From the NCBI GenBank assembly GCA_947564265.1, contig CANOBK010000012.1, forward strand, positions 1 to 44,476: DNA of 44,476 bases, in the 5' to 3' direction. The notes beneath the pieces were generated by a model. That model searched no databases, had not been told where the DNA came from, and worked only from the letters and a program-made list of their open reading frames with translations. The translations under genes were made by a program, and so were the position numbers. Source of the stretch: an uncultured Caryophanales bacterium. Its GTDB lineage: Bacteria; Bacillota_I; Bacilli_A; RF39; UBA660. Shown in pieces: positions 1 through 44,476 of this stretch (its first letter is position 1; each line of letters starts with the position of its first letter).

Positions 1-312
1 CGAGTAATCCTTGAGGTCCGATTGGTCCAGTAGGTCCAGTGGCACCAGTTAGTCCCTGAGGTCCAGTAGGCCCAACAACAGTACTAGCAGGTCCAGTAGG
101 TCCAGTCGCACCGGTTAGTCCTTGAGGTCCAGTAGGCCCAGTAGGTCCAGTCGCACCGAGTAATCCTTGAGGTCCGATTGGTCCAGTAGGTCCAGTGGCA
201 CCAGTTAGTCCTTGAGGTCCAGTAGGCCCAACAGCAGTACTAGCAGGTCCCGTAGGTCCAGTTGCACCAGTTAATCCTTGAGGTCCAGTAGGCCCAGTAG
301 GTCCAGTTGCGC
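1..312 (-). repeat. Two 156-bp tandem repeats inside the collagen-like gene
   Basis: Positions 1-156 and 157-312 are near-identical: I count about 8 differences in 156 positions. Each unit starts CGAGTAATCC on the plus strand and encodes 52 residues of Gly-X-Y triplets including one GPAST(A/V)VGP interruption. The period is a multiple of 9 bp minus a fraction but keeps the reading frame (156 = 3 x 52). From 313 to about 460 the sequence is still collagen-coding but diverges from the unit. The array probably continues left of the window. Confidence 0.9.
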
Positions 313-517
313 CAGTTGTACCAGTTAATCCCTGAGGTCCGATAGGTCCAGTAGGTCCAGTTGTACCAGCAATACCTTGAGGTCCGATTGGTCCCGTAGG
401 TCCTGTAGGTCCACCAGGAGCCCCTTGAGGTCCCGTAGGTCCTGTTGGTCCCATTAAATAGCAGTGACAGTGGTTTCTTCTTTGTTGCTCATTATTTTCA
501 CAAAAATCTTGAAACAT
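1..517 (-). CDS. Collagen-like (Gly-X-Y) BclA-type surface protein, C-terminus outside window
   Basis: Reading the minus strand from an ATG at 517, preceded by AAAGGAG (complement of 524-530), gives a 21-residue leader with three Cys (C6, C17, C19) and no hydrophobic signal sequence. It is followed directly by uninterrupted Gly-X-Y triplets ([18 protein letters not shown], with inserts such as GPASTAVGP) to the window edge, about 150 residues. Collagen-like triplets behind a short non-secretory leader are typical of BclA-family exosporium/spore-surface proteins. The C-terminal trimerisation domain, if any, lies beyond position 1. The glycosyltransferase encoded 78 bp upstream on the same strand fits decoration of Thr residues in GPT triplets. 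The collagen-like nature is clear; the spore-surface location is inference, supported by spoVS in the window. Confidence 0.85.
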
Positions 518-536
518 AATTTACTCCTTTCTGCTA

Positions 537-545
537 TAATATATG
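537..545 (-). promoter_or_regulatory. Possible mother-cell sigma -10 (CATATATTA) before collagen-like gene
   Basis: On the minus strand CATATATTA fits the sigma-K -10 pattern CATAnnnTA and lies 19 nt ahead of the start codon. A convincing -35 at the expected distance is not visible; an upstream TTGACA lies too far away for a sigma-A pair. The call rests on one box plus the presumed spore role of the gene. Confidence 0.25.
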
Positions 546-595
546 AAACTTGAAATTTTGCTACTGGGTGAATGTCAAAGAAATTTGATATTTTT

Positions 596-1687
596 TTAAT
601 TTTTTCTTTTTTCTTCTAATAATCGTAAATTTTTTTGTAATCTAGAATCTTTTGGGTTATATTCTAAAGCTTGCTTTGCATGTAGAATTGCTTGATCTAA
701 ATTTCCTAATTGATAATAACTAACAGATAACAAGTCATCAATCGTTGAGTCAAAACAAAACCCTTCTTGAATATAATTTCTTTCCTTTGGATTAATTGTA
801 AGAGCTGTTTCACAATTCCCTACTACTTCTTGATATCGCTTTTGTTGATAACAAAGAAAGGCTTTTTCTATCCATGGTTCTCTTAAATAGGGAGCTTCTT
901 CTGTAGCTTTCGTAATCCACATTTCAGCTTCTATTGGACGGTTTAAAGCCTGATAGCAGCGACTGATAAATCGCATAGAGGCACAACGTTCATCCCTCCA
1001 GGTGGCACTCTTTAAAGAAAGATGGCGTAGTAGGGTGTCAATCGCTAAATTCCATTTTTCATAAAACATATATTCTCTCCCTAAGTAATGCATATTTCGA
1101 TCATCTTCTGGGTCCTCTTTAACAGATAATTCTAAAAGTGGTAAGTAATTACTCCTTGATTTTTTAACATCTGGATAGTGCTTTAAAATGATTTTTTCTG
1201 CGAGTGTAAAGGTTTCTATTCCTTCCCCCTGATAGGTTAACACTTCATGAACAGGATGTTTCCAAATATATCCCTTTCTTGCATGAATTTTATCAGAATA
1301 AAAATAAGTAATTGGATTTCCGTTTTCATCTAATTTCCAGTGATACATATAACGTAATCTGGTACAAGAATGATTCCAAACTTTTTCAATTTCCTTTCTC
1401 CAACCAGGAAGAAAAATCTCGTCTAAATCGACACAGACACAAACATCAGTATCTTTGGGAATCATCTCTAAAGAGAGATTTCTCGCAACGTCAAATCTCC
1501 AAGGATCAATTTTTTTAACTTTTACATGACAACCCTCTTCTTTTAATAATTTTGCCGTTTGATCTGTAGAACCTGTGTCAAGTACATAAATATCATCTGC
1601 TTCCTTGACAGATTTGATCCATCGCTTGACATGTTTCTCTTCATTTTTACTAATGGCATAGACACAGACTTTTAATTTATTCTTCAT
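596..1687 (-). CDS. GT2 family glycosyltransferase with TPR-like C-terminus
   Basis: A 363-residue cytosolic protein. The N-terminal third is a GT-A fold: VYAISKNEE, then the nucleotide-sugar region DTGSTDQT and the DLDEIF metal-binding motif, which is the DxD equivalent. The C-terminal half (about 190-363) is helical with TPR-like spacing (for example ALNRPIEAEMW, CYQQKRYQEVV, SYYQLGNLDQAILHAKQALEYNP). This GT2-TPR architecture occurs in protein glycosyltransferases such as the SunS-like group. The start at 1687 is chosen over 1693 because AAAGAGG abuts 1693 and leaves proper 6-nt spacing only to 1687. It lies 78 bp upstream of the collagen-like gene on the same strand, so glycosylation of that protein is a reasonable inference; the sugar is unknown. 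Confidence 0.8.
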   Translation of the reverse strand: MKNKLKVCVYAISKNEEKHVKRWIKSVKEADDIYVLDTGSTDQTAKLLKEEGCHVKVKKIDPWRFDVARNLSLEMIPKDTDVCVCVDLDEIFLPGWRKEIEKVWNHSCTRLRYMYHWKLDENGNPITYFYSDKIHARKGYIWKHPVHEVLTYQGEGIETFTLAEKIILKHYPDVKKSRSNYLPLLELSVKEDPEDDRNMHYLGREYMFYEKWNLAIDTLLRHLSLKSATWRDERCASMRFISRCYQALNRPIEAEMWITKATEEAPYLREPWIEKAFLCYQQKRYQEVVGNCETALTINPKERNYIQEGFCFDSTIDDLLSVSYYQLGNLDQAILHAKQALEYNPKDSRLQKNLRLLEEKRKN

Positions 1688-1736
1688 AATCATCCTCTTT
1701 CTTTTTAATATAAATATATGTGGAAATAAAAAATAA

Positions 1737-1745
1737 TGTTATAAT
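1737..1745 (+). promoter_or_regulatory. Extended -10 promoter (TGT-TATAAT) for HAD gene
   Basis: TG at 1737-1738 plus TATAAT at 1740-1745 forms an extended -10 element 32 nt before the chosen start of the HAD gene. No good -35 is seen, as is common with extended -10 promoters. Confidence 0.5.
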
Positions 1746-1776
1746 GAAAAAAGAAAATTACAGTAGGGGGAATTCC

Positions 1777-2595
1777 ATGACGAAATATATTTTTATTGAT
1801 ATTGATGGTACACTTTTAAATTCCAAGGGTGAGATTACAGAAAAAACAAAGCAGGCGATAGAAAAAGCTAAAAAAGAAAGATATCAAATAATTTTATGTA
1901 CAGGACGTTCCGTTCGACATACTTTACATCGTCAGAGGGAATGTCAAGCTTCTTCTACTCTCATTATTTGTAGCGGTGGACAAATTTACGATAGTGTAGA
2001 AAACCAGTTTATTGATCAAGTAGGGATACCCACAGAATCTGTGGATAAACTTTATCAACTAGCAAAAGACTTAAATATAGAAATTTCCTTTACGATTGGA
2101 AAAGATGATTATGCGAATACACTAGAAGAGGGAAATATACTATTGACAGAAGAAAACTACTCTAATGTAAAGAATGGTTTAATTTCTCGTTGTGCGTTAT
2201 CGTCATATGATTTTTTTCATATTCAAAAAGCAAAACAAGAAATAATAAAATGGGGAATTGTTTCGGTTGTCAATGAATCCGATGATATAGTAAAAGGGAC
2301 ACCGTTACAAAAAAAGGGAAAATCATTTATTGAGATTTCAGCTTTAGGTACAAGTAAAGGGAATGCGATTTTAAAAATTCTAAATGGTCAAAAGGAGGAG
2401 AGTTATTCTTTTGCGATTGGAAATAGTATCAATGATCGCAGTATGTTTCAAGCAGTAGATTGTTCTATTGCGATGGGAAATGCAGATGAACTTACCAAAA
2501 AAGAAGCAAAATGGATTAGTAAAAGTAATGATCAAGATGGGGTTGCTTATGCGATTGACTGGATTTTAAACCAAGAAAAAGGTAGTGTAAATTAA
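1777..2595 (+). CDS. Cof-type HAD superfamily phosphatase
   Basis: A 272-residue soluble hydrolase of the Cof/HAD-IIB group, which dephosphorylates sugar phosphates and other small phosphometabolites. Motif I is IDIDGTLL near the N-terminus (nucleophile and acid/base Asp pair), motif II lies in ILCTGRS, and motif IV is IGNSINDRSMF with the Asp of the metal site. A cap domain lies between motifs II and III. Start: ATG at 1777 follows AGGGGG; an upstream in-frame ATG at 1720 would add 19 residues ahead of the conserved first strand and overlaps the promoter, so it is rejected. Monocistronic by appearance: pflB has its own promoter 13 bp after the stop. Substrate cannot be told from sequence. 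Confidence 0.85.
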   Translation: MTKYIFIDIDGTLLNSKGEITEKTKQAIEKAKKERYQIILCTGRSVRHTLHRQRECQASSTLIICSGGQIYDSVENQFIDQVGIPTESVDKLYQLAKDLNIEISFTIGKDDYANTLEEGNILLTEENYSNVKNGLISRCALSSYDFFHIQKAKQEIIKWGIVSVVNESDDIVKGTPLQKKGKSFIEISALGTSKGNAILKILNGQKEESYSFAIGNSINDRSMFQAVDCSIAMGNADELTKKEAKWISKSNDQDGVAYAIDWILNQEKGSVN

Positions 2596-2607
2596 AGAAA
2601 TTTTCGT

Positions 2608-2634
2608 TTGAATACAACCATTTAATGGTATAAT
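2608..2634 (+). promoter_or_regulatory. Candidate sigma-A promoter for pfl operon
   Basis: TTGAAT (2608-2613) and TATAAT (2629-2634) separated by 15 bp, or TTTGAA (2607-2612) with 16 bp, sit just upstream of AGGAGG at 2641-2646 and the pflB start. The spacing is short but the -10 is perfect. Confidence 0.5.
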
Positions 2635-2657
2635 AATAATAGGAGGAAGATCAAAAT

Positions 2658-4889
2658 ATGAAAGAAGAATGGAAAAATTTTAAAGAAGGTTCTTGGTGTA
2701 GCGAGATTAACGTAAGTAACTTTATTAAAGAAAACTATCAAGGATATGAAGGAGATGAGTCCTTCCTAGAAAAGACAACAGGAAAGACAGAAAAAGTGTG
2801 GTCGAAGTGTTCAGATTTACTAAAGGAAGAATTGAAGAAACACGTATTAGATATCGATACCGATCATATGTCAGGAATTAATGCATATGAGGCTGGTTAT
2901 ATTGACAAAGATAACGAGGTCATTGTTGGACTTCAAACGGATGCTCCTTTAAAAAGAATTGTAAACCCTTATGGCGGAATCCGTATGGTATATCAAGAGT
3001 TGGATGCATATGGATATAAATTAAATCCCACCGTGGATAAATATTTTAATGAATTTAGAAAAACACATAATCAAGGTGTATTTGATGCCTATACAAAAGA
3101 TATTAGAGTCGCAAGACATGTTGGTTTATTAACGGGTCTTCCAGATGCCTATGGTCGTGGTAGAATTATTGGTGATTACCGTAGAATTGCTTTATATGGA
3201 ATTGACTATTTAATGGAACAAAAGAAAAAAGATTGGGATCAATTAACAGGACCAATGAACGAAGAGTTAATTCATTTAAGAGAAGACGTTTCTATGCAGT
3301 ATCGTGCATTAGAAGAAATCAAAAAAATGGCTGAAAAGTATGGATATGATATTTCCAAACCTGCGAAGAATGCCAAGGAAGCGGTTCAATGGCTATACTT
3401 TGGTTATCTAGCTGCCATTAAAGAAAACAATGGAGCTGCGATGAGTTTAGGTCGTGTAGATGCTTTCTTAGATATTTACTTTGAAAGAGATTTAAAAGAA
3501 GGTATACTGGATGAAAAAGGTGTACAAGAGTTAATCGATCAATTTGTAATTAAGTTAAGAATCGCAAGACATTTAAGAACACCAGATTATGATGAATTAT
3601 TCTCTGGTGACCCTACATGGGTTACTTGTTCTATAGGTGGAATTACAGAAAAAGAAGAGAAGTCAATGGTTACCAAAACAAGTTTTCGTATTCTTCATAC
3701 ATTGACAAACTTAGATCCTGCACCAGAGCCTAATATGACTGTTTTATGGAGTGAAAAACTACCAGAAACATTCAAAAAATATTGTGCAAAAATGTCAATT
3801 GAGACTGATGCCATTCAATATGAAAATGATGATGTGATGCGTCCGCTTTATGGGGATGACTATGCGATTGCATGTTGTGTATCAGCAATGAGAGTAGGAA
3901 AAGATATGCAATTCTTTGGAGCACGTTGTAACTTAGCAAAAGCCCTTCTTTATTCTATGAATGGAGGAGTAGACGAAGTAAAGAATCAATTAGTTGTTCC
4001 AGGATTTGACAAAATGAAAGATGAAATTCTAGATTATAAAAAGGTAAAAGATGCTTACTTTAAAATGCTAGAGAAAGTAGCAGTTATCTATTCAAATGCC
4101 ATGAATATTATTCACTACATGCATGATAAATATGCCTATGAAGCAGGACAAATGGCTTTACATGATACTGATGTAAACCGTTTAATGGCTTATGGGGTAG
4201 CAGGACTTTCTGTTGTAGCGGATTCCTTATCAGCGATTAAATATGCCAAGGTAAAACCAATTCGTAATGAGGATGGAATTGCAGTTGATTTTGAAATCGA
4301 AGGAGACTTTCCAAAATATGGAAATGATGATGACCGAGTAGATGAGATTGCAAAAGAGGTTCTTGATAAATTCTATAAAGAATTATCTAGTCATGAATGT
4401 TATCGTGGGGCTCATCCAACCTTATCTGTATTAACAATTACATCGAATGTTGTTTATGGTTCAAAAACAGGAGCTACGCCAGATGGAAGAAAAGCAGGAG
4501 TTGCTTTCGCACCGGGAGCTAATCCAATGCATGGAAGAGATGCTAGTGGGGCGATTGCCAGTCTAAACTCTGTTGCTAAATTAAAATATGCTGAATGTTG
4601 TCGAGATGGAATTAGTAATACATTCTCAATTGTTCCAAGTTCTCTAGGACATAGTAAAGAAGAACAAATTGAAAATCTGGTAACGCTATTAGATGGATAC
4701 TTTGTGCAGGGTGCACATCACTTAAATGTAAATGTTCTAAATCGTGAAATGTTAATTGATGCGATGAACAATCCAGACAAATACCCATTACTTACCATTC
4801 GTGTATCTGGTTATGCTGTTCGTTTCAATCGATTAACAAGAAAGCAACAAGAGGAAGTAATCTCTAGAACCTTCCATGAAAAATTATAA
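2658..4889 (+). CDS. pflB: Pyruvate formate-lyase (formate C-acetyltransferase)
   Basis: A 743-residue glycyl-radical enzyme that converts pyruvate and CoA to acetyl-CoA and formate in anaerobic fermentation. The active-site Cys pair is C406-C407 in IACCVSAM, and the radical-bearing glycine is G718 in RVSGYAVRF near the C-terminus. Length and both motifs match true PFL rather than glycerol/diol dehydratase relatives, which lack the CC pair. The start follows AGGAGG with 11-nt spacing. The stop overlaps the pflA start by one base (TAATG), so the two are translationally coupled. The enzyme is oxygen-sensitive, which fits an anaerobic host. Confidence 0.98.
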
Positions 4890-5617
4890 TGAAAAAAGGA
4901 AGTATTGATTCTATCGAGAGTTTTGGACTTGTCGATGGACCAGGAATTCGTACTGTTGTATTCTTATCTGGATGTAAACTTCGATGTAAATATTGTCATA
5001 ATCCAGAAATGTGGAAAATGGGAGAAGCAAATTATACAGCAGAAGAACTGGTAAAAAAGATTCTTAGGAATAAACCGTACTTTAGAAGAAATCAAGGAGG
5101 AGTTACTTTCTCTGGGGGAGAACCTCTATTACAAAGTGAATTCTTAATCGAGGTATGTAAACTCTTAAAAAAGGAAGGAATTCATATTGCTTTAGATACG
5201 GCAGGTGTTGGAAATGGAGATTATGAAGAACTCCTTTCCTACATCGATTTAGTTCTTCTTGATATTAAACATGTTACGAAAGAGCAATATAAAGATTTAA
5301 CGGGATTCGAAATGGATCCTTCTTTGAAATTTATAGAATCCTTGAATAAAAGTGGCACCAGTGTTTGGATTCGTCAAGTAATCGTTCCAGGAATGATGGA
5401 TCAAGATAGCTACCTAGAACAGCTAGCACAAGTCCTTCAATCAATTAAAAATATTGAACGAGTAGAGTTTTTACCATATCATACAATGGGAAAAGAAAAA
5501 TATAAAAAACTTGGAATCTCCTATCCTTTAGAAGATTTAGAGGAAATGGACACAGAGAAATGTAAGGAATTATACCAAAGATTTATGAGGAAATATTATG
5601 GAAAAGAATCAAATTGA
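4889..5617 (+). CDS. pflA: Pyruvate formate-lyase activating enzyme (radical SAM)
   Basis: A 242-residue radical-SAM enzyme that installs the glycyl radical on PFL. The [4Fe-4S] cluster motif is C29-C33-C36 (CKLRCKYC), followed by the SAM-binding GGE in VTFSGGEPLL. DTAGVG, DIKH and the C-terminal FLPYHTMG are also typical of PflA. It has no separate Shine-Dalgarno of note and relies on coupling to pflB. Its last 20 bp overlap the start of the next gene, which suggests a third cistron in the operon. Confidence 0.97.
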   Translation: MKKGSIDSIESFGLVDGPGIRTVVFLSGCKLRCKYCHNPEMWKMGEANYTAEELVKKILRNKPYFRRNQGGVTFSGGEPLLQSEFLIEVCKLLKKEGIHIALDTAGVGNGDYEELLSYIDLVLLDIKHVTKEQYKDLTGFEMDPSLKFIESLNKSGTSVWIRQVIVPGMMDQDSYLEQLAQVLQSIKNIERVEFLPYHTMGKEKYKKLGISYPLEDLEEMDTEKCKELYQRFMRKYYGKESN

Positions 5618-7127
5618 AAGAATTTATGTAGTTCGTGATGAAGACCAAGAACATCATAAATATATTAGTCAAATTTTAATTGAGTTTGCGAATAAGAATG
5701 TAAAGTATTATTCTCTTTCTCCTTCTGATTTAAAGAAATCTTCGAAAAAAGTAGAAAAAGCGGAACAAAAGATGGATGATCAACTAAAAAAAGTCTTAAA
5801 AGGATTAGAAAGGGAAGATTACAAAAAAGTTATTTTTGTAAAAGATTCTGATCAATTATTAAGAAGACATGTAGATCGAACGATTGAGATAAAACAATCA
5901 AAAAAATTAAAAAAAGATGAGGACTATAGTCAAATAGCTCTTGGTATTTCAACTCTTACAAGTCTAGGAATGATTTTATCCCCAGTTCATGGACCTATAA
6001 ACATTTTTTTCAATAGTGTTGCAGCTTCAGCAATATCTTTAAATGCTATGTTAACGAATTCAAAAAGGAAGAAAATGCCTAAAGTAGAGCCAGAGTGGGT
6101 AAGAAAACTTAGATTTAGTCTTAGCGTTGCTTTTTTAGCAATAAATGTAGGATTAGGTGCTAAAAATCTATCGATTGAGTTAAAAGACACTTTTCCGCAA
6201 AAAACGGAATATTCGCTTCATAAGGGTTTTAATTCACAGGATAAACAACCTGTTTTAGATAGCTCGGAAAATCCTTTCGAAGATGGGAATATGATTACTT
6301 CAGCCGATTTAGCAGTCAATCTTTTAATGGAAGCTTTCAATTTGAATCCTTATCTTGAGGAAGGAGATAGGCAAATTGCCCAGTCATTAAGACAGTATAT
6401 TAAAGAAAATCCTTATTTTAATTATGAAAAGTGCTACGATGACTTCTCTTCCTTTGAATTAATTACAACAAATGTGACAAAAGGAAATATTGGTGGGATT
6501 AATAACTCGGAACGTATTACCATCTATGGCCTTAATCAATTAGAGTATAAAGAATATGTAGATAAATTAGAACATGAACTTATTCATTATACTGGGAATC
6601 TTGATAACGGATTTTTAAATGAAGGTATGACAACCTTAATTTGTTCTGAGTACATGGATGATTTTGAATTAGCCGCTAACTATTATGACCAGGTGTTGGG
6701 AACGAAAATCTTGTGTGAGTTAATTACCCCTGAGAAAATGCTAGAAGCTTATTCCAAAGAAGATATGGGAATCATTGAGGAAGAATTAGCTAAAATTAAT
6801 CCAGAAAAGTATCGGGAATTATTAAATGTTATGGACGAATATCATTCTAAAATGCGTTCCGCTGCCTATAAAGGAGAAATAGAGAGTTTTCTTGCTAAAG
6901 AATCTCCTCAATTTAAGGAGGATTTTTCAAATTTAATTTTGGATTTTACAGAAAACTTAAGTGAAGATAAAATAGAAAGAATCGTGATTTACTTAAATGC
7001 AATTGGACAGCAAATGAATTCGAAAGGCGCTATTTACTTTAATAAGAGTGTCAATCAACCTGGATTTGTGAAAGTCTATCATACGGAAGCAGATTCTCTA
7101 AATCTTGAAACAGGATATTCCTATTAA
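5598..7127 (+). CDS. Membrane-anchored HExxH zincin-like protein of unknown role
   Basis: A 509-residue protein I do not recognise. Residues 1-110 are charged and Lys-rich. Two hydrophobic stretches at about 115-150 (SQIALGISTLTSLGMIL..., ISLNAML) and 172-188 (LSVAFLAINVGLGA) may be membrane hairpins. The C-terminal part carries LEHELIHYTG with H326-E327-x-x-H330, and E342 in LNEGMTT 12 residues later. This is an HExxH plus Glu arrangement like that of zinc metallopeptidases. The ATG lies inside pflA and follows GAGGAAATATT, so it is probably co-translated. No secretion signal precedes the protease-like part; its side of the membrane is unclear. Substrate and link to PFL are unknown. A terminator follows. 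Confidence 0.7.
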   Translation: MEKNQIERIYVVRDEDQEHHKYISQILIEFANKNVKYYSLSPSDLKKSSKKVEKAEQKMDDQLKKVLKGLEREDYKKVIFVKDSDQLLRRHVDRTIEIKQSKKLKKDEDYSQIALGISTLTSLGMILSPVHGPINIFFNSVAASAISLNAMLTNSKRKKMPKVEPEWVRKLRFSLSVAFLAINVGLGAKNLSIELKDTFPQKTEYSLHKGFNSQDKQPVLDSSENPFEDGNMITSADLAVNLLMEAFNLNPYLEEGDRQIAQSLRQYIKENPYFNYEKCYDDFSSFELITTNVTKGNIGGINNSERITIYGLNQLEYKEYVDKLEHELIHYTGNLDNGFLNEGMTTLICSEYMDDFELAANYYDQVLGTKILCELITPEKMLEAYSKEDMGIIEEELAKINPEKYRELLNVMDEYHSKMRSAAYKGEIESFLAKESPQFKEDFSNLILDFTENLSEDKIERIVIYLNAIGQQMNSKGAIYFNKSVNQPGFVKVYHTEADSLNLETGYSY

Positions 7128-7147
7128 AAATTTATTTTCAATATAAA

Positions 7148-7184
7148 AACCACGCTTCTTAGCTACAGAAACGTGGTTATTTTT
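7148..7184. terminator. Bidirectional rho-independent terminator
   Basis: AACCACG (7148-7154) pairs with CGTGGTT (7172-7178). After one mismatch the helix continues with TTCT/AGAA around a 7-nt loop. A T-run follows on the plus side and an A-run precedes it, so it can end both the pfl operon and the facing minus-strand gene. Confidence 0.85.
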
Positions 7185-7620
7185 AAAGATATTTTTTTAA
7201 TTGATTAATTGATTTTTGTTGAAATTTTAAGAATTTTTTCGCAAAAGATAGCTGATCCTTATCAGTATCCTTATCGTAAGCATTAATTTTTTTCTCAGTA
7301 TCTAAACTTCCCATAGAAATTCCTTGAATCAGCATCTCTGCAATACTTGCATCACTATTATCTGACTTTACCTCTTTTTTAATTCCCATACCAGCCATCA
7401 TTTTACTCATGGCTCCTTTTTCTTTTATTTCTTGATTATGGGATTCTAATTTTTCTTCAGTATCCTTTTTCCAAGATTGATATTCCTTTAAAATATCTTC
7501 TAAAATTCTTTTAATCTTATTATCCTTTTCTTTTAAATCCTCTAATAGCTGTTCCAAAGTAAAACAAGCCATTTCACTATCCTGGTAAATGTGTTCTAAT
7601 AATTCATAATTTTCATCCAT
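7183..7620 (-). CDS. Hypothetical helical/coiled-coil protein
   Basis: A 145-residue acidic-basic protein starting at 7620 behind a perfect AGGAGG (minus strand). The first 70 residues are heptad-like (CFTLEQLLEDLKEKDNKIKR, LKEYQSWKKDTEEKLESH). A short GAMSKMMAGMGIKKE segment is followed by a second helical part ending KFLKFQQKSINQLKKYL. The general look resembles ferritin-like four-helix stress proteins, but no metal-ligand pattern is evident and I do not assign a family. It is convergent with the pfl operon and shares its terminator. Confidence 0.65.
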   Translation of the reverse strand: MDENYELLEHIYQDSEMACFTLEQLLEDLKEKDNKIKRILEDILKEYQSWKKDTEEKLESHNQEIKEKGAMSKMMAGMGIKKEVKSDNSDASIAEMLIQGISMGSLDTEKKINAYDKDTDKDQLSFAKKFLKFQQKSINQLKKYL

Positions 7621-7739
7621 AATGAATTCCTCCTCATGTTTTTATTATGTAATCAATTCTTCTACATTATTCATTCAAAGGGAACTCTTTCTTTTTTTTC
7701 TTCCTAAAACGTGATAAACTAAAAGCAAGGAGGATGCCC

Positions 7740-8609
7740 ATGAAATTAGCAAATAATTGGAAAGATTATGAAATTATCGATAGTTCCAATGGATTGAAAT
7801 TAGAACGTTGGAAAGATATTTATTTATTAAGACCAGATCCACAAGTTGTCTGGGATAATGGGGATTTATTACAAAAATATCCGAATATTCATGCTTATTA
7901 TCATAGGAGTAATCGTGGTGGCGGTTATTGGGAAAATTTAAAGAAAACAAAAGAGTCATGGAATATTCAGTATAGGGATTTAACCTTTCATATTAAACAG
8001 ATGGGATTTAAACATACAGGATTATTTCCAGAACAAGCGGTGAACTGGGACTTTATGATGGAACAAATAGAAAAAAGAAATCGTCCTGTGAAAGTATTAA
8101 ATTTATTTGCTTATACTGGGGGAGCAAGTGTTGCTTGTCTAAGCAAAGGAGCCAGTGTAGTTCATGTAGATTCCTCTCGTGGAATGGTAGATTGGGCAAA
8201 AGAAAATGTTCGCCTTTCTGGATTAGAAAATTATCCTATCCGTTTTATTGTCGATGATGTTGTTAAGTTTGTAAAACGCGAAATTCGTAGAGGAAATCAC
8301 TATGATGCGATTGTAATGGATCCACCAAGTTATGGAAGAGGAGCAAATGGTGAAGTATGGGATATTGAAAAAGATTTAGACTCTTTGATCAAATTATGTA
8401 TCGAATTGCTAAGCGATGAACCCTTATTCTTTCTAATCAATTCTTACACAGCAGGTTTATCCACAGAAGTTGTGAATAATTTATTTAAACTACATTTTAA
8501 AAAATTCTCTGGTACTTTTGAAACAGAGGAAATTGGAATTCCAATTAAAGAACATAATTTAGTACTACCATGTGGAATTACAGGAAGGTATCTGTTTGAT
8601 GAAAAATAA
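7740..8609 (+). CDS. Class I SAM-dependent RNA methyltransferase, RlmI/COG1092-like
   Basis: A 289-residue Rossmann-fold methyltransferase. SAM motif I is VLNLFAYTGGASVACL, the acidic strand-2 residue is in VVHVDSSRGMVDWAKEN, and motif IV is DAIVMDPPSYGRG. The DPPSYG signature is that of the rRNA m5C1962-type RlmI family. The protein lacks the N-terminal PUA domain of full-length RlmI and is shorter. Start: AAGGAGG ends at 7733, so ATG at 7740 (6-nt spacing) is preferred to the ATG at 7734 that abuts it. The pseudouridine synthase that follows overlaps by 11 bp, making a small RNA-modification operon. The exact target is inferred only at the level of rRNA. Confidence 0.85.
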   Translation: MKLANNWKDYEIIDSSNGLKLERWKDIYLLRPDPQVVWDNGDLLQKYPNIHAYYHRSNRGGGYWENLKKTKESWNIQYRDLTFHIKQMGFKHTGLFPEQAVNWDFMMEQIEKRNRPVKVLNLFAYTGGASVACLSKGASVVHVDSSRGMVDWAKENVRLSGLENYPIRFIVDDVVKFVKREIRRGNHYDAIVMDPPSYGRGANGEVWDIEKDLDSLIKLCIELLSDEPLFFLINSYTAGLSTEVVNNLFKLHFKKFSGTFETEEIGIPIKEHNLVLPCGITGRYLFDEK

Positions 8610-9285
8610 AGAGTTAGAAATTTTATATGAAGATAATCATATCATTGTTGTTTATAAAGAAGAAAACATTTTAAGTCAGGGAGATTCAACTGGGGATTTA
8701 GATTTATTAACCATGATTAAAAACTATATAAAAGAAAAATATCAAAAGCCAGGAAACGTATTTGTTGGGTTAATCCATCGATTAGATCGTCCAGTAAGTG
8801 GTGTAATGGTATATGCGAAAACCAGTAAAGCTGCTTCTAGAATTTCTAAACAAGTTCGAGAGTCTAGAATAGAAAAACAATATTTAGCAGTAGTAAATGG
8901 AATTTTACCTAAAAAAAAGGGCGAATTTCGGGACTATTTAAAAAAGCAGGAAAATGGAAATACGATTGTTACAGATGAAAAAGATGGAAAAGAATCTATT
9001 TTAAATTATCAAGTATTAGAAGAAATGGATGGGAAAAGTTTAGTTCAGGTATCTTTAAAGACAGGAAGACATCATCAGATAAGAGTTCAATTTGCATCTC
9101 GTGGTTTTCCTCTTTATGGGGATCAACGTTATGGAATAGAAGATAAAAAACAAATTGCTCTTTCCTGTTATCATTTAGCATTTCTTCATCCAACAACAAA
9201 GGAAAAACTAGTATTTGAGCGTTTTCCTAAACAGGGAATTTGGGAAGAGTTTTCTTGTTTTAAGAATATTAATTCAGAAAAATAA
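8599..9285 (+). CDS. RluA/RluD-family pseudouridine synthase
   Basis: A 228-residue enzyme that isomerises uridine to pseudouridine in RNA. The catalytic motif HRLDRPVSGVM contains the essential Asp, and the C-terminal RNA-binding signature KTGRHHQIRVQF and YGDQRYG are present. There is no S4 domain, as in the short RluA/YqcB-like members. Start: ATG at 8599 follows AGGAAGG at 10-nt spacing; the in-frame ATG at 8572 would lie deeper in the upstream gene and lacks a site. It overlaps the methyltransferase and is probably translated with it. Target position in rRNA or tRNA cannot be told. Confidence 0.9.
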   Translation: MKNKELEILYEDNHIIVVYKEENILSQGDSTGDLDLLTMIKNYIKEKYQKPGNVFVGLIHRLDRPVSGVMVYAKTSKAASRISKQVRESRIEKQYLAVVNGILPKKKGEFRDYLKKQENGNTIVTDEKDGKESILNYQVLEEMDGKSLVQVSLKTGRHHQIRVQFASRGFPLYGDQRYGIEDKKQIALSCYHLAFLHPTTKEKLVFERFPKQGIWEEFSCFKNINSEK

Positions 9286-9348
9286 GTATAAAATATAGAA
9301 TTGGAATTTTAATTGATGGCAAACTAAGATAAATAGGGAGGAGATTAG

Positions 9349-10548
9349 ATGAAAAATAAAAAGTGGATTCCGTATGTTGGAATTGGATTTCTTCTATTTC
9401 TAATAGGTGCTTTTTTTTGTTTATCTTCACTTGATTTCTTTTCAAAAGAAACTACCATTCTTTCTTGGGAAGATTCTCTTATGACAGAAGTTTATTCAAA
9501 AATGAAAGTTTCTGATGTAGTACAAATAGAAGATGGTACATTAGAAGATCAATGGATTGATACCTCTCAGTTAGGAGAAAATAAAGTTTCTTTTACCTAT
9601 CATAATAATCAAGGAAAGAAGAAAAAAAGTGAATTTCCTCTGTTAATAGTAGATACGACGCCACCGCTGATTTGGATTTCTGGTAGTTATACAGTGATTC
9701 GTGGAAATCAAAAAAAACTAGAAGACAATGTACTATGTGGAGATAATTATGATTCGAATCCAGTTTGCAAAATTGAAGGAGAGTATTCATTTGATCAAAT
9801 AGGGGAATATCCTTTAACATATGTAGCAACAGATCAAAGTGGAAATGAAACAAGAGAAGACTTTACTTTGAAAGTGATTGAAAAGGTTGGTTCTTCTTCC
9901 TCTTCTCCAAAAATATCGCTAGAAGAAGTAAAGAATCAGTATCATTCTTCAAATGTTTCGATTGGAATTGATGTATCTAAGTGGCAAGAGTCAATTGATT
10001 GGAAAAAAGTCAAAGAGAGTGGAATTGAATTTGCGATGATACGATTAGGAACTCAGATTGGTCCAAAAGAGGATTCAAGACTAGATGCCTACTTTTTAGA
10101 AAATATAAAGGGTGCCAAAGAAGCAGGAGTTAAAGTCGGTGTTTACTATTACTCCTATGCATCTAGCAAAAAAGAAGCCAGAAATCAAGCAAAATGGGTA
10201 GTAGAACAATTAGAAGACTATGAATTAGACTTGCCGGTGGTTTTTGATTGGGAGTGTTATTCCTTGTTTAATTCGATGGGGATTAGTCTTCATGAACTCA
10301 ATGAAATAGCCAACACATTCTTAAATATGGTTGAAAAATATGGATACCAGCCAATGATGTATGGTAGTAAAAACTACTTAGAGAAAATTTGGACGGGTCT
10401 GAATTCTGATTATGAAACTTGGTTAGCACACTACACAAAAGAGACAGACTATCAAGGGGATTATAAGATTTGGCAATTTACGAGTAACGGATCAGTCCCT
10501 GGAATTTCAACGGCAGTAGATTTAGATTTACTTTACTTGAACCATTAG
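9349..10548 (+). CDS. Membrane-anchored GH25 lysozyme with Ig-like domain
   Basis: A 399-residue cell-wall hydrolase. Residues 4-28 form an N-terminal transmembrane or uncleaved signal segment. Residues about 95-180 are a DUF5011/bacterial Ig-like module (DTTPPLIW ... YVATDQSGNETREDF), followed by a Ser-rich linker. The GH25 barrel runs from 203 to the end: IGIDVSKWQ with D208, and FDWECY with D300 and E302, are the acidic active-site residues of the family. It is predicted to cleave the MurNAc-GlcNAc bond in peptidoglycan. Ribosome site GGGAGGAG sits 7 nt before the ATG. Nearby genes (RNA modification) give no functional hint. Confidence 0.92.
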   Translation: MKNKKWIPYVGIGFLLFLIGAFFCLSSLDFFSKETTILSWEDSLMTEVYSKMKVSDVVQIEDGTLEDQWIDTSQLGENKVSFTYHNNQGKKKKSEFPLLIVDTTPPLIWISGSYTVIRGNQKKLEDNVLCGDNYDSNPVCKIEGEYSFDQIGEYPLTYVATDQSGNETREDFTLKVIEKVGSSSSSPKISLEEVKNQYHSSNVSIGIDVSKWQESIDWKKVKESGIEFAMIRLGTQIGPKEDSRLDAYFLENIKGAKEAGVKVGVYYYSYASSKKEARNQAKWVVEQLEDYELDLPVVFDWECYSLFNSMGISLHELNEIANTFLNMVEKYGYQPMMYGSKNYLEKIWTGLNSDYETWLAHYTKETDYQGDYKIWQFTSNGSVPGISTAVDLDLLYLNH

Positions 10549-10587
10549 TATTGTAGATGGAGGTTCTTCCAAAACTTTGAAAAAGAA

Positions 10588-10616
10588 TTGCATTTTTTCT
10601 ATTTTTTTGTTATGCT
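10588..10616 (+). promoter_or_regulatory. Sigma-A promoter with extended -10
   Basis: TTGCAT (10588-10593), 17-bp spacer, TATGCT (10611-10616), with TG at 10608-10609 completing an extended -10. It lies 31 bp before the start of the Pro/Ala-rich protein gene. Confidence 0.65.
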
Positions 10617-10647
10617 TTTAATAGAATAAAATAAGGGAGATGAAAAT

Positions 10648-11448
10648 ATGATTTTAGCCTTCAGTCTAGATTGGTTTACTACAATACCTGGACTTTTAAT
10701 AACAGTGGGAGTACTTTTATTACTAATTGCCATCATTTTATTTATTGTCGGAAGTAGAAAAGCAAAAAAGAATGCGAAAAAAGCAGAAACTGCTGCATCA
10801 CCTGAAGCAACACCAGCACCTGCTCCTGTTGAACCAACACCTGTAGAGCCAGTACAACCAGTGCAAGCAGAACCAGCAGTAGTGGATCCTGTTGCAGCAA
10901 CAGTAGTGGCAACAGAAGCAATTGCTCCAGTTACTACTCCTACACCAGAGCCAGCACCGATTGAGCCAGTAGCGGTAGAAACAACAGCGACTACGACGGA
11001 ACCAACTCCTATTGAAATGCCTGCAGAAGTAAAAGTAGAAGCAACACCAGTTGTAGAACCACAAGTAATATCTACAGAGGCAATGCCTACTCCAACAATT
11101 GCAACCGCAGATGCCTTAGAAACACCTGATGCAATAAACTTAGATCAAACAATGGTTTCTGTTTATGGTGGGGAAAATCCAATGGAAAAAGTGGAACCAG
11201 TTGCTACCGAAGAAGCAAAACCAATTTATGGTGGTAATGATCCATTAGAAGCTACGCAAAATATTCAACCAGTAGGAGAAGAACATCATGAACCTTATGG
11301 TGGATCACCAGAAGTGGCAGCAGTTACTCCAGAAGTAACACCAGCCCCTACAGTTGCAGAGCCAGTAACGGCAACACCAGAAACAGTAGCAACCGAACCT
11401 CAAGCAGCACCAACAGAATCAACTGATAATAGTACAGAAGAAATATAA
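10648..11448 (+). CDS. Membrane-anchored Pro/Ala/Thr/Glu/Val-rich protein
   Basis: A 266-residue low-complexity protein. Residues 14-35 are a single transmembrane helix (LLITVGVLLLLIAIILFIVG) followed by a basic stop-transfer patch (SRKAKKNAKKAE). The remainder is a disordered tail of EPxPVEP/TPEP-type repeats. Three similar spaced motifs, VYGGENPME, IYGGNDPLE and PYGGSPE, lie at about 174, 192 and 213. The topology suggests an anchor with a long flexible tail, probably cytoplasmic given the short N-terminus and the positive patch after the helix, though wall-spanning is possible. The coding strand's triplet bias is strong and the opposite-strand frame is a shadow. The function is unknown; the YGG motifs could be docking sites. 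Confidence 0.8.
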   Translation: MILAFSLDWFTTIPGLLITVGVLLLLIAIILFIVGSRKAKKNAKKAETAASPEATPAPAPVEPTPVEPVQPVQAEPAVVDPVAATVVATEAIAPVTTPTPEPAPIEPVAVETTATTTEPTPIEMPAEVKVEATPVVEPQVISTEAMPTPTIATADALETPDAINLDQTMVSVYGGENPMEKVEPVATEEAKPIYGGNDPLEATQNIQPVGEEHHEPYGGSPEVAAVTPEVTPAPTVAEPVTATPETVATEPQAAPTESTDNSTEEI

Positions 11449-11474
11449 AAAGACGAGAAAAACGTCTTTTTTTT
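11448..11474 (+). terminator. Rho-independent terminator
   Basis: AAAAGACG (11448-11455) and CGTCTTTT (11463-11470) around a 7-nt loop, followed by more T. It starts at the last base of the preceding stop codon. Confidence 0.85.
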
Positions 11475-11522
11475 AATCACCTATCATATAGTGTAACTAT
11501 AGAAAGGAATGATTATAGTAAT

Positions 11523-11783
11523 ATGGAAACATTAAAAGTTTCAACAAAATCGAATCCAAATAGTGTAGCAGGAGCACTTGCTAACGTATTCCGTGAAAAA
11601 GGAAGTGTCGAAATTCAAGCAGTAGGAGCAGGTGCCTTAAACCAAGCGATTAAAGCAATTGCAATTGCAAGAGGATTTGTTGCACCTTCTGGTAAAAATC
11701 TAGTTTGTATTCCTGCATTTACAGATATTACCATCGATGGGGAAGAAAGAACGGCCATTAAATTAATTGTTGAAGCTATTTAA
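11523..11783 (+). CDS. spoVS: Stage V sporulation protein S
   Basis: An 86-residue protein matching SpoVS along its whole length: METLKVSTKSNPNSVAGALA at the N-terminus and QAVGAGALNQAIKAIAIARG in the middle. This is the small Alba-like fold conserved in spore formers and a few other bacteria. In Bacillus subtilis it acts during spore cortex/coat maturation. It stands alone between two terminators, 75 bp after the upstream gene. The Shine-Dalgarno AAAGGA lies rather far (about 14 nt) from the ATG. Its presence is the main evidence that the organism belongs to a sporulating lineage; SpoVS also occurs in some non-sporulating relatives. Confidence 0.95.
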   Translation: METLKVSTKSNPNSVAGALANVFREKGSVEIQAVGAGALNQAIKAIAIARGFVAPSGKNLVCIPAFTDITIDGEERTAIKLIVEAI

Positions 11784-11799
11784 TAGCTTTTTCTTTTTC
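11773..11799 (+). terminator. Rho-independent terminator after spoVS
   Basis: AAGCTAT (11773-11779) and ATAGCTT (11783-11789) with a tight 3-nt loop that includes the stop codon, followed by a T-rich tract. Confidence 0.75.
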
Positions 11800-11820
11800 A
11801 AAAATTTTCCTTTTTTGCTG

Positions 11821-11849
11821 TTGATTAAAAATAAAAATATGGTTATAAT
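11821..11849 (+). promoter_or_regulatory. Sigma-A promoter of the T-box operon
   Basis: TTGATT (11821-11826), exactly 17 bp, then perfect TATAAT (11844-11849). Transcription would begin around 11856, immediately ahead of the T-box leader. Confidence 0.85.
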
Positions 11850-11855
11850 AGAATT

Positions 11856-12038
11856 AAATCATAAAGGAATCAATAATAATCTTTCTTTGATAGAGAGTTC
11901 GTGGTTGGTGGAAACGAATATAGAAACTTATTTAATCTACTCCTTAGAGGGCTTAATCAGCCTCGGTAAAGCCGTTATCTAAAGTAAGTAAATAAAAGGA
12001 TGGTACCGTGCTTTGCACTCCTTGTGTACCATCTTTTT
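11856..12038 (+). ncRNA. T-box riboswitch leader, serine-type by context
   Basis: The leader contains GAGAG and GGTTGGTGGAAAC (11892-11914) of stem I, closed by TTCGT/ACGAA, then CTACTCCTTAGAGG (from 11937) where TCC (11941-11943) is the likely specifier codon for serine. Two small hairpins follow: GGCT/AGCC and CGG/CCG. The T-box core AAGGATGGTACCGTG (11996-12010) forms the antiterminator: AAGGA/TCCTT and GTG/CAC with a bulged TGGTACC that would pair with the NCCA end of uncharged tRNA. A competing terminator overlaps it. The serS gene two cistrons down supports serine specificity. The core is unmistakable; the specifier assignment was made by eye. Confidence 0.92.
11999..12038 (+). terminator. 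T-box attenuator terminator
   Basis: GATGGTAC (11999-12006) pairs with GTACCATC (12026-12033), followed by TTTTT. It uses the same bases as the antiterminator bulge and so is mutually exclusive with it. Confidence 0.9.
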
Positions 12039-12057
12039 GTCATTTATAGGAGGATGT

Positions 12058-12600
12058 ATGAATCATTTGGAACTATATATTGAAAAAAAAGATTTGCAAA
12101 AGATTCGGGAATGTGAAGATGTATATTTAAAAAGTGCTGTTCTAGTTAGAATCTTATTTAAAGATAGAAAAGATTCTGCTAGACAACCGTACCTAGGACA
12201 TTTAAAACGTGTCTCCGATAAAATGACTACTTTAGAAGGAAAGATTGCTGGATTACTTCATGATTTGGTAGAAGATATTCCGTATATAACTTTTAATGAT
12301 TTATTAGATATTGGAATTCCAGAGAATATTGTTGAAGTGTTAAGACTTGTTACAAAAGAAAAAATAAATAGAAAATTAACAAGGCAAGAAAGACTAATTT
12401 GTTATGGAAAAGAAATTGATAAAATCATTAATAGTGGGAATGATCTTGCGATAGAACTAAAAATAGCAGATATTACAGATAATTACAATCTAGAGAGATT
12501 GGCTCTGTGTTCCCCAGAACTTCAAGATTGGTATGAAGAAAAATATCCACCACAAATGAAAAAATTATTTCAAGCAAGAAAAGTAAATAGATGCGCATAA
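12058..12600 (+). CDS. HD-domain hydrolase, SpoT/MESH1-like (candidate alarmone hydrolase)
   Basis: A 180-residue single-domain protein. It carries the metal and catalytic pattern of (p)ppGpp 3'-pyrophosphohydrolases: H48 (GHLKRVS), H68-D69 and E72-D73 in LLHDLVED, and D138 in LKIADITDN, which corresponds to KLADRLHN in SpoT. EVLRLVTK matches the conserved segment before the last helices. There is no synthetase, TGS or ACT domain, so it would be a small stand-alone hydrolase. Start: ATG at 12058 follows AGGAGG; a TTG at 12013 would lie inside the terminator. It is the first gene behind the serine T-box, 18 bp before serS. Alternative: an HD phosphohydrolase for another nucleotide. The fold is confident, the substrate is inferred. 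Confidence 0.8.
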   Translation: MNHLELYIEKKDLQKIRECEDVYLKSAVLVRILFKDRKDSARQPYLGHLKRVSDKMTTLEGKIAGLLHDLVEDIPYITFNDLLDIGIPENIVEVLRLVTKEKINRKLTRQERLICYGKEIDKIINSGNDLAIELKIADITDNYNLERLALCSPELQDWYEEKYPPQMKKLFQARKVNRCA

Positions 12601-12618
12601 AGAAAGGATGAAGACAAA

Positions 12619-13908
12619 ATGTTAGACATTAAATTTGTAAGAGAGAATAAAGAGGCAGTAAAAGAGAATATTAAAAAGAAATTTCAAGATGAAAAATTAC
12701 CTTTAGTAGAGGAAGTAATTAAAATAGATGAAGAAAAGCGTACGTTTCAAGTAGAAGGAGATAATCTTCGTCAAGAAAGAAACGAAACGAGTAGTGAAAT
12801 TGGTGCTTTGATGCGTGAGGGAAAAAAAGAAGAAGCGGAAGGAAAAAAAGCACGAGTAGTAGAAATCAATAAACGCTTAGAAGAAATCGAGGCAAAGGAG
12901 ACAGAGTTAAGTGCTTCCCTAAAAGAGAAAATGATGATGATTCCACAGATGGTAGATGATTCTGTGCCTATTGGAAAAGATGATAGTGAGAATGTTGAAA
13001 TTGAAAAGTTTGGAGAACCAGTAGTTCCAGATTTTGAAATTCCATATCATGCCGATATTATTATGAAATTAAATGGACTAGACAAAGAAAGCGCTGGTAG
13101 AACGAGTGGAAATGGATTCTATTATTTAATGGGAGATGTTGCAAGACTTTCTACGGCAATGATCAATTATGCGAGAGATTATATGATTGAACAAGGATTT
13201 ATCTATTGTATTCCACCATTTATGATTCGTAGTGATGTAGTAAATGGAGTTATGTCTTTCGCAGAAATGGATGCTATGATGTATAAAATTGAAGGGGAGG
13301 ACTTATTCTTAATCGGAACGAGTGAACATTCTATGATTGGAAAATTTAAAGGACAGATTATGAATCAAGCAGAACTTCCAATCACAATGACTTCTTATTC
13401 TCCATGTTTTAGGAAAGAAGTAGGAGCACATGGAATAGAAGAACGCGGAATTTACCGAGTTCACCAATTCGAAAAACAAGAAATGATTGTTATCTGTGAT
13501 CCAAAAGATAGTATGGATTGGTATAATAAGATGTGGCAATATACAGTAGATATTTTTAGAAATTTAGATATTCCTGTTAGAACACTTGAATGCTGCACAG
13601 GAGATCTTGCAGACCTAAAGGTAAAATCTTGTGATGTGGAAGCATGGAGTCCAAGACAGCAAAAATACTTTGAAGTTGGTTCTTGTTCAACACTAGGAGA
13701 TGCGCAGGCTAGAAGACTTGGAATTCGCATTAAGGGAGAAAATGGTAATTATTTCGCCCACACGCTCAATAACACAGTCCTTGCGTCTACACGCGCCTTG
13801 ATTGCTTTTTTAGAAAATAATGTAAATGAGGATGGTTCTGTCAATATTCCAAAAGCTCTCCAACCTTATATGGGTGGTCTAAAAGTAATTATACCAAAAC
13901 AAAAATAA
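12619..13908 (+). CDS. serS: Seryl-tRNA synthetase, archaeal-like type
   Basis: A 429-residue class II synthetase that charges tRNA-Ser. Residues 1-110 form the coiled-coil tRNA-binding arm (VVEINKRLEEIEAKETELSA). Motif 2 is CFRKEVGAHGIEERGIYRVH and motif 3 runs HTLNNTVLASTRALIAFLEN. The serine/ATP site segment GTSEHSMIGKF and motif 3 differ from the usual bacterial TAEVPLTN and LNGSGLAVGRT and, from memory, look more like archaeal (especially haloarchaeal) SerRS. AAAGGAT precedes the ATG by 9 nt. It is cotranscribed with the HD hydrolase behind a T-box, as expected for an aminoacyl-tRNA synthetase. Confidence 0.96.
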   Translation: MLDIKFVRENKEAVKENIKKKFQDEKLPLVEEVIKIDEEKRTFQVEGDNLRQERNETSSEIGALMREGKKEEAEGKKARVVEINKRLEEIEAKETELSASLKEKMMMIPQMVDDSVPIGKDDSENVEIEKFGEPVVPDFEIPYHADIIMKLNGLDKESAGRTSGNGFYYLMGDVARLSTAMINYARDYMIEQGFIYCIPPFMIRSDVVNGVMSFAEMDAMMYKIEGEDLFLIGTSEHSMIGKFKGQIMNQAELPITMTSYSPCFRKEVGAHGIEERGIYRVHQFEKQEMIVICDPKDSMDWYNKMWQYTVDIFRNLDIPVRTLECCTGDLADLKVKSCDVEAWSPRQQKYFEVGSCSTLGDAQARRLGIRIKGENGNYFAHTLNNTVLASTRALIAFLENNVNEDGSVNIPKALQPYMGGLKVIIPKQK

Positions 13909-13932
13909 TGAAACGAGAAACGAGAGAAAAAC

Positions 13933-14868
13933 ATGACGAGAGAGAAAAGAATAGAACAATTAAAATATGTAGTAGATTCTAGTGAACATGTAAGAATTAA
14001 TGATGATAAGATCTTAGAATATATCAAATTACTAGATTTAAATCATAGTTCTTATTGGTTTGATAAAGAGTGGTTAGAAATTAGTGAAGAGGAATGTATA
14101 CGTATGATGTTCCTCATTGAATCTATGAACTTTTGTTTTTGGAAAGAACCTTATTTTGAAAAAATATTTCTTGGAAAAGAGCATAAAAAATCAACTGCGA
14201 TGTTCTTTTGTATCATCGATAAAATAAAACAAGATGGCAATTTTTTAGATATGTCTCATTTGTTAAATGTGACGAAAGAGGAATTACTAGATATTTTTGG
14301 TGGAAAGAAAGAACTACCTTTCCTAGAAGAAAGATATCGTAATTTCGTAGAAACAGTAACGATAATGAACCAAAAACAAGAGTTATTTTATCAAGAACTA
14401 TACTCAGTTAAAAGTGATGAAGAATTGTTAGATTATATTGTATCAAATTTTCCAAGTTTTAATGATGTAAGTCAATATAAAGGAAAAACTGTTTGCTTTT
14501 ATAAGCGTGCAACTCTCTTAGTTCATGATTTGTTTGAAAATAGTCAAAAAATTCATTCGAATATTAAGACAATTGATCATCTATTAGGATGTGCTGATTA
14601 TGGAATCCCTAGAACATTCAGACATTTTGGAATTTTAGAATATAGTGATGCTTTATCTAAAATGGTAGATAATAGACAATTAATCCCCAAAGATTCTAAT
14701 TATGAAATAGAAATTAGAGCGAATATGCTTTATGCATTAGAGTTAATAAAAGAATCTCTTCAAAAGAATGGAAAACAAATAAATTCGATTCAGTTGGATG
14801 GAATTATTTGGTTAACAGGGAGAAATATTGAAGGAGAACATCACTTAACCAAAACAATTTTTTACTAA
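13933..14868 (+). CDS. Queuosine 5'-phosphate N-glycosylase/hydrolase (DUF2419, Qng1 family)
   Basis: A 311-residue protein of the queuosine-salvage family (human C9orf64/QNG1 type), which releases queuine from queuosine 5'-phosphate. Family landmarks in order are ESMNFCFW, LPFLEERYR, FPSFNDVSQYKGKTVCFYKRA, ADYGIPRTFRHFG, EIEIRANMLYALELIKE and the C-terminal LDGIIWLTGRNIEGEHHLTKTIFY region, split here by the length limit only in my reading. The length matches the family (about 340 in human). It begins 24 bp after serS with no terminator between, so it probably belongs to the T-box operon, which ends at 14906. The ribosome site is weak (GAGAG). Family recognition is from memory of the motif pattern. 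Confidence 0.85.
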   Translation: MTREKRIEQLKYVVDSSEHVRINDDKILEYIKLLDLNHSSYWFDKEWLEISEEECIRMMFLIESMNFCFWKEPYFEKIFLGKEHKKSTAMFFCIIDKIKQDGNFLDMSHLLNVTKEELLDIFGGKKELPFLEERYRNFVETVTIMNQKQELFYQELYSVKSDEELLDYIVSNFPSFNDVSQYKGKTVCFYKRATLLVHDLFENSQKIHSNIKTIDHLLGCADYGIPRTFRHFGILEYSDALSKMVDNRQLIPKDSNYEIEIRANMLYALELIKESLQKNGKQINSIQLDGIIWLTGRNIEGEHHLTKTIFY

Positions 14869-14872
14869 AATC

Positions 14873-14906
14873 AATTTACTAGATTTTTAATTTAGTAAAT
14901 TTTTTT
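14873..14906 (+). terminator. Rho-independent terminator of the T-box operon
   Basis: AATTTACTA (14873-14881) pairs perfectly with TAGTAAATT (14893-14901), followed by a run of T to 14906. Confidence 0.8.
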
Positions 14907-14955
14907 AGTATATATTTTTCTATAAGATATGTTATGATTGAAATAGGTGATATGG

Positions 14956-15915
14956 ATGGAAAGAAAAGTTTTAGTCGTTACAAAAAAACAAAATAATCTT
15001 CTGGATTCCTTGAAATATTTTTTTGATCAAGAAAAAACAGAATACATTGTTTCAGATGATTTTGATTCGATAGAAAAAGATATTACAAATATTATTTATT
15101 TTAACTTAGATGAAAATGATTCACAACTTTCTAGGAAAATAAATCTACCAATCATTGTAATTGAAAGCAAAAAACAAATAATGAAAAACAACTCGAGTAC
15201 AATGAATTATATTATTACTTCTCTACTTCATGATGAAATAAACTATACTGAAGTTCAAAAAGAATATTTATTTAAAAAGGGAATTTATAATATATTTTTA
15301 CAAAAAATTAGTGAGTTACTAGAAAATGTAAATCAATATAATAATATTATTTATGATATTACAGAAATTAAGGTAGCACCTGATAACTGGATTTTTAATT
15401 TCGAATCAATTAGTGAGACTTATCATTGGTTATCGAAAAAGAATCAGTCATTGTCAAATGGCTTTCCTAGAAAAGTAATTAACTTTTATGATGATAAAAT
15501 ATATAATGATTCTGCAAAAGAGATTAATTATTTAACTGAGAAAATTATTGAGATAAAGAATAATATGAAAGTGATTGATTTATTTATCCTAACCAAAGAA
15601 GAATTCCATAAATTAAAGGATAATTATTTTTTTAAATTATTATTGAAACATGTTTCTAATACTTATCATTTATACTTGATTGATAGGGAACAGTTAGAAG
15701 AAAAAGAAAGGGAAATCCTTGAAAAAATGTTAGATGGAATTGTTGTTTATGATGATTGTGTTTATCGTGATACGTATCAGGATGAATTTTCTTTGGGTTA
15801 TGTAGATTGTAATCAAAAAACGATTGATGAGTATAATGAAATTTTTGACTATATGATGAATACTTATGGGTATCCAGTGAATTCGGAGAGTGATGGCAAT
15901 GAATTTTTTAAATAA
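14956..15915 (+). CDS. Unknown protein overlapping an SDR gene
   Basis: A 319-residue soluble protein, rich in Asn, Ile, Lys and Glu, that I cannot assign. The N-terminus (MERKVLVVTKKQNNLLDSLK, then IIYFNLDEND and LPIIVIESKK) alternates strands and helices like a Rossmann/receiver-type fold. The rest has LFILTKEEFHKLKD and YLIDREQLEEKEREILEKML. No transmembrane segment or metal motif is evident. Start: ATG at 14956 with AGGTG 5-9 nt upstream; GTG at 14947 lies within that site. The last 17 bp overlap the SDR gene, suggesting translational coupling. Confidence 0.75.
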   Translation: MERKVLVVTKKQNNLLDSLKYFFDQEKTEYIVSDDFDSIEKDITNIIYFNLDENDSQLSRKINLPIIVIESKKQIMKNNSSTMNYIITSLLHDEINYTEVQKEYLFKKGIYNIFLQKISELLENVNQYNNIIYDITEIKVAPDNWIFNFESISETYHWLSKKNQSLSNGFPRKVINFYDDKIYNDSAKEINYLTEKIIEIKNNMKVIDLFILTKEEFHKLKDNYFFKLLLKHVSNTYHLYLIDREQLEEKEREILEKMLDGIVVYDDCVYRDTYQDEFSLGYVDCNQKTIDEYNEIFDYMMNTYGYPVNSESDGNEFFK

Positions 15916-16645
15916 GGTAGTTTTAGTAACGGGTTCTTCTAGAGGAATTGGAAGAAGTATTGCGGTGAAGTTTGCGAAAGAAGGAGCGAGTGTCATTATC
16001 AATTATAAAAGTGATCAAAAAGCAGCAGAAACCATTACAGAGATTATTTCTAGTTATGGTCATGATTGTATCTGTATTAAGGCAGATGTTTCAAAAGAGA
16101 GTTCTGTAAAGAGTATGGTAGAACAAATTGTTGAAAAATACGGAAGAATTGATGTTCTAGTCAATAATGCAGGAATCGCAATTGATGCAGACTTTAGTGA
16201 AAGGAAAATCAAGGATTGGCACGATACTTTGGATACCAATCTAGTAGGCGTTTATTTAGTATCCAAATATGTGGGAGAATATATGAAGAGACAAGAATAT
16301 GGAAAGATTGTGAATATTTCTTCTACGAATGGGATTGATACGATGTATACTTATAGTATCGACTACGATGCTTCAAAAGCAGCATTAATTAATTTAACAA
16401 AAAATCTAGCGATTGAGTTTTCGCCCTATGTGAATGTGAATGCAGTAGCGCCAGGATGGGTCGATACAGAAATGAATGCTGATTTGTCAAAAGAGTATTT
16501 ACGGGAGGAAAAAGCAAAAATTTTACTACAGAGATTTGCAGAACCAGAAGAAATAGCAGAGGCAGTTTTATTTTTAGCTTCTGACAAAGCAAGATATATT
16601 GATGGAGAAACCATCCGTGTAGATGGTGGAATAAAATTATTATAA
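15899..16645 (+). CDS. Short-chain dehydrogenase/reductase, FabG-like
   Basis: A 248-residue classical SDR. The cofactor motif is VTGSSRGIGRS (TGxxxGIG), with NNAG in VLVNNAGIA, the catalytic Ser in NISSTNGID and Tyr/Lys in DYDASK. VAPGWVDTEM and the C-terminal RVDGG are also typical. It is similar to FabG (3-oxoacyl-ACP reductase), but the unusual SSTNGIDT...SIDYDASKA block is shared with a paralogue at 41543-42286, so both may form a separate subgroup. An Arg after TGSS favours NADP(H). Start: ATG at 15899 with GGAGAG 8 nt upstream; GTG and ATG at 15890 and 15893 overlap that site. The desulfoferrodoxin gene follows by 15 bp. Confidence 0.88.
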   Translation: MNFLNKVVLVTGSSRGIGRSIAVKFAKEGASVIINYKSDQKAAETITEIISSYGHDCICIKADVSKESSVKSMVEQIVEKYGRIDVLVNNAGIAIDADFSERKIKDWHDTLDTNLVGVYLVSKYVGEYMKRQEYGKIVNISSTNGIDTMYTYSIDYDASKAALINLTKNLAIEFSPYVNVNAVAPGWVDTEMNADLSKEYLREEKAKILLQRFAEPEEIAEAVLFLASDKARYIDGETIRVDGGIKLL

Positions 16646-16660
16646 GAAGGAAGTGTTAAT

Positions 16661-16999
16661 ATGAAATTTTATGTATGTCCAGTTTGTGGAAATGTTGTAG
16701 TTGCGACGGAAGGTAATATTGTAACCTGTTGTGGAGAAAAGTTAAATGGTCAGGAAATCAAAACTGCAGAGGGAAAGCATCGATTATTAGTGGAAGAAAA
16801 AGGGAATCAAATTCATTTGACCTCGGAACATGGAATGACCAAAGAACATCATTTGAATTTTATTGCGTATGGAAAAGAAAATCAGTATGTCGTAGTGAAA
16901 CTTCAAAAAGAGAAACCTGTTGACATCACATTAGAAAAACAAGAAGAAGCAGAAATTATCTTTGGATGCAACCAACATGGTGTTTGGAGAAACGAGTAA
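16661..16999 (+). CDS. dfx: Desulfoferrodoxin / superoxide reductase
   Basis: A 112-residue two-iron protein that reduces superoxide to peroxide in anaerobes. The N-terminal desulforedoxin centre is C6, C9, C23 and C24 (CPVCG...CCG). The catalytic centre ligands are all present: H40, H57, H63, C103 and H106 in GCNQHGVW. K39 before H40 matches the catalytic Lys of the family, whereas the preceding Glu is Gly here, and the usual HPM is HGM. AGAAGGAAG precedes the ATG. It shares an operon with the SDR and ends at a terminator that overlaps the stop. A decayed copy of its 3' end lies at 18372-18442. Confidence 0.93.
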   Translation: MKFYVCPVCGNVVVATEGNIVTCCGEKLNGQEIKTAEGKHRLLVEEKGNQIHLTSEHGMTKEHHLNFIAYGKENQYVVVKLQKEKPVDITLEKQEEAEIIFGCNQHGVWRNE

Positions 17000-17014
17000 G
17001 AAACTCGTTTTTTT
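16991..17014 (+). terminator. Rho-independent terminator overlapping dfx stop
   Basis: AACGAGT (16991-16997) and ACTCGTT (17003-17009) around a 5-nt loop, then a T-run. The stop codon begins in the 5' arm. Confidence 0.85.
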
Positions 17015-17035
17015 CTGGCGATTTTTATAGTTTTG

Positions 17036-17044
17036 TGATATACT
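17036..17044 (+). promoter_or_regulatory. Extended -10 promoter (TGA-TATACT)
   Basis: TG at 17036-17037 and TATACT at 17039-17044, placed 53 bp before the start of the following gene. No clear -35. Confidence 0.45.
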
Positions 17045-17096
17045 AAAGCACAACTTATCAAAAGAAAAGTACTAGAATTAGATTTCAGGTGAAGGT

Positions 17097-17999
17097 ATGG
17101 AAAATTATAATCAAAAATTAAGAAATATATTAGGAAAGTATTTAGATACTTGTGCATGGTATGGAATGAGTATAAGAAACGGTGCTGAACAGTATGCAAA
17201 TAGATTATACCAATTAGAAAATACTGAAAATCCTTATGAAAAACTATATCGAGAATACCTAATTTCAGTGATGTATCTAGATGCCTATAAATTATCCTTA
17301 TATCGACAAAAAGAATGTTTAGCAGATGATTCTGATACCGAATTTTTAGGTCAATTAGTGGATATAGTCGATCAAGATAATCTTCTGGCAGAGGTTAGTA
17401 GTAATCTAGAATTTTTAATCCGATTAATTGAGGAATGTTACAATTTTAGACAGATGAATGGTTTAGGAAAGATTAATGTTGTGAAGTCACTCAGTGATAG
17501 TGAAAATGAGTGGATATTAGAGGAGTTTCCCATCCATAAACAAGATCTAGATACCTATGATATAGAAGTTCATTTAAATCATATCCTAGATAGTATTAAA
17601 AATCAGACAAGTCATCAAAGAAATGATGCATTTTATGAATTTAAAGATGCTATTATGTTAAATGTCATGGGATTTATCCGTAATTTAACAAATTACGATT
17701 ATGGTAATGCAGAAAATCTATTACTAGAACTAGCACAAAAAGATTATGCTGCCTCTAAATTTTTAGTGGATTGTTCAAAAGAACGCGAGTTATTTTTGGA
17801 TCATATCGATTTATACGAAAATTATAGTAAAAGAGATATTTTGAATGAATTAATATCAGTTCCAGAATTTTTAAAAGACGCAATCTGGAATGTAGCATAT
17901 GTCTATGTATATCAAGAGTACGATGGTAATACGATTGATGTAGAAGAAATCGATGAATGTAAAGATACAGAGGTTATGAAAAAATTGATTATTAATTAA
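17097..17999 (+). CDS. Unknown all-helical protein
   Basis: A 300-residue acidic, soluble and apparently all-alpha protein with no motif I recognise. Examples of its helical text are YEKLYREYLISVMYLDAYKL, LEFLIRLIEECYNFRQ and ELAQKDYAASKFLVDCSKER. The ATG follows AGGTGAAGG. It has its own extended -10 promoter and its own strong terminator, so it is monocistronic. It lies between dfx and the decayed dfx copy, meaning that an imperfect direct repeat flanks this gene. Confidence 0.75.
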   Translation: MENYNQKLRNILGKYLDTCAWYGMSIRNGAEQYANRLYQLENTENPYEKLYREYLISVMYLDAYKLSLYRQKECLADDSDTEFLGQLVDIVDQDNLLAEVSSNLEFLIRLIEECYNFRQMNGLGKINVVKSLSDSENEWILEEFPIHKQDLDTYDIEVHLNHILDSIKNQTSHQRNDAFYEFKDAIMLNVMGFIRNLTNYDYGNAENLLLELAQKDYAASKFLVDCSKERELFLDHIDLYENYSKRDILNELISVPEFLKDAIWNVAYVYVYQEYDGNTIDVEEIDECKDTEVMKKLIIN

Positions 18000-18007
18000 T
18001 TAAGTGT

Positions 18008-18040
18008 AAAAAGTACAAAAAACAAAATTGTACTTTTTCT
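18008..18040 (+). terminator. Strong rho-independent terminator
   Basis: An 11-bp perfect stem, AAAAAGTACAA (18008-18018) with TTGTACTTTTT (18028-18038), and a 9-nt A-rich loop. The symmetric A- and T-runs could make it bidirectional. Confidence 0.85.
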
Positions 18041-18047
18041 ATGAATT

Positions 18048-18056
18048 TGCTATACT
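18048..18056 (+). promoter_or_regulatory. Orphan extended -10 promoter (TGC-TATACT)
   Basis: TG at 18048-18049 and TATACT at 18051-18056, right after the terminator at 18008-18040. No intact gene follows for 400 bp, so it may serve a remnant, a small RNA, or the distant SGNH gene. Confidence 0.4.
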
Positions 18057-18371
18057 TCTAGTGTGAATTAAAGAAAATCATTTTAGCAATAGGAACATTA
18101 GAAGATATGGATGTTATTATTTGTAATCAACATGCGTTTGTAAAAGATTTAATAATTTGCTAAAATAAACTAGAAAAGTTGATGTCGAGGAAGATTGAAA
18201 AGTAAAAAATCGATAGTAATAAACAAATGAAAAATCAGAAATATAATACTACTATTTAACTTCGATTTGATATCTTGCTTGTTTGGTTGTTCTCATAGTC
18301 CATTACATTTTATTAAACAAAGAATGATTGTTCAATCCAAGAAAATAAATAATATACTATTGAAATAGATA

Positions 18372-18442
18372 TTTGAAAAAAGAAGAAAGAAATTATCTTT
18401 GGTTACAATCAATATGAAGTTTGGAAAAATATAAATTTATAA
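18372..18442 (+). pseudogene. Decayed duplicate of the desulfoferrodoxin 3' end
   Basis: AGAAATTATCTTTGG at 18388-18402 is identical to 16951-16965 in dfx, and similarity continues to about 18430 (20 of 31 positions by my count) and upstream into the A-rich stretch. In frame it reads EIIFGYNQYEVWKN against EIIFGCNQHGVWRN in dfx. The two iron ligands, C103 and H106, are both replaced by Tyr. An in-frame TGA at 18374 cuts it off upstream and it ends at TAA 18440-18442. Most changes are G to A or C to T, as in AT-biased decay. Confidence 0.7.
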
Positions 18443-18460
18443 TAAGAAGGTGATATATTT

Positions 18461-19288
18461 ATGAAAAAAACATTATTAAAAGAAAGTATAATTCAGGAAC
18501 TAGAAAAGGAGCTTCAAATAAGTAATGATAAAGTTCAAAAAATACAGAAAGAAATTACATTAAAAAATAATTTAATTTGCACTAATAAAAAAGTGAATAA
18601 AATAGTAATTACCTATGCTACAATATTAACTATTGTTTTGTTTGGAGGAATCTTTCTATATAAATCGAAGATGGACTCAAGTCAAATGGTTATTTCAGGT
18701 TATCAATCTGATATTTCTCAATACAAAGAAAAACTAGATAAATATGACTCACTTTACTTATTTTTGGGAGATTCATTAATTGAATTCTATGATATTTTTA
18801 AATTCTTTCCCGATTACCGTGTAATTAATAGTGGGAAAGGCGGAAATACAACGGATGATATTCTAGAAAACTTATATACAAGAGTATATCGATATCATCC
18901 AACAGAAATCTTTTTACAGATTGGCACGAATGATATAACTGCTAATAAAACAATAGAAGAAATCTATCAAAATATCAAAAAAATAGTAGAGGATATAAAA
19001 GTGGAGTTACCTGAAGTAAACATATACATTGAATCACTTTATCCATCACGTGGTACCTGGTCAGAAAATAAAGGGAATGATAGGCGAAAGCAAATAAACC
19101 AGTTATTACAAGAGTTTTGTCAACAACATAACTATACTTATATAGATATGTATTCTTCTTTAAAGGAAGAAAATAGTGATGAAATTAAAGAACAATATGT
19201 AATAGATGGGCTTCATTTAAGTGATGAAGGATATGAAGTAATTACCAATGAATTAAGAAAATATATGGGTGTTAAAAGTGAAAAGTAG
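18461..19288 (+). CDS. Membrane-anchored SGNH/GDSL hydrolase or O-acetyl transfer domain
   Basis: A 275-residue protein with a charged N-terminus (1-45, coiled-coil-like), one transmembrane helix at about 47-66 (VITYATILTIVLFGGIFLY), and an extracytoplasmic SGNH domain. Block I is FLGDSLIEF with S105, block II has the Gly/Asn oxyanion residues in NSGKGGNTTDD, block III is IGTND, and block V is DGLHLSDEGY with D249 and H252. Such domains are esterases or complete the acetyl transfer begun by membrane acyltransferase-3 proteins. The next gene is exactly such an acyltransferase and overlaps this one by about 11 bp. Together they look like an OatA/OafB-type enzyme split in two. First gene of the polysaccharide locus; AGAAGGTGA precedes it. 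Confidence 0.88.
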   Translation: MKKTLLKESIIQELEKELQISNDKVQKIQKEITLKNNLICTNKKVNKIVITYATILTIVLFGGIFLYKSKMDSSQMVISGYQSDISQYKEKLDKYDSLYLFLGDSLIEFYDIFKFFPDYRVINSGKGGNTTDDILENLYTRVYRYHPTEIFLQIGTNDITANKTIEEIYQNIKKIVEDIKVELPEVNIYIESLYPSRGTWSENKGNDRRKQINQLLQEFCQQHNYTYIDMYSSLKEENSDEIKEQYVIDGLHLSDEGYEVITNELRKYMGVKSEK

Positions 19289-20354
19289 AAATGAAGTAAT
19301 TGATATTATTAGGGCTTTTGGAATTATTTTGGTGGTCATAGGACATAGTACCTATAATTTATTTGTAAGTAGATTTACTTATCTTTTTCACTTACCACTT
19401 TTTTTTGTTTTATCTGGTTATTTATACCAAGAATCATCTAGTTTGAAACCATGGGAATATATTGGATTAAGAATGAAATCTTACCTAAAAGTTTATGTAG
19501 TTTACAATACCATTTTTGTTATTTTTCATAATGTTTTTTTACAATTACATCTATTTACAGGTGTCACCTTAGGATTTAATGATATTATAATTGGTCTCTT
19601 AAATTCCCTCTTTTTTACTACAATAGAACCGTTTTCTGGTGCGTTATGGTTTATGCCAGTATTATTAGTTAGCTTAATATTCTTTAACTTTATATATTAT
19701 GTTACAAATTCTATGCAAGAGTATCGAGAATTAAAACGAGGACTTATAATTTTAATAATTACAATAGTAGGAATTTATTTAAACCAAAACAACTTAAGTT
19801 TTGGGCTTCATTATCAGACTGTATTAGTAGTTTTGCCTTACTTATATATTGGTCAATTAGTAAGAAAAAATGGATTAGAAAAGTTAAAAGGAAGTAAAAT
19901 ATGTGCACTAGGAATTGTCATTATTACCTTAATTGCTTTATATCTAATTCCAGGAAGAGTGGAATTATCACAAAATTTATTGTGGAAATTTTATCTTTTT
20001 TATCCATTAGCAACTGGGATGATTTATGTTACCTATGTAATTGCGATGATGATACATCAACATACTAAAAAGATGGCTGAGTTGTTTAAATATATAGGGA
20101 GGAAAACAATCCCAATTATGGGACTACATTTCTTTTGTTTTAAATTATTTGATTTTTTTGTGATTCACTTAGTTACGAGGAATTATGACATTCTACCTAG
20201 ATTGACAGTTTCATATCCTGAATTTTGGCCAGTATATACAATAATTGGTGTAATAGGATCATTAACTATTATTTTATTAATTGAAGGAATTAAAAAAATG
20301 CATAAAGAACATAAATGGAGAAATATCTTAGAAAAGATATTGATTTCAACTTAG
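19278..20354 (+). CDS. Acyltransferase-3 family membrane O-acyltransferase
   Basis: A 358-residue integral membrane protein with about ten hydrophobic segments. The N-terminus shows the family signature DIIRAFGIILVVIGHS, with R12 and H23 at the R-x10-H spacing used for catalysis. Proteins of this family move acetyl groups from cytosolic acetyl-CoA across the membrane onto surface sugars. The likely start is GTG at 19278 with GGGTG 7 nt upstream; GTG at 19269 is an alternative adding three residues. It overlaps the SGNH gene, so the two are coupled and probably act as one O-acetylation system on the locus polysaccharide. Confidence 0.88.
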   Translation: MKSRNEVIDIIRAFGIILVVIGHSTYNLFVSRFTYLFHLPLFFVLSGYLYQESSSLKPWEYIGLRMKSYLKVYVVYNTIFVIFHNVFLQLHLFTGVTLGFNDIIIGLLNSLFFTTIEPFSGALWFMPVLLVSLIFFNFIYYVTNSMQEYRELKRGLIILIITIVGIYLNQNNLSFGLHYQTVLVVLPYLYIGQLVRKNGLEKLKGSKICALGIVIITLIALYLIPGRVELSQNLLWKFYLFYPLATGMIYVTYVIAMMIHQHTKKMAELFKYIGRKTIPIMGLHFFCFKLFDFFVIHLVTRNYDILPRLTVSYPEFWPVYTIIGVIGSLTIILLIEGIKKMHKEHKWRNILEKILIST

Positions 20355-20364
20355 GAAATAAAAT

Positions 20365-20439
20365 ATGACATATTATTATATTTTGAAATTAAGAAAAAAA
20401 GTAAAAGATATTTTATTGATACTAACGATTTTTCTATAA
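20365..20439 (+). CDS. Possible 24-residue small ORF or gene remnant
   Basis: ATG at 20365 with AGGA 9 nt upstream opens a short frame reading MTYYYILKLRKKVKDILLIL plus four residues, ending at TAA. A basic centre and a hydrophobic end could make a small membrane peptide, or it may be the N-terminal scrap of a lost gene. It sits directly after the acyltransferase and before a hairpin. Weak case. Confidence 0.25.
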   Translation: MTYYYILKLRKKVKDILLILTIFL

Positions 20440-20468
20440 AAATTTCTCAGGAAATTGTAATTTCAAGT

Positions 20469-20498
20469 TATTTACTAGATATAGATAACTAGTAAATA
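20469..20498 (+). terminator. Hairpin, possible terminator after acyltransferase gene
   Basis: TATTTACTAG (20469-20478) pairs perfectly with CTAGTAAATA (20489-20498) around a 10-nt loop. The following tract is only moderately T-rich. The arms resemble those of the terminator at 14873-14906 (TTTACTAGA ... AGTAAAT). Confidence 0.5.
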
Positions 20499-20735
20499 TA
20501 TTTTCAATCATAACATGATGATAAAGAGAGTGATTTTTGTTCCTTTGATAAGTTCAAAAATTGCTCTTTTAAATTTCTTAAAATAAATATATAATGCCAT
20601 TTTATATAATTTTTGGTGGGTCGTTAACCGTCCGTTTTTTTTTAATAACTCATAGTATACTTTCAATCGGAACAATAATAACAGGAAAACAATGAAAATA
20701 GGAATGCTCTTTTCTGTCAAAAAACGTTATATTTC

Positions 20736-20764
20736 TTGAGATATATTGCTTTTTGCTTTATACT
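20736..20764 (+). promoter_or_regulatory. Sigma-A promoter upstream of rmlC
   Basis: TTGAGA (20736-20741), 17-bp spacer, TATACT (20759-20764), with the start codon at 20783. Likely drives the run of genes from rmlC onward. Confidence 0.7.
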
Positions 20765-20782
20765 TAAATATAGGAGGGTAAT

Positions 20783-21373
20783 ATGGAAGAATTAGTTACA
20801 GAAAATGGAACAAAAATAATAAAAACAAAATTAGTAGATTGTTATATAATTGAGCCAAATGTTCATGGTGATCATAGAGGCTACTTCATGGAAAGTCATA
20901 GTGAAAAAACATTAAGGGAGGCAGGACTTGATTATCGTTTTGTTCAGGGAAATGAATCATTTACTGCAAAAAAGAATACAATTCGGGGATTACATTTTCA
21001 AACGGAACCTATGACACAAGCAAAATTAGTAAGATGTACAGAAGGTGCTATTGATGATGTGGTAGTTGATTTAAGAATTGGTTCACCGACATATAAAGAA
21101 TGGATTAAAGTAACACTTAGTAAAGAAAATAAAAGGCAACTATTATTGCCTAGAGGATTTGCTCATGGTTTTATCACCTTAACAGATGATGTGACATTTA
21201 ATTATATGGTAGATAATGATTACTCTTATAAACATGATGCAGGAATTTTATGGAATGATCCAGAGATTGGGGTAGATTGGGGCCTTGATGACGAACAGCC
21301 AATTCTTTCTGATAAAGATACAAAACATCCAGTTCTATCAAAGAGTAGAGCTAACTTTAGATATACAAAATAA
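20783..21373 (+). CDS. rmlC: dTDP-4-dehydrorhamnose 3,5-epimerase
   Basis: A 196-residue cupin epimerase, third step of dTDP-L-rhamnose synthesis. GDHRGYFMESH, TIRGLHFQ with catalytic-type H71, PRGFAHGF and FNYMVDNDYSYKHDAG with Tyr141 are all family landmarks, as is GILWNDPEIGVDW. AGGAGGG lies 4-10 nt before the ATG. The partner genes rmlA, rmlB and rmlD are not in the window, so they must be elsewhere or this paralogue makes a related sugar. It implies a rhamnose-type sugar in the polymer made here. Confidence 0.93.
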   Translation: MEELVTENGTKIIKTKLVDCYIIEPNVHGDHRGYFMESHSEKTLREAGLDYRFVQGNESFTAKKNTIRGLHFQTEPMTQAKLVRCTEGAIDDVVVDLRIGSPTYKEWIKVTLSKENKRQLLLPRGFAHGFITLTDDVTFNYMVDNDYSYKHDAGILWNDPEIGVDWGLDDEQPILSDKDTKHPVLSKSRANFRYTK

Positions 21374-21480
21374 ATGATATCAATATTCGTTTTAAAGTGA
21401 TGTAACAATGATATTAACTTTCCTATTAATTTCTAAGTTAGAAAACCAAAAAATAATAAGTATAGAAATAAGGTGAAAAT

Positions 21481-22332
21481 ATGGTAGCTTTTATTATTTT
21501 ACATTACAAGGCAATCGAAGAGACGATAGAATGTTTAAATGCAGTAAAAAAATTAAACTCACAAGAAAAGATTAAAATTATTATAGTGAGTAATAGTGAA
21601 ATTTCTGAAAAAGAAAAAGCAAAGCTTTTAAAATATACAAAGGATATCATCATAAATAAAGAAAATGTAGGCTTTGCAAAAGCAAATAATATTGGATGCA
21701 GATATGCAATAAAAAAATATAAACCATCTTATTTAGTTGTTATCAATAATGATGTAATTATCAAACAAAAGCAATTTATAGAGCTCATAGAAACTTCATA
21801 TCAAGATTTTAAATTTGATATATTAGGTCCAAAAATAGAATCACCTAGTAACGAGTCTGTGAATCCATTTCCTGCTTTGGACGATGTAAGAAAAATAGAA
21901 AAGGAAATTGAGAAAAACAACAAAATTATTAAATTATATCAAAGTCAGTTATTAACATTTTTATTTAAAATATATCACAATATAAAATACTTATTTATAA
22001 AGCCAAAAGATTTAGAAAACGGAAAAGAAAAGAAAAAAGGTGTCGCTCTTCACGGATGCGCATTGATTTTCTCTAAAAAATATTACCAAAAATATTCGGA
22101 TGTTTTTTATAATGATACCTTTTTATATCATGAGGAAGAATTCTTATATTTTAGAATGAAATTTGATAACTTATGTAGTGTTTATAATCCAGATATTGTT
22201 GTTTTTCATAAAGAAGGAGCATCCTTAGATCAAGTGTTTAGTAATCAAAATGTCAAAAAACAATTGTTTAAATATAAAGAACGTAATAATTCATTAACGA
22301 AATTATTAACCTATATAAAAAATCGGAAATAA
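21481..22332 (+). CDS. GT2 family glycosyltransferase (rhamnosyltransferase-like)
   Basis: A 283-residue cytosolic transferase. AFIILHYKAIEETIECLNA at the start, NVGFAKANNIGCRYA, and VVINNDVII as the DxD-equivalent are typical of GT2 rhamnosyltransferases such as WbbL/RgpB relatives. GCALIFSKKYY and a late HEEEFLYFRM acceptor/base segment follow. There is no transmembrane domain. AAGGTGA precedes the ATG; 107 bp separates it from rmlC and 12 bp from the permease gene. The specific sugar linkage is not derivable. Confidence 0.85.
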   Translation: MVAFIILHYKAIEETIECLNAVKKLNSQEKIKIIIVSNSEISEKEKAKLLKYTKDIIINKENVGFAKANNIGCRYAIKKYKPSYLVVINNDVIIKQKQFIELIETSYQDFKFDILGPKIESPSNESVNPFPALDDVRKIEKEIEKNNKIIKLYQSQLLTFLFKIYHNIKYLFIKPKDLENGKEKKKGVALHGCALIFSKKYYQKYSDVFYNDTFLYHEEEFLYFRMKFDNLCSVYNPDIVVFHKEGASLDQVFSNQNVKKQLFKYKERNNSLTKLLTYIKNRK

Positions 22333-22344
22333 AAGAGGTGCAGA

Positions 22345-23136
22345 ATGGAATTTATAAGAGAAATTGTCAAAAATAGAAAATTGATTTTTCAGTTGGGGAA
22401 AAATGATTTTAAAAATAAATTTGCAAATACTAGTTTAGGAGCAATATGGGGATTTGTTCAACCATTTATTTTCATATTGACTTATGCGATTGTTTTTCAA
22501 TTCATTATTAAGACAGGATATACATCAGATGTTCCCTATGTAGTTTGGTTTATTCCAGGAATCGCTATGTGGATGTTCACAAACGAGAGTATTTTGTCTG
22601 CGTCTGGATCCATTCGAGCATATAGTTATCTAGTCAAAAAAGTAATATTTCCAGTAGATATTATTCCATTAATCACTCTAGTATCATCAAGCTTTGTAAA
22701 CCTGTTTTTAATAGTAATTTCGATTATTATATGTGTTTTTATGGGTTATCTTCCCAATATATTATTACTACTTTATATATTAATTTCAGCATATTGCTTT
22801 ATTATTTCATTTACTAGATTAACCTCTGCAATTTCCACCCTAGTACCAGATTTCTTGCAATTACTAAATGTTTTAATGCAGTTACTTTTTTGGTTTAGTC
22901 CCATTATTTGGAATTTGGGAATGATATCAGACTATGAAATATTAGGAAAGATTATGAAATGCAATCCAATTACTTATTTAATAGAAGGTATAAGAGCATG
23001 CTATACAGATAGTTCATTTTTAGTTCATTTTGGATGGGGCTATACAATCGTATTTTGGGTGATTGTTTTAATACTTTTCTTATGGGGAAATAATATTTTC
23101 AAAAGAGCAAAAAAAGATTTCCCAGACGTTTTATAG
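22345..23136 (+). CDS. ABC-2 type polysaccharide export permease (Wzm/TagG/RgpC-like)
   Basis: A 263-residue integral membrane protein of six predicted helices. The N-terminal LGKNDFKNKFANTSLGAIWG is the usual amphipathic lead of this family, and WFIPGIAMWMFTNESI, FWFSPIIWNLGMI and the NPITYLIEGIRACY segment recur in Wzm/TagG. It forms the channel that exports an undecaprenyl-linked glycan made in the cytosol. The ATPase partner follows by 14 bp. Confidence 0.94.
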   Translation: MEFIREIVKNRKLIFQLGKNDFKNKFANTSLGAIWGFVQPFIFILTYAIVFQFIIKTGYTSDVPYVVWFIPGIAMWMFTNESILSASGSIRAYSYLVKKVIFPVDIIPLITLVSSSFVNLFLIVISIIICVFMGYLPNILLLLYILISAYCFIISFTRLTSAISTLVPDFLQLLNVLMQLLFWFSPIIWNLGMISDYEILGKIMKCNPITYLIEGIRACYTDSSFLVHFGWGYTIVFWVIVLILFLWGNNIFKRAKKDFPDVL

Positions 23137-23150
23137 GAGGAATAAATCTT

Positions 23151-24449
23151 ATGGATAAAATAATAATAAGTAATTTAACGAAAGAATATAAAATGTATCA
23201 TCGAAAAATTCATCGGTTAGAGGAATTAATTTTCCCATGGAGAAAAAAACATACCACCTTTACAGCTGTAAAAAATCTGGATTTAAAGCTCGAAGAGGGA
23301 GAAGTTTTAGGTATTTTAGGAAGAAATGGTGCTGGGAAATCAACACTTTTAAAAATGATTACGGGAGTTGTTACCCCTACGATTGGTAGTATGGAAGTCA
23401 ATGGAAAAATATCTTCATTACTAGAACTAGGAGCCGCCTTTAATGGTGAATTGACAGGAGAAGAAAATATTTATCAGCATGGACAAGTGATGGGATTAAC
23501 AAAGGAAGAAATAGAAAAAACAAAACAAGATATTATAGATTTTGCTGATATTGGTGAACACTTAAATCAGCCAGTTAAAACCTACTCATCTGGGATGTTT
23601 GCGAGATTAGCATTTGCCTGTGCAATTAATGTAAATCCAGATATTTTAATTGTTGATGAGGTATTGTCAGTTGGTGATGTAGCGTTTCAATTAAAATGTT
23701 TCAAAAAATTTGAAGAGTTCAAAAAAAATGGAAAAACAGTATTATTCGTATCACATAGCTTAGAGGATATTTTAAAAAATTGTTCCCGTTGCATTGTTAT
23801 GGAGCATGGAGAAAAAATTTTTGATGGTGAAACGAAAGAAGCAGTTGATTTTTACAAAAAAAGGATAGCAGAGGATGTAGAAAAAAAATTAGGTAATTCT
23901 ATCAATTATATTGATAAGAATAATAAAAAGACTTCTAAAATTCCAAAAGGTAGTAATTATTGGTTTAAAAAGATGGAATACAATAAGGAAGTAGAAACCT
24001 ATGGTAATGATAAAGCAACAATTATCGATTTTGGCGTTTTTGATTTAGAGGGTAATATTGTTACTACTATGAATAATGATGATGAATATATTTTTAAGAT
24101 GAAAGTACAGTTCAATGAAAATTTAGAAAATCCAGTTTTTGCATTTGGAATTAAAGATGTACGAGGGATGGATTTATGCGGAATGAACACAGAAATACAA
24201 AAAGTCAAAACTGGTAAATACAAAAAGGGAGAGATAGCAATTATCTCATTTAAACAAGTAATACCACTTGCACCAAGGAAGTATGTAGTATCGTTTGGTT
24301 GCTCTAAATACACGAAAGATGGAGACCTAGAGGTTTTTTCCCGGAAGTATGATGCTTTATTTATTGATATCGCAAATAAAAGATTTACGTCTGGTTTATT
24401 TGATTTAAAAACAGAAATAGATATAGAAAAAGGAAAAAATGAGGGATAA
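23151..24449 (+). CDS. ABC transporter ATPase with C-terminal Wzt-like polysaccharide-binding domain
   Basis: A 432-residue ATPase partner of the permease. The nucleotide-binding domain shows LGRNGAGKST with K63 (Walker A), YSSGMFARLAFA (signature, S147/G148), and ILIVDEVLSVGD with D169-E170 (Walker B). H-loop Ser-His is in FVSHS. After residue about 245 there is a linker and then a 160-residue beta-rich domain (MEYNKEVETYGN ... VPLAPR-type strands ending FDLKTEIDIEKG). That matches Wzt C-terminal domains, which bind the modified non-reducing end of the chain before export. Many Gram-positive TagH/RgpD proteins lack this type of domain. The presence of a WbdD-like enzyme at 29337 makes a cap-recognition role likely. 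Confidence 0.9.
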   Translation: MDKIIISNLTKEYKMYHRKIHRLEELIFPWRKKHTTFTAVKNLDLKLEEGEVLGILGRNGAGKSTLLKMITGVVTPTIGSMEVNGKISSLLELGAAFNGELTGEENIYQHGQVMGLTKEEIEKTKQDIIDFADIGEHLNQPVKTYSSGMFARLAFACAINVNPDILIVDEVLSVGDVAFQLKCFKKFEEFKKNGKTVLFVSHSLEDILKNCSRCIVMEHGEKIFDGETKEAVDFYKKRIAEDVEKKLGNSINYIDKNNKKTSKIPKGSNYWFKKMEYNKEVETYGNDKATIIDFGVFDLEGNIVTTMNNDDEYIFKMKVQFNENLENPVFAFGIKDVRGMDLCGMNTEIQKVKTGKYKKGEIAIISFKQVIPLAPRKYVVSFGCSKYTKDGDLEVFSRKYDALFIDIANKRFTSGLFDLKTEIDIEKGKNEG

Positions 24450-24450
24450 G

Positions 24451-26394
24451 ATGAAGAAAATAAAGTTAACAATAATTGTCCCAGTGTACAATGGAGAAAA
24501 CTATATTGAAGCAATATGTATGCAACTAAATAATCAAACTTATAAGGATTTTGACGTTATTTTCATTGATGATTGTTCGAAAGATAATTCCTATCAAAAA
24601 CTAAAAGAAGTAGAAAAAAAATACGACTTTATTAAGGTGATAAAAAACAAAGAAAATCAGGGCGCTGGATATTCTAGAAATTATGCAATTAAGCAAACGA
24701 ACAGCGAATATATTAGTTTTATTGATTGCGATGATGAGATTCCTACCAATTATTTTGAGGAATTAGTAAAGGCAATAACTTCAGAAAAAGCAGATATGGC
24801 TTTGTGTGATGTAAAAATAACCTATGACATGGGATTTGGTGAAGTACCAGACTTTTACAATAATACTTGTCATAAAATTCCAGTAGAAAAATCAGATATT
24901 ATTCATAATGATATAGCAGCGGCTGCTTGGAACAAGATAATTAAAAGGGAACTTATATTGAAAAATCCATTTTCTGAAGGAATTATCAATGAAGATATTC
25001 CTGCAATTATTGGAAGTATCCTAGATGCCAAAAAAATTGCTTACACAAATAAAACATTTTATACATATATTCAAAGAAAGTCATCTGTACAAAATGGAAC
25101 TAAGATTCAAAAGAAATTTGATGTGTTTCAAGCGGTTGACGAATTAATAAAAAGAAAAAGTAATAATAAAATACTAAAGGACAATATAGATGCCATTGTC
25201 TATCATCAATTAATTCTCTTTTTATTCTTCGGCATTATCGCAGTGGAAAATGACCATGAGCGTAGTAGACACTTAAAGCAATTTGAAGAATCCTGTAAAA
25301 AATATAACTACAGGCAAAATAAATACTATTGGTCTTTTATTGATAGCCAAAGAAGAAAAATCAAATATTATTATAAAATAATTTTGAAGCTAATGAAACT
25401 TCATCTTTTTCACTGTGCAAGCTTCATAATCAGCTTAGGAAATTGGTATTCTAAAGTACAGAAATCCCTAAAAAAGAGCATGATTAAACATGATATCACT
25501 TTAGACGATTTAATCTTTATGGCTAAGAAAAATCAGAAGAGAAAGTTACGAGCTACAATTTCCGTTGTAATTCCAAATTATAATTATGCAAACTTTTTAT
25601 ATCAAAGAATATACTCGATTTTATATCAACAAGAAAAAATAAGTGAAATAATCATTTTAGATGATTGTTCTAAAGATAATAGTAGAGAAGTAATTGACGA
25701 AGTTTATCAAAAATTAAGCCCATTTATTTCTATTCAAAAAGTATATAATAAAAATAATAGTGGTTCTCCTTTTAAACAGTGGGAAAAGGGCTTTTCTTTA
25801 GCAAAATCTGATTATGTATGGATTGCTGAAGCAGATGATTATTCCTCTTCAAAATTTTTAAATCAGGTTATAGAACCAATGATAGAGGACAAAGAAATTG
25901 TACTAAGCTATTGCGATACTTCTTATATTCATACGAATGGAATTACACTAACTAAAACAGTAAAAGATTTAATTGATATTATGGAAACGGGACACTGGGA
26001 TCAAGACTATGTAAATGATGGTCTAGATGAAATAAAAAATTATGAATTTCTGAATTGTACCATTGCGAATGTATCAAGTGTTATTTTTAAAAAAGATAAT
26101 TATAAGAGTGAGTTACAAGAAGCGGGGACATTTAAGCAATGTGGTGATTGGTATTTTTATTTCTCAGTAATGAAGAAGGGAAAAGTTGCATACTGTGCTA
26201 GTTCTTATAATTACTGCCGATTACATGGCTCAAATTCAACAACAAATTTGAAAAAGAAAATTCATTATGAAGAAATTAAACGTGTTCAAAAGATAATTTC
26301 AGATGAATTTACGGTAAGGAAAGATGCAAAAAAACATATCAAATCTCGATTAGATTATTTAAAAGAAGTATGGGATTTAACAGATATAGATTAA
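24451..26394 (+). CDS. Double GT2 glycosyltransferase (two GT-A domains)
   Basis: A 647-residue protein with two tandem GT2 domains. The first (about 5-300) opens KLTIIVPVYNGENYIE and has FIDDCSKDNS and the DxD-type SFIDCDDEIP. The second (about 370-600) opens ISVVIPNYNYANFLY with ILDDCSKDNS and WIAEADDYSSS. Both keep the acidic residues, so both may be active and add two sugars or two linkages. Start: ATG at 24451 after GAGGG is preferred; ATG at 24439, overlapping the ATPase gene by 11 bp, is nearly as good and would add four residues. Confidence 0.87.
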   Translation: MKKIKLTIIVPVYNGENYIEAICMQLNNQTYKDFDVIFIDDCSKDNSYQKLKEVEKKYDFIKVIKNKENQGAGYSRNYAIKQTNSEYISFIDCDDEIPTNYFEELVKAITSEKADMALCDVKITYDMGFGEVPDFYNNTCHKIPVEKSDIIHNDIAAAAWNKIIKRELILKNPFSEGIINEDIPAIIGSILDAKKIAYTNKTFYTYIQRKSSVQNGTKIQKKFDVFQAVDELIKRKSNNKILKDNIDAIVYHQLILFLFFGIIAVENDHERSRHLKQFEESCKKYNYRQNKYYWSFIDSQRRKIKYYYKIILKLMKLHLFHCASFIISLGNWYSKVQKSLKKSMIKHDITLDDLIFMAKKNQKRKLRATISVVIPNYNYANFLYQRIYSILYQQEKISEIIILDDCSKDNSREVIDEVYQKLSPFISIQKVYNKNNSGSPFKQWEKGFSLAKSDYVWIAEADDYSSSKFLNQVIEPMIEDKEIVLSYCDTSYIHTNGITLTKTVKDLIDIMETGHWDQDYVNDGLDEIKNYEFLNCTIANVSSVIFKKDNYKSELQEAGTFKQCGDWYFYFSVMKKGKVAYCASSYNYCRLHGSNSTTNLKKKIHYEEIKRVQKIISDEFTVRKDAKKHIKSRLDYLKEVWDLTDID

Positions 26395-26407
26395 GGGGAG
26401 ATGCATT

Positions 26408-29251
26408 ATGAGAAGAGTACTAGATAAGTTCTTTCCAATTGGAACAAAAAGAAGAACATTCCTTTTTGAACAAAAGAAATGTGTAAAAAAAATAATAGTT
26501 AAATTTTCAGAAAGATTATATAAAATAGTACCATTAGGGTGTTTCAAAAATATTACTAATAGAATGAACAATCAGGCCTTTTATATTGAGAAATCAAAGG
26601 AGAAATTACATCCTAAAAAGAATGAATACATAATATTTGATAAATATCAGCAGTGTTATGCATTAAGTCATCCCTTAAATGATATCAATAAAAAAATAGC
26701 AGTTCATATTCATTTATACTATCAAGACTTGTTAGAAGAATTTATAAAATATTTAAACAATATTCCTTATGATTTTGATATCTATTGTTCAATTAATGAA
26801 AATAGTAACGAGGATCAAACCTTAAATGAACTAAAAAAAATAAAAAATGTAAAAAGGGTAGTTGTTAAAGAGACTCCTAATATTGGTAGAGATTATGCGC
26901 CAATGGTTTGCGAGTTTAGGAAAAGCTTAAAAAAATATGATTATATATGCCATATTCATACAAAAAAGTCATTACGTACAGGAACAAGCCAGGATCATTG
27001 GAGAATTCATTTATTAGATGGAGTATTAGGAAGTACAAACCTAATTAAAAATATATTTTATATGTTAGAAAAGATGAATGTTGGTATTTATTTTCCAGAT
27101 AGTGATGTTTCTGCTCCTTACTGGGGAAATACATGGATGGGTGCAAGACAATTAGGGGTTAAATATTTATCCCTATTAGGTATTCCTTTCGAAGATAATT
27201 ATCAAGATTTCTCTGTTGGTAGTATGTTTTGGGTAAAAACAAATGCAGTAAAACAAATATTTGAAAGAAACTGGAAATGGGATGAATTTGGTGAAGAAAA
27301 AGGACAGGATGATGGGACATTGGCCTATGTATTTGAAAGACTATTTGTGCTATGTTCTAAATATAACCAATATGATTTCATTTGTTACAATAGTAGTATA
27401 AATTATATGTTAAAAAACTATAGTGAAAGAAATATTCATCAATACTATGAAAAAAATCAAGATAATATGTACTTAAAATTAAAAGAATATGACATTATAT
27501 CATTTGATATATTTGATACATTAATTACAAGAAAAATATATGAACCAGATATTTTGTTTAAAATAATTAATGAAAATATGCCTAAAAAAATTAAATTAAA
27601 TAAAGATTTTTATACAATTAGAAAAGAAGCTGAAAATGAAATTAGGACAGAATTAAATGATCCAGATATTCATCAAATTTATGATAGAATACAAAAAAAA
27701 TGTTCACTAAGTAATAAAGAAAAAGAAGAATTAAAAAATATGGAAATCTCACTAGAAAAGAAATTCTTAATCCCTAGAAAAGATATACTACATTTATTTA
27801 ATCGTTTAAAGGAAAATAAAAATACATTAATATTAATAAGCGATATGTATTTACCAAGTGACATTTTGAGAGACATTTTAAAAAATTGTGGATATCAAGG
27901 TTATTCTAAATTGTATGTTTCATGTGAAGTTAATTTAAGAAAAGATAATGGAAATATATGGGAATATATAAAGAGGGAATATCCAGGAAAGAAAATGATT
28001 CATGTTGGAGATAATGAAGAATCGGATTGTCATAAATTATGGAATTATAATTTAATACCAGAACATATTATGAGTGGTAAAATGATGTATCAAAATTCAT
28101 CGTATGGATATTATTTTAATCAAGATAAAAGTGACTTATCAATTAAAGACTCTATTTTATTTGGATTAATAATCAATAAAACACTTTTTAATTCACCATT
28201 CAAGTGGAACGAATCAAAGGGAAACTATAGTGTGGAGAATTTATATGAGTACGGATATTCAATTGTTGGGCCTATTTTGTTTGAATATATGGTATGGCTA
28301 ATCCAATCTTTAAAGAACGAAAAAAAAGCCTCTCTTCTATTTTTGGCAAGAGAAGGTTACTATTTTCAAAAGATGTATAATTTAATAAAAGATAGATGTA
28401 ATTGTAGCTATTTAAAAGAGATTGAAGATTTATATTTTCTAACATCGAGAAGATGTGTAAGCATCGCTTGTATTGAGACAAAGGAAGATATTTATAATAT
28501 TCTAGATATTGAATATTATGGTGATATAAAATCATTAATGAAAACAAGATTTAATCTAGAAATTAAAGAAAAAAACTTTGATGTTATCATAAAGCCAGAC
28601 GGAACAGGAAATAAACAAGATGTGATTAAGGTAATAGAAAAATACGAAAATGAAATACTAACAATAGCAAAAAGAGAGAAAAAAAACTACTTAAAATATA
28701 TTAAGAAAAATGTCAAGAATTTAGATAATATGATTGTAGTAGACTTAGGATATTCTGGTACTACACAAATGTTTCTATCCAAACTATTAGATAAAAAAAT
28801 AGCAGGTAAATATTTGGTAGTAAAGAATCAACCAAAACCATTATCCCTAGGATGCAAAGTAGAGAGTTGTTATAATGAGTTAATTAACGACTCTGCACAT
28901 CCAATATATAAGAATTCATTATTATTAGAATTTTTCCTAACAGCTCCTTATGGACAATTGCAATATTTTGATGATCAAATAAATCCACAGTATGTAAAAG
29001 AAAAATTGGTGAAGGAAAAAATAAAATATTTAGATGAAATCTATAGAGCAGTAGAAACGCTATTTAATGACTTAATAGATTTATTGGGTAATGATATTGA
29101 AGAATATAATTTTAATAAAGAAAAAATCGTAAAAAATTTTGAAGGTTTTTTAAATGAATGTAACTATTTTTTATCAAAAAATAGAAAAGTATTTGAGTTT
29201 GAGGATTATTATTGTAGAAAAGATATTATGGCATTGGAAAGAATAAAATAA
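26408..29251 (+). CDS. RgpF-type rhamnan synthesis domain fused to HAD-like hydrolase (COG5610-like)
   Basis: A 947-residue three-part protein. Residues about 95-345 match the RgpF/rhamnan synthesis F family (KIAVHIHLYYQDLLEEFIKY, ETPNIGRDYAPMV, YICHIHTKKSLR, YFPDSDVSAPYWGNTWMG). Residues about 360-580 form a HAD-like domain: SFDIFDTLITRK with D367 as the predicted nucleophile, LILISDMYLPSDIL, and HVGDNEESD. Residues 610-947 carry LLFLAREGYYFQKMY and VVDLGYSGTTQMF, as in COG5610 proteins. RgpF enzymes add side-chain or backbone rhamnose. The HAD position +2 is Phe rather than Asp, so classical phosphatase activity is uncertain. AAGGGGAGATG precedes the ATG. Confidence 0.85.
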   Translation: MRRVLDKFFPIGTKRRTFLFEQKKCVKKIIVKFSERLYKIVPLGCFKNITNRMNNQAFYIEKSKEKLHPKKNEYIIFDKYQQCYALSHPLNDINKKIAVHIHLYYQDLLEEFIKYLNNIPYDFDIYCSINENSNEDQTLNELKKIKNVKRVVVKETPNIGRDYAPMVCEFRKSLKKYDYICHIHTKKSLRTGTSQDHWRIHLLDGVLGSTNLIKNIFYMLEKMNVGIYFPDSDVSAPYWGNTWMGARQLGVKYLSLLGIPFEDNYQDFSVGSMFWVKTNAVKQIFERNWKWDEFGEEKGQDDGTLAYVFERLFVLCSKYNQYDFICYNSSINYMLKNYSERNIHQYYEKNQDNMYLKLKEYDIISFDIFDTLITRKIYEPDILFKIINENMPKKIKLNKDFYTIRKEAENEIRTELNDPDIHQIYDRIQKKCSLSNKEKEELKNMEISLEKKFLIPRKDILHLFNRLKENKNTLILISDMYLPSDILRDILKNCGYQGYSKLYVSCEVNLRKDNGNIWEYIKREYPGKKMIHVGDNEESDCHKLWNYNLIPEHIMSGKMMYQNSSYGYYFNQDKSDLSIKDSILFGLIINKTLFNSPFKWNESKGNYSVENLYEYGYSIVGPILFEYMVWLIQSLKNEKKASLLFLAREGYYFQKMYNLIKDRCNCSYLKEIEDLYFLTSRRCVSIACIETKEDIYNILDIEYYGDIKSLMKTRFNLEIKEKNFDVIIKPDGTGNKQDVIKVIEKYENEILTIAKREKKNYLKYIKKNVKNLDNMIVVDLGYSGTTQMFLSKLLDKKIAGKYLVVKNQPKPLSLGCKVESCYNELINDSAHPIYKNSLLLEFFLTAPYGQLQYFDDQINPQYVKEKLVKEKIKYLDEIYRAVETLFNDLIDLLGNDIEEYNFNKEKIVKNFEGFLNECNYFLSKNRKVFEFEDYYCRKDIMALERIK

Positions 29252-29275
29252 AGGACCTCTCCCAATATCTTTTCT

Positions 29276-29304
29276 TTTGTTTTATAACAGTTATATGATA
29301 TAAT
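29276..29304 (+). promoter_or_regulatory. Internal promoter before the methyltransferase-kinase gene
   Basis: TTTGTT (29276-29281), 17 bp, TATAAT (29299-29304), then AGGAGG at 29319-29325 region and the start at 29337. A small palindrome ATAACaGTTAT lies inside the spacer. Good -10, poor -35. Confidence 0.5.
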
Positions 29305-29336
29305 TTAAATAGGAGATTAGGAGGAAAGAAAAAAAT

Positions 29337-31178
29337 ATGGCAACGTTAAATTTAGAATTTTATAGTGGGGAAGATAAATATAGCGATGGCGATATAGAAG
29401 ATAAAATAATCGAATATATCAAGAGATATCCAAAAGATTATGAAAATGCATTTTCAGAAGACTTTTCTTGGCCTGTTATTTATCATTTATCTAATGTTAG
29501 AAAAAATGTAGTTAATTGGTATCCTTTTAAAAAAAATTGCACAATTTTAGAGGTTGGAGCTGGAATGGGGGCTATTACAAGTGAACTATGTAAAAATGCC
29601 AAGCATGTTACTAGTATTGAACTTTCTAAAAAAAGAGCAACAGCCATTGCTGAGAGAAATAAGGATACAGATAATTTAGAAATCATTGTTGGTAATTTTC
29701 AAGATATTGTTTTAGAAAAAAAATATGATTATATTTTGTTGAATGGTGTTTTAGAGTATAGCGAGCTTTATATTAACTCCGATAAACCCTATACTGATTT
29801 TATTAACAGGTTAAAAGTTAATTTAAAACCACAAGGAAAAATTTTGATAGCAATTGAAAATAAATTTGGTTTAAAATATTGGTGTGGTGCTAAGGAGGAT
29901 CATACTGGTATTATGTATGACGGAATTAATAATTATCCAATTTCTCATAAGATACGAACTTTTAGTAAGCAAGAATTGGAAAGCATTGCTAGTGAATGTA
30001 AAATGCATGCTAATTTTTATTATATGTTTCCTGATTATAAATTTCCTAAAGTGATTTATACTGATCAATCCTTACAGGATCAAGTATATGCTGATTATAC
30101 ACCATATTACTGTTCTAAAATGAGTTTACTGATTGATGAACGTCGTGTCTATAGAGAAATTTATGACAATAGAATGATCCCATTTTTTGCAAATTCATAC
30201 TTTTTAGAGTTGTCTCAAGATAATACTCCAATTGAAATATCGTTTGTAAAATATAATAATGAATATAGAAAGAATGAATATGATATTTGTACTTATTTGA
30301 AAAATGATAAATTTTATAAGAGAGCTATGTCTGAATCTGCTAATCAGCATTTAAAAAACATTGTTAAAATCGGTCAAGAATTAACTAATTCGGGTGTTCA
30401 TATAGTACAGCCCATTCTTGAGAAAGATGATATTTACACAGAACGTATAGTAGGGGAATGTCTCTACGATAGGATGCGTCATAATTATGAGAATGGTAAT
30501 TTGGAAGAGTTTATGAAAGGCTTTGAGCAAATTAATCAGATAATTAAAAAAGTGAATGCCGCGGTATCAGAAGTTCCCAAAAATCATGTTTTTCAAACTT
30601 ATGGGATAGAAGTTTCTGAGAAAGCTCTTCATAGTATGGCATTTTGTTCAAAAGGCGTGATAGATATTATTCCAATGAATATTATGATTGTTAATAATGA
30701 GTATTACTTGATAGATCAAGAGTGGTCTGAACTTGCAGTACCGATAGAGTATATAATGTATAGAAGTATTGTTAACTTTTTTGACTCTGTTGAAGATAAA
30801 TATACATTGAAGGAAAAACTATTTAAGCAATACAAAATTAACGGTGCATTGTTTAAAAAGCTTGATTATAAAATTGTTGGCAAAGTACGTACTAAAAAGC
30901 ATGATTACTATTATCACTTTTTTAGTAATTATCAGTTGGTTAATCATCCAAACGATATTGATGTGCTAGATGATTTAAAAAATAATAAATTGGCTTTTGA
31001 ACATTTAAAATTAGAACATGAAGAATTAAAACAGGAAACTTCAAATTTAAAAAATGATTACGATAGTTTGAAAAAACAATATGATAACATAAAAACTGAT
31101 TATGAGGCGGTTATTTCTAGTAAATCTTGGAAAATTACAGCGCCAGTTAGAAATTTATCATCAAAATTAAGAAAATAA
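29337..31178 (+). CDS. WbdD-like methyltransferase-kinase with C-terminal coiled coil (candidate chain terminator)
   Basis: A 613-residue multidomain protein. Residues 60-215 are a class I SAM methyltransferase: motif I LEVGAGMGAIT (E72-G78), SIELSKKRA, and YDYILLNGVLEY. Residues about 270-500 resemble a small-molecule/lipopolysaccharide kinase. The N-lobe is read as ISFVKYN, and the catalytic loop as DIIPMNIMI (D443, N448), followed by YYLIDQEW with D460 as the metal Asp. Residues about 542-592 are a heptad coiled coil (HLKLEHEELKQETSNLKNDY), ending SSKSWKITAPVRN. This order, MTase-kinase-coiled coil, is that of WbdD, which caps E. coli O9a chains and sets their length. It has its own promoter inside the locus, and by eye its codon use is somewhat less A-ending than its neighbours. 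Confidence 0.82.
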   Translation: MATLNLEFYSGEDKYSDGDIEDKIIEYIKRYPKDYENAFSEDFSWPVIYHLSNVRKNVVNWYPFKKNCTILEVGAGMGAITSELCKNAKHVTSIELSKKRATAIAERNKDTDNLEIIVGNFQDIVLEKKYDYILLNGVLEYSELYINSDKPYTDFINRLKVNLKPQGKILIAIENKFGLKYWCGAKEDHTGIMYDGINNYPISHKIRTFSKQELESIASECKMHANFYYMFPDYKFPKVIYTDQSLQDQVYADYTPYYCSKMSLLIDERRVYREIYDNRMIPFFANSYFLELSQDNTPIEISFVKYNNEYRKNEYDICTYLKNDKFYKRAMSESANQHLKNIVKIGQELTNSGVHIVQPILEKDDIYTERIVGECLYDRMRHNYENGNLEEFMKGFEQINQIIKKVNAAVSEVPKNHVFQTYGIEVSEKALHSMAFCSKGVIDIIPMNIMIVNNEYYLIDQEWSELAVPIEYIMYRSIVNFFDSVEDKYTLKEKLFKQYKINGALFKKLDYKIVGKVRTKKHDYYYHFFSNYQLVNHPNDIDVLDDLKNNKLAFEHLKLEHEELKQETSNLKNDYDSLKKQYDNIKTDYEAVISSKSWKITAPVRNLSSKLRK

Positions 31179-31197
31179 ATAATTAGTAGGTGGGTTT

Positions 31198-33273
31198 ATG
31201 AAAAAGCTAGGTATGGTTGTATTAAATTATAACGATTGTGAAAATACAAAAAGAATATGTAAAGAATATGAGAAAATGAAAATAATAGATAGAATTATTA
31301 TTGTTGATAATAATTCCCCAGATAATTCATTTCAATCGTTATTAAAACTAAAAAGTAAAAAAGTAGATGTAATTCAGACGGACACAAATAAAGGGTATGC
31401 AGCAGGAAATAATTTTGGCATTCACTATTTAGAAGATAAATATGGAGAATTTCAATATATAGGTATATCAAATCCGGATATTTATATTGATTCAAAAGCA
31501 ATTGAGGCTTGTGTTGATTATTTAGAGAAACATAAAAAGGTTGCAATATGTGCGCCTAAAATGTTAAACGTTAATGGTGTAGAACATCCACTTTCTGGAT
31601 GGCAACTTAGAAGTATTCGGGGAGATATTTGGGATTCTTCAATCCTTCTCACTAGAATAGTAAAAAGGCCCCATATTGAAATGTATGATAGTGAATACAT
31701 GAATCAGAAGGAAATTAAAGTTGATTGTGTAGCTGGATCATTTTTTATCGCTAGAAACAGTATATTTAAAGAAATCGGATACTTTGATGAAAATACATTT
31801 TTATATTTTGAAGAAGATATTTTAGGGAATAAGATAAATAAATTAGGCTACTATAATGTCATACTAAATCAATATAAATTTACACATTTAGAAAGTGTAA
31901 GTGTTGATAGAACAATGAATTTTATGAAGAAATTTAAAAATTTACAAAAGAGTAAAATATACTATCATAAAAACTATGACGATAATAGTAATATATTTAA
32001 AATTTGGATTATGTATTTTTTCACTTATTTTAGATATATTGAACAATTTCTTTTTAGCGAAAAATTTCATTCTTTTTGTAGAAAAATAGGTGAAATAATT
32101 TTTCGATTCTATAAGTGTATTATTCTTATACTAGCTACTATCACATCTCCTATAGCATTTTTATATAGAAAATTGAGATTTAGAAAAAAGGTTTTATATT
32201 ACTCCGTAGTAAATTGGAAATGGATTAAGCAAAGGCCACACTTTGTACCTTTATATTTATGTGACAATGGATATAGAGTAGATTATATGTATGATGAGCC
32301 ATACAAAAAATATCTTCCCAAACAGGACCATATTTTAGTGAATAATCACCAAAATAATAAGCACTTAAAAATAAAAAAATTTAAGTATTATCCATATCAT
32401 GTAAAGGCTTCTAGATTGAATCGTTTTATCTTTGTCACCAGAGTTTTATTTTTCAACTACGATAAAATTATATTTACAAATCCAAAACAAGTCAGTAACC
32501 TATTTATGACAGTTTTAAAAGTAAAGGGAACAAAAATATATTATGAATGTATGGATAATTATATTTATTGGGAACCAGAAAATGTTAGGTATCTTTTTCA
32601 CGGTAATGAAGGTTGGTTGATAAAAAATTCCAATAAAATTATTGTTAGCTCGTTAGGATTAAAGAAAATGTTGATAAAAAAATATGACTGCGATTCTGAA
32701 AAGATAGTTTTGATAAGAAATGGATATGATAAAGAAATATTCCAAAATTATGAAAAAACACCATTAAAAATGAAGCATCCAAATGCAGTTTATATAGGTA
32801 CAATTGATGAATGGTTTGATTTTGATTCACTCATAAAGTATGCAAGAAAAAATAAAGAAAAATACTTCTATATTATTGGACCAATTGGATGGACAGTAGA
32901 ACCAAAGGTAAAAGCAATGAAAGAAGAGAATATATTTTTCCCTGGACCAATAGAACACAAATATGTACCTGGAACAATTGAAGAAAGTGATGTTATGCTT
33001 TTACCGTTCATAGTAAATGAATTGATTGAGGATGTAGATCCAGTAAAGGTATATGAATATTTGTACTTAAAAAAACCAGTAGTATCTACTTACTGGAAGG
33101 AATTAGATCAATTTAAAGATTTTGTGATATTTTATGAAAATAGAAATGATTTTAGTAAAGCTATGAATCAAGCATTCAAAACAAAATTATCTGATACAAA
33201 AAACTATCAGAAATTGATGTTTGAATCAACCTGGGATGAAAGATTAAAAAAATATTTAGAGGCAATTAAATAA
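31198..33273 (+). CDS. GT2-GT4 fusion glycosyltransferase
   Basis: A 691-residue bifunctional transferase. Residues 1-270 are GT2: MVVLNYNDCENTKR, IIVDNNSPDNS, NKGYAAGNNFG and GISNPDIYID. A hydrophobic/aromatic bridge at about 262-325 (IWIMYFFTYFRYIEQFLF, CIILILATITSPIAFLY) may associate with the membrane. Residues 330-691 are GT-B of the GT4 type: VNWKWIKQRPHFVPLYL, IRNGYDKEIF, YIGTIDEWFDF, IIGPIGW and the E-x7-E motif region VDPVKVYEYLYLKKPVV. Each half should add one sugar. It starts 19 bp after the WbdD-like gene behind AGGTGGG. Confidence 0.87.
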   Translation: MKKLGMVVLNYNDCENTKRICKEYEKMKIIDRIIIVDNNSPDNSFQSLLKLKSKKVDVIQTDTNKGYAAGNNFGIHYLEDKYGEFQYIGISNPDIYIDSKAIEACVDYLEKHKKVAICAPKMLNVNGVEHPLSGWQLRSIRGDIWDSSILLTRIVKRPHIEMYDSEYMNQKEIKVDCVAGSFFIARNSIFKEIGYFDENTFLYFEEDILGNKINKLGYYNVILNQYKFTHLESVSVDRTMNFMKKFKNLQKSKIYYHKNYDDNSNIFKIWIMYFFTYFRYIEQFLFSEKFHSFCRKIGEIIFRFYKCIILILATITSPIAFLYRKLRFRKKVLYYSVVNWKWIKQRPHFVPLYLCDNGYRVDYMYDEPYKKYLPKQDHILVNNHQNNKHLKIKKFKYYPYHVKASRLNRFIFVTRVLFFNYDKIIFTNPKQVSNLFMTVLKVKGTKIYYECMDNYIYWEPENVRYLFHGNEGWLIKNSNKIIVSSLGLKKMLIKKYDCDSEKIVLIRNGYDKEIFQNYEKTPLKMKHPNAVYIGTIDEWFDFDSLIKYARKNKEKYFYIIGPIGWTVEPKVKAMKEENIFFPGPIEHKYVPGTIEESDVMLLPFIVNELIEDVDPVKVYEYLYLKKPVVSTYWKELDQFKDFVIFYENRNDFSKAMNQAFKTKLSDTKNYQKLMFESTWDERLKKYLEAIK

Positions 33274-33299
33274 TAACTAATAGAGAAACGAGGTAACTT

Positions 33300-34409
33300 A
33301 TGAAAAAGGTAAAAGTGATGAGCATTTTTGGTACAAGACCAGAGGCAATCAAAATGGCTCCCTTAGTTAAGGAACTAGAAAATAGAAAAGAAATAGAATC
33401 GATTGTTTGTGTGACTGCCCAACATCGACAGATGTTAGATCAAGTATTAACCGCTTTTCAAATCAAACCTAATTATGACTTAAATATCATGAAACAGGGG
33501 CAAACATTAAGTGAAATTACCAGTAATGCACTTCTTGGATTAGAAGAGGTTATGAAAGAAGAAAAACCAGATATTGTGTTAGTACATGGTGATACGACCA
33601 GTACATTTGCAGGGGCACTCGCAGCTTTTTATAATCAAATTAAAATAGGTCACGTGGAAGCTGGACTTAGAACTTGGGATAAGTATTCTCCATTCCCAGA
33701 GGAAATGAATCGACAAATGGTTGATAATGTAACAGACTTATACTTTGCGCCAACTAAGTTAAGCAAAGAAAATCTAATAAAAGAGGGAAAAGAAGAAAAT
33801 AAAATATTTATAACTGGAAACACTGCTATTGATGCAATGAAAACAACAATAAATGAATCCTATCATCATGAAGTACTAGAATGGGTTGGAGATAGTCGAA
33901 TGATTCTTTTAACAGCGCATAGAAGAGAAAATTTAGGAGAACCAATGAAACATATCTTTAGAGCAATCAAAAGAATTATAACAGAATTCGAAGATGTAAA
34001 AGTAGTATATCCAATCCATTTAAACCCAAAAGTAAGAGAAACTGCTAATGAAATTTTAAAAGACTGTGATCGGATAAAATTAATAGAACCACTTGAAGTA
34101 TTTGATTTTCATAATTTTCAAAATAAATCTTATCTTATCTTAACTGATAGTGGTGGTATTCAGGAAGAAGCTCCATCGTTAGGAAAGCCTGTATTAGTAT
34201 TAAGAGATACAACTGAACGCCCAGAGGGGATAGAAGCAGGGACTTTAAAATTAGCAGGTACTGATGAAGATACAATATATAATTTGACAAAGGAATTGTT
34301 AGTAGATAATAAAATATATGAATCTATGAGTCATGCCTCTAATCCATATGGAGATGGACATGCGAGTGAAAAAATTGCAGATATCATTGTAAAAAAATTA
34401 AGTCGATGA
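33300..34409 (+). CDS. wecB: UDP-N-acetylglucosamine 2-epimerase (non-hydrolysing)
   Basis: A 369-residue GT-B-like epimerase that interconverts UDP-GlcNAc and UDP-ManNAc. VMSIFGTRPEAIKMAPLV, VHGDTTST, HVEAGLRT, FPEEMNRQ, LTAHRREN, SDSGGIQEEAPSLGKPVLVLRDTTERPE-type text (TDSGGIQEEAPSLGKP) and a closing NPYGDGHA are all diagnostic. In Gram-positives the product feeds teichoic-acid linkage units or ManNAc-containing capsules. It closes the polysaccharide locus and ends in TGA, evidence for the standard code. No ManNAc dehydrogenase (wecC) is present, so ManNAc itself is the likely sugar. Confidence 0.97.
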   Translation: MKKVKVMSIFGTRPEAIKMAPLVKELENRKEIESIVCVTAQHRQMLDQVLTAFQIKPNYDLNIMKQGQTLSEITSNALLGLEEVMKEEKPDIVLVHGDTTSTFAGALAAFYNQIKIGHVEAGLRTWDKYSPFPEEMNRQMVDNVTDLYFAPTKLSKENLIKEGKEENKIFITGNTAIDAMKTTINESYHHEVLEWVGDSRMILLTAHRRENLGEPMKHIFRAIKRIITEFEDVKVVYPIHLNPKVRETANEILKDCDRIKLIEPLEVFDFHNFQNKSYLILTDSGGIQEEAPSLGKPVLVLRDTTERPEGIEAGTLKLAGTDEDTIYNLTKELLVDNKIYESMSHASNPYGDGHASEKIADIIVKKLSR

Positions 34410-34515
34410 AAAAATGCCTTTCCTAGACATTGATATATATAATGGAATATGGGACTAAAATGTAAAAACCATTAAAAATGAATATTTATTAAAATGATTT
34501 TTATTCTTCTCGGTA

Positions 34516-34524
34516 TGATATAAT
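34516..34524 (+). promoter_or_regulatory. Extended -10 promoter (TGA-TATAAT) for helicase gene
   Basis: TG at 34516-34517 and TATAAT at 34519-34524; the start codon at 34539 is very close, with GAGGAG (34526-34531) between, so the leader would be only about 8 nt. Confidence 0.5.
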
Positions 34525-34538
34525 CGAGGAGTTTTTTT

Positions 34539-36062
34539 ATGGAACAAGATATTTTAAATAATATAGAGGGAGTCTCCCTAGATTTTGAGCAAAGACAAGT
34601 AGTAATGGACCATTCTGATTCTCTTTTGGTAGTTGCCTCTGCTGGAAGTGGGAAAACACTTACCATTATTGGAAAGATTCGTTACTTAATAGAAGTTCAA
34701 AAGATAAGACCAGAAGAGATTTTGTGTCTTTCTTTTACGAATGATACTGTTACGAGTTTAAAAAGAAAATTAAAGGAACATTACAGTTACAATGTCCCTG
34801 TTTTTACCTTTCACAAATTATCTTTAGAAATATTAAAGGAAGATTCCTTTTCAATCGCTCCTTCTGATTACTTATCTTATACAATACATGAATACTTTTT
34901 CGGAGTGATTGAAGCATACCCTAAACTGATTCGATATCTATTACTTTATTTTCATAAAAATCCCTTTTCTTTAAAAAATTATGAAAATTTAAAAAAAGAA
35001 GAAAGATTTGAGGAATTTATTTTAGAACTGGTTTCTACAATTAGTCGAATGAAAGCAGAGAAACTTTCGAAAGAAGAATTATTCCTTTCTAGTAGGTCCT
35101 TTTTGAAAGAGAAATTCTTTCGGAAATTACTCTATCTATTATTAAATGAATACGAAATAGAATTACAATCTCAGGGATTAATTGACTTTGATGACATGAT
35201 CAATCTTGCCTATCAAAAGGTAAAACTTGGAAAAATAAAAAAATATCAATATATTTTAATTGATGAATATCAAGATACCTCTAATATTCGATTTTCATTA
35301 GTTCAGGCGATAAAGGAAAAAACAGAAGCAAAATTAATGGTAGTAGGAGATGATTTTCAGTCAATCTATCGTTTCAGTGGATGTAGGATAGAATTGTTTA
35401 CTAATTTTTCAAATTATTTTAAAGAAGCACGTACTTTGAAATTAGAAAATACTTATCGAAATAGTCAAGAATTAATTGATATCGCAGGAAGTTTTATTCT
35501 AAAAAACAAAAAACAACTGAGGAAAAATTTAAAATCGAAGAAACGATTAGAAAATCCAATTCGAATTATTTGGTATGAGAATGAAAAGGATACATTTCTT
35601 CATTTACTGGAGAAATTGTTTCAAGAAGGAAAAAGAAATATTATGATTCTTGGAAGAAATAATAAAGATATCGATTGGATTCTTTCTAATGAATTTCATT
35701 ATCAAAATGGAACCTTGACTTGGAACTCCCATCCAGAAATGAATTTATACTATAAGACCGCTCATCGTTCAAAGGGATTAGAAGAGGAAATCGTTATCAT
35801 GATTCATTTAGAACATACAAAGAATGGTTTTCCCAATTTACGAAAAGAATCTAAAATACAAAGAAATTTATTTCCTAAAGAAGATACTTACTTATATAGT
35901 GAAGAGAGAAGACTATTCTATGTTGCCTTGACTAGAACGAAAAATGAGGTTTATTTACTCACATCTAAAAAGCGTCCTTCTATTTTTGTTTTAGAACTTA
36001 AAAATATGATAAAGAAGAAAGTGAATAAAAGTAATCATCGAGATCGTTTTAGTGTCAAGTAA
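34539..36062 (+). CDS. Short UvrD/Rep-like superfamily 1 helicase
   Basis: A 507-residue DNA helicase with all main SF1A motifs: Q-motif region LDFEQRQVV, motif I VASAGSGKT, Ia LSFTNDTV, II LIDEYQDTS, III VVGDDFQSIYRFSG, IV LENTYRNSQEL, V TAHRSKGLE and VI FYVALTRTKNEVYLL. UvrD and PcrA are about 720 residues, so the 1B/2B insertions are reduced here. DEYQDTS and HRSKGLE resemble HelD/helicase IV-like proteins. It probably works in repair or recombination; the partner is unknown. It stands between the polysaccharide locus and a metabolic operon, with its own promoter. Confidence 0.9.
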   Translation: MEQDILNNIEGVSLDFEQRQVVMDHSDSLLVVASAGSGKTLTIIGKIRYLIEVQKIRPEEILCLSFTNDTVTSLKRKLKEHYSYNVPVFTFHKLSLEILKEDSFSIAPSDYLSYTIHEYFFGVIEAYPKLIRYLLLYFHKNPFSLKNYENLKKEERFEEFILELVSTISRMKAEKLSKEELFLSSRSFLKEKFFRKLLYLLLNEYEIELQSQGLIDFDDMINLAYQKVKLGKIKKYQYILIDEYQDTSNIRFSLVQAIKEKTEAKLMVVGDDFQSIYRFSGCRIELFTNFSNYFKEARTLKLENTYRNSQELIDIAGSFILKNKKQLRKNLKSKKRLENPIRIIWYENEKDTFLHLLEKLFQEGKRNIMILGRNNKDIDWILSNEFHYQNGTLTWNSHPEMNLYYKTAHRSKGLEEEIVIMIHLEHTKNGFPNLRKESKIQRNLFPKEDTYLYSEERRLFYVALTRTKNEVYLLTSKKRPSIFVLELKNMIKKKVNKSNHRDRFSVK

Positions 36063-36094
36063 GGTTCCTTTTTGATTCCATTTGTTTTCACTCA

Positions 36095-36103
36095 TGTTAT
36101 ACT
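36095..36103 (+). promoter_or_regulatory. Extended -10 promoter (TGT-TATACT) for ucpA-like operon
   Basis: TG at 36095-36096 and TATACT at 36098-36103, 33 bp ahead of the start codon at 36137; AAAGGAG lies at 36124-36130. Confidence 0.55.
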
Positions 36104-36136
36104 ATAGGTGAAGTCATAATATGAAAGGAGATAATT

Positions 36137-36934
36137 ATGGAAAAGTTAGAAGGAAAAGTAGCAATCGTGACAGGTGGTGCGATGGGAAATGGTCTTGGAA
36201 TCGTAAAGGTCTTTTTACGTCATAAAGCTCAGGTGGTAATCTTAGATTATTCAGAGGAGTTAGAAAACACAATCAATAATCTTCAAGAAGAATATTCAAG
36301 CGAAGCGGTTACTGGATATCAAGTAGATATTAGAGAGTCAGAAAAGATAAAATCCATTTGTGATGAGGTTTACAGTAAGTATGGTCATATTGACATTTTA
36401 GTTAACAATGCGGGAGTTGCGAGATTAGAGACATTTGAAAACATGTCAGATGAAATCAGAGATTTCCATTTCGATATCAACATTAAGGGAACTTGGAACG
36501 TTACAAAAGCGGTAGTTCCATACATGAAAAAGAATAATTCTTCATCTATCGTTAATTTATCCAGTGTTACAGGACCAATGGTTGCGGATAGTGGAGAAGT
36601 TGCCTATGCGACAACAAAAGCTGCCTTGATTGGATTTACGAAAGGACTGGCAATGGAATTAGTAGATCAAAAGATTCGTGTAAATGCTATTATGCCTGGT
36701 TATATTCATACGCCAATGGTAGATGGAATTGCGAAAGATACAGATGCCTCGAATCCAGAAAAAGTGATTGAGGGGATTGCTTCAGGAATTCCAATGAAGA
36801 GACTCGGTACGATTGAAGAATTAGGAGAATTAGCAGCATTCCTAGCGAGTGATGAATCCTCTTACATTACAGGACAAGGAATTGTAATTGATGGAGGTTC
36901 TACCTTACCAGAGACAATGAGTGTAGGAGTATAA
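36137..36934 (+). CDS. SDR family oxidoreductase, UcpA-like
   Basis: A 265-residue classical SDR. VTGGAMGNGLGIVK is the cofactor glycine motif, with LDYSEE suggesting an acidic NAD-preferring residue, NNAGVARL, catalytic Ser in NLSSVTGPMVAD and YATTK for Tyr/Lys. The segments FHFDINIKGTWNVTKAVVP, FLASDESSYITGQ and the C-terminal DGGSTLPETMSVGV match E. coli UcpA almost block for block as I remember it. The physiological substrate of UcpA is not settled; it has been linked to furan tolerance. Peptide deformylase follows after 3 bp, so the two are coupled. Confidence 0.9.
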   Translation: MEKLEGKVAIVTGGAMGNGLGIVKVFLRHKAQVVILDYSEELENTINNLQEEYSSEAVTGYQVDIRESEKIKSICDEVYSKYGHIDILVNNAGVARLETFENMSDEIRDFHFDINIKGTWNVTKAVVPYMKKNNSSSIVNLSSVTGPMVADSGEVAYATTKAALIGFTKGLAMELVDQKIRVNAIMPGYIHTPMVDGIAKDTDASNPEKVIEGIASGIPMKRLGTIEELGELAAFLASDESSYITGQGIVIDGGSTLPETMSVGV

Positions 36935-36937
36935 ACG

Positions 36938-37522
36938 ATGAAGGAGAATCCTAACGAAGAAGTAGAAAGAATTACCATTGAAGATAATGAACCGTATTTA
37001 AGACAAAAATCAAAAGAAGTAGATTTGAGGGATAAATCTTATTTGGAGGATATCAAGAAATTAGAATACTTCTGTACTCATAATAGAGTATTTGCGATGG
37101 CAGCTGTTCAAATTGGTATTCCGAAACGAATTATTTATTTAAAAAATACAACCTTAGATGAAAGCAAATATGAGGATCCTGAGTATAACGAAAAAAGAGT
37201 ATTTATTAATCCAGTGATTTTAAGTAGAAAAGGACGTACCAGATACTTAGAAGCATGTGCTAGTTGTCTAGACTATGCTGGAATTGTAGAACGTCCCTAC
37301 ACAATCGAAGTAGAATATTATAAAGAAGATGGAAAAAAAACGAGGGAGGTTCTAGAAGGCTTCATCTCTACGGTATTTTCCCATGAATATGACCATCTAA
37401 ACGGAGTTCTACATATCGATATTGCGAAAGAAACATACCAGATGAGTGCAGATGAACGAAAGAAATACCGGGAGAACCATCCTTACGAAATTCTAAATAA
37501 AACAGAAGAATTTGATTCTTAA
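36938..37522 (+). CDS. def: Peptide deformylase family protein with variant motif 2
   Basis: A 194-residue metalloenzyme that removes formyl groups from nascent N-termini. Motif 1 is FAMAAVQIGIPKRII, close to GLAAxQIG. Motif 2, normally EGCLS, is here EACASCLDYAG with C107 at the metal-ligand position and an extra C110. Motif 3 is HEYDH with H149, E150 and H153. All three metal ligands and the catalytic Glu remain, so activity is plausible, but the Gly and Leu of motif 2 are replaced. It is probably a second, divergent deformylase rather than the housekeeping one. A terminator overlaps the stop. Confidence 0.85.
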   Translation: MKENPNEEVERITIEDNEPYLRQKSKEVDLRDKSYLEDIKKLEYFCTHNRVFAMAAVQIGIPKRIIYLKNTTLDESKYEDPEYNEKRVFINPVILSRKGRTRYLEACASCLDYAGIVERPYTIEVEYYKEDGKKTREVLEGFISTVFSHEYDHLNGVLHIDIAKETYQMSADERKKYRENHPYEILNKTEEFDS

Positions 37523-37550
37523 AAGAAAAAGTAATATTTTTCTTTTTTTT
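37522..37550 (+). terminator. A/T-rich hairpin terminator
   Basis: AAAGAAAAA (37522-37530) pairs with TTTTTCTTT (37537-37545) followed by more T. Only one G-C pair, so efficiency is uncertain. Confidence 0.5.
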
Positions 37551-37568
37551 CTTGGATCATTTATCGGA

Positions 37569-37597
37569 TTGAGTTTTTTTCATAATTATTGTATAAT
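37569..37597 (+). promoter_or_regulatory. Sigma-A promoter of phosphoketolase gene
   Basis: TTGAGT (37569-37574), exactly 17 bp, TATAAT (37592-37597), then AAGGAG (37611-37616) and the ATG at 37623. One of the best promoters in the window, in keeping with a highly expressed metabolic enzyme. Confidence 0.8.
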
Positions 37598-37622
37598 CGA
37601 TTTAGAATAAAAGGAGAGTATC

Positions 37623-40049
37623 ATGAAAGAAGAAAAGGGAATTACCAATAATAAAGAATTAGAACAAATAGATCGTTATTTTAGAACGGTAAATTATTTA
37701 TCGGTTGGACAACTATATTTAAAAGACAATCCATTATTAAAAAGACCTCTGATTCCTAATGATTTAAAGAAAACAATTGTAGGACATTGGGGAACTGCGC
37801 CTGGACAAAATTTTGTCTATACGCATCTAAATCGTGTGATTAAAAAGTATGATTTAGATATGATTTATATTTCTGGTCCTGGTCATGGTGGACAAGCAAT
37901 GGTTTCAAATGTTTACTTAGAAGGAACCTATAGTGAGGTTTACCCACAAATTACAGAAGACAAAGAGGGACTTAGGAAGCTTTTTAAACAATTTAGTTTT
38001 CCAGGAGGTATTTCCTCTCATGTAGCGCCAGAAACACCAGGATCTATTAATGAAGGGGGAGAACTAGGATATAGTTTATCTCATGCATATGGAGCTGTAT
38101 TAGATAATCCAGACTTGATTGCGACTTGTGTTGTAGGAGATGGGGAAGCTGAAACAGGACCTCTCGCTACTTCATGGCATTTAAATAAATTTTTAAATCC
38201 AAGAATGGATGGAGTAGTTCTCCCTGTTCTTCATTTAAATGGGTATAAAATTGCCAATCCTACCGTCTTTTCAAGAATTACCATGGATGAAAAAATTCAA
38301 TTTTTTGAAGGATGTGGTTGGAGACCTTTTGTTGTTTCTGGAGATGATCCAAAAAAACTTCACAAAAAAATGGCAGAAACATTGGATACTGTGATTGAAG
38401 AAATCAAAGAAATTAAAAGAATTGCCAACGAAACACGAATTGATTTCCGTCCAAAATGGCCAATGATTATTTTAGAGACTCCAAAGGGATGGACAGGACC
38501 AAAAGAAGTGGCTGGTAAGATGATTGAAAACAGTTTTCGTTCTCATCAAGTTCCTATTGTTATTGATCAAGAACATCCAGAAAATATTGAGTTACTAGAG
38601 GATTGGTTAAGAAGTTATCATCCAGAGGAATTATTTGATGAAGAGGGAAGAGTAGAGTCAGATATTAAAGAACTCATTCCAAAGAAAGAACTACGAATGG
38701 GTGCAAATCCACATACCAATGGTGGACTATTATTAAAAGAACTTCGTCTTCCTGATTTTAAAGATTATGCAGTTTCTGTTTCTTATCCTGGAGAGACTGT
38801 CGCACAAGATATGATGGAACTTGGAAAATATATTAGAGATGTCATTAGTTATAACGAACAGAATCAAAATTTCCGTATTTTTGGACCAGATGAGGCATTA
38901 TCCAATCGTTTAAACCATGTATTTGAATCAACTTCTAGGCAGTGGAATGTAGAACGTTTGGGAAGTGATGAATATTTAGCGTCAACAGGAAGAGTAATTG
39001 ATTCTTACTTGTCAGAACATTTCTGTCAAGGTGCTTTAGAAGGGTATTTATTAACGGGACGTCATGGATTTATCCACAGTTATGAAGCATTCGCAAGAAT
39101 CATTGATTCGATGGTAAGTCAACATGCAAAATGGTTAAAAGTATCGAAAGAACTCCCATGGAGAAGAGATATTTCTTCATTAAACTATATTTTAACTTCT
39201 CATATTTGGCAACAAGATCATAATGGTTATACGCATCAAGATCCAGGGTTCCTAAATCATATTGCGACCAAGAAAGCGGATATTTCCAGAATGTATTTGC
39301 CACCAGATGCGAACTGTTTACTTTCTTGTTTTGATCACTGTATCAAAAGTAAAAATTATGTAAATGTCATTGTCGCTAGTAAACATCCACGTCCTCAGTG
39401 GCTAACGATGGAACAAGCAGTAAAACATTGTACAGAAGGAATTGGGATTTGGCCATGGGCAAGTAATGATAAAAATCATGAACCAGATATTATTATGGCA
39501 TGTTGTGGAGATACCCCAACGTTAGAAACACTTGCTGCCGTATCGATTCTTAGAAAATGGTTCCCAGAAGTTAAAATTCGTGTGATTAATGTCGTAGATT
39601 TAATGCGTTTACAATCAAATCACGAACACCCTCATGGTCTTTCTGACTACGAATACGATGCATTATTTACGACGGATAAACCAATTATTTTTGCGTTCCA
39701 TGGATATCCATCCTTGATCCATCAACTAGCTTATAAGAGAAATAATAATAATCTTCATGTTCATGGATATCGAGAAGAAGGAACCATTACGACACCATTC
39801 GATATGCGTGTTCAAAACAATCTAGATCGTTTCCATTTAGTGATGGATGCTTTGAAGTATTTACCAGTGTTAGGAAATCGTGGTGGAGCCTTGATGCAGT
39901 GGTGTAAGGATAAATTAGTAGAACATAAGCAATATATTAGAGAACACGGAGAAGACTTAGAAGAAATTAGAAATTGGTCTTGGAAAGAATCTATGAAAGA
40001 TATTGAACACTGGTCTTGGAAAAGAGAAATTGAAAATCCAGAAAATTAA
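37623..40049 (+). CDS. xfp: Xylulose-5-phosphate/fructose-6-phosphate phosphoketolase
   Basis: An 808-residue thiamine-diphosphate enzyme that splits xylulose 5-phosphate (and often fructose 6-phosphate) with phosphate into acetyl phosphate plus an aldose phosphate. Landmarks: [39 protein letters not shown], and the ThDP motif [19 protein letters not shown]. Later come [12 protein letters not shown] and HQDPGF. Length matches the family (about 800-825). It stands alone with a strong promoter and a strong terminator. With PFL it indicates mixed-acid or heterofermentative carbon flow with ATP from acetyl phosphate. Confidence 0.97.
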
Positions 40050-40098
40050 AATATGTTTTTTATCTAACTTTTCTTATCTAAGAGGAGATTATAATAAT

Positions 40099-40155
40099 AA
40101 AAGAGCTTACTTATAAGGTGCAGCAAATTTAGAAACCTTATAAAAAGCTCTTTTT
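40099..40155. terminator. Long bidirectional terminator between xfp and cobB
   Basis: AAAAGAGCTT (40099-40108) pairs with AAGCTCTTTT (40145-40154), and inside it TTATAAGGT (40111-40119) pairs with ACCTTATAA (40135-40143). The loop is 15 nt. A- and T-runs flank it, suiting the two convergent genes. Confidence 0.88.
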
Positions 40156-40172
40156 CATTTAAAATATTCTGA

Positions 40173-40892
40173 TTATGGCAATTGTTTCAACACATTCCCT
40201 ATAGAATCATGGATTACCAAAGTAGCCATAGAGTCAAATCCTGTTTCATCACGATTGATGATTACGATGTTTTTTCCACCAAAATAGTGGATAAAACTAC
40301 TGGCAGGGTACACGGTTAAAGAAGTACCTGCGACAATTAATAAATCGGCTTCTCTTAATACTTTAATTGTCTCTTCAATCGTTTCTTCATCGAGAGGTTC
40401 TTGGTATAAAACAACATCTGGTTTAATGATACCACCACAGGAACAAAGAGGAATATCCCCTTCTTTATTAAAAACGATTTCAGGACCATATTTCTTTTTA
40501 CAATCCTGACAGGTGTTTCGGTAGATACTCCCATGAAGTTCCAAAACCTTTTTTGATCCAGCTTTCGTATGAAGTCCATCGATATTTTGTGTAATAATGG
40601 CTTTTAGCTTTCCTTGATCCTCTAACTTTTTTAAATATTGATGACAAATGTTAGGCTGCACATCTAGGCAATTGAGTTTGTCCCTATAAAACTTATAAAA
40701 CTCTTTGGTATGTGTCTCAAAAAAAGTATGACTTAAGATTTCTTCTGGAGGATAATCGTATTTCATATGATAAAGTCCATCCTGACTTCGAAAATCTGGA
40801 ATTCCACTTTCTGTTGATACTCCAGCTCCTCCAAAGAAGACAATCGAATCACTTTTCTCAATTAACTCTTGTAACTTTTCTTGTTTTTTCAT
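40173..40892 (-). CDS. cobB: NAD-dependent protein deacylase, sirtuin
   Basis: A 239-residue Sir2 enzyme that removes acetyl or other acyl groups from lysines using NAD+. GGAGVSTESGIPDFRSQDG binds NAD, TQNIDGLH and LELHGS hold the catalytic His, and four Cys (CQDCKKKY ... CSCGG) bind zinc. VAGTSLTVYPAS and IINRDETGFDSMA complete the cofactor site. Start: minus-strand ATG at 40892 with AAGGA upstream; earlier in-frame starts up to 41000 would add 36 unrelated residues across the divergent promoter region. Acetyl phosphate from phosphoketolase can acetylate proteins, so the neighbourhood with xfp makes physiological sense. Confidence 0.95.
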   Translation of the reverse strand: MKKQEKLQELIEKSDSIVFFGGAGVSTESGIPDFRSQDGLYHMKYDYPPEEILSHTFFETHTKEFYKFYRDKLNCLDVQPNICHQYLKKLEDQGKLKAIITQNIDGLHTKAGSKKVLELHGSIYRNTCQDCKKKYGPEIVFNKEGDIPLCSCGGIIKPDVVLYQEPLDEETIEETIKVLREADLLIVAGTSLTVYPASSFIHYFGGKNIVIINRDETGFDSMATLVIHDSIGNVLKQLP

Positions 40893-40940
40893 AAAATCAC
40901 ATTCCTTGACTATAATTATACAACAAAATAAAGGATTCTG

Positions 40941-40949
40941 TGTTATAAT
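40941..40949 (+). promoter_or_regulatory. Extended -10 promoter (TGT-TATAAT) of the ynbB operon
   Basis: TG at 40941-40942 and TATAAT at 40944-40949, 27 bp before the ATG at 40976. A minus-strand TATAAT (complement of 40915-40920) in the same gap probably serves cobB. Confidence 0.5.
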
Positions 40950-40975
40950 AGTGATACGTTTTATGAGGTGGGAGT

Positions 40976-41530
40976 ATGAGTCAGTTGAAGGAACAAGCAA
41001 AGAAAAAAAATAGATCTAAAAAAGATCAAAAAATCTATGACAAAACCAAAAAATATTTAGAAAAAATAAGTGATGAAGAAATTGATCAAAAGATGAAACA
41101 AATTGACCAGATACTAGATAAAGAAGAAGGAGAAGAAAGATACAGTTATTTATATGATTTACTTTGTGACTACTTAGATTCTGAATTTAGGGAGAAAAAC
41201 ATTTGTGGGTTTCATAATAATCTCTGTAAAAAGAGATGTCATATGATAGAAAAAGGAATTAAAAAATCTACCTATGATAATGGATGTTGCTACAGCTACC
41301 TGCATGGAAGAGATTGCAAAAACTTAAATGCCCCTTATGGTTGTAAAGTAAAAAATTTAGGATGTAAAACATTCACTTGTTCCTATTTAAAAAAGCAAGG
41401 TTATCGCTATACATTAGATAAAATTTATTTATCTAGATACTTTTTTAATCAAAGACAAAAATTCTATATTGAAAATACTTTCTTTGTAGATAAACCTATA
41501 ATTATGGAAGGAATTATGAAAAGAAGATAA
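40976..41530 (+). CDS. Cysteine-rich hypothetical protein
   Basis: A 184-residue protein I do not recognise. The first 60 residues are charged and helical (KKNRSKKDQKIYDKTKKYLE). From residue 60 to 140 there are ten Cys: LLCDYL, NICGFH, NLCKKRCHM, GCCYSY, DCKN, GCKVKNLGCKTFTCSY. The number and spacing suggest zinc or Fe-S binding. The C-terminal 45 residues are basic-aromatic. No signal peptide or membrane helix. GAGGTGGGAG precedes the ATG; the SDR gene follows after 12 bp, so it leads the operon that runs to ynbB. Confidence 0.75.
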   Translation: MSQLKEQAKKKNRSKKDQKIYDKTKKYLEKISDEEIDQKMKQIDQILDKEEGEERYSYLYDLLCDYLDSEFREKNICGFHNNLCKKRCHMIEKGIKKSTYDNGCCYSYLHGRDCKNLNAPYGCKVKNLGCKTFTCSYLKKQGYRYTLDKIYLSRYFFNQRQKFYIENTFFVDKPIIMEGIMKRR

Positions 41531-41542
41531 GGGAGTGAAACA

Positions 41543-42286
41543 ATGGATTTTAAAGGAAAAGTTGTTTGGGTAACGGGAAGTTCTAGAGGAATTGGGGCAT
41601 CGTGTATTGAGAAATTTGCATCATTAGGTGCTAGTGTAGTCATTCACTATCATAAAGAACAAGAAAAAGCAGAAGAGTTACAGAAGAAGATAGAAAAGAA
41701 ATATCAAGCACCTACACTTTTAGTAGGAGGAGATATCTCAAAAGAAGAAGAAGTAATTCAAATGGTAGATGAAATTAAATCATCCTTTGGAAGAATTGAT
41801 ATTTTAGTAAATAATGCAGCTACCTCTATGGATAGTTATATCGAAGAGAAAACAGTAGAAGAGTTTGAACGAGTATTAGGGGTAAATCTTCTTGGAAGTT
41901 TCCTAGTTACGAAATATGTGGCAGAGGATATGATGACAAGGAAATCGGGAAATATTATTTTTGTTTCTTCAACGAATGGAATTGATACCAATAACTCTTG
42001 GTCAATTGATTATGATGCATCAAAGGCAGGTGTGATTTCCATGATGAGAAACGTTGCTCTTCACTATGCACCATTTTTAAGAGTTAATAGTGTAGCACCA
42101 GGATGGACTGACACAGAAAGTGTTTTAGAAATGAATCCAGATACCTACCAAGCGGAAAAAGAAAAATGTTTACTCAATCGATTTGCGAAACCAGAAGAAA
42201 TAGCTTCTGTTATTTGCTTCCTCGCAAGTGAAGAAGCAAGTTATATCAATCAGACAGTAATCCGTGTTGATGGCGGAGTTAAATAA
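41543..42286 (+). CDS. Short-chain dehydrogenase/reductase, paralogue of the 15899 gene
   Basis: A 247-residue classical SDR: VTGSSRGIGAS, LVNNAATSMD (NNA with Ala for the usual Gly), VSSTNGIDT, SIDYDASKAG with Tyr/Lys, VAPGWTDTES and RVDGGVK. It shares the rare SSTNGIDT-x-SIDYDASKA block with the SDR at 15899-16645, although the rest differs. Annotated by similarity as FabG-like; a dedicated fatty-acid role is doubtful since no other fab gene is near. GGGAGTG lies before the ATG. It is in an operon with two unknown genes and ynbB. Confidence 0.88.
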   Translation: MDFKGKVVWVTGSSRGIGASCIEKFASLGASVVIHYHKEQEKAEELQKKIEKKYQAPTLLVGGDISKEEEVIQMVDEIKSSFGRIDILVNNAATSMDSYIEEKTVEEFERVLGVNLLGSFLVTKYVAEDMMTRKSGNIIFVSSTNGIDTNNSWSIDYDASKAGVISMMRNVALHYAPFLRVNSVAPGWTDTESVLEMNPDTYQAEKEKCLLNRFAKPEEIASVICFLASEEASYINQTVIRVDGGVK

Positions 42287-42304
42287 AGGAAAGAAGGCAA
42301 TTAA

Positions 42305-42763
42305 ATGGTAAGAGTTCAAGTAATTCCAAATACGAAAATATTAGATATTGCAGATTATGATACCTATTCTATTTGCTTAGAAGAAGGGGAATTGTTATCT
42401 CTTTTTTGTGAGGATTATGGAGTAGCAGTAGATTTGGCTTATCCTTATCGTGGAGGAGAAAAATGGGCAGAGGAAATTGTAAAAAAGGGTCATATAGTTT
42501 CGATTATGGATTCTTTTGGCATATCAGTTTATGCAGGAACAACAATAGATTCTCATCAAAGAGATTGGTTACTAAATCATAAACAAGAATTTGAAAATCA
42601 ACATTTTAGTGGTACTATTTTTCATAAAAATGGAAGTAAGAAACAATTTGATTCTAAAACATTATCCCTTTCAAATGAGGAAGTAGCTAGTCAGTTTATT
42701 AGGGAAGTAATTCCGGTACAACAAGCTCATCATGTAAAGAAAAAAGGAGTTTTTCCTAGATGA
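42305..42763 (+). CDS. Unknown protein in ynbB operon
   Basis: A 152-residue soluble protein, not recognised. It opens VRVQVIPNTKILDIADYDTY and contains ICLEEGELLSLFCEDYGVAV, VSIMDSFGISVYAGTTIDSH and a His/Lys-rich end QQAHHVKKKGVFPR. The predicted fold is mixed alpha/beta. AGGAAAGAAGG precedes the ATG, and the stop overlaps the next start as ATGA (4 bp), so the two unknown proteins are coupled and may form a complex. Confidence 0.75.
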   Translation: MVRVQVIPNTKILDIADYDTYSICLEEGELLSLFCEDYGVAVDLAYPYRGGEKWAEEIVKKGHIVSIMDSFGISVYAGTTIDSHQRDWLLNHKQEFENQHFSGTIFHKNGSKKQFDSKTLSLSNEEVASQFIREVIPVQQAHHVKKKGVFPR

Positions 42764-43281
42764 GAGAATCAATGATTATCATTGTAAGGGAAGAAACAGA
42801 ATCTATGAAAGATTATATGAAGGTATTAGATTCTGAAATTGATCGACATGGAAAAGGAGTAAAACAGTTTTGTGATATTCATAAAATTCCCTTAACATTT
42901 GAGGATATATCAGTAGAAGAAGGAAATTATAATGGTTATAATTGGTGTAGAGCGATTGCTATTTTAGGATATCTAGCACTTCAGGTGACAGATTCTTATA
43001 CCGTGGTTTATTTACCAGTAACAATTAGTAAACATCAATATCAGTGGATGAGACGACAAAAATCTCTTCTTAGAAGAATTGGGGAAGATTTAAAAGTTTA
43101 CTCCTATCAAGTAGTTGATCATGAATTAGTAGAAGAGAGATTAGTGTTATTAGATGATATGGATCCTGTAAGTATCCTTTTTGAAAAACTAAAAAGTAAG
43201 AAAGAAACTAAGGAGGAAATTTTAGATGTACCAAAAGTTAGGAATTACGGAAGAAATTGTAAATTTAATTCAAAAATGTGA
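42760..43281 (+). CDS. Unknown protein overlapping ynbB by 56 bp
   Basis: A 173-residue soluble protein, not recognised. It has a short strand start (SMIIIVREETESMKDY), GYNWCRAIAILGYLALQV in the middle, YTVVYLPVTISKHQYQWMRR, and a charged end. The start overlaps the previous stop (ATGA). Its last 18 codons run past the ribosome site and start codon of ynbB, an unusually long overlap; the true C-terminus may once have ended earlier, the tail (VPKVRNYGRNCKFNSKM) looking like non-selected sequence. Co-expression with the preceding unknown protein is likely. Confidence 0.72.
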   Translation: MRESMIIIVREETESMKDYMKVLDSEIDRHGKGVKQFCDIHKIPLTFEDISVEEGNYNGYNWCRAIAILGYLALQVTDSYTVVYLPVTISKHQYQWMRRQKSLLRRIGEDLKVYSYQVVDHELVEERLVLLDDMDPVSILFEKLKSKKETKEEILDVPKVRNYGRNCKFNSKM

Positions 43282-44476
43282 ACAAAAATTAGAAAAAACT
43301 TTTAAAAAAATTGACGAACAAGAGACTTTGAATAGTTTAAAAGTCTTAAATGCTTTTCATAAATATCAAATTAGTGAAGTACATTTTAATATGACAACTG
43401 GTTATGGATATGGAGATATCGGAAGAGATACCATTGAAAAAGTATTTGCGGAAGTTTTAGGGGCTGAAGACGCTTTGGTTCGTAGTCAGTTTATTTCGGG
43501 AACACATGCTTTGACAGTTGCTTTGTTTTCCTATTTAAGGCCCGGTGACCTTCTTCTTAGTATTACAGGAACTCCTTATGATACGTTACATGAAGTCATT
43601 GGGATTCGGGAAAACGCTAGCAGCTTAAAAAGTTTTGGTGTTTTATATGATGAAATCGATTTAGTAAATGATGATTTTGATGATGAAAAGATACTTTCTT
43701 ACTTAAAAGAACATCCTGTTAAAATGATAGAAATTCAAAGATCGAAGGGATATTCTACGAGAAAAAGTCTAGGAATTAAAAAGCTAGAGAGAATTATTAA
43801 AAAAATAAAAAATCAAAGTCCTAATACGATTATCATGGTAGATAACTGTTATTGTGAGTTTGTAGAAGAAGCTACTCCAACAGAAGTAGGCGCAGATGTG
43901 ATGATTGGTTCTCTAATTAAAAATTTAGGAGGAGGAATTGCGCCAAACGGTGCTTATATTGCTGGAAGAAAAGATTTAGTTGACCTAGCAGGAGAAAGAC
44001 TTACTTGTCCAGGAGAGGGAAGAGAAGTGGGTCCAAGTCTTGGAATCAATAAGCAGTTTTTACAAGGATTGTTTTTTGCACCTAGCGTCGTTGCTTCTAG
44101 TTTAAAAACAGCAATTCTAGCATCATGTGCTTTAGAAGAATTAGGATATCAAGTAGAACCAAAATATAACGAAGAACGAGCAGATATTGTTCAAAATATT
44201 ATCTTTGGAAATAAAGAAGACTTAATTGCTTATTGTCAAGGAATTCAGATGGCTTCTCCGATTGACTCGAATGCGATTCCAGAACCTTGGGATATGCCAG
44301 GATATGAAGATAAGGTAATTATGGCAGCAGGTGCTTTTACGCAAGGTTCTTCGATTGAATTATCTTGTGATGGTCCTATTCGTCCGCCCTATATTGCGTA
44401 TATGCAAGGGGGACTTACCTATCCTTATGGAAAATTGGGCGTGATGAAAGCGATTGCTAGAATGAAAGAAAAAAAT
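43226..44476 (+). CDS. YnbB / methionine gamma-lyase-like PLP enzyme, 3' end outside window
   Basis: 417 codons are present and no stop is reached. The protein belongs to the PLP-dependent family annotated as methionine gamma-lyase-like or 'aluminium resistance protein' (B. subtilis YnbB). Landmarks: MTTGYGYGDIGRDTIEKVFA, SGTHALTVALFSYLRPGD, MVDNCYCEFVEE, and GSLIKNLGGGIAPNG with K232 as the probable PLP lysine. ERLTCPGEGREVGPS and AGAFTQGSSIELSCDGP are family blocks. AGGAGG sits 10 nt before the ATG at 43226, inside the preceding gene. Family members are about 410-430 residues, so only a few residues are missing. True substrate is uncertain. Confidence 0.92.
   Translation, partial: MYQKLGITEEIVNLIQKCEQKLEKTFKKIDEQETLNSLKVLNAFHKYQISEVHFNMTTGYGYGDIGRDTIEKVFAEVLGAEDALVRSQFISGTHALTVALFSYLRPGDLLLSITGTPYDTLHEVIGIRENASSLKSFGVLYDEIDLVNDDFDDEKILSYLKEHPVKMIEIQRSKGYSTRKSLGIKKLERIIKKIKNQSPNTIIMVDNCYCEFVEEATPTEVGADVMIGSLIKNLGGGIAPNGAYIAGRKDLVDLAGERLTCPGEGREVGPSLGINKQFLQGLFFAPSVVASSLKTAILASCALEELGYQVEPKYNEERADIVQNIIFGNKEDLIAYCQGIQMASPIDSNAIPEPWDMPGYEDKVIMAAGAFTQGSSIELSCDGPIRPPYIAYMQGGLTYPYGKLGVMKAIARMKEKN

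What the first reader, a model, noticed from the sequence alone, without database searches (positions are those of the whole stretch)
22345..31178. WbdD-like chain terminator paired with a Wzt-type ATPase in a Gram-positive polysaccharide locus
The 613-residue protein at 29337 has methyltransferase, kinase-like and coiled-coil parts in the WbdD order, and the exporter ATPase at 23151 carries an extra 160-residue beta-rich C-terminal domain. In E. coli O9a, WbdD caps the chain by methyl/phosphate transfer, its coiled coil acts as a ruler, and the Wzt C-terminal domain recognises the cap before export. Seeing both halves next to RgpF/RmlC-type genes suggests a capped, length-controlled rhamnose-type wall polysaccharide in a spore-forming Bacillota. 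I know of no described Gram-positive system of this kind, but I cannot search.
Basis: partly seen in the sequence, partly recalled or inferred. Interest (0 to 1): 0.88.

Follow-up and report, generated by a model that had tools for sequence, protein, structure and literature searches.

The report
Sugar-chain capping enzyme and cap-reading exporter
A Clostridia-like genome carries a probable two-step capping enzyme (kinase plus methyltransferase) in one operon with an exporter that has a cap-reading domain, resembling a chain-ending system worked out in Klebsiella O7.

Summary
Observation confirmed: a 613-aa methyltransferase / kinase-like / coiled-coil protein (29337-31178) and a Wzt with a true Wzt_C cap-reading domain (23151-24449) lie in one polysaccharide operon. 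The WbdD label is wrong in detail. The middle region is a kinase of the APH-like sort: its profile, searched in 392 genomes, matched only its own family and four PF01636 APH proteins, and it does not match the WbdD kinase. The protein has the residues reported for the methyltransferase-kinase terminator ORF6-N of Klebsiella pneumoniae O7, which puts methyl-phosphate on terminal rhamnose: all six SAM-site residues and the catalytic Asp align. Most likely it caps the chain with (methyl-)phosphate and Wzt reads the cap. Against obligatory pairing, four relatives from the same bacterial family, including the two closest, have a Wzt without reader, and no Wzt_C was found in their (71-95% complete) genomes. 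Rhamnose is likely but unproven: RmlA and RmlB were not found.

The parts
29337..30215 (+). methyltransferase domain (residues 1-293) of the capping enzyme; SAM-site residues Y15, Y49, G74, G76, E95, Y141
   Evidence: Pfam Methyltransf_31/11/12; equivalents of ORF6-O7 Y28, Y66, G91, G93, E112, Y158 by alignment (paper residues)
30222..30926 (+). APH-like kinase domain (about residues 296-530); R311, T319, K328, D443, N448, D460, E462, W463, P469 invariant in the family alignment
   Evidence: 11-sequence alignment; profile search reaches only own family and PF01636 proteins
30957..31175 (+). coiled coil (about 541-594) and SKSWKITAPVRNL tail (595-607), resembling the end of the WbdD coiled coil
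   Evidence: heptad test 0 of 5000 shuffles; tail profile on WbdD 460-708 13.3 bits, 0 of 2000 shuffles reach it
22345..23136 (+). Wzm-type ABC-2 permease
   Evidence: PF01061 E 7e-17
23151..23870 (+). Wzt ATPase domain
   Evidence: PF00005; 35% identity to O9 Wzt overall
23937..24422 (+). Wzt_C cap-reading domain
   Evidence: PF14524 E 4e-33; 2r5o E 1e-8
24342..24344 (+). codon of Wzt R398, at the place of A. aeolicus W362, the lid of the methyl pocket
   Evidence: profile alignment to 8dku_A, whose chain numbers run one above the paper's; lid comparison
24439..26394 (+). protein with two GT2 glycosyltransferase domains
   Evidence: PF00535, two stretches, E 5e-54
26408..29251 (+). RgpF domain plus ~600-aa tail; probable polymerase partner
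   Evidence: PF05045 E 6e-48; fused to the capping enzyme in G041 (L031)
20783..21373 (+). RmlC, dTDP-4-dehydrorhamnose 3,5-epimerase
   Evidence: TIGR01221 above cut-off
31198..33273 (+). GT2 + GT1 glycosyltransferase
   Evidence: Pfam; the GT1 part is below its cut-offs
33300..34409 (+). UDP-GlcNAc 2-epimerase (UDP-ManNAc supply)
   Evidence: TIGR00236 E 1e-167

Best explanation
The 29337 protein is a chain terminator of the Klebsiella O7 ORF6-N type. [quoted passage not shown] the cap stops growth. The coiled coil and SKSW tail hold the catalytic head away from the membrane and the glycosyltransferases, so that only chains of sufficient length reach it. The capped chain is bound by the C-terminal domain of Wzt, with R398 sitting where methyl-only readers have a tryptophan lid, and is exported by Wzm. 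Shown here: domain make-up, conserved active-site residues, family, operon context, reader homology and the Arg/Trp pattern. Inferred: catalysis, order of the two steps, cap position, ruler function, reading of the cap, sugar identity.
For: Kinase: K328, D443, N448, D460 invariant in 11 of 11 rows of the family alignment. The 227-column profile of this region, searched in six frames of 392 genomes, matched 6 genomes at E<=1e-3 with 7 proteins: 3 of the family and 4 others (L044-L047), all 4 of which are PF01636 APH. Family: a 1457-aa Pseudomonas plasmid protein has Tyr, Tyr, Gly, Gly, Glu, Tyr at exactly residues 28, 66, 91, 93, 112, 158, as reported for ORF6-O7 (its catalytic Asp is at 443; residue 441 is Phe), and two C-terminal GT2 modules, as ORF6-O7 has. 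All six residues and the catalytic Asp and Asn align with the window protein. The family profile hits that protein and a Citrobacter one at E 1e-63 and 1e-69. ORF6-O7 makes 3-phospho- and methyl-phospho-rhamnose in vitro and its D441A mutant is dead (PMC11231755). Reader: Arg at the lid in 13 of 13 readers beside a kinase terminator, 0 of 20 without a detected one. In 392-genome samples drawn alike, Wzt_C occurs in 10 genomes and the kinase family in 3, all 3 among the 10 (one is the window's own genome). Coupling: in G041 the terminator is fused to RgpF plus the same tail as the window's neighbouring gene.
Against: No activity or glycan data exist. The window kinase profile finds no direct PDB or Pfam kinase. 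Its scores on the APH proteins (11.7-24.5 bits) carry large composition corrections (3-16 bits). The Citrobacter and Pseudomonas kinase regions match only weakly (domain E 4e-4 in the full profile; none with the kinase-only profile), so the link to O7 rests mainly on the methyltransferase and motifs. K328 is H or R in those two proteins, and D460 is E in the Citrobacter one. ORF6-O7 itself was not in the collections searched. Of 12 loci with a Wzt in the held neighbourhood, 4 (G042, G024, G041, G110, all of the window's bacterial family) have a Wzt without reader (in G110 the Wzt lies ~9 kb from the terminator), and no Wzt_C was found in those genomes (71-95% complete). The reader domains beside kinases may share ancestry (one group on a 21-row reader tree, support 70/72), so the Arg pattern may be descent rather than function.
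Confidence: 0.74

Rival explanations
1. A true WbdD relative: the same family as the E. coli O9a terminator, with a Src-like kinase and the His-pair phosphate methyltransferase.
For: Same domain order; coiled coil ending in a similar SRSW/SKSW tail; Wzt 35% identical to O9 Wzt.
Against: Kinase profile under 0.5 bits on four WbdD proteins, not at the active site; profile-profile comparison aligns only the SAM-motif stretch or a short insignificant one; His132-His133 replaced by Glu-Tyr; ORF6-O7 residues all present.
Confidence: 0.07
2. As the best explanation, but the cap is phosphate or cyclic phosphate, or the methyl goes to a sugar hydroxyl, rather than methyl-phosphate.
For: In ORF6-O7 in vitro all acceptor was phosphorylated but only part methylated; a C. 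difficile S-layer glycan ends in 2,3-cyclophosphoryl rhamnose; in L028 one protein keeps the methyltransferase without kinase while the kinase protein has a broken SAM motif, and in L023 that motif is altered.
Against: The six SAM-site residues are kept in 9 of the 11 rows (one change each in G041 and G392); one relative (L026) has the methyltransferase with no kinase in the held 9.3 kb.
Confidence: 0.17
3. The protein decorates internal or side-chain sugars instead of ending the chain; the Wzt_C domain reads something else.
For: Reader-less Wzt beside the two closest homologues: export there cannot depend on reading a cap through a fused Wzt_C.
Against: Coiled coil and tail as in known terminators; fusion to RgpF in G041; adjacency to wzt in several loci; the O7 precedent.
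Confidence: 0.1
4. Chance mixture: terminator and reader come from different donors in a variable locus and no longer work together.
For: The closest terminators (51-52% identity) sit beside a different, reader-less transporter, while the window transporter is closest to L022/L023/L028; the same-genus genome G110 carries only a 33% identical version.
Against: Active-site and reader residues intact; R398 fits the kinase pattern; one gene direction with short gaps.
Confidence: 0.07

Closest known systems
ORF6-N of Klebsiella pneumoniae O7 (methyltransferase-kinase terminator; PMC11231755)
   Same: N-terminal methyltransferase with the same SAM-site residues, ~223-aa APH-like (AmiN-like) kinase with catalytic Asp, coiled coil, ABC-transporter pathway; some orthologues end after the coiled coil, as here
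   Different: O7 protein is fused to two GT2 modules and has an Ig-like domain after the kinase, for which the window protein has little room (kinase ends ~530, coiled coil starts ~541); Gram-negative O antigen versus Clostridia; orthologues named in that paper: alpha-, gammaproteobacteria, cyanobacteria
Lcin_0519 kinase-methyltransferase family (bioinformatic survey, PMC9758233)
   Same: kinase plus methyltransferase, often coiled coil, some beside Wzt/Wzm; stated there to differ from WbdD
   Different: taxa named in the section read are Proteobacteria; identity with the present family was not tested (sequence not obtained)
WbdD of E. coli O9a
   Same: function by analogy, domain order, coiled-coil tail motif, Wzt reader with Arg at the lid
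   Different: no detectable kinase sequence similarity; different phosphate-methylation residues
WsaE / Wzm-Wzt of Geobacillus stearothermophilus S-layer glycan
   Same: Gram-positive rhamnan with a methyl cap placed by a terminator methyltransferase and predicted Wzm/Wzt export
   Different: no kinase reported in the passages read; methyltransferase fused to two rhamnosyltransferases; sequence not compared here
C. difficile Ox247 S-layer glycan (2,3-cyclophosphoryl-rhamnose cap)
   Same: Clostridia, rhamnose-rich chain ended by a phosphate group, ABC export
   Different: no terminator gene assigned in the passages read; protein-linked glycan

Membership tests
K. pneumoniae O7 ORF6-N type methyltransferase-kinase terminator | N-terminal class I methyltransferase with Y28, Y66, G91, G93, E112, Y158 (O7 numbers) | tested here: met
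   All six equivalents present (Y15, Y49, G74, G76, E95, Y141) in two alignment modes, with the Pseudomonas protein as bridge; residues from PMC11231755 section 11
K. pneumoniae O7 ORF6-N type methyltransferase-kinase terminator | ~223-aa APH-like kinase domain with catalytic Asp between methyltransferase and coiled coil | tested here: met
K. pneumoniae O7 ORF6-N type methyltransferase-kinase terminator | coiled coil after the catalytic domains | tested here: met
   heptad test, 0 of 5000 shuffles
K. pneumoniae O7 ORF6-N type methyltransferase-kinase terminator | direct sequence similarity to ORF6-O7 itself | not tested
   sequence not obtained; proxies from Pseudomonas and Citrobacter plasmids match at E 1e-63 and 1e-69, mostly over the methyltransferase
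K. pneumoniae O7 ORF6-N type methyltransferase-kinase terminator | transfers phosphate, then methyl, to the non-reducing terminal sugar | not testable with these tools
   needs enzyme assay
WbdD (E. coli O9a) | kinase domain related in sequence to WbdD 211-459 | tested here: not met
   under 0.5 bits on four WbdD proteins, not at the active site; hhalign E 0.49
WbdD (E. coli O9a) | His132/His133 in the methyltransferase site | tested here: not met
   aligned pair is Glu140-Tyr141 (residues from PMC3482155 passages)
WbdD (E. coli O9a) | methyltransferase-kinase-coiled coil order with the C-terminal tail motif | tested here: met
Wzt with Wzt_C reader domain | ABC ATPase fused to PF14524 domain over its cut-off | tested here: met
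   114.7 bits, cut-off 30.4
Wzt with Wzt_C reader domain | binds the chain cap and is required for export | not testable with these tools
   needs binding assay and gene removal
WsaE-type terminator | methyltransferase fused to two rhamnosyltransferases | tested here: not met
   no glycosyltransferase domain in the window protein by Pfam; it has a kinase-like domain instead

The most novel reading that the evidence does not exclude
One residue in the exporter's reader domain reports the chemistry of the cap across phyla: Arg for phosphate-bearing caps made by either of two dissimilar kinase types, Trp for methyl-only caps. By this code the window and its Clostridia, Campylobacterota and Proteobacteria relatives export phospho-capped chains. 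The cyclophosphate cap of C. difficile Ox247 could then be a product of the same chemistry, because a 3-O-methyl-phosphate next to a free 2-OH of rhamnose can cyclise (chemical reasoning, not tested).
Probability: 0.35. Interest if true: 0.72.

Novelty: new member of a known kind. Interest (0 to 1): 0.55.

Why it matters
It extends phosphate-type chain termination from Gram-negative O antigens to Gram-positive Clostridia, with a methyltransferase-kinase homologue also in a Methanobrevibacter genome beside an RgpF gene. It also suggests a simple sequence rule for predicting what cap an ABC-exported glycan bears. Cap chemistry is hard to find by mass spectrometry and NMR, so a one-residue predictor would tell workers where to look.

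Tried and rejected
Pfam on 11 members of the middle region gave only scattered weak hits. The G384 match was checked and is chance (a membrane-protein-like sequence; the family profile gives it 0.6 bits), so the true count there is 3 of 346 genomes. In one search, 63 of 145 genomes matched, but only 5 of 145 (window, G042, G024, G041, G110) over methyltransferase and kinase together; the other listed matches are short, nearly all to the methyltransferase part. WbdD membership was considered first and rejected. Rfam and tRNA searches of the window found nothing. The association of terminator with reader looked obligatory at first; the G042, G024, G041 and G110 loci refuted that. RmlA and RmlB were sought in the 89.6%-complete genome and not found; L023, L028 and G392 carry rmlABCD in the same locus and G389 rmlBCD with a weak rmlA match. 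In the trees (21 rows, without the 12 loci fetched later) the G151 hinge motif was not recognised and a default cut was used.

Rows and choices that affect counts: the lid comparison used 33 Wzt proteins. 13 lie beside a detected kinase terminator: 8 of this family, 2 Proteobacterial O7-type, and 3 WbdD-type of which two (O9, Kp) are near copies in the ATPase. The 10 plasmid loci were chosen by me from 49 + 16 hit records; 8 were found with the O8 reader as query, which favours Trp, and 2 (H56, H60) with the Citrobacter reader. Absence of a kinase means that neither the family profiles, nor the WbdD kinase, nor the Pseudomonas methyltransferase-kinase found one in the held DNA; positive controls rang, but the family's kinase-only profile misses the Proteobacterial O7-type kinases, so a divergent kinase could be overlooked. 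At that column the rows G151 and G200 change letter between alignment modes; no Arg or Trp row does. The tail-span range (114-243) includes G110, whose stretch also holds non-coiled sequence.


Full report
What is there. The operon 20783-34409 runs on the + strand with gaps of at most ~110 bases: RmlC, a GT2, Wzm, Wzt, a double GT2, an RgpF protein with a ~600-aa tail, the 613-aa protein of the finding, a GT2+GT1 protein and a UDP-GlcNAc 2-epimerase. The Wzt C-terminus is a true Wzt_C domain (PF14524, E 4e-33), and the protein is 35% identical to O9 Wzt of E. coli HS. In the same genome Spo0A and two LytR-CpsA-Psr proteins are found; RmlA and RmlB are not, in an assembly 89.6% complete.

The middle region is a kinase, but not a WbdD kinase. 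No Pfam or PDB kinase is hit directly. Across 11 relatives nine columns of this region are invariant, among them K328, D443, N448 (five after D443) and D460: the lysine, catalytic Asp, Asn and metal Asp pattern of kinases. For WbdD the text gives N356 and D369 as metal ligands (PMC3482155 section 7), and HS WbdD shows Asp 351 five before Asn 356. A profile of this region alone, searched in 392 genomes of the phylum, matched 7 proteins in 6 genomes at E<=1e-3. Three are family members; the other four (L044-L047) are all PF01636 APH phosphotransferases. The family profile scores 11.7-24.5 bits on their five domains, after sizeable composition corrections, but under 0.5 bits on four WbdD proteins.

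The nearer relative is in print. Passages and section 11 (part 1 of 2) of PMC11231755 describe ORF6 of K. pneumoniae O7: an N-terminal methyltransferase, an unannotated 223-aa domain resembling the amicoumacin kinase AmiN, an Ig-like domain, a coiled coil and GT2 modules. It phosphorylates O-3 of the terminal rhamnose and partly methylates the phosphate; D441A abolishes activity. SAM-site residues named there are Y28, Y66, G91, G93, E112, Y158. A Pseudomonas plasmid protein (L082, 1457 aa) has exactly these letters at exactly these numbers, a catalytic-type Asp at 443 (441 is Phe) and two C-terminal GT2 modules. In a joint alignment of 11 rows the window carries all six (Y15, Y49, G74, G76, E95, Y141) with D443 and N448. 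The similarity is strong over the methyltransferase and weak over the kinase, and ORF6-O7 itself was not available for direct comparison. Section 9 of PMC9758233 describes a possibly related kinase-methyltransferase family (Lcin_0519), partly beside Wzt/Wzm, naming Proteobacteria. The O7 paper's main text has 0 occurrences of Firmicutes, Bacillota, Clostridi and archaea and 0 of Gram-positive. The listings of my literature searches showed no Gram-positive methyltransferase-kinase terminator, in a library holding only openly licensed papers.

Forms in other genomes. The family occurs as a methyltransferase-kinase protein (window; G042, G024, G110, G392; Methanobrevibacter L027), as separate adjacent methyltransferase and kinase genes, the latter fused to glycosyltransferases (Sulfurovum L024; G389), fused whole to glycosyltransferases (L025, 1899 aa; G041, 1565-aa frame), and with two methyltransferase copies of which the one joined to the kinase has a broken (L028) or altered (L023) SAM motif (L022, L023, L028). 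In a sample of 145 genomes of the window's bacterial family, 5 carry it. G041 joins terminator, RgpF and the same ~600-aa tail that in the window make two neighbouring genes, a sign that terminator and polymerase work together. The tail motif after the coiled coil resembles WbdD's (13.3 bits against a shuffle maximum of 7.1, 2000 shuffles). The span from the D460 equivalent to the tail varies from 114 to 243 residues among the eight members with a kinase and a tail, which a ruler would allow but does not prove.

In A. aeolicus Wzt, W362 lids the methyl pocket (passages of PMC9445017). In a profile alignment it falls on window R398. R398 is invariant in the nine readers of alignment A6. Over 33 Wzt proteins the residue is Arg in 13 of 13 beside a kinase terminator: eight of this family (Clostridia and Sulfurovum), the Citrobacter and Pseudomonas O7-type loci, and O9, O99 and a Klebsiella O9-like locus of WbdD type. 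Kinase absence was checked with both kinase types. Whether the Arg/Trp difference is already in print is unknown: the O9a reader paper (PMC6791312) is not held.

Results against a simple pairing. These are in the window's own bacterial family and include the two closest terminators (51-52% identity) and the same-genus genome G110 (33%). L027 showed no clear transporter in the held DNA, and L026 has only a methyltransferase. In 392-genome samples Wzt_C is in 10 genomes and the kinase family in 3, all 3 with Wzt_C; one of the three is the window's own genome. The closest terminators sit beside a different transporter, so the window locus looks reassorted, as O-antigen loci often are (general knowledge).

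What it most likely does. Chains are built in the cytoplasm on a lipid carrier by the RgpF/GT2 proteins; the 29337 protein phosphorylates the terminal sugar and methylates the phosphate, stopping growth; the coiled coil sets the length; Wzt reads the cap and Wzm exports the chain. Only anatomy and residue conservation are shown; catalysis and reading are inferred from O7 and O9a. Rhamnose is likely, because RmlC is in the operon and L023, L028 and G392 carry full rmlABCD in the same locus, with G389 nearly so, but it is not proven here.

What is known in Gram-positives. Passages of PMC2943079 describe the methyl-capped rhamnan of Geobacillus with WsaE and predicted Wzm/Wzt export. Passages of PMC6254364 describe a C. 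difficile glycan ending in 2,3-cyclophosphoryl rhamnose, with ABC export and an explicit analogy to O9. So capped Gram-positive glycans are known; a methyltransferase-kinase terminator with an Arg-type reader in one appears to be new as far as the searches above reach. The verdict is therefore a new member of a known kind, with a reader rule worth testing.

Noticed in passing
L027:9848-13533 (Methanobrevibacter sp. RUG13115): An archaeal member of the methyltransferase-kinase family stands directly before a full-length RgpF gene (PF05045 E 2e-160), with no clear Wzm/Wzt in the held DNA.
   Followed up: partly
L031:5685-10379 (G041): One open frame of 1565 aa fuses methyltransferase, kinase, coiled coil, RgpF and the ~600-aa tail found in the window's 26408 gene.
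   Followed up: partly
L029, L030, L031, L032 (G042, G024, G041, G110): Capping-enzyme homologues stand in loci whose Wzt lacks any reader domain; how export treats the cap there is unexplained.
   Followed up: partly
L023:9992-17710 and L028:9631-13630: Two homologues close together: one keeps a methyltransferase without kinase, the other joins a kinase to a methyltransferase with a broken (L028) or altered (L023) SAM motif.
   Followed up: partly
MT836085.1, MT839147.1, MT836982.1 (hits H42-H44): Unannotated human faecal records labelled 'Bacteriophage sp.' encode members of this family; phage-borne copies or mislabelled bacterial DNA.
   Followed up: no
L047:322-2229 (G000 contig C16): The same genome encodes a 636-aa frame with two APH-type kinase stretches in tandem.
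   Followed up: no
window 18461-20354: A GDSL esterase gene overlapping an acyltransferase-3 gene just before RmlC; possibly acylation of the same glycan.
   Followed up: no
window 26408-29251: The RgpF protein matches only the last half of the RgpF profile (268-503) and carries a ~600-aa tail with a weak HAD-like signal.
   Followed up: no
   Followed up: partly
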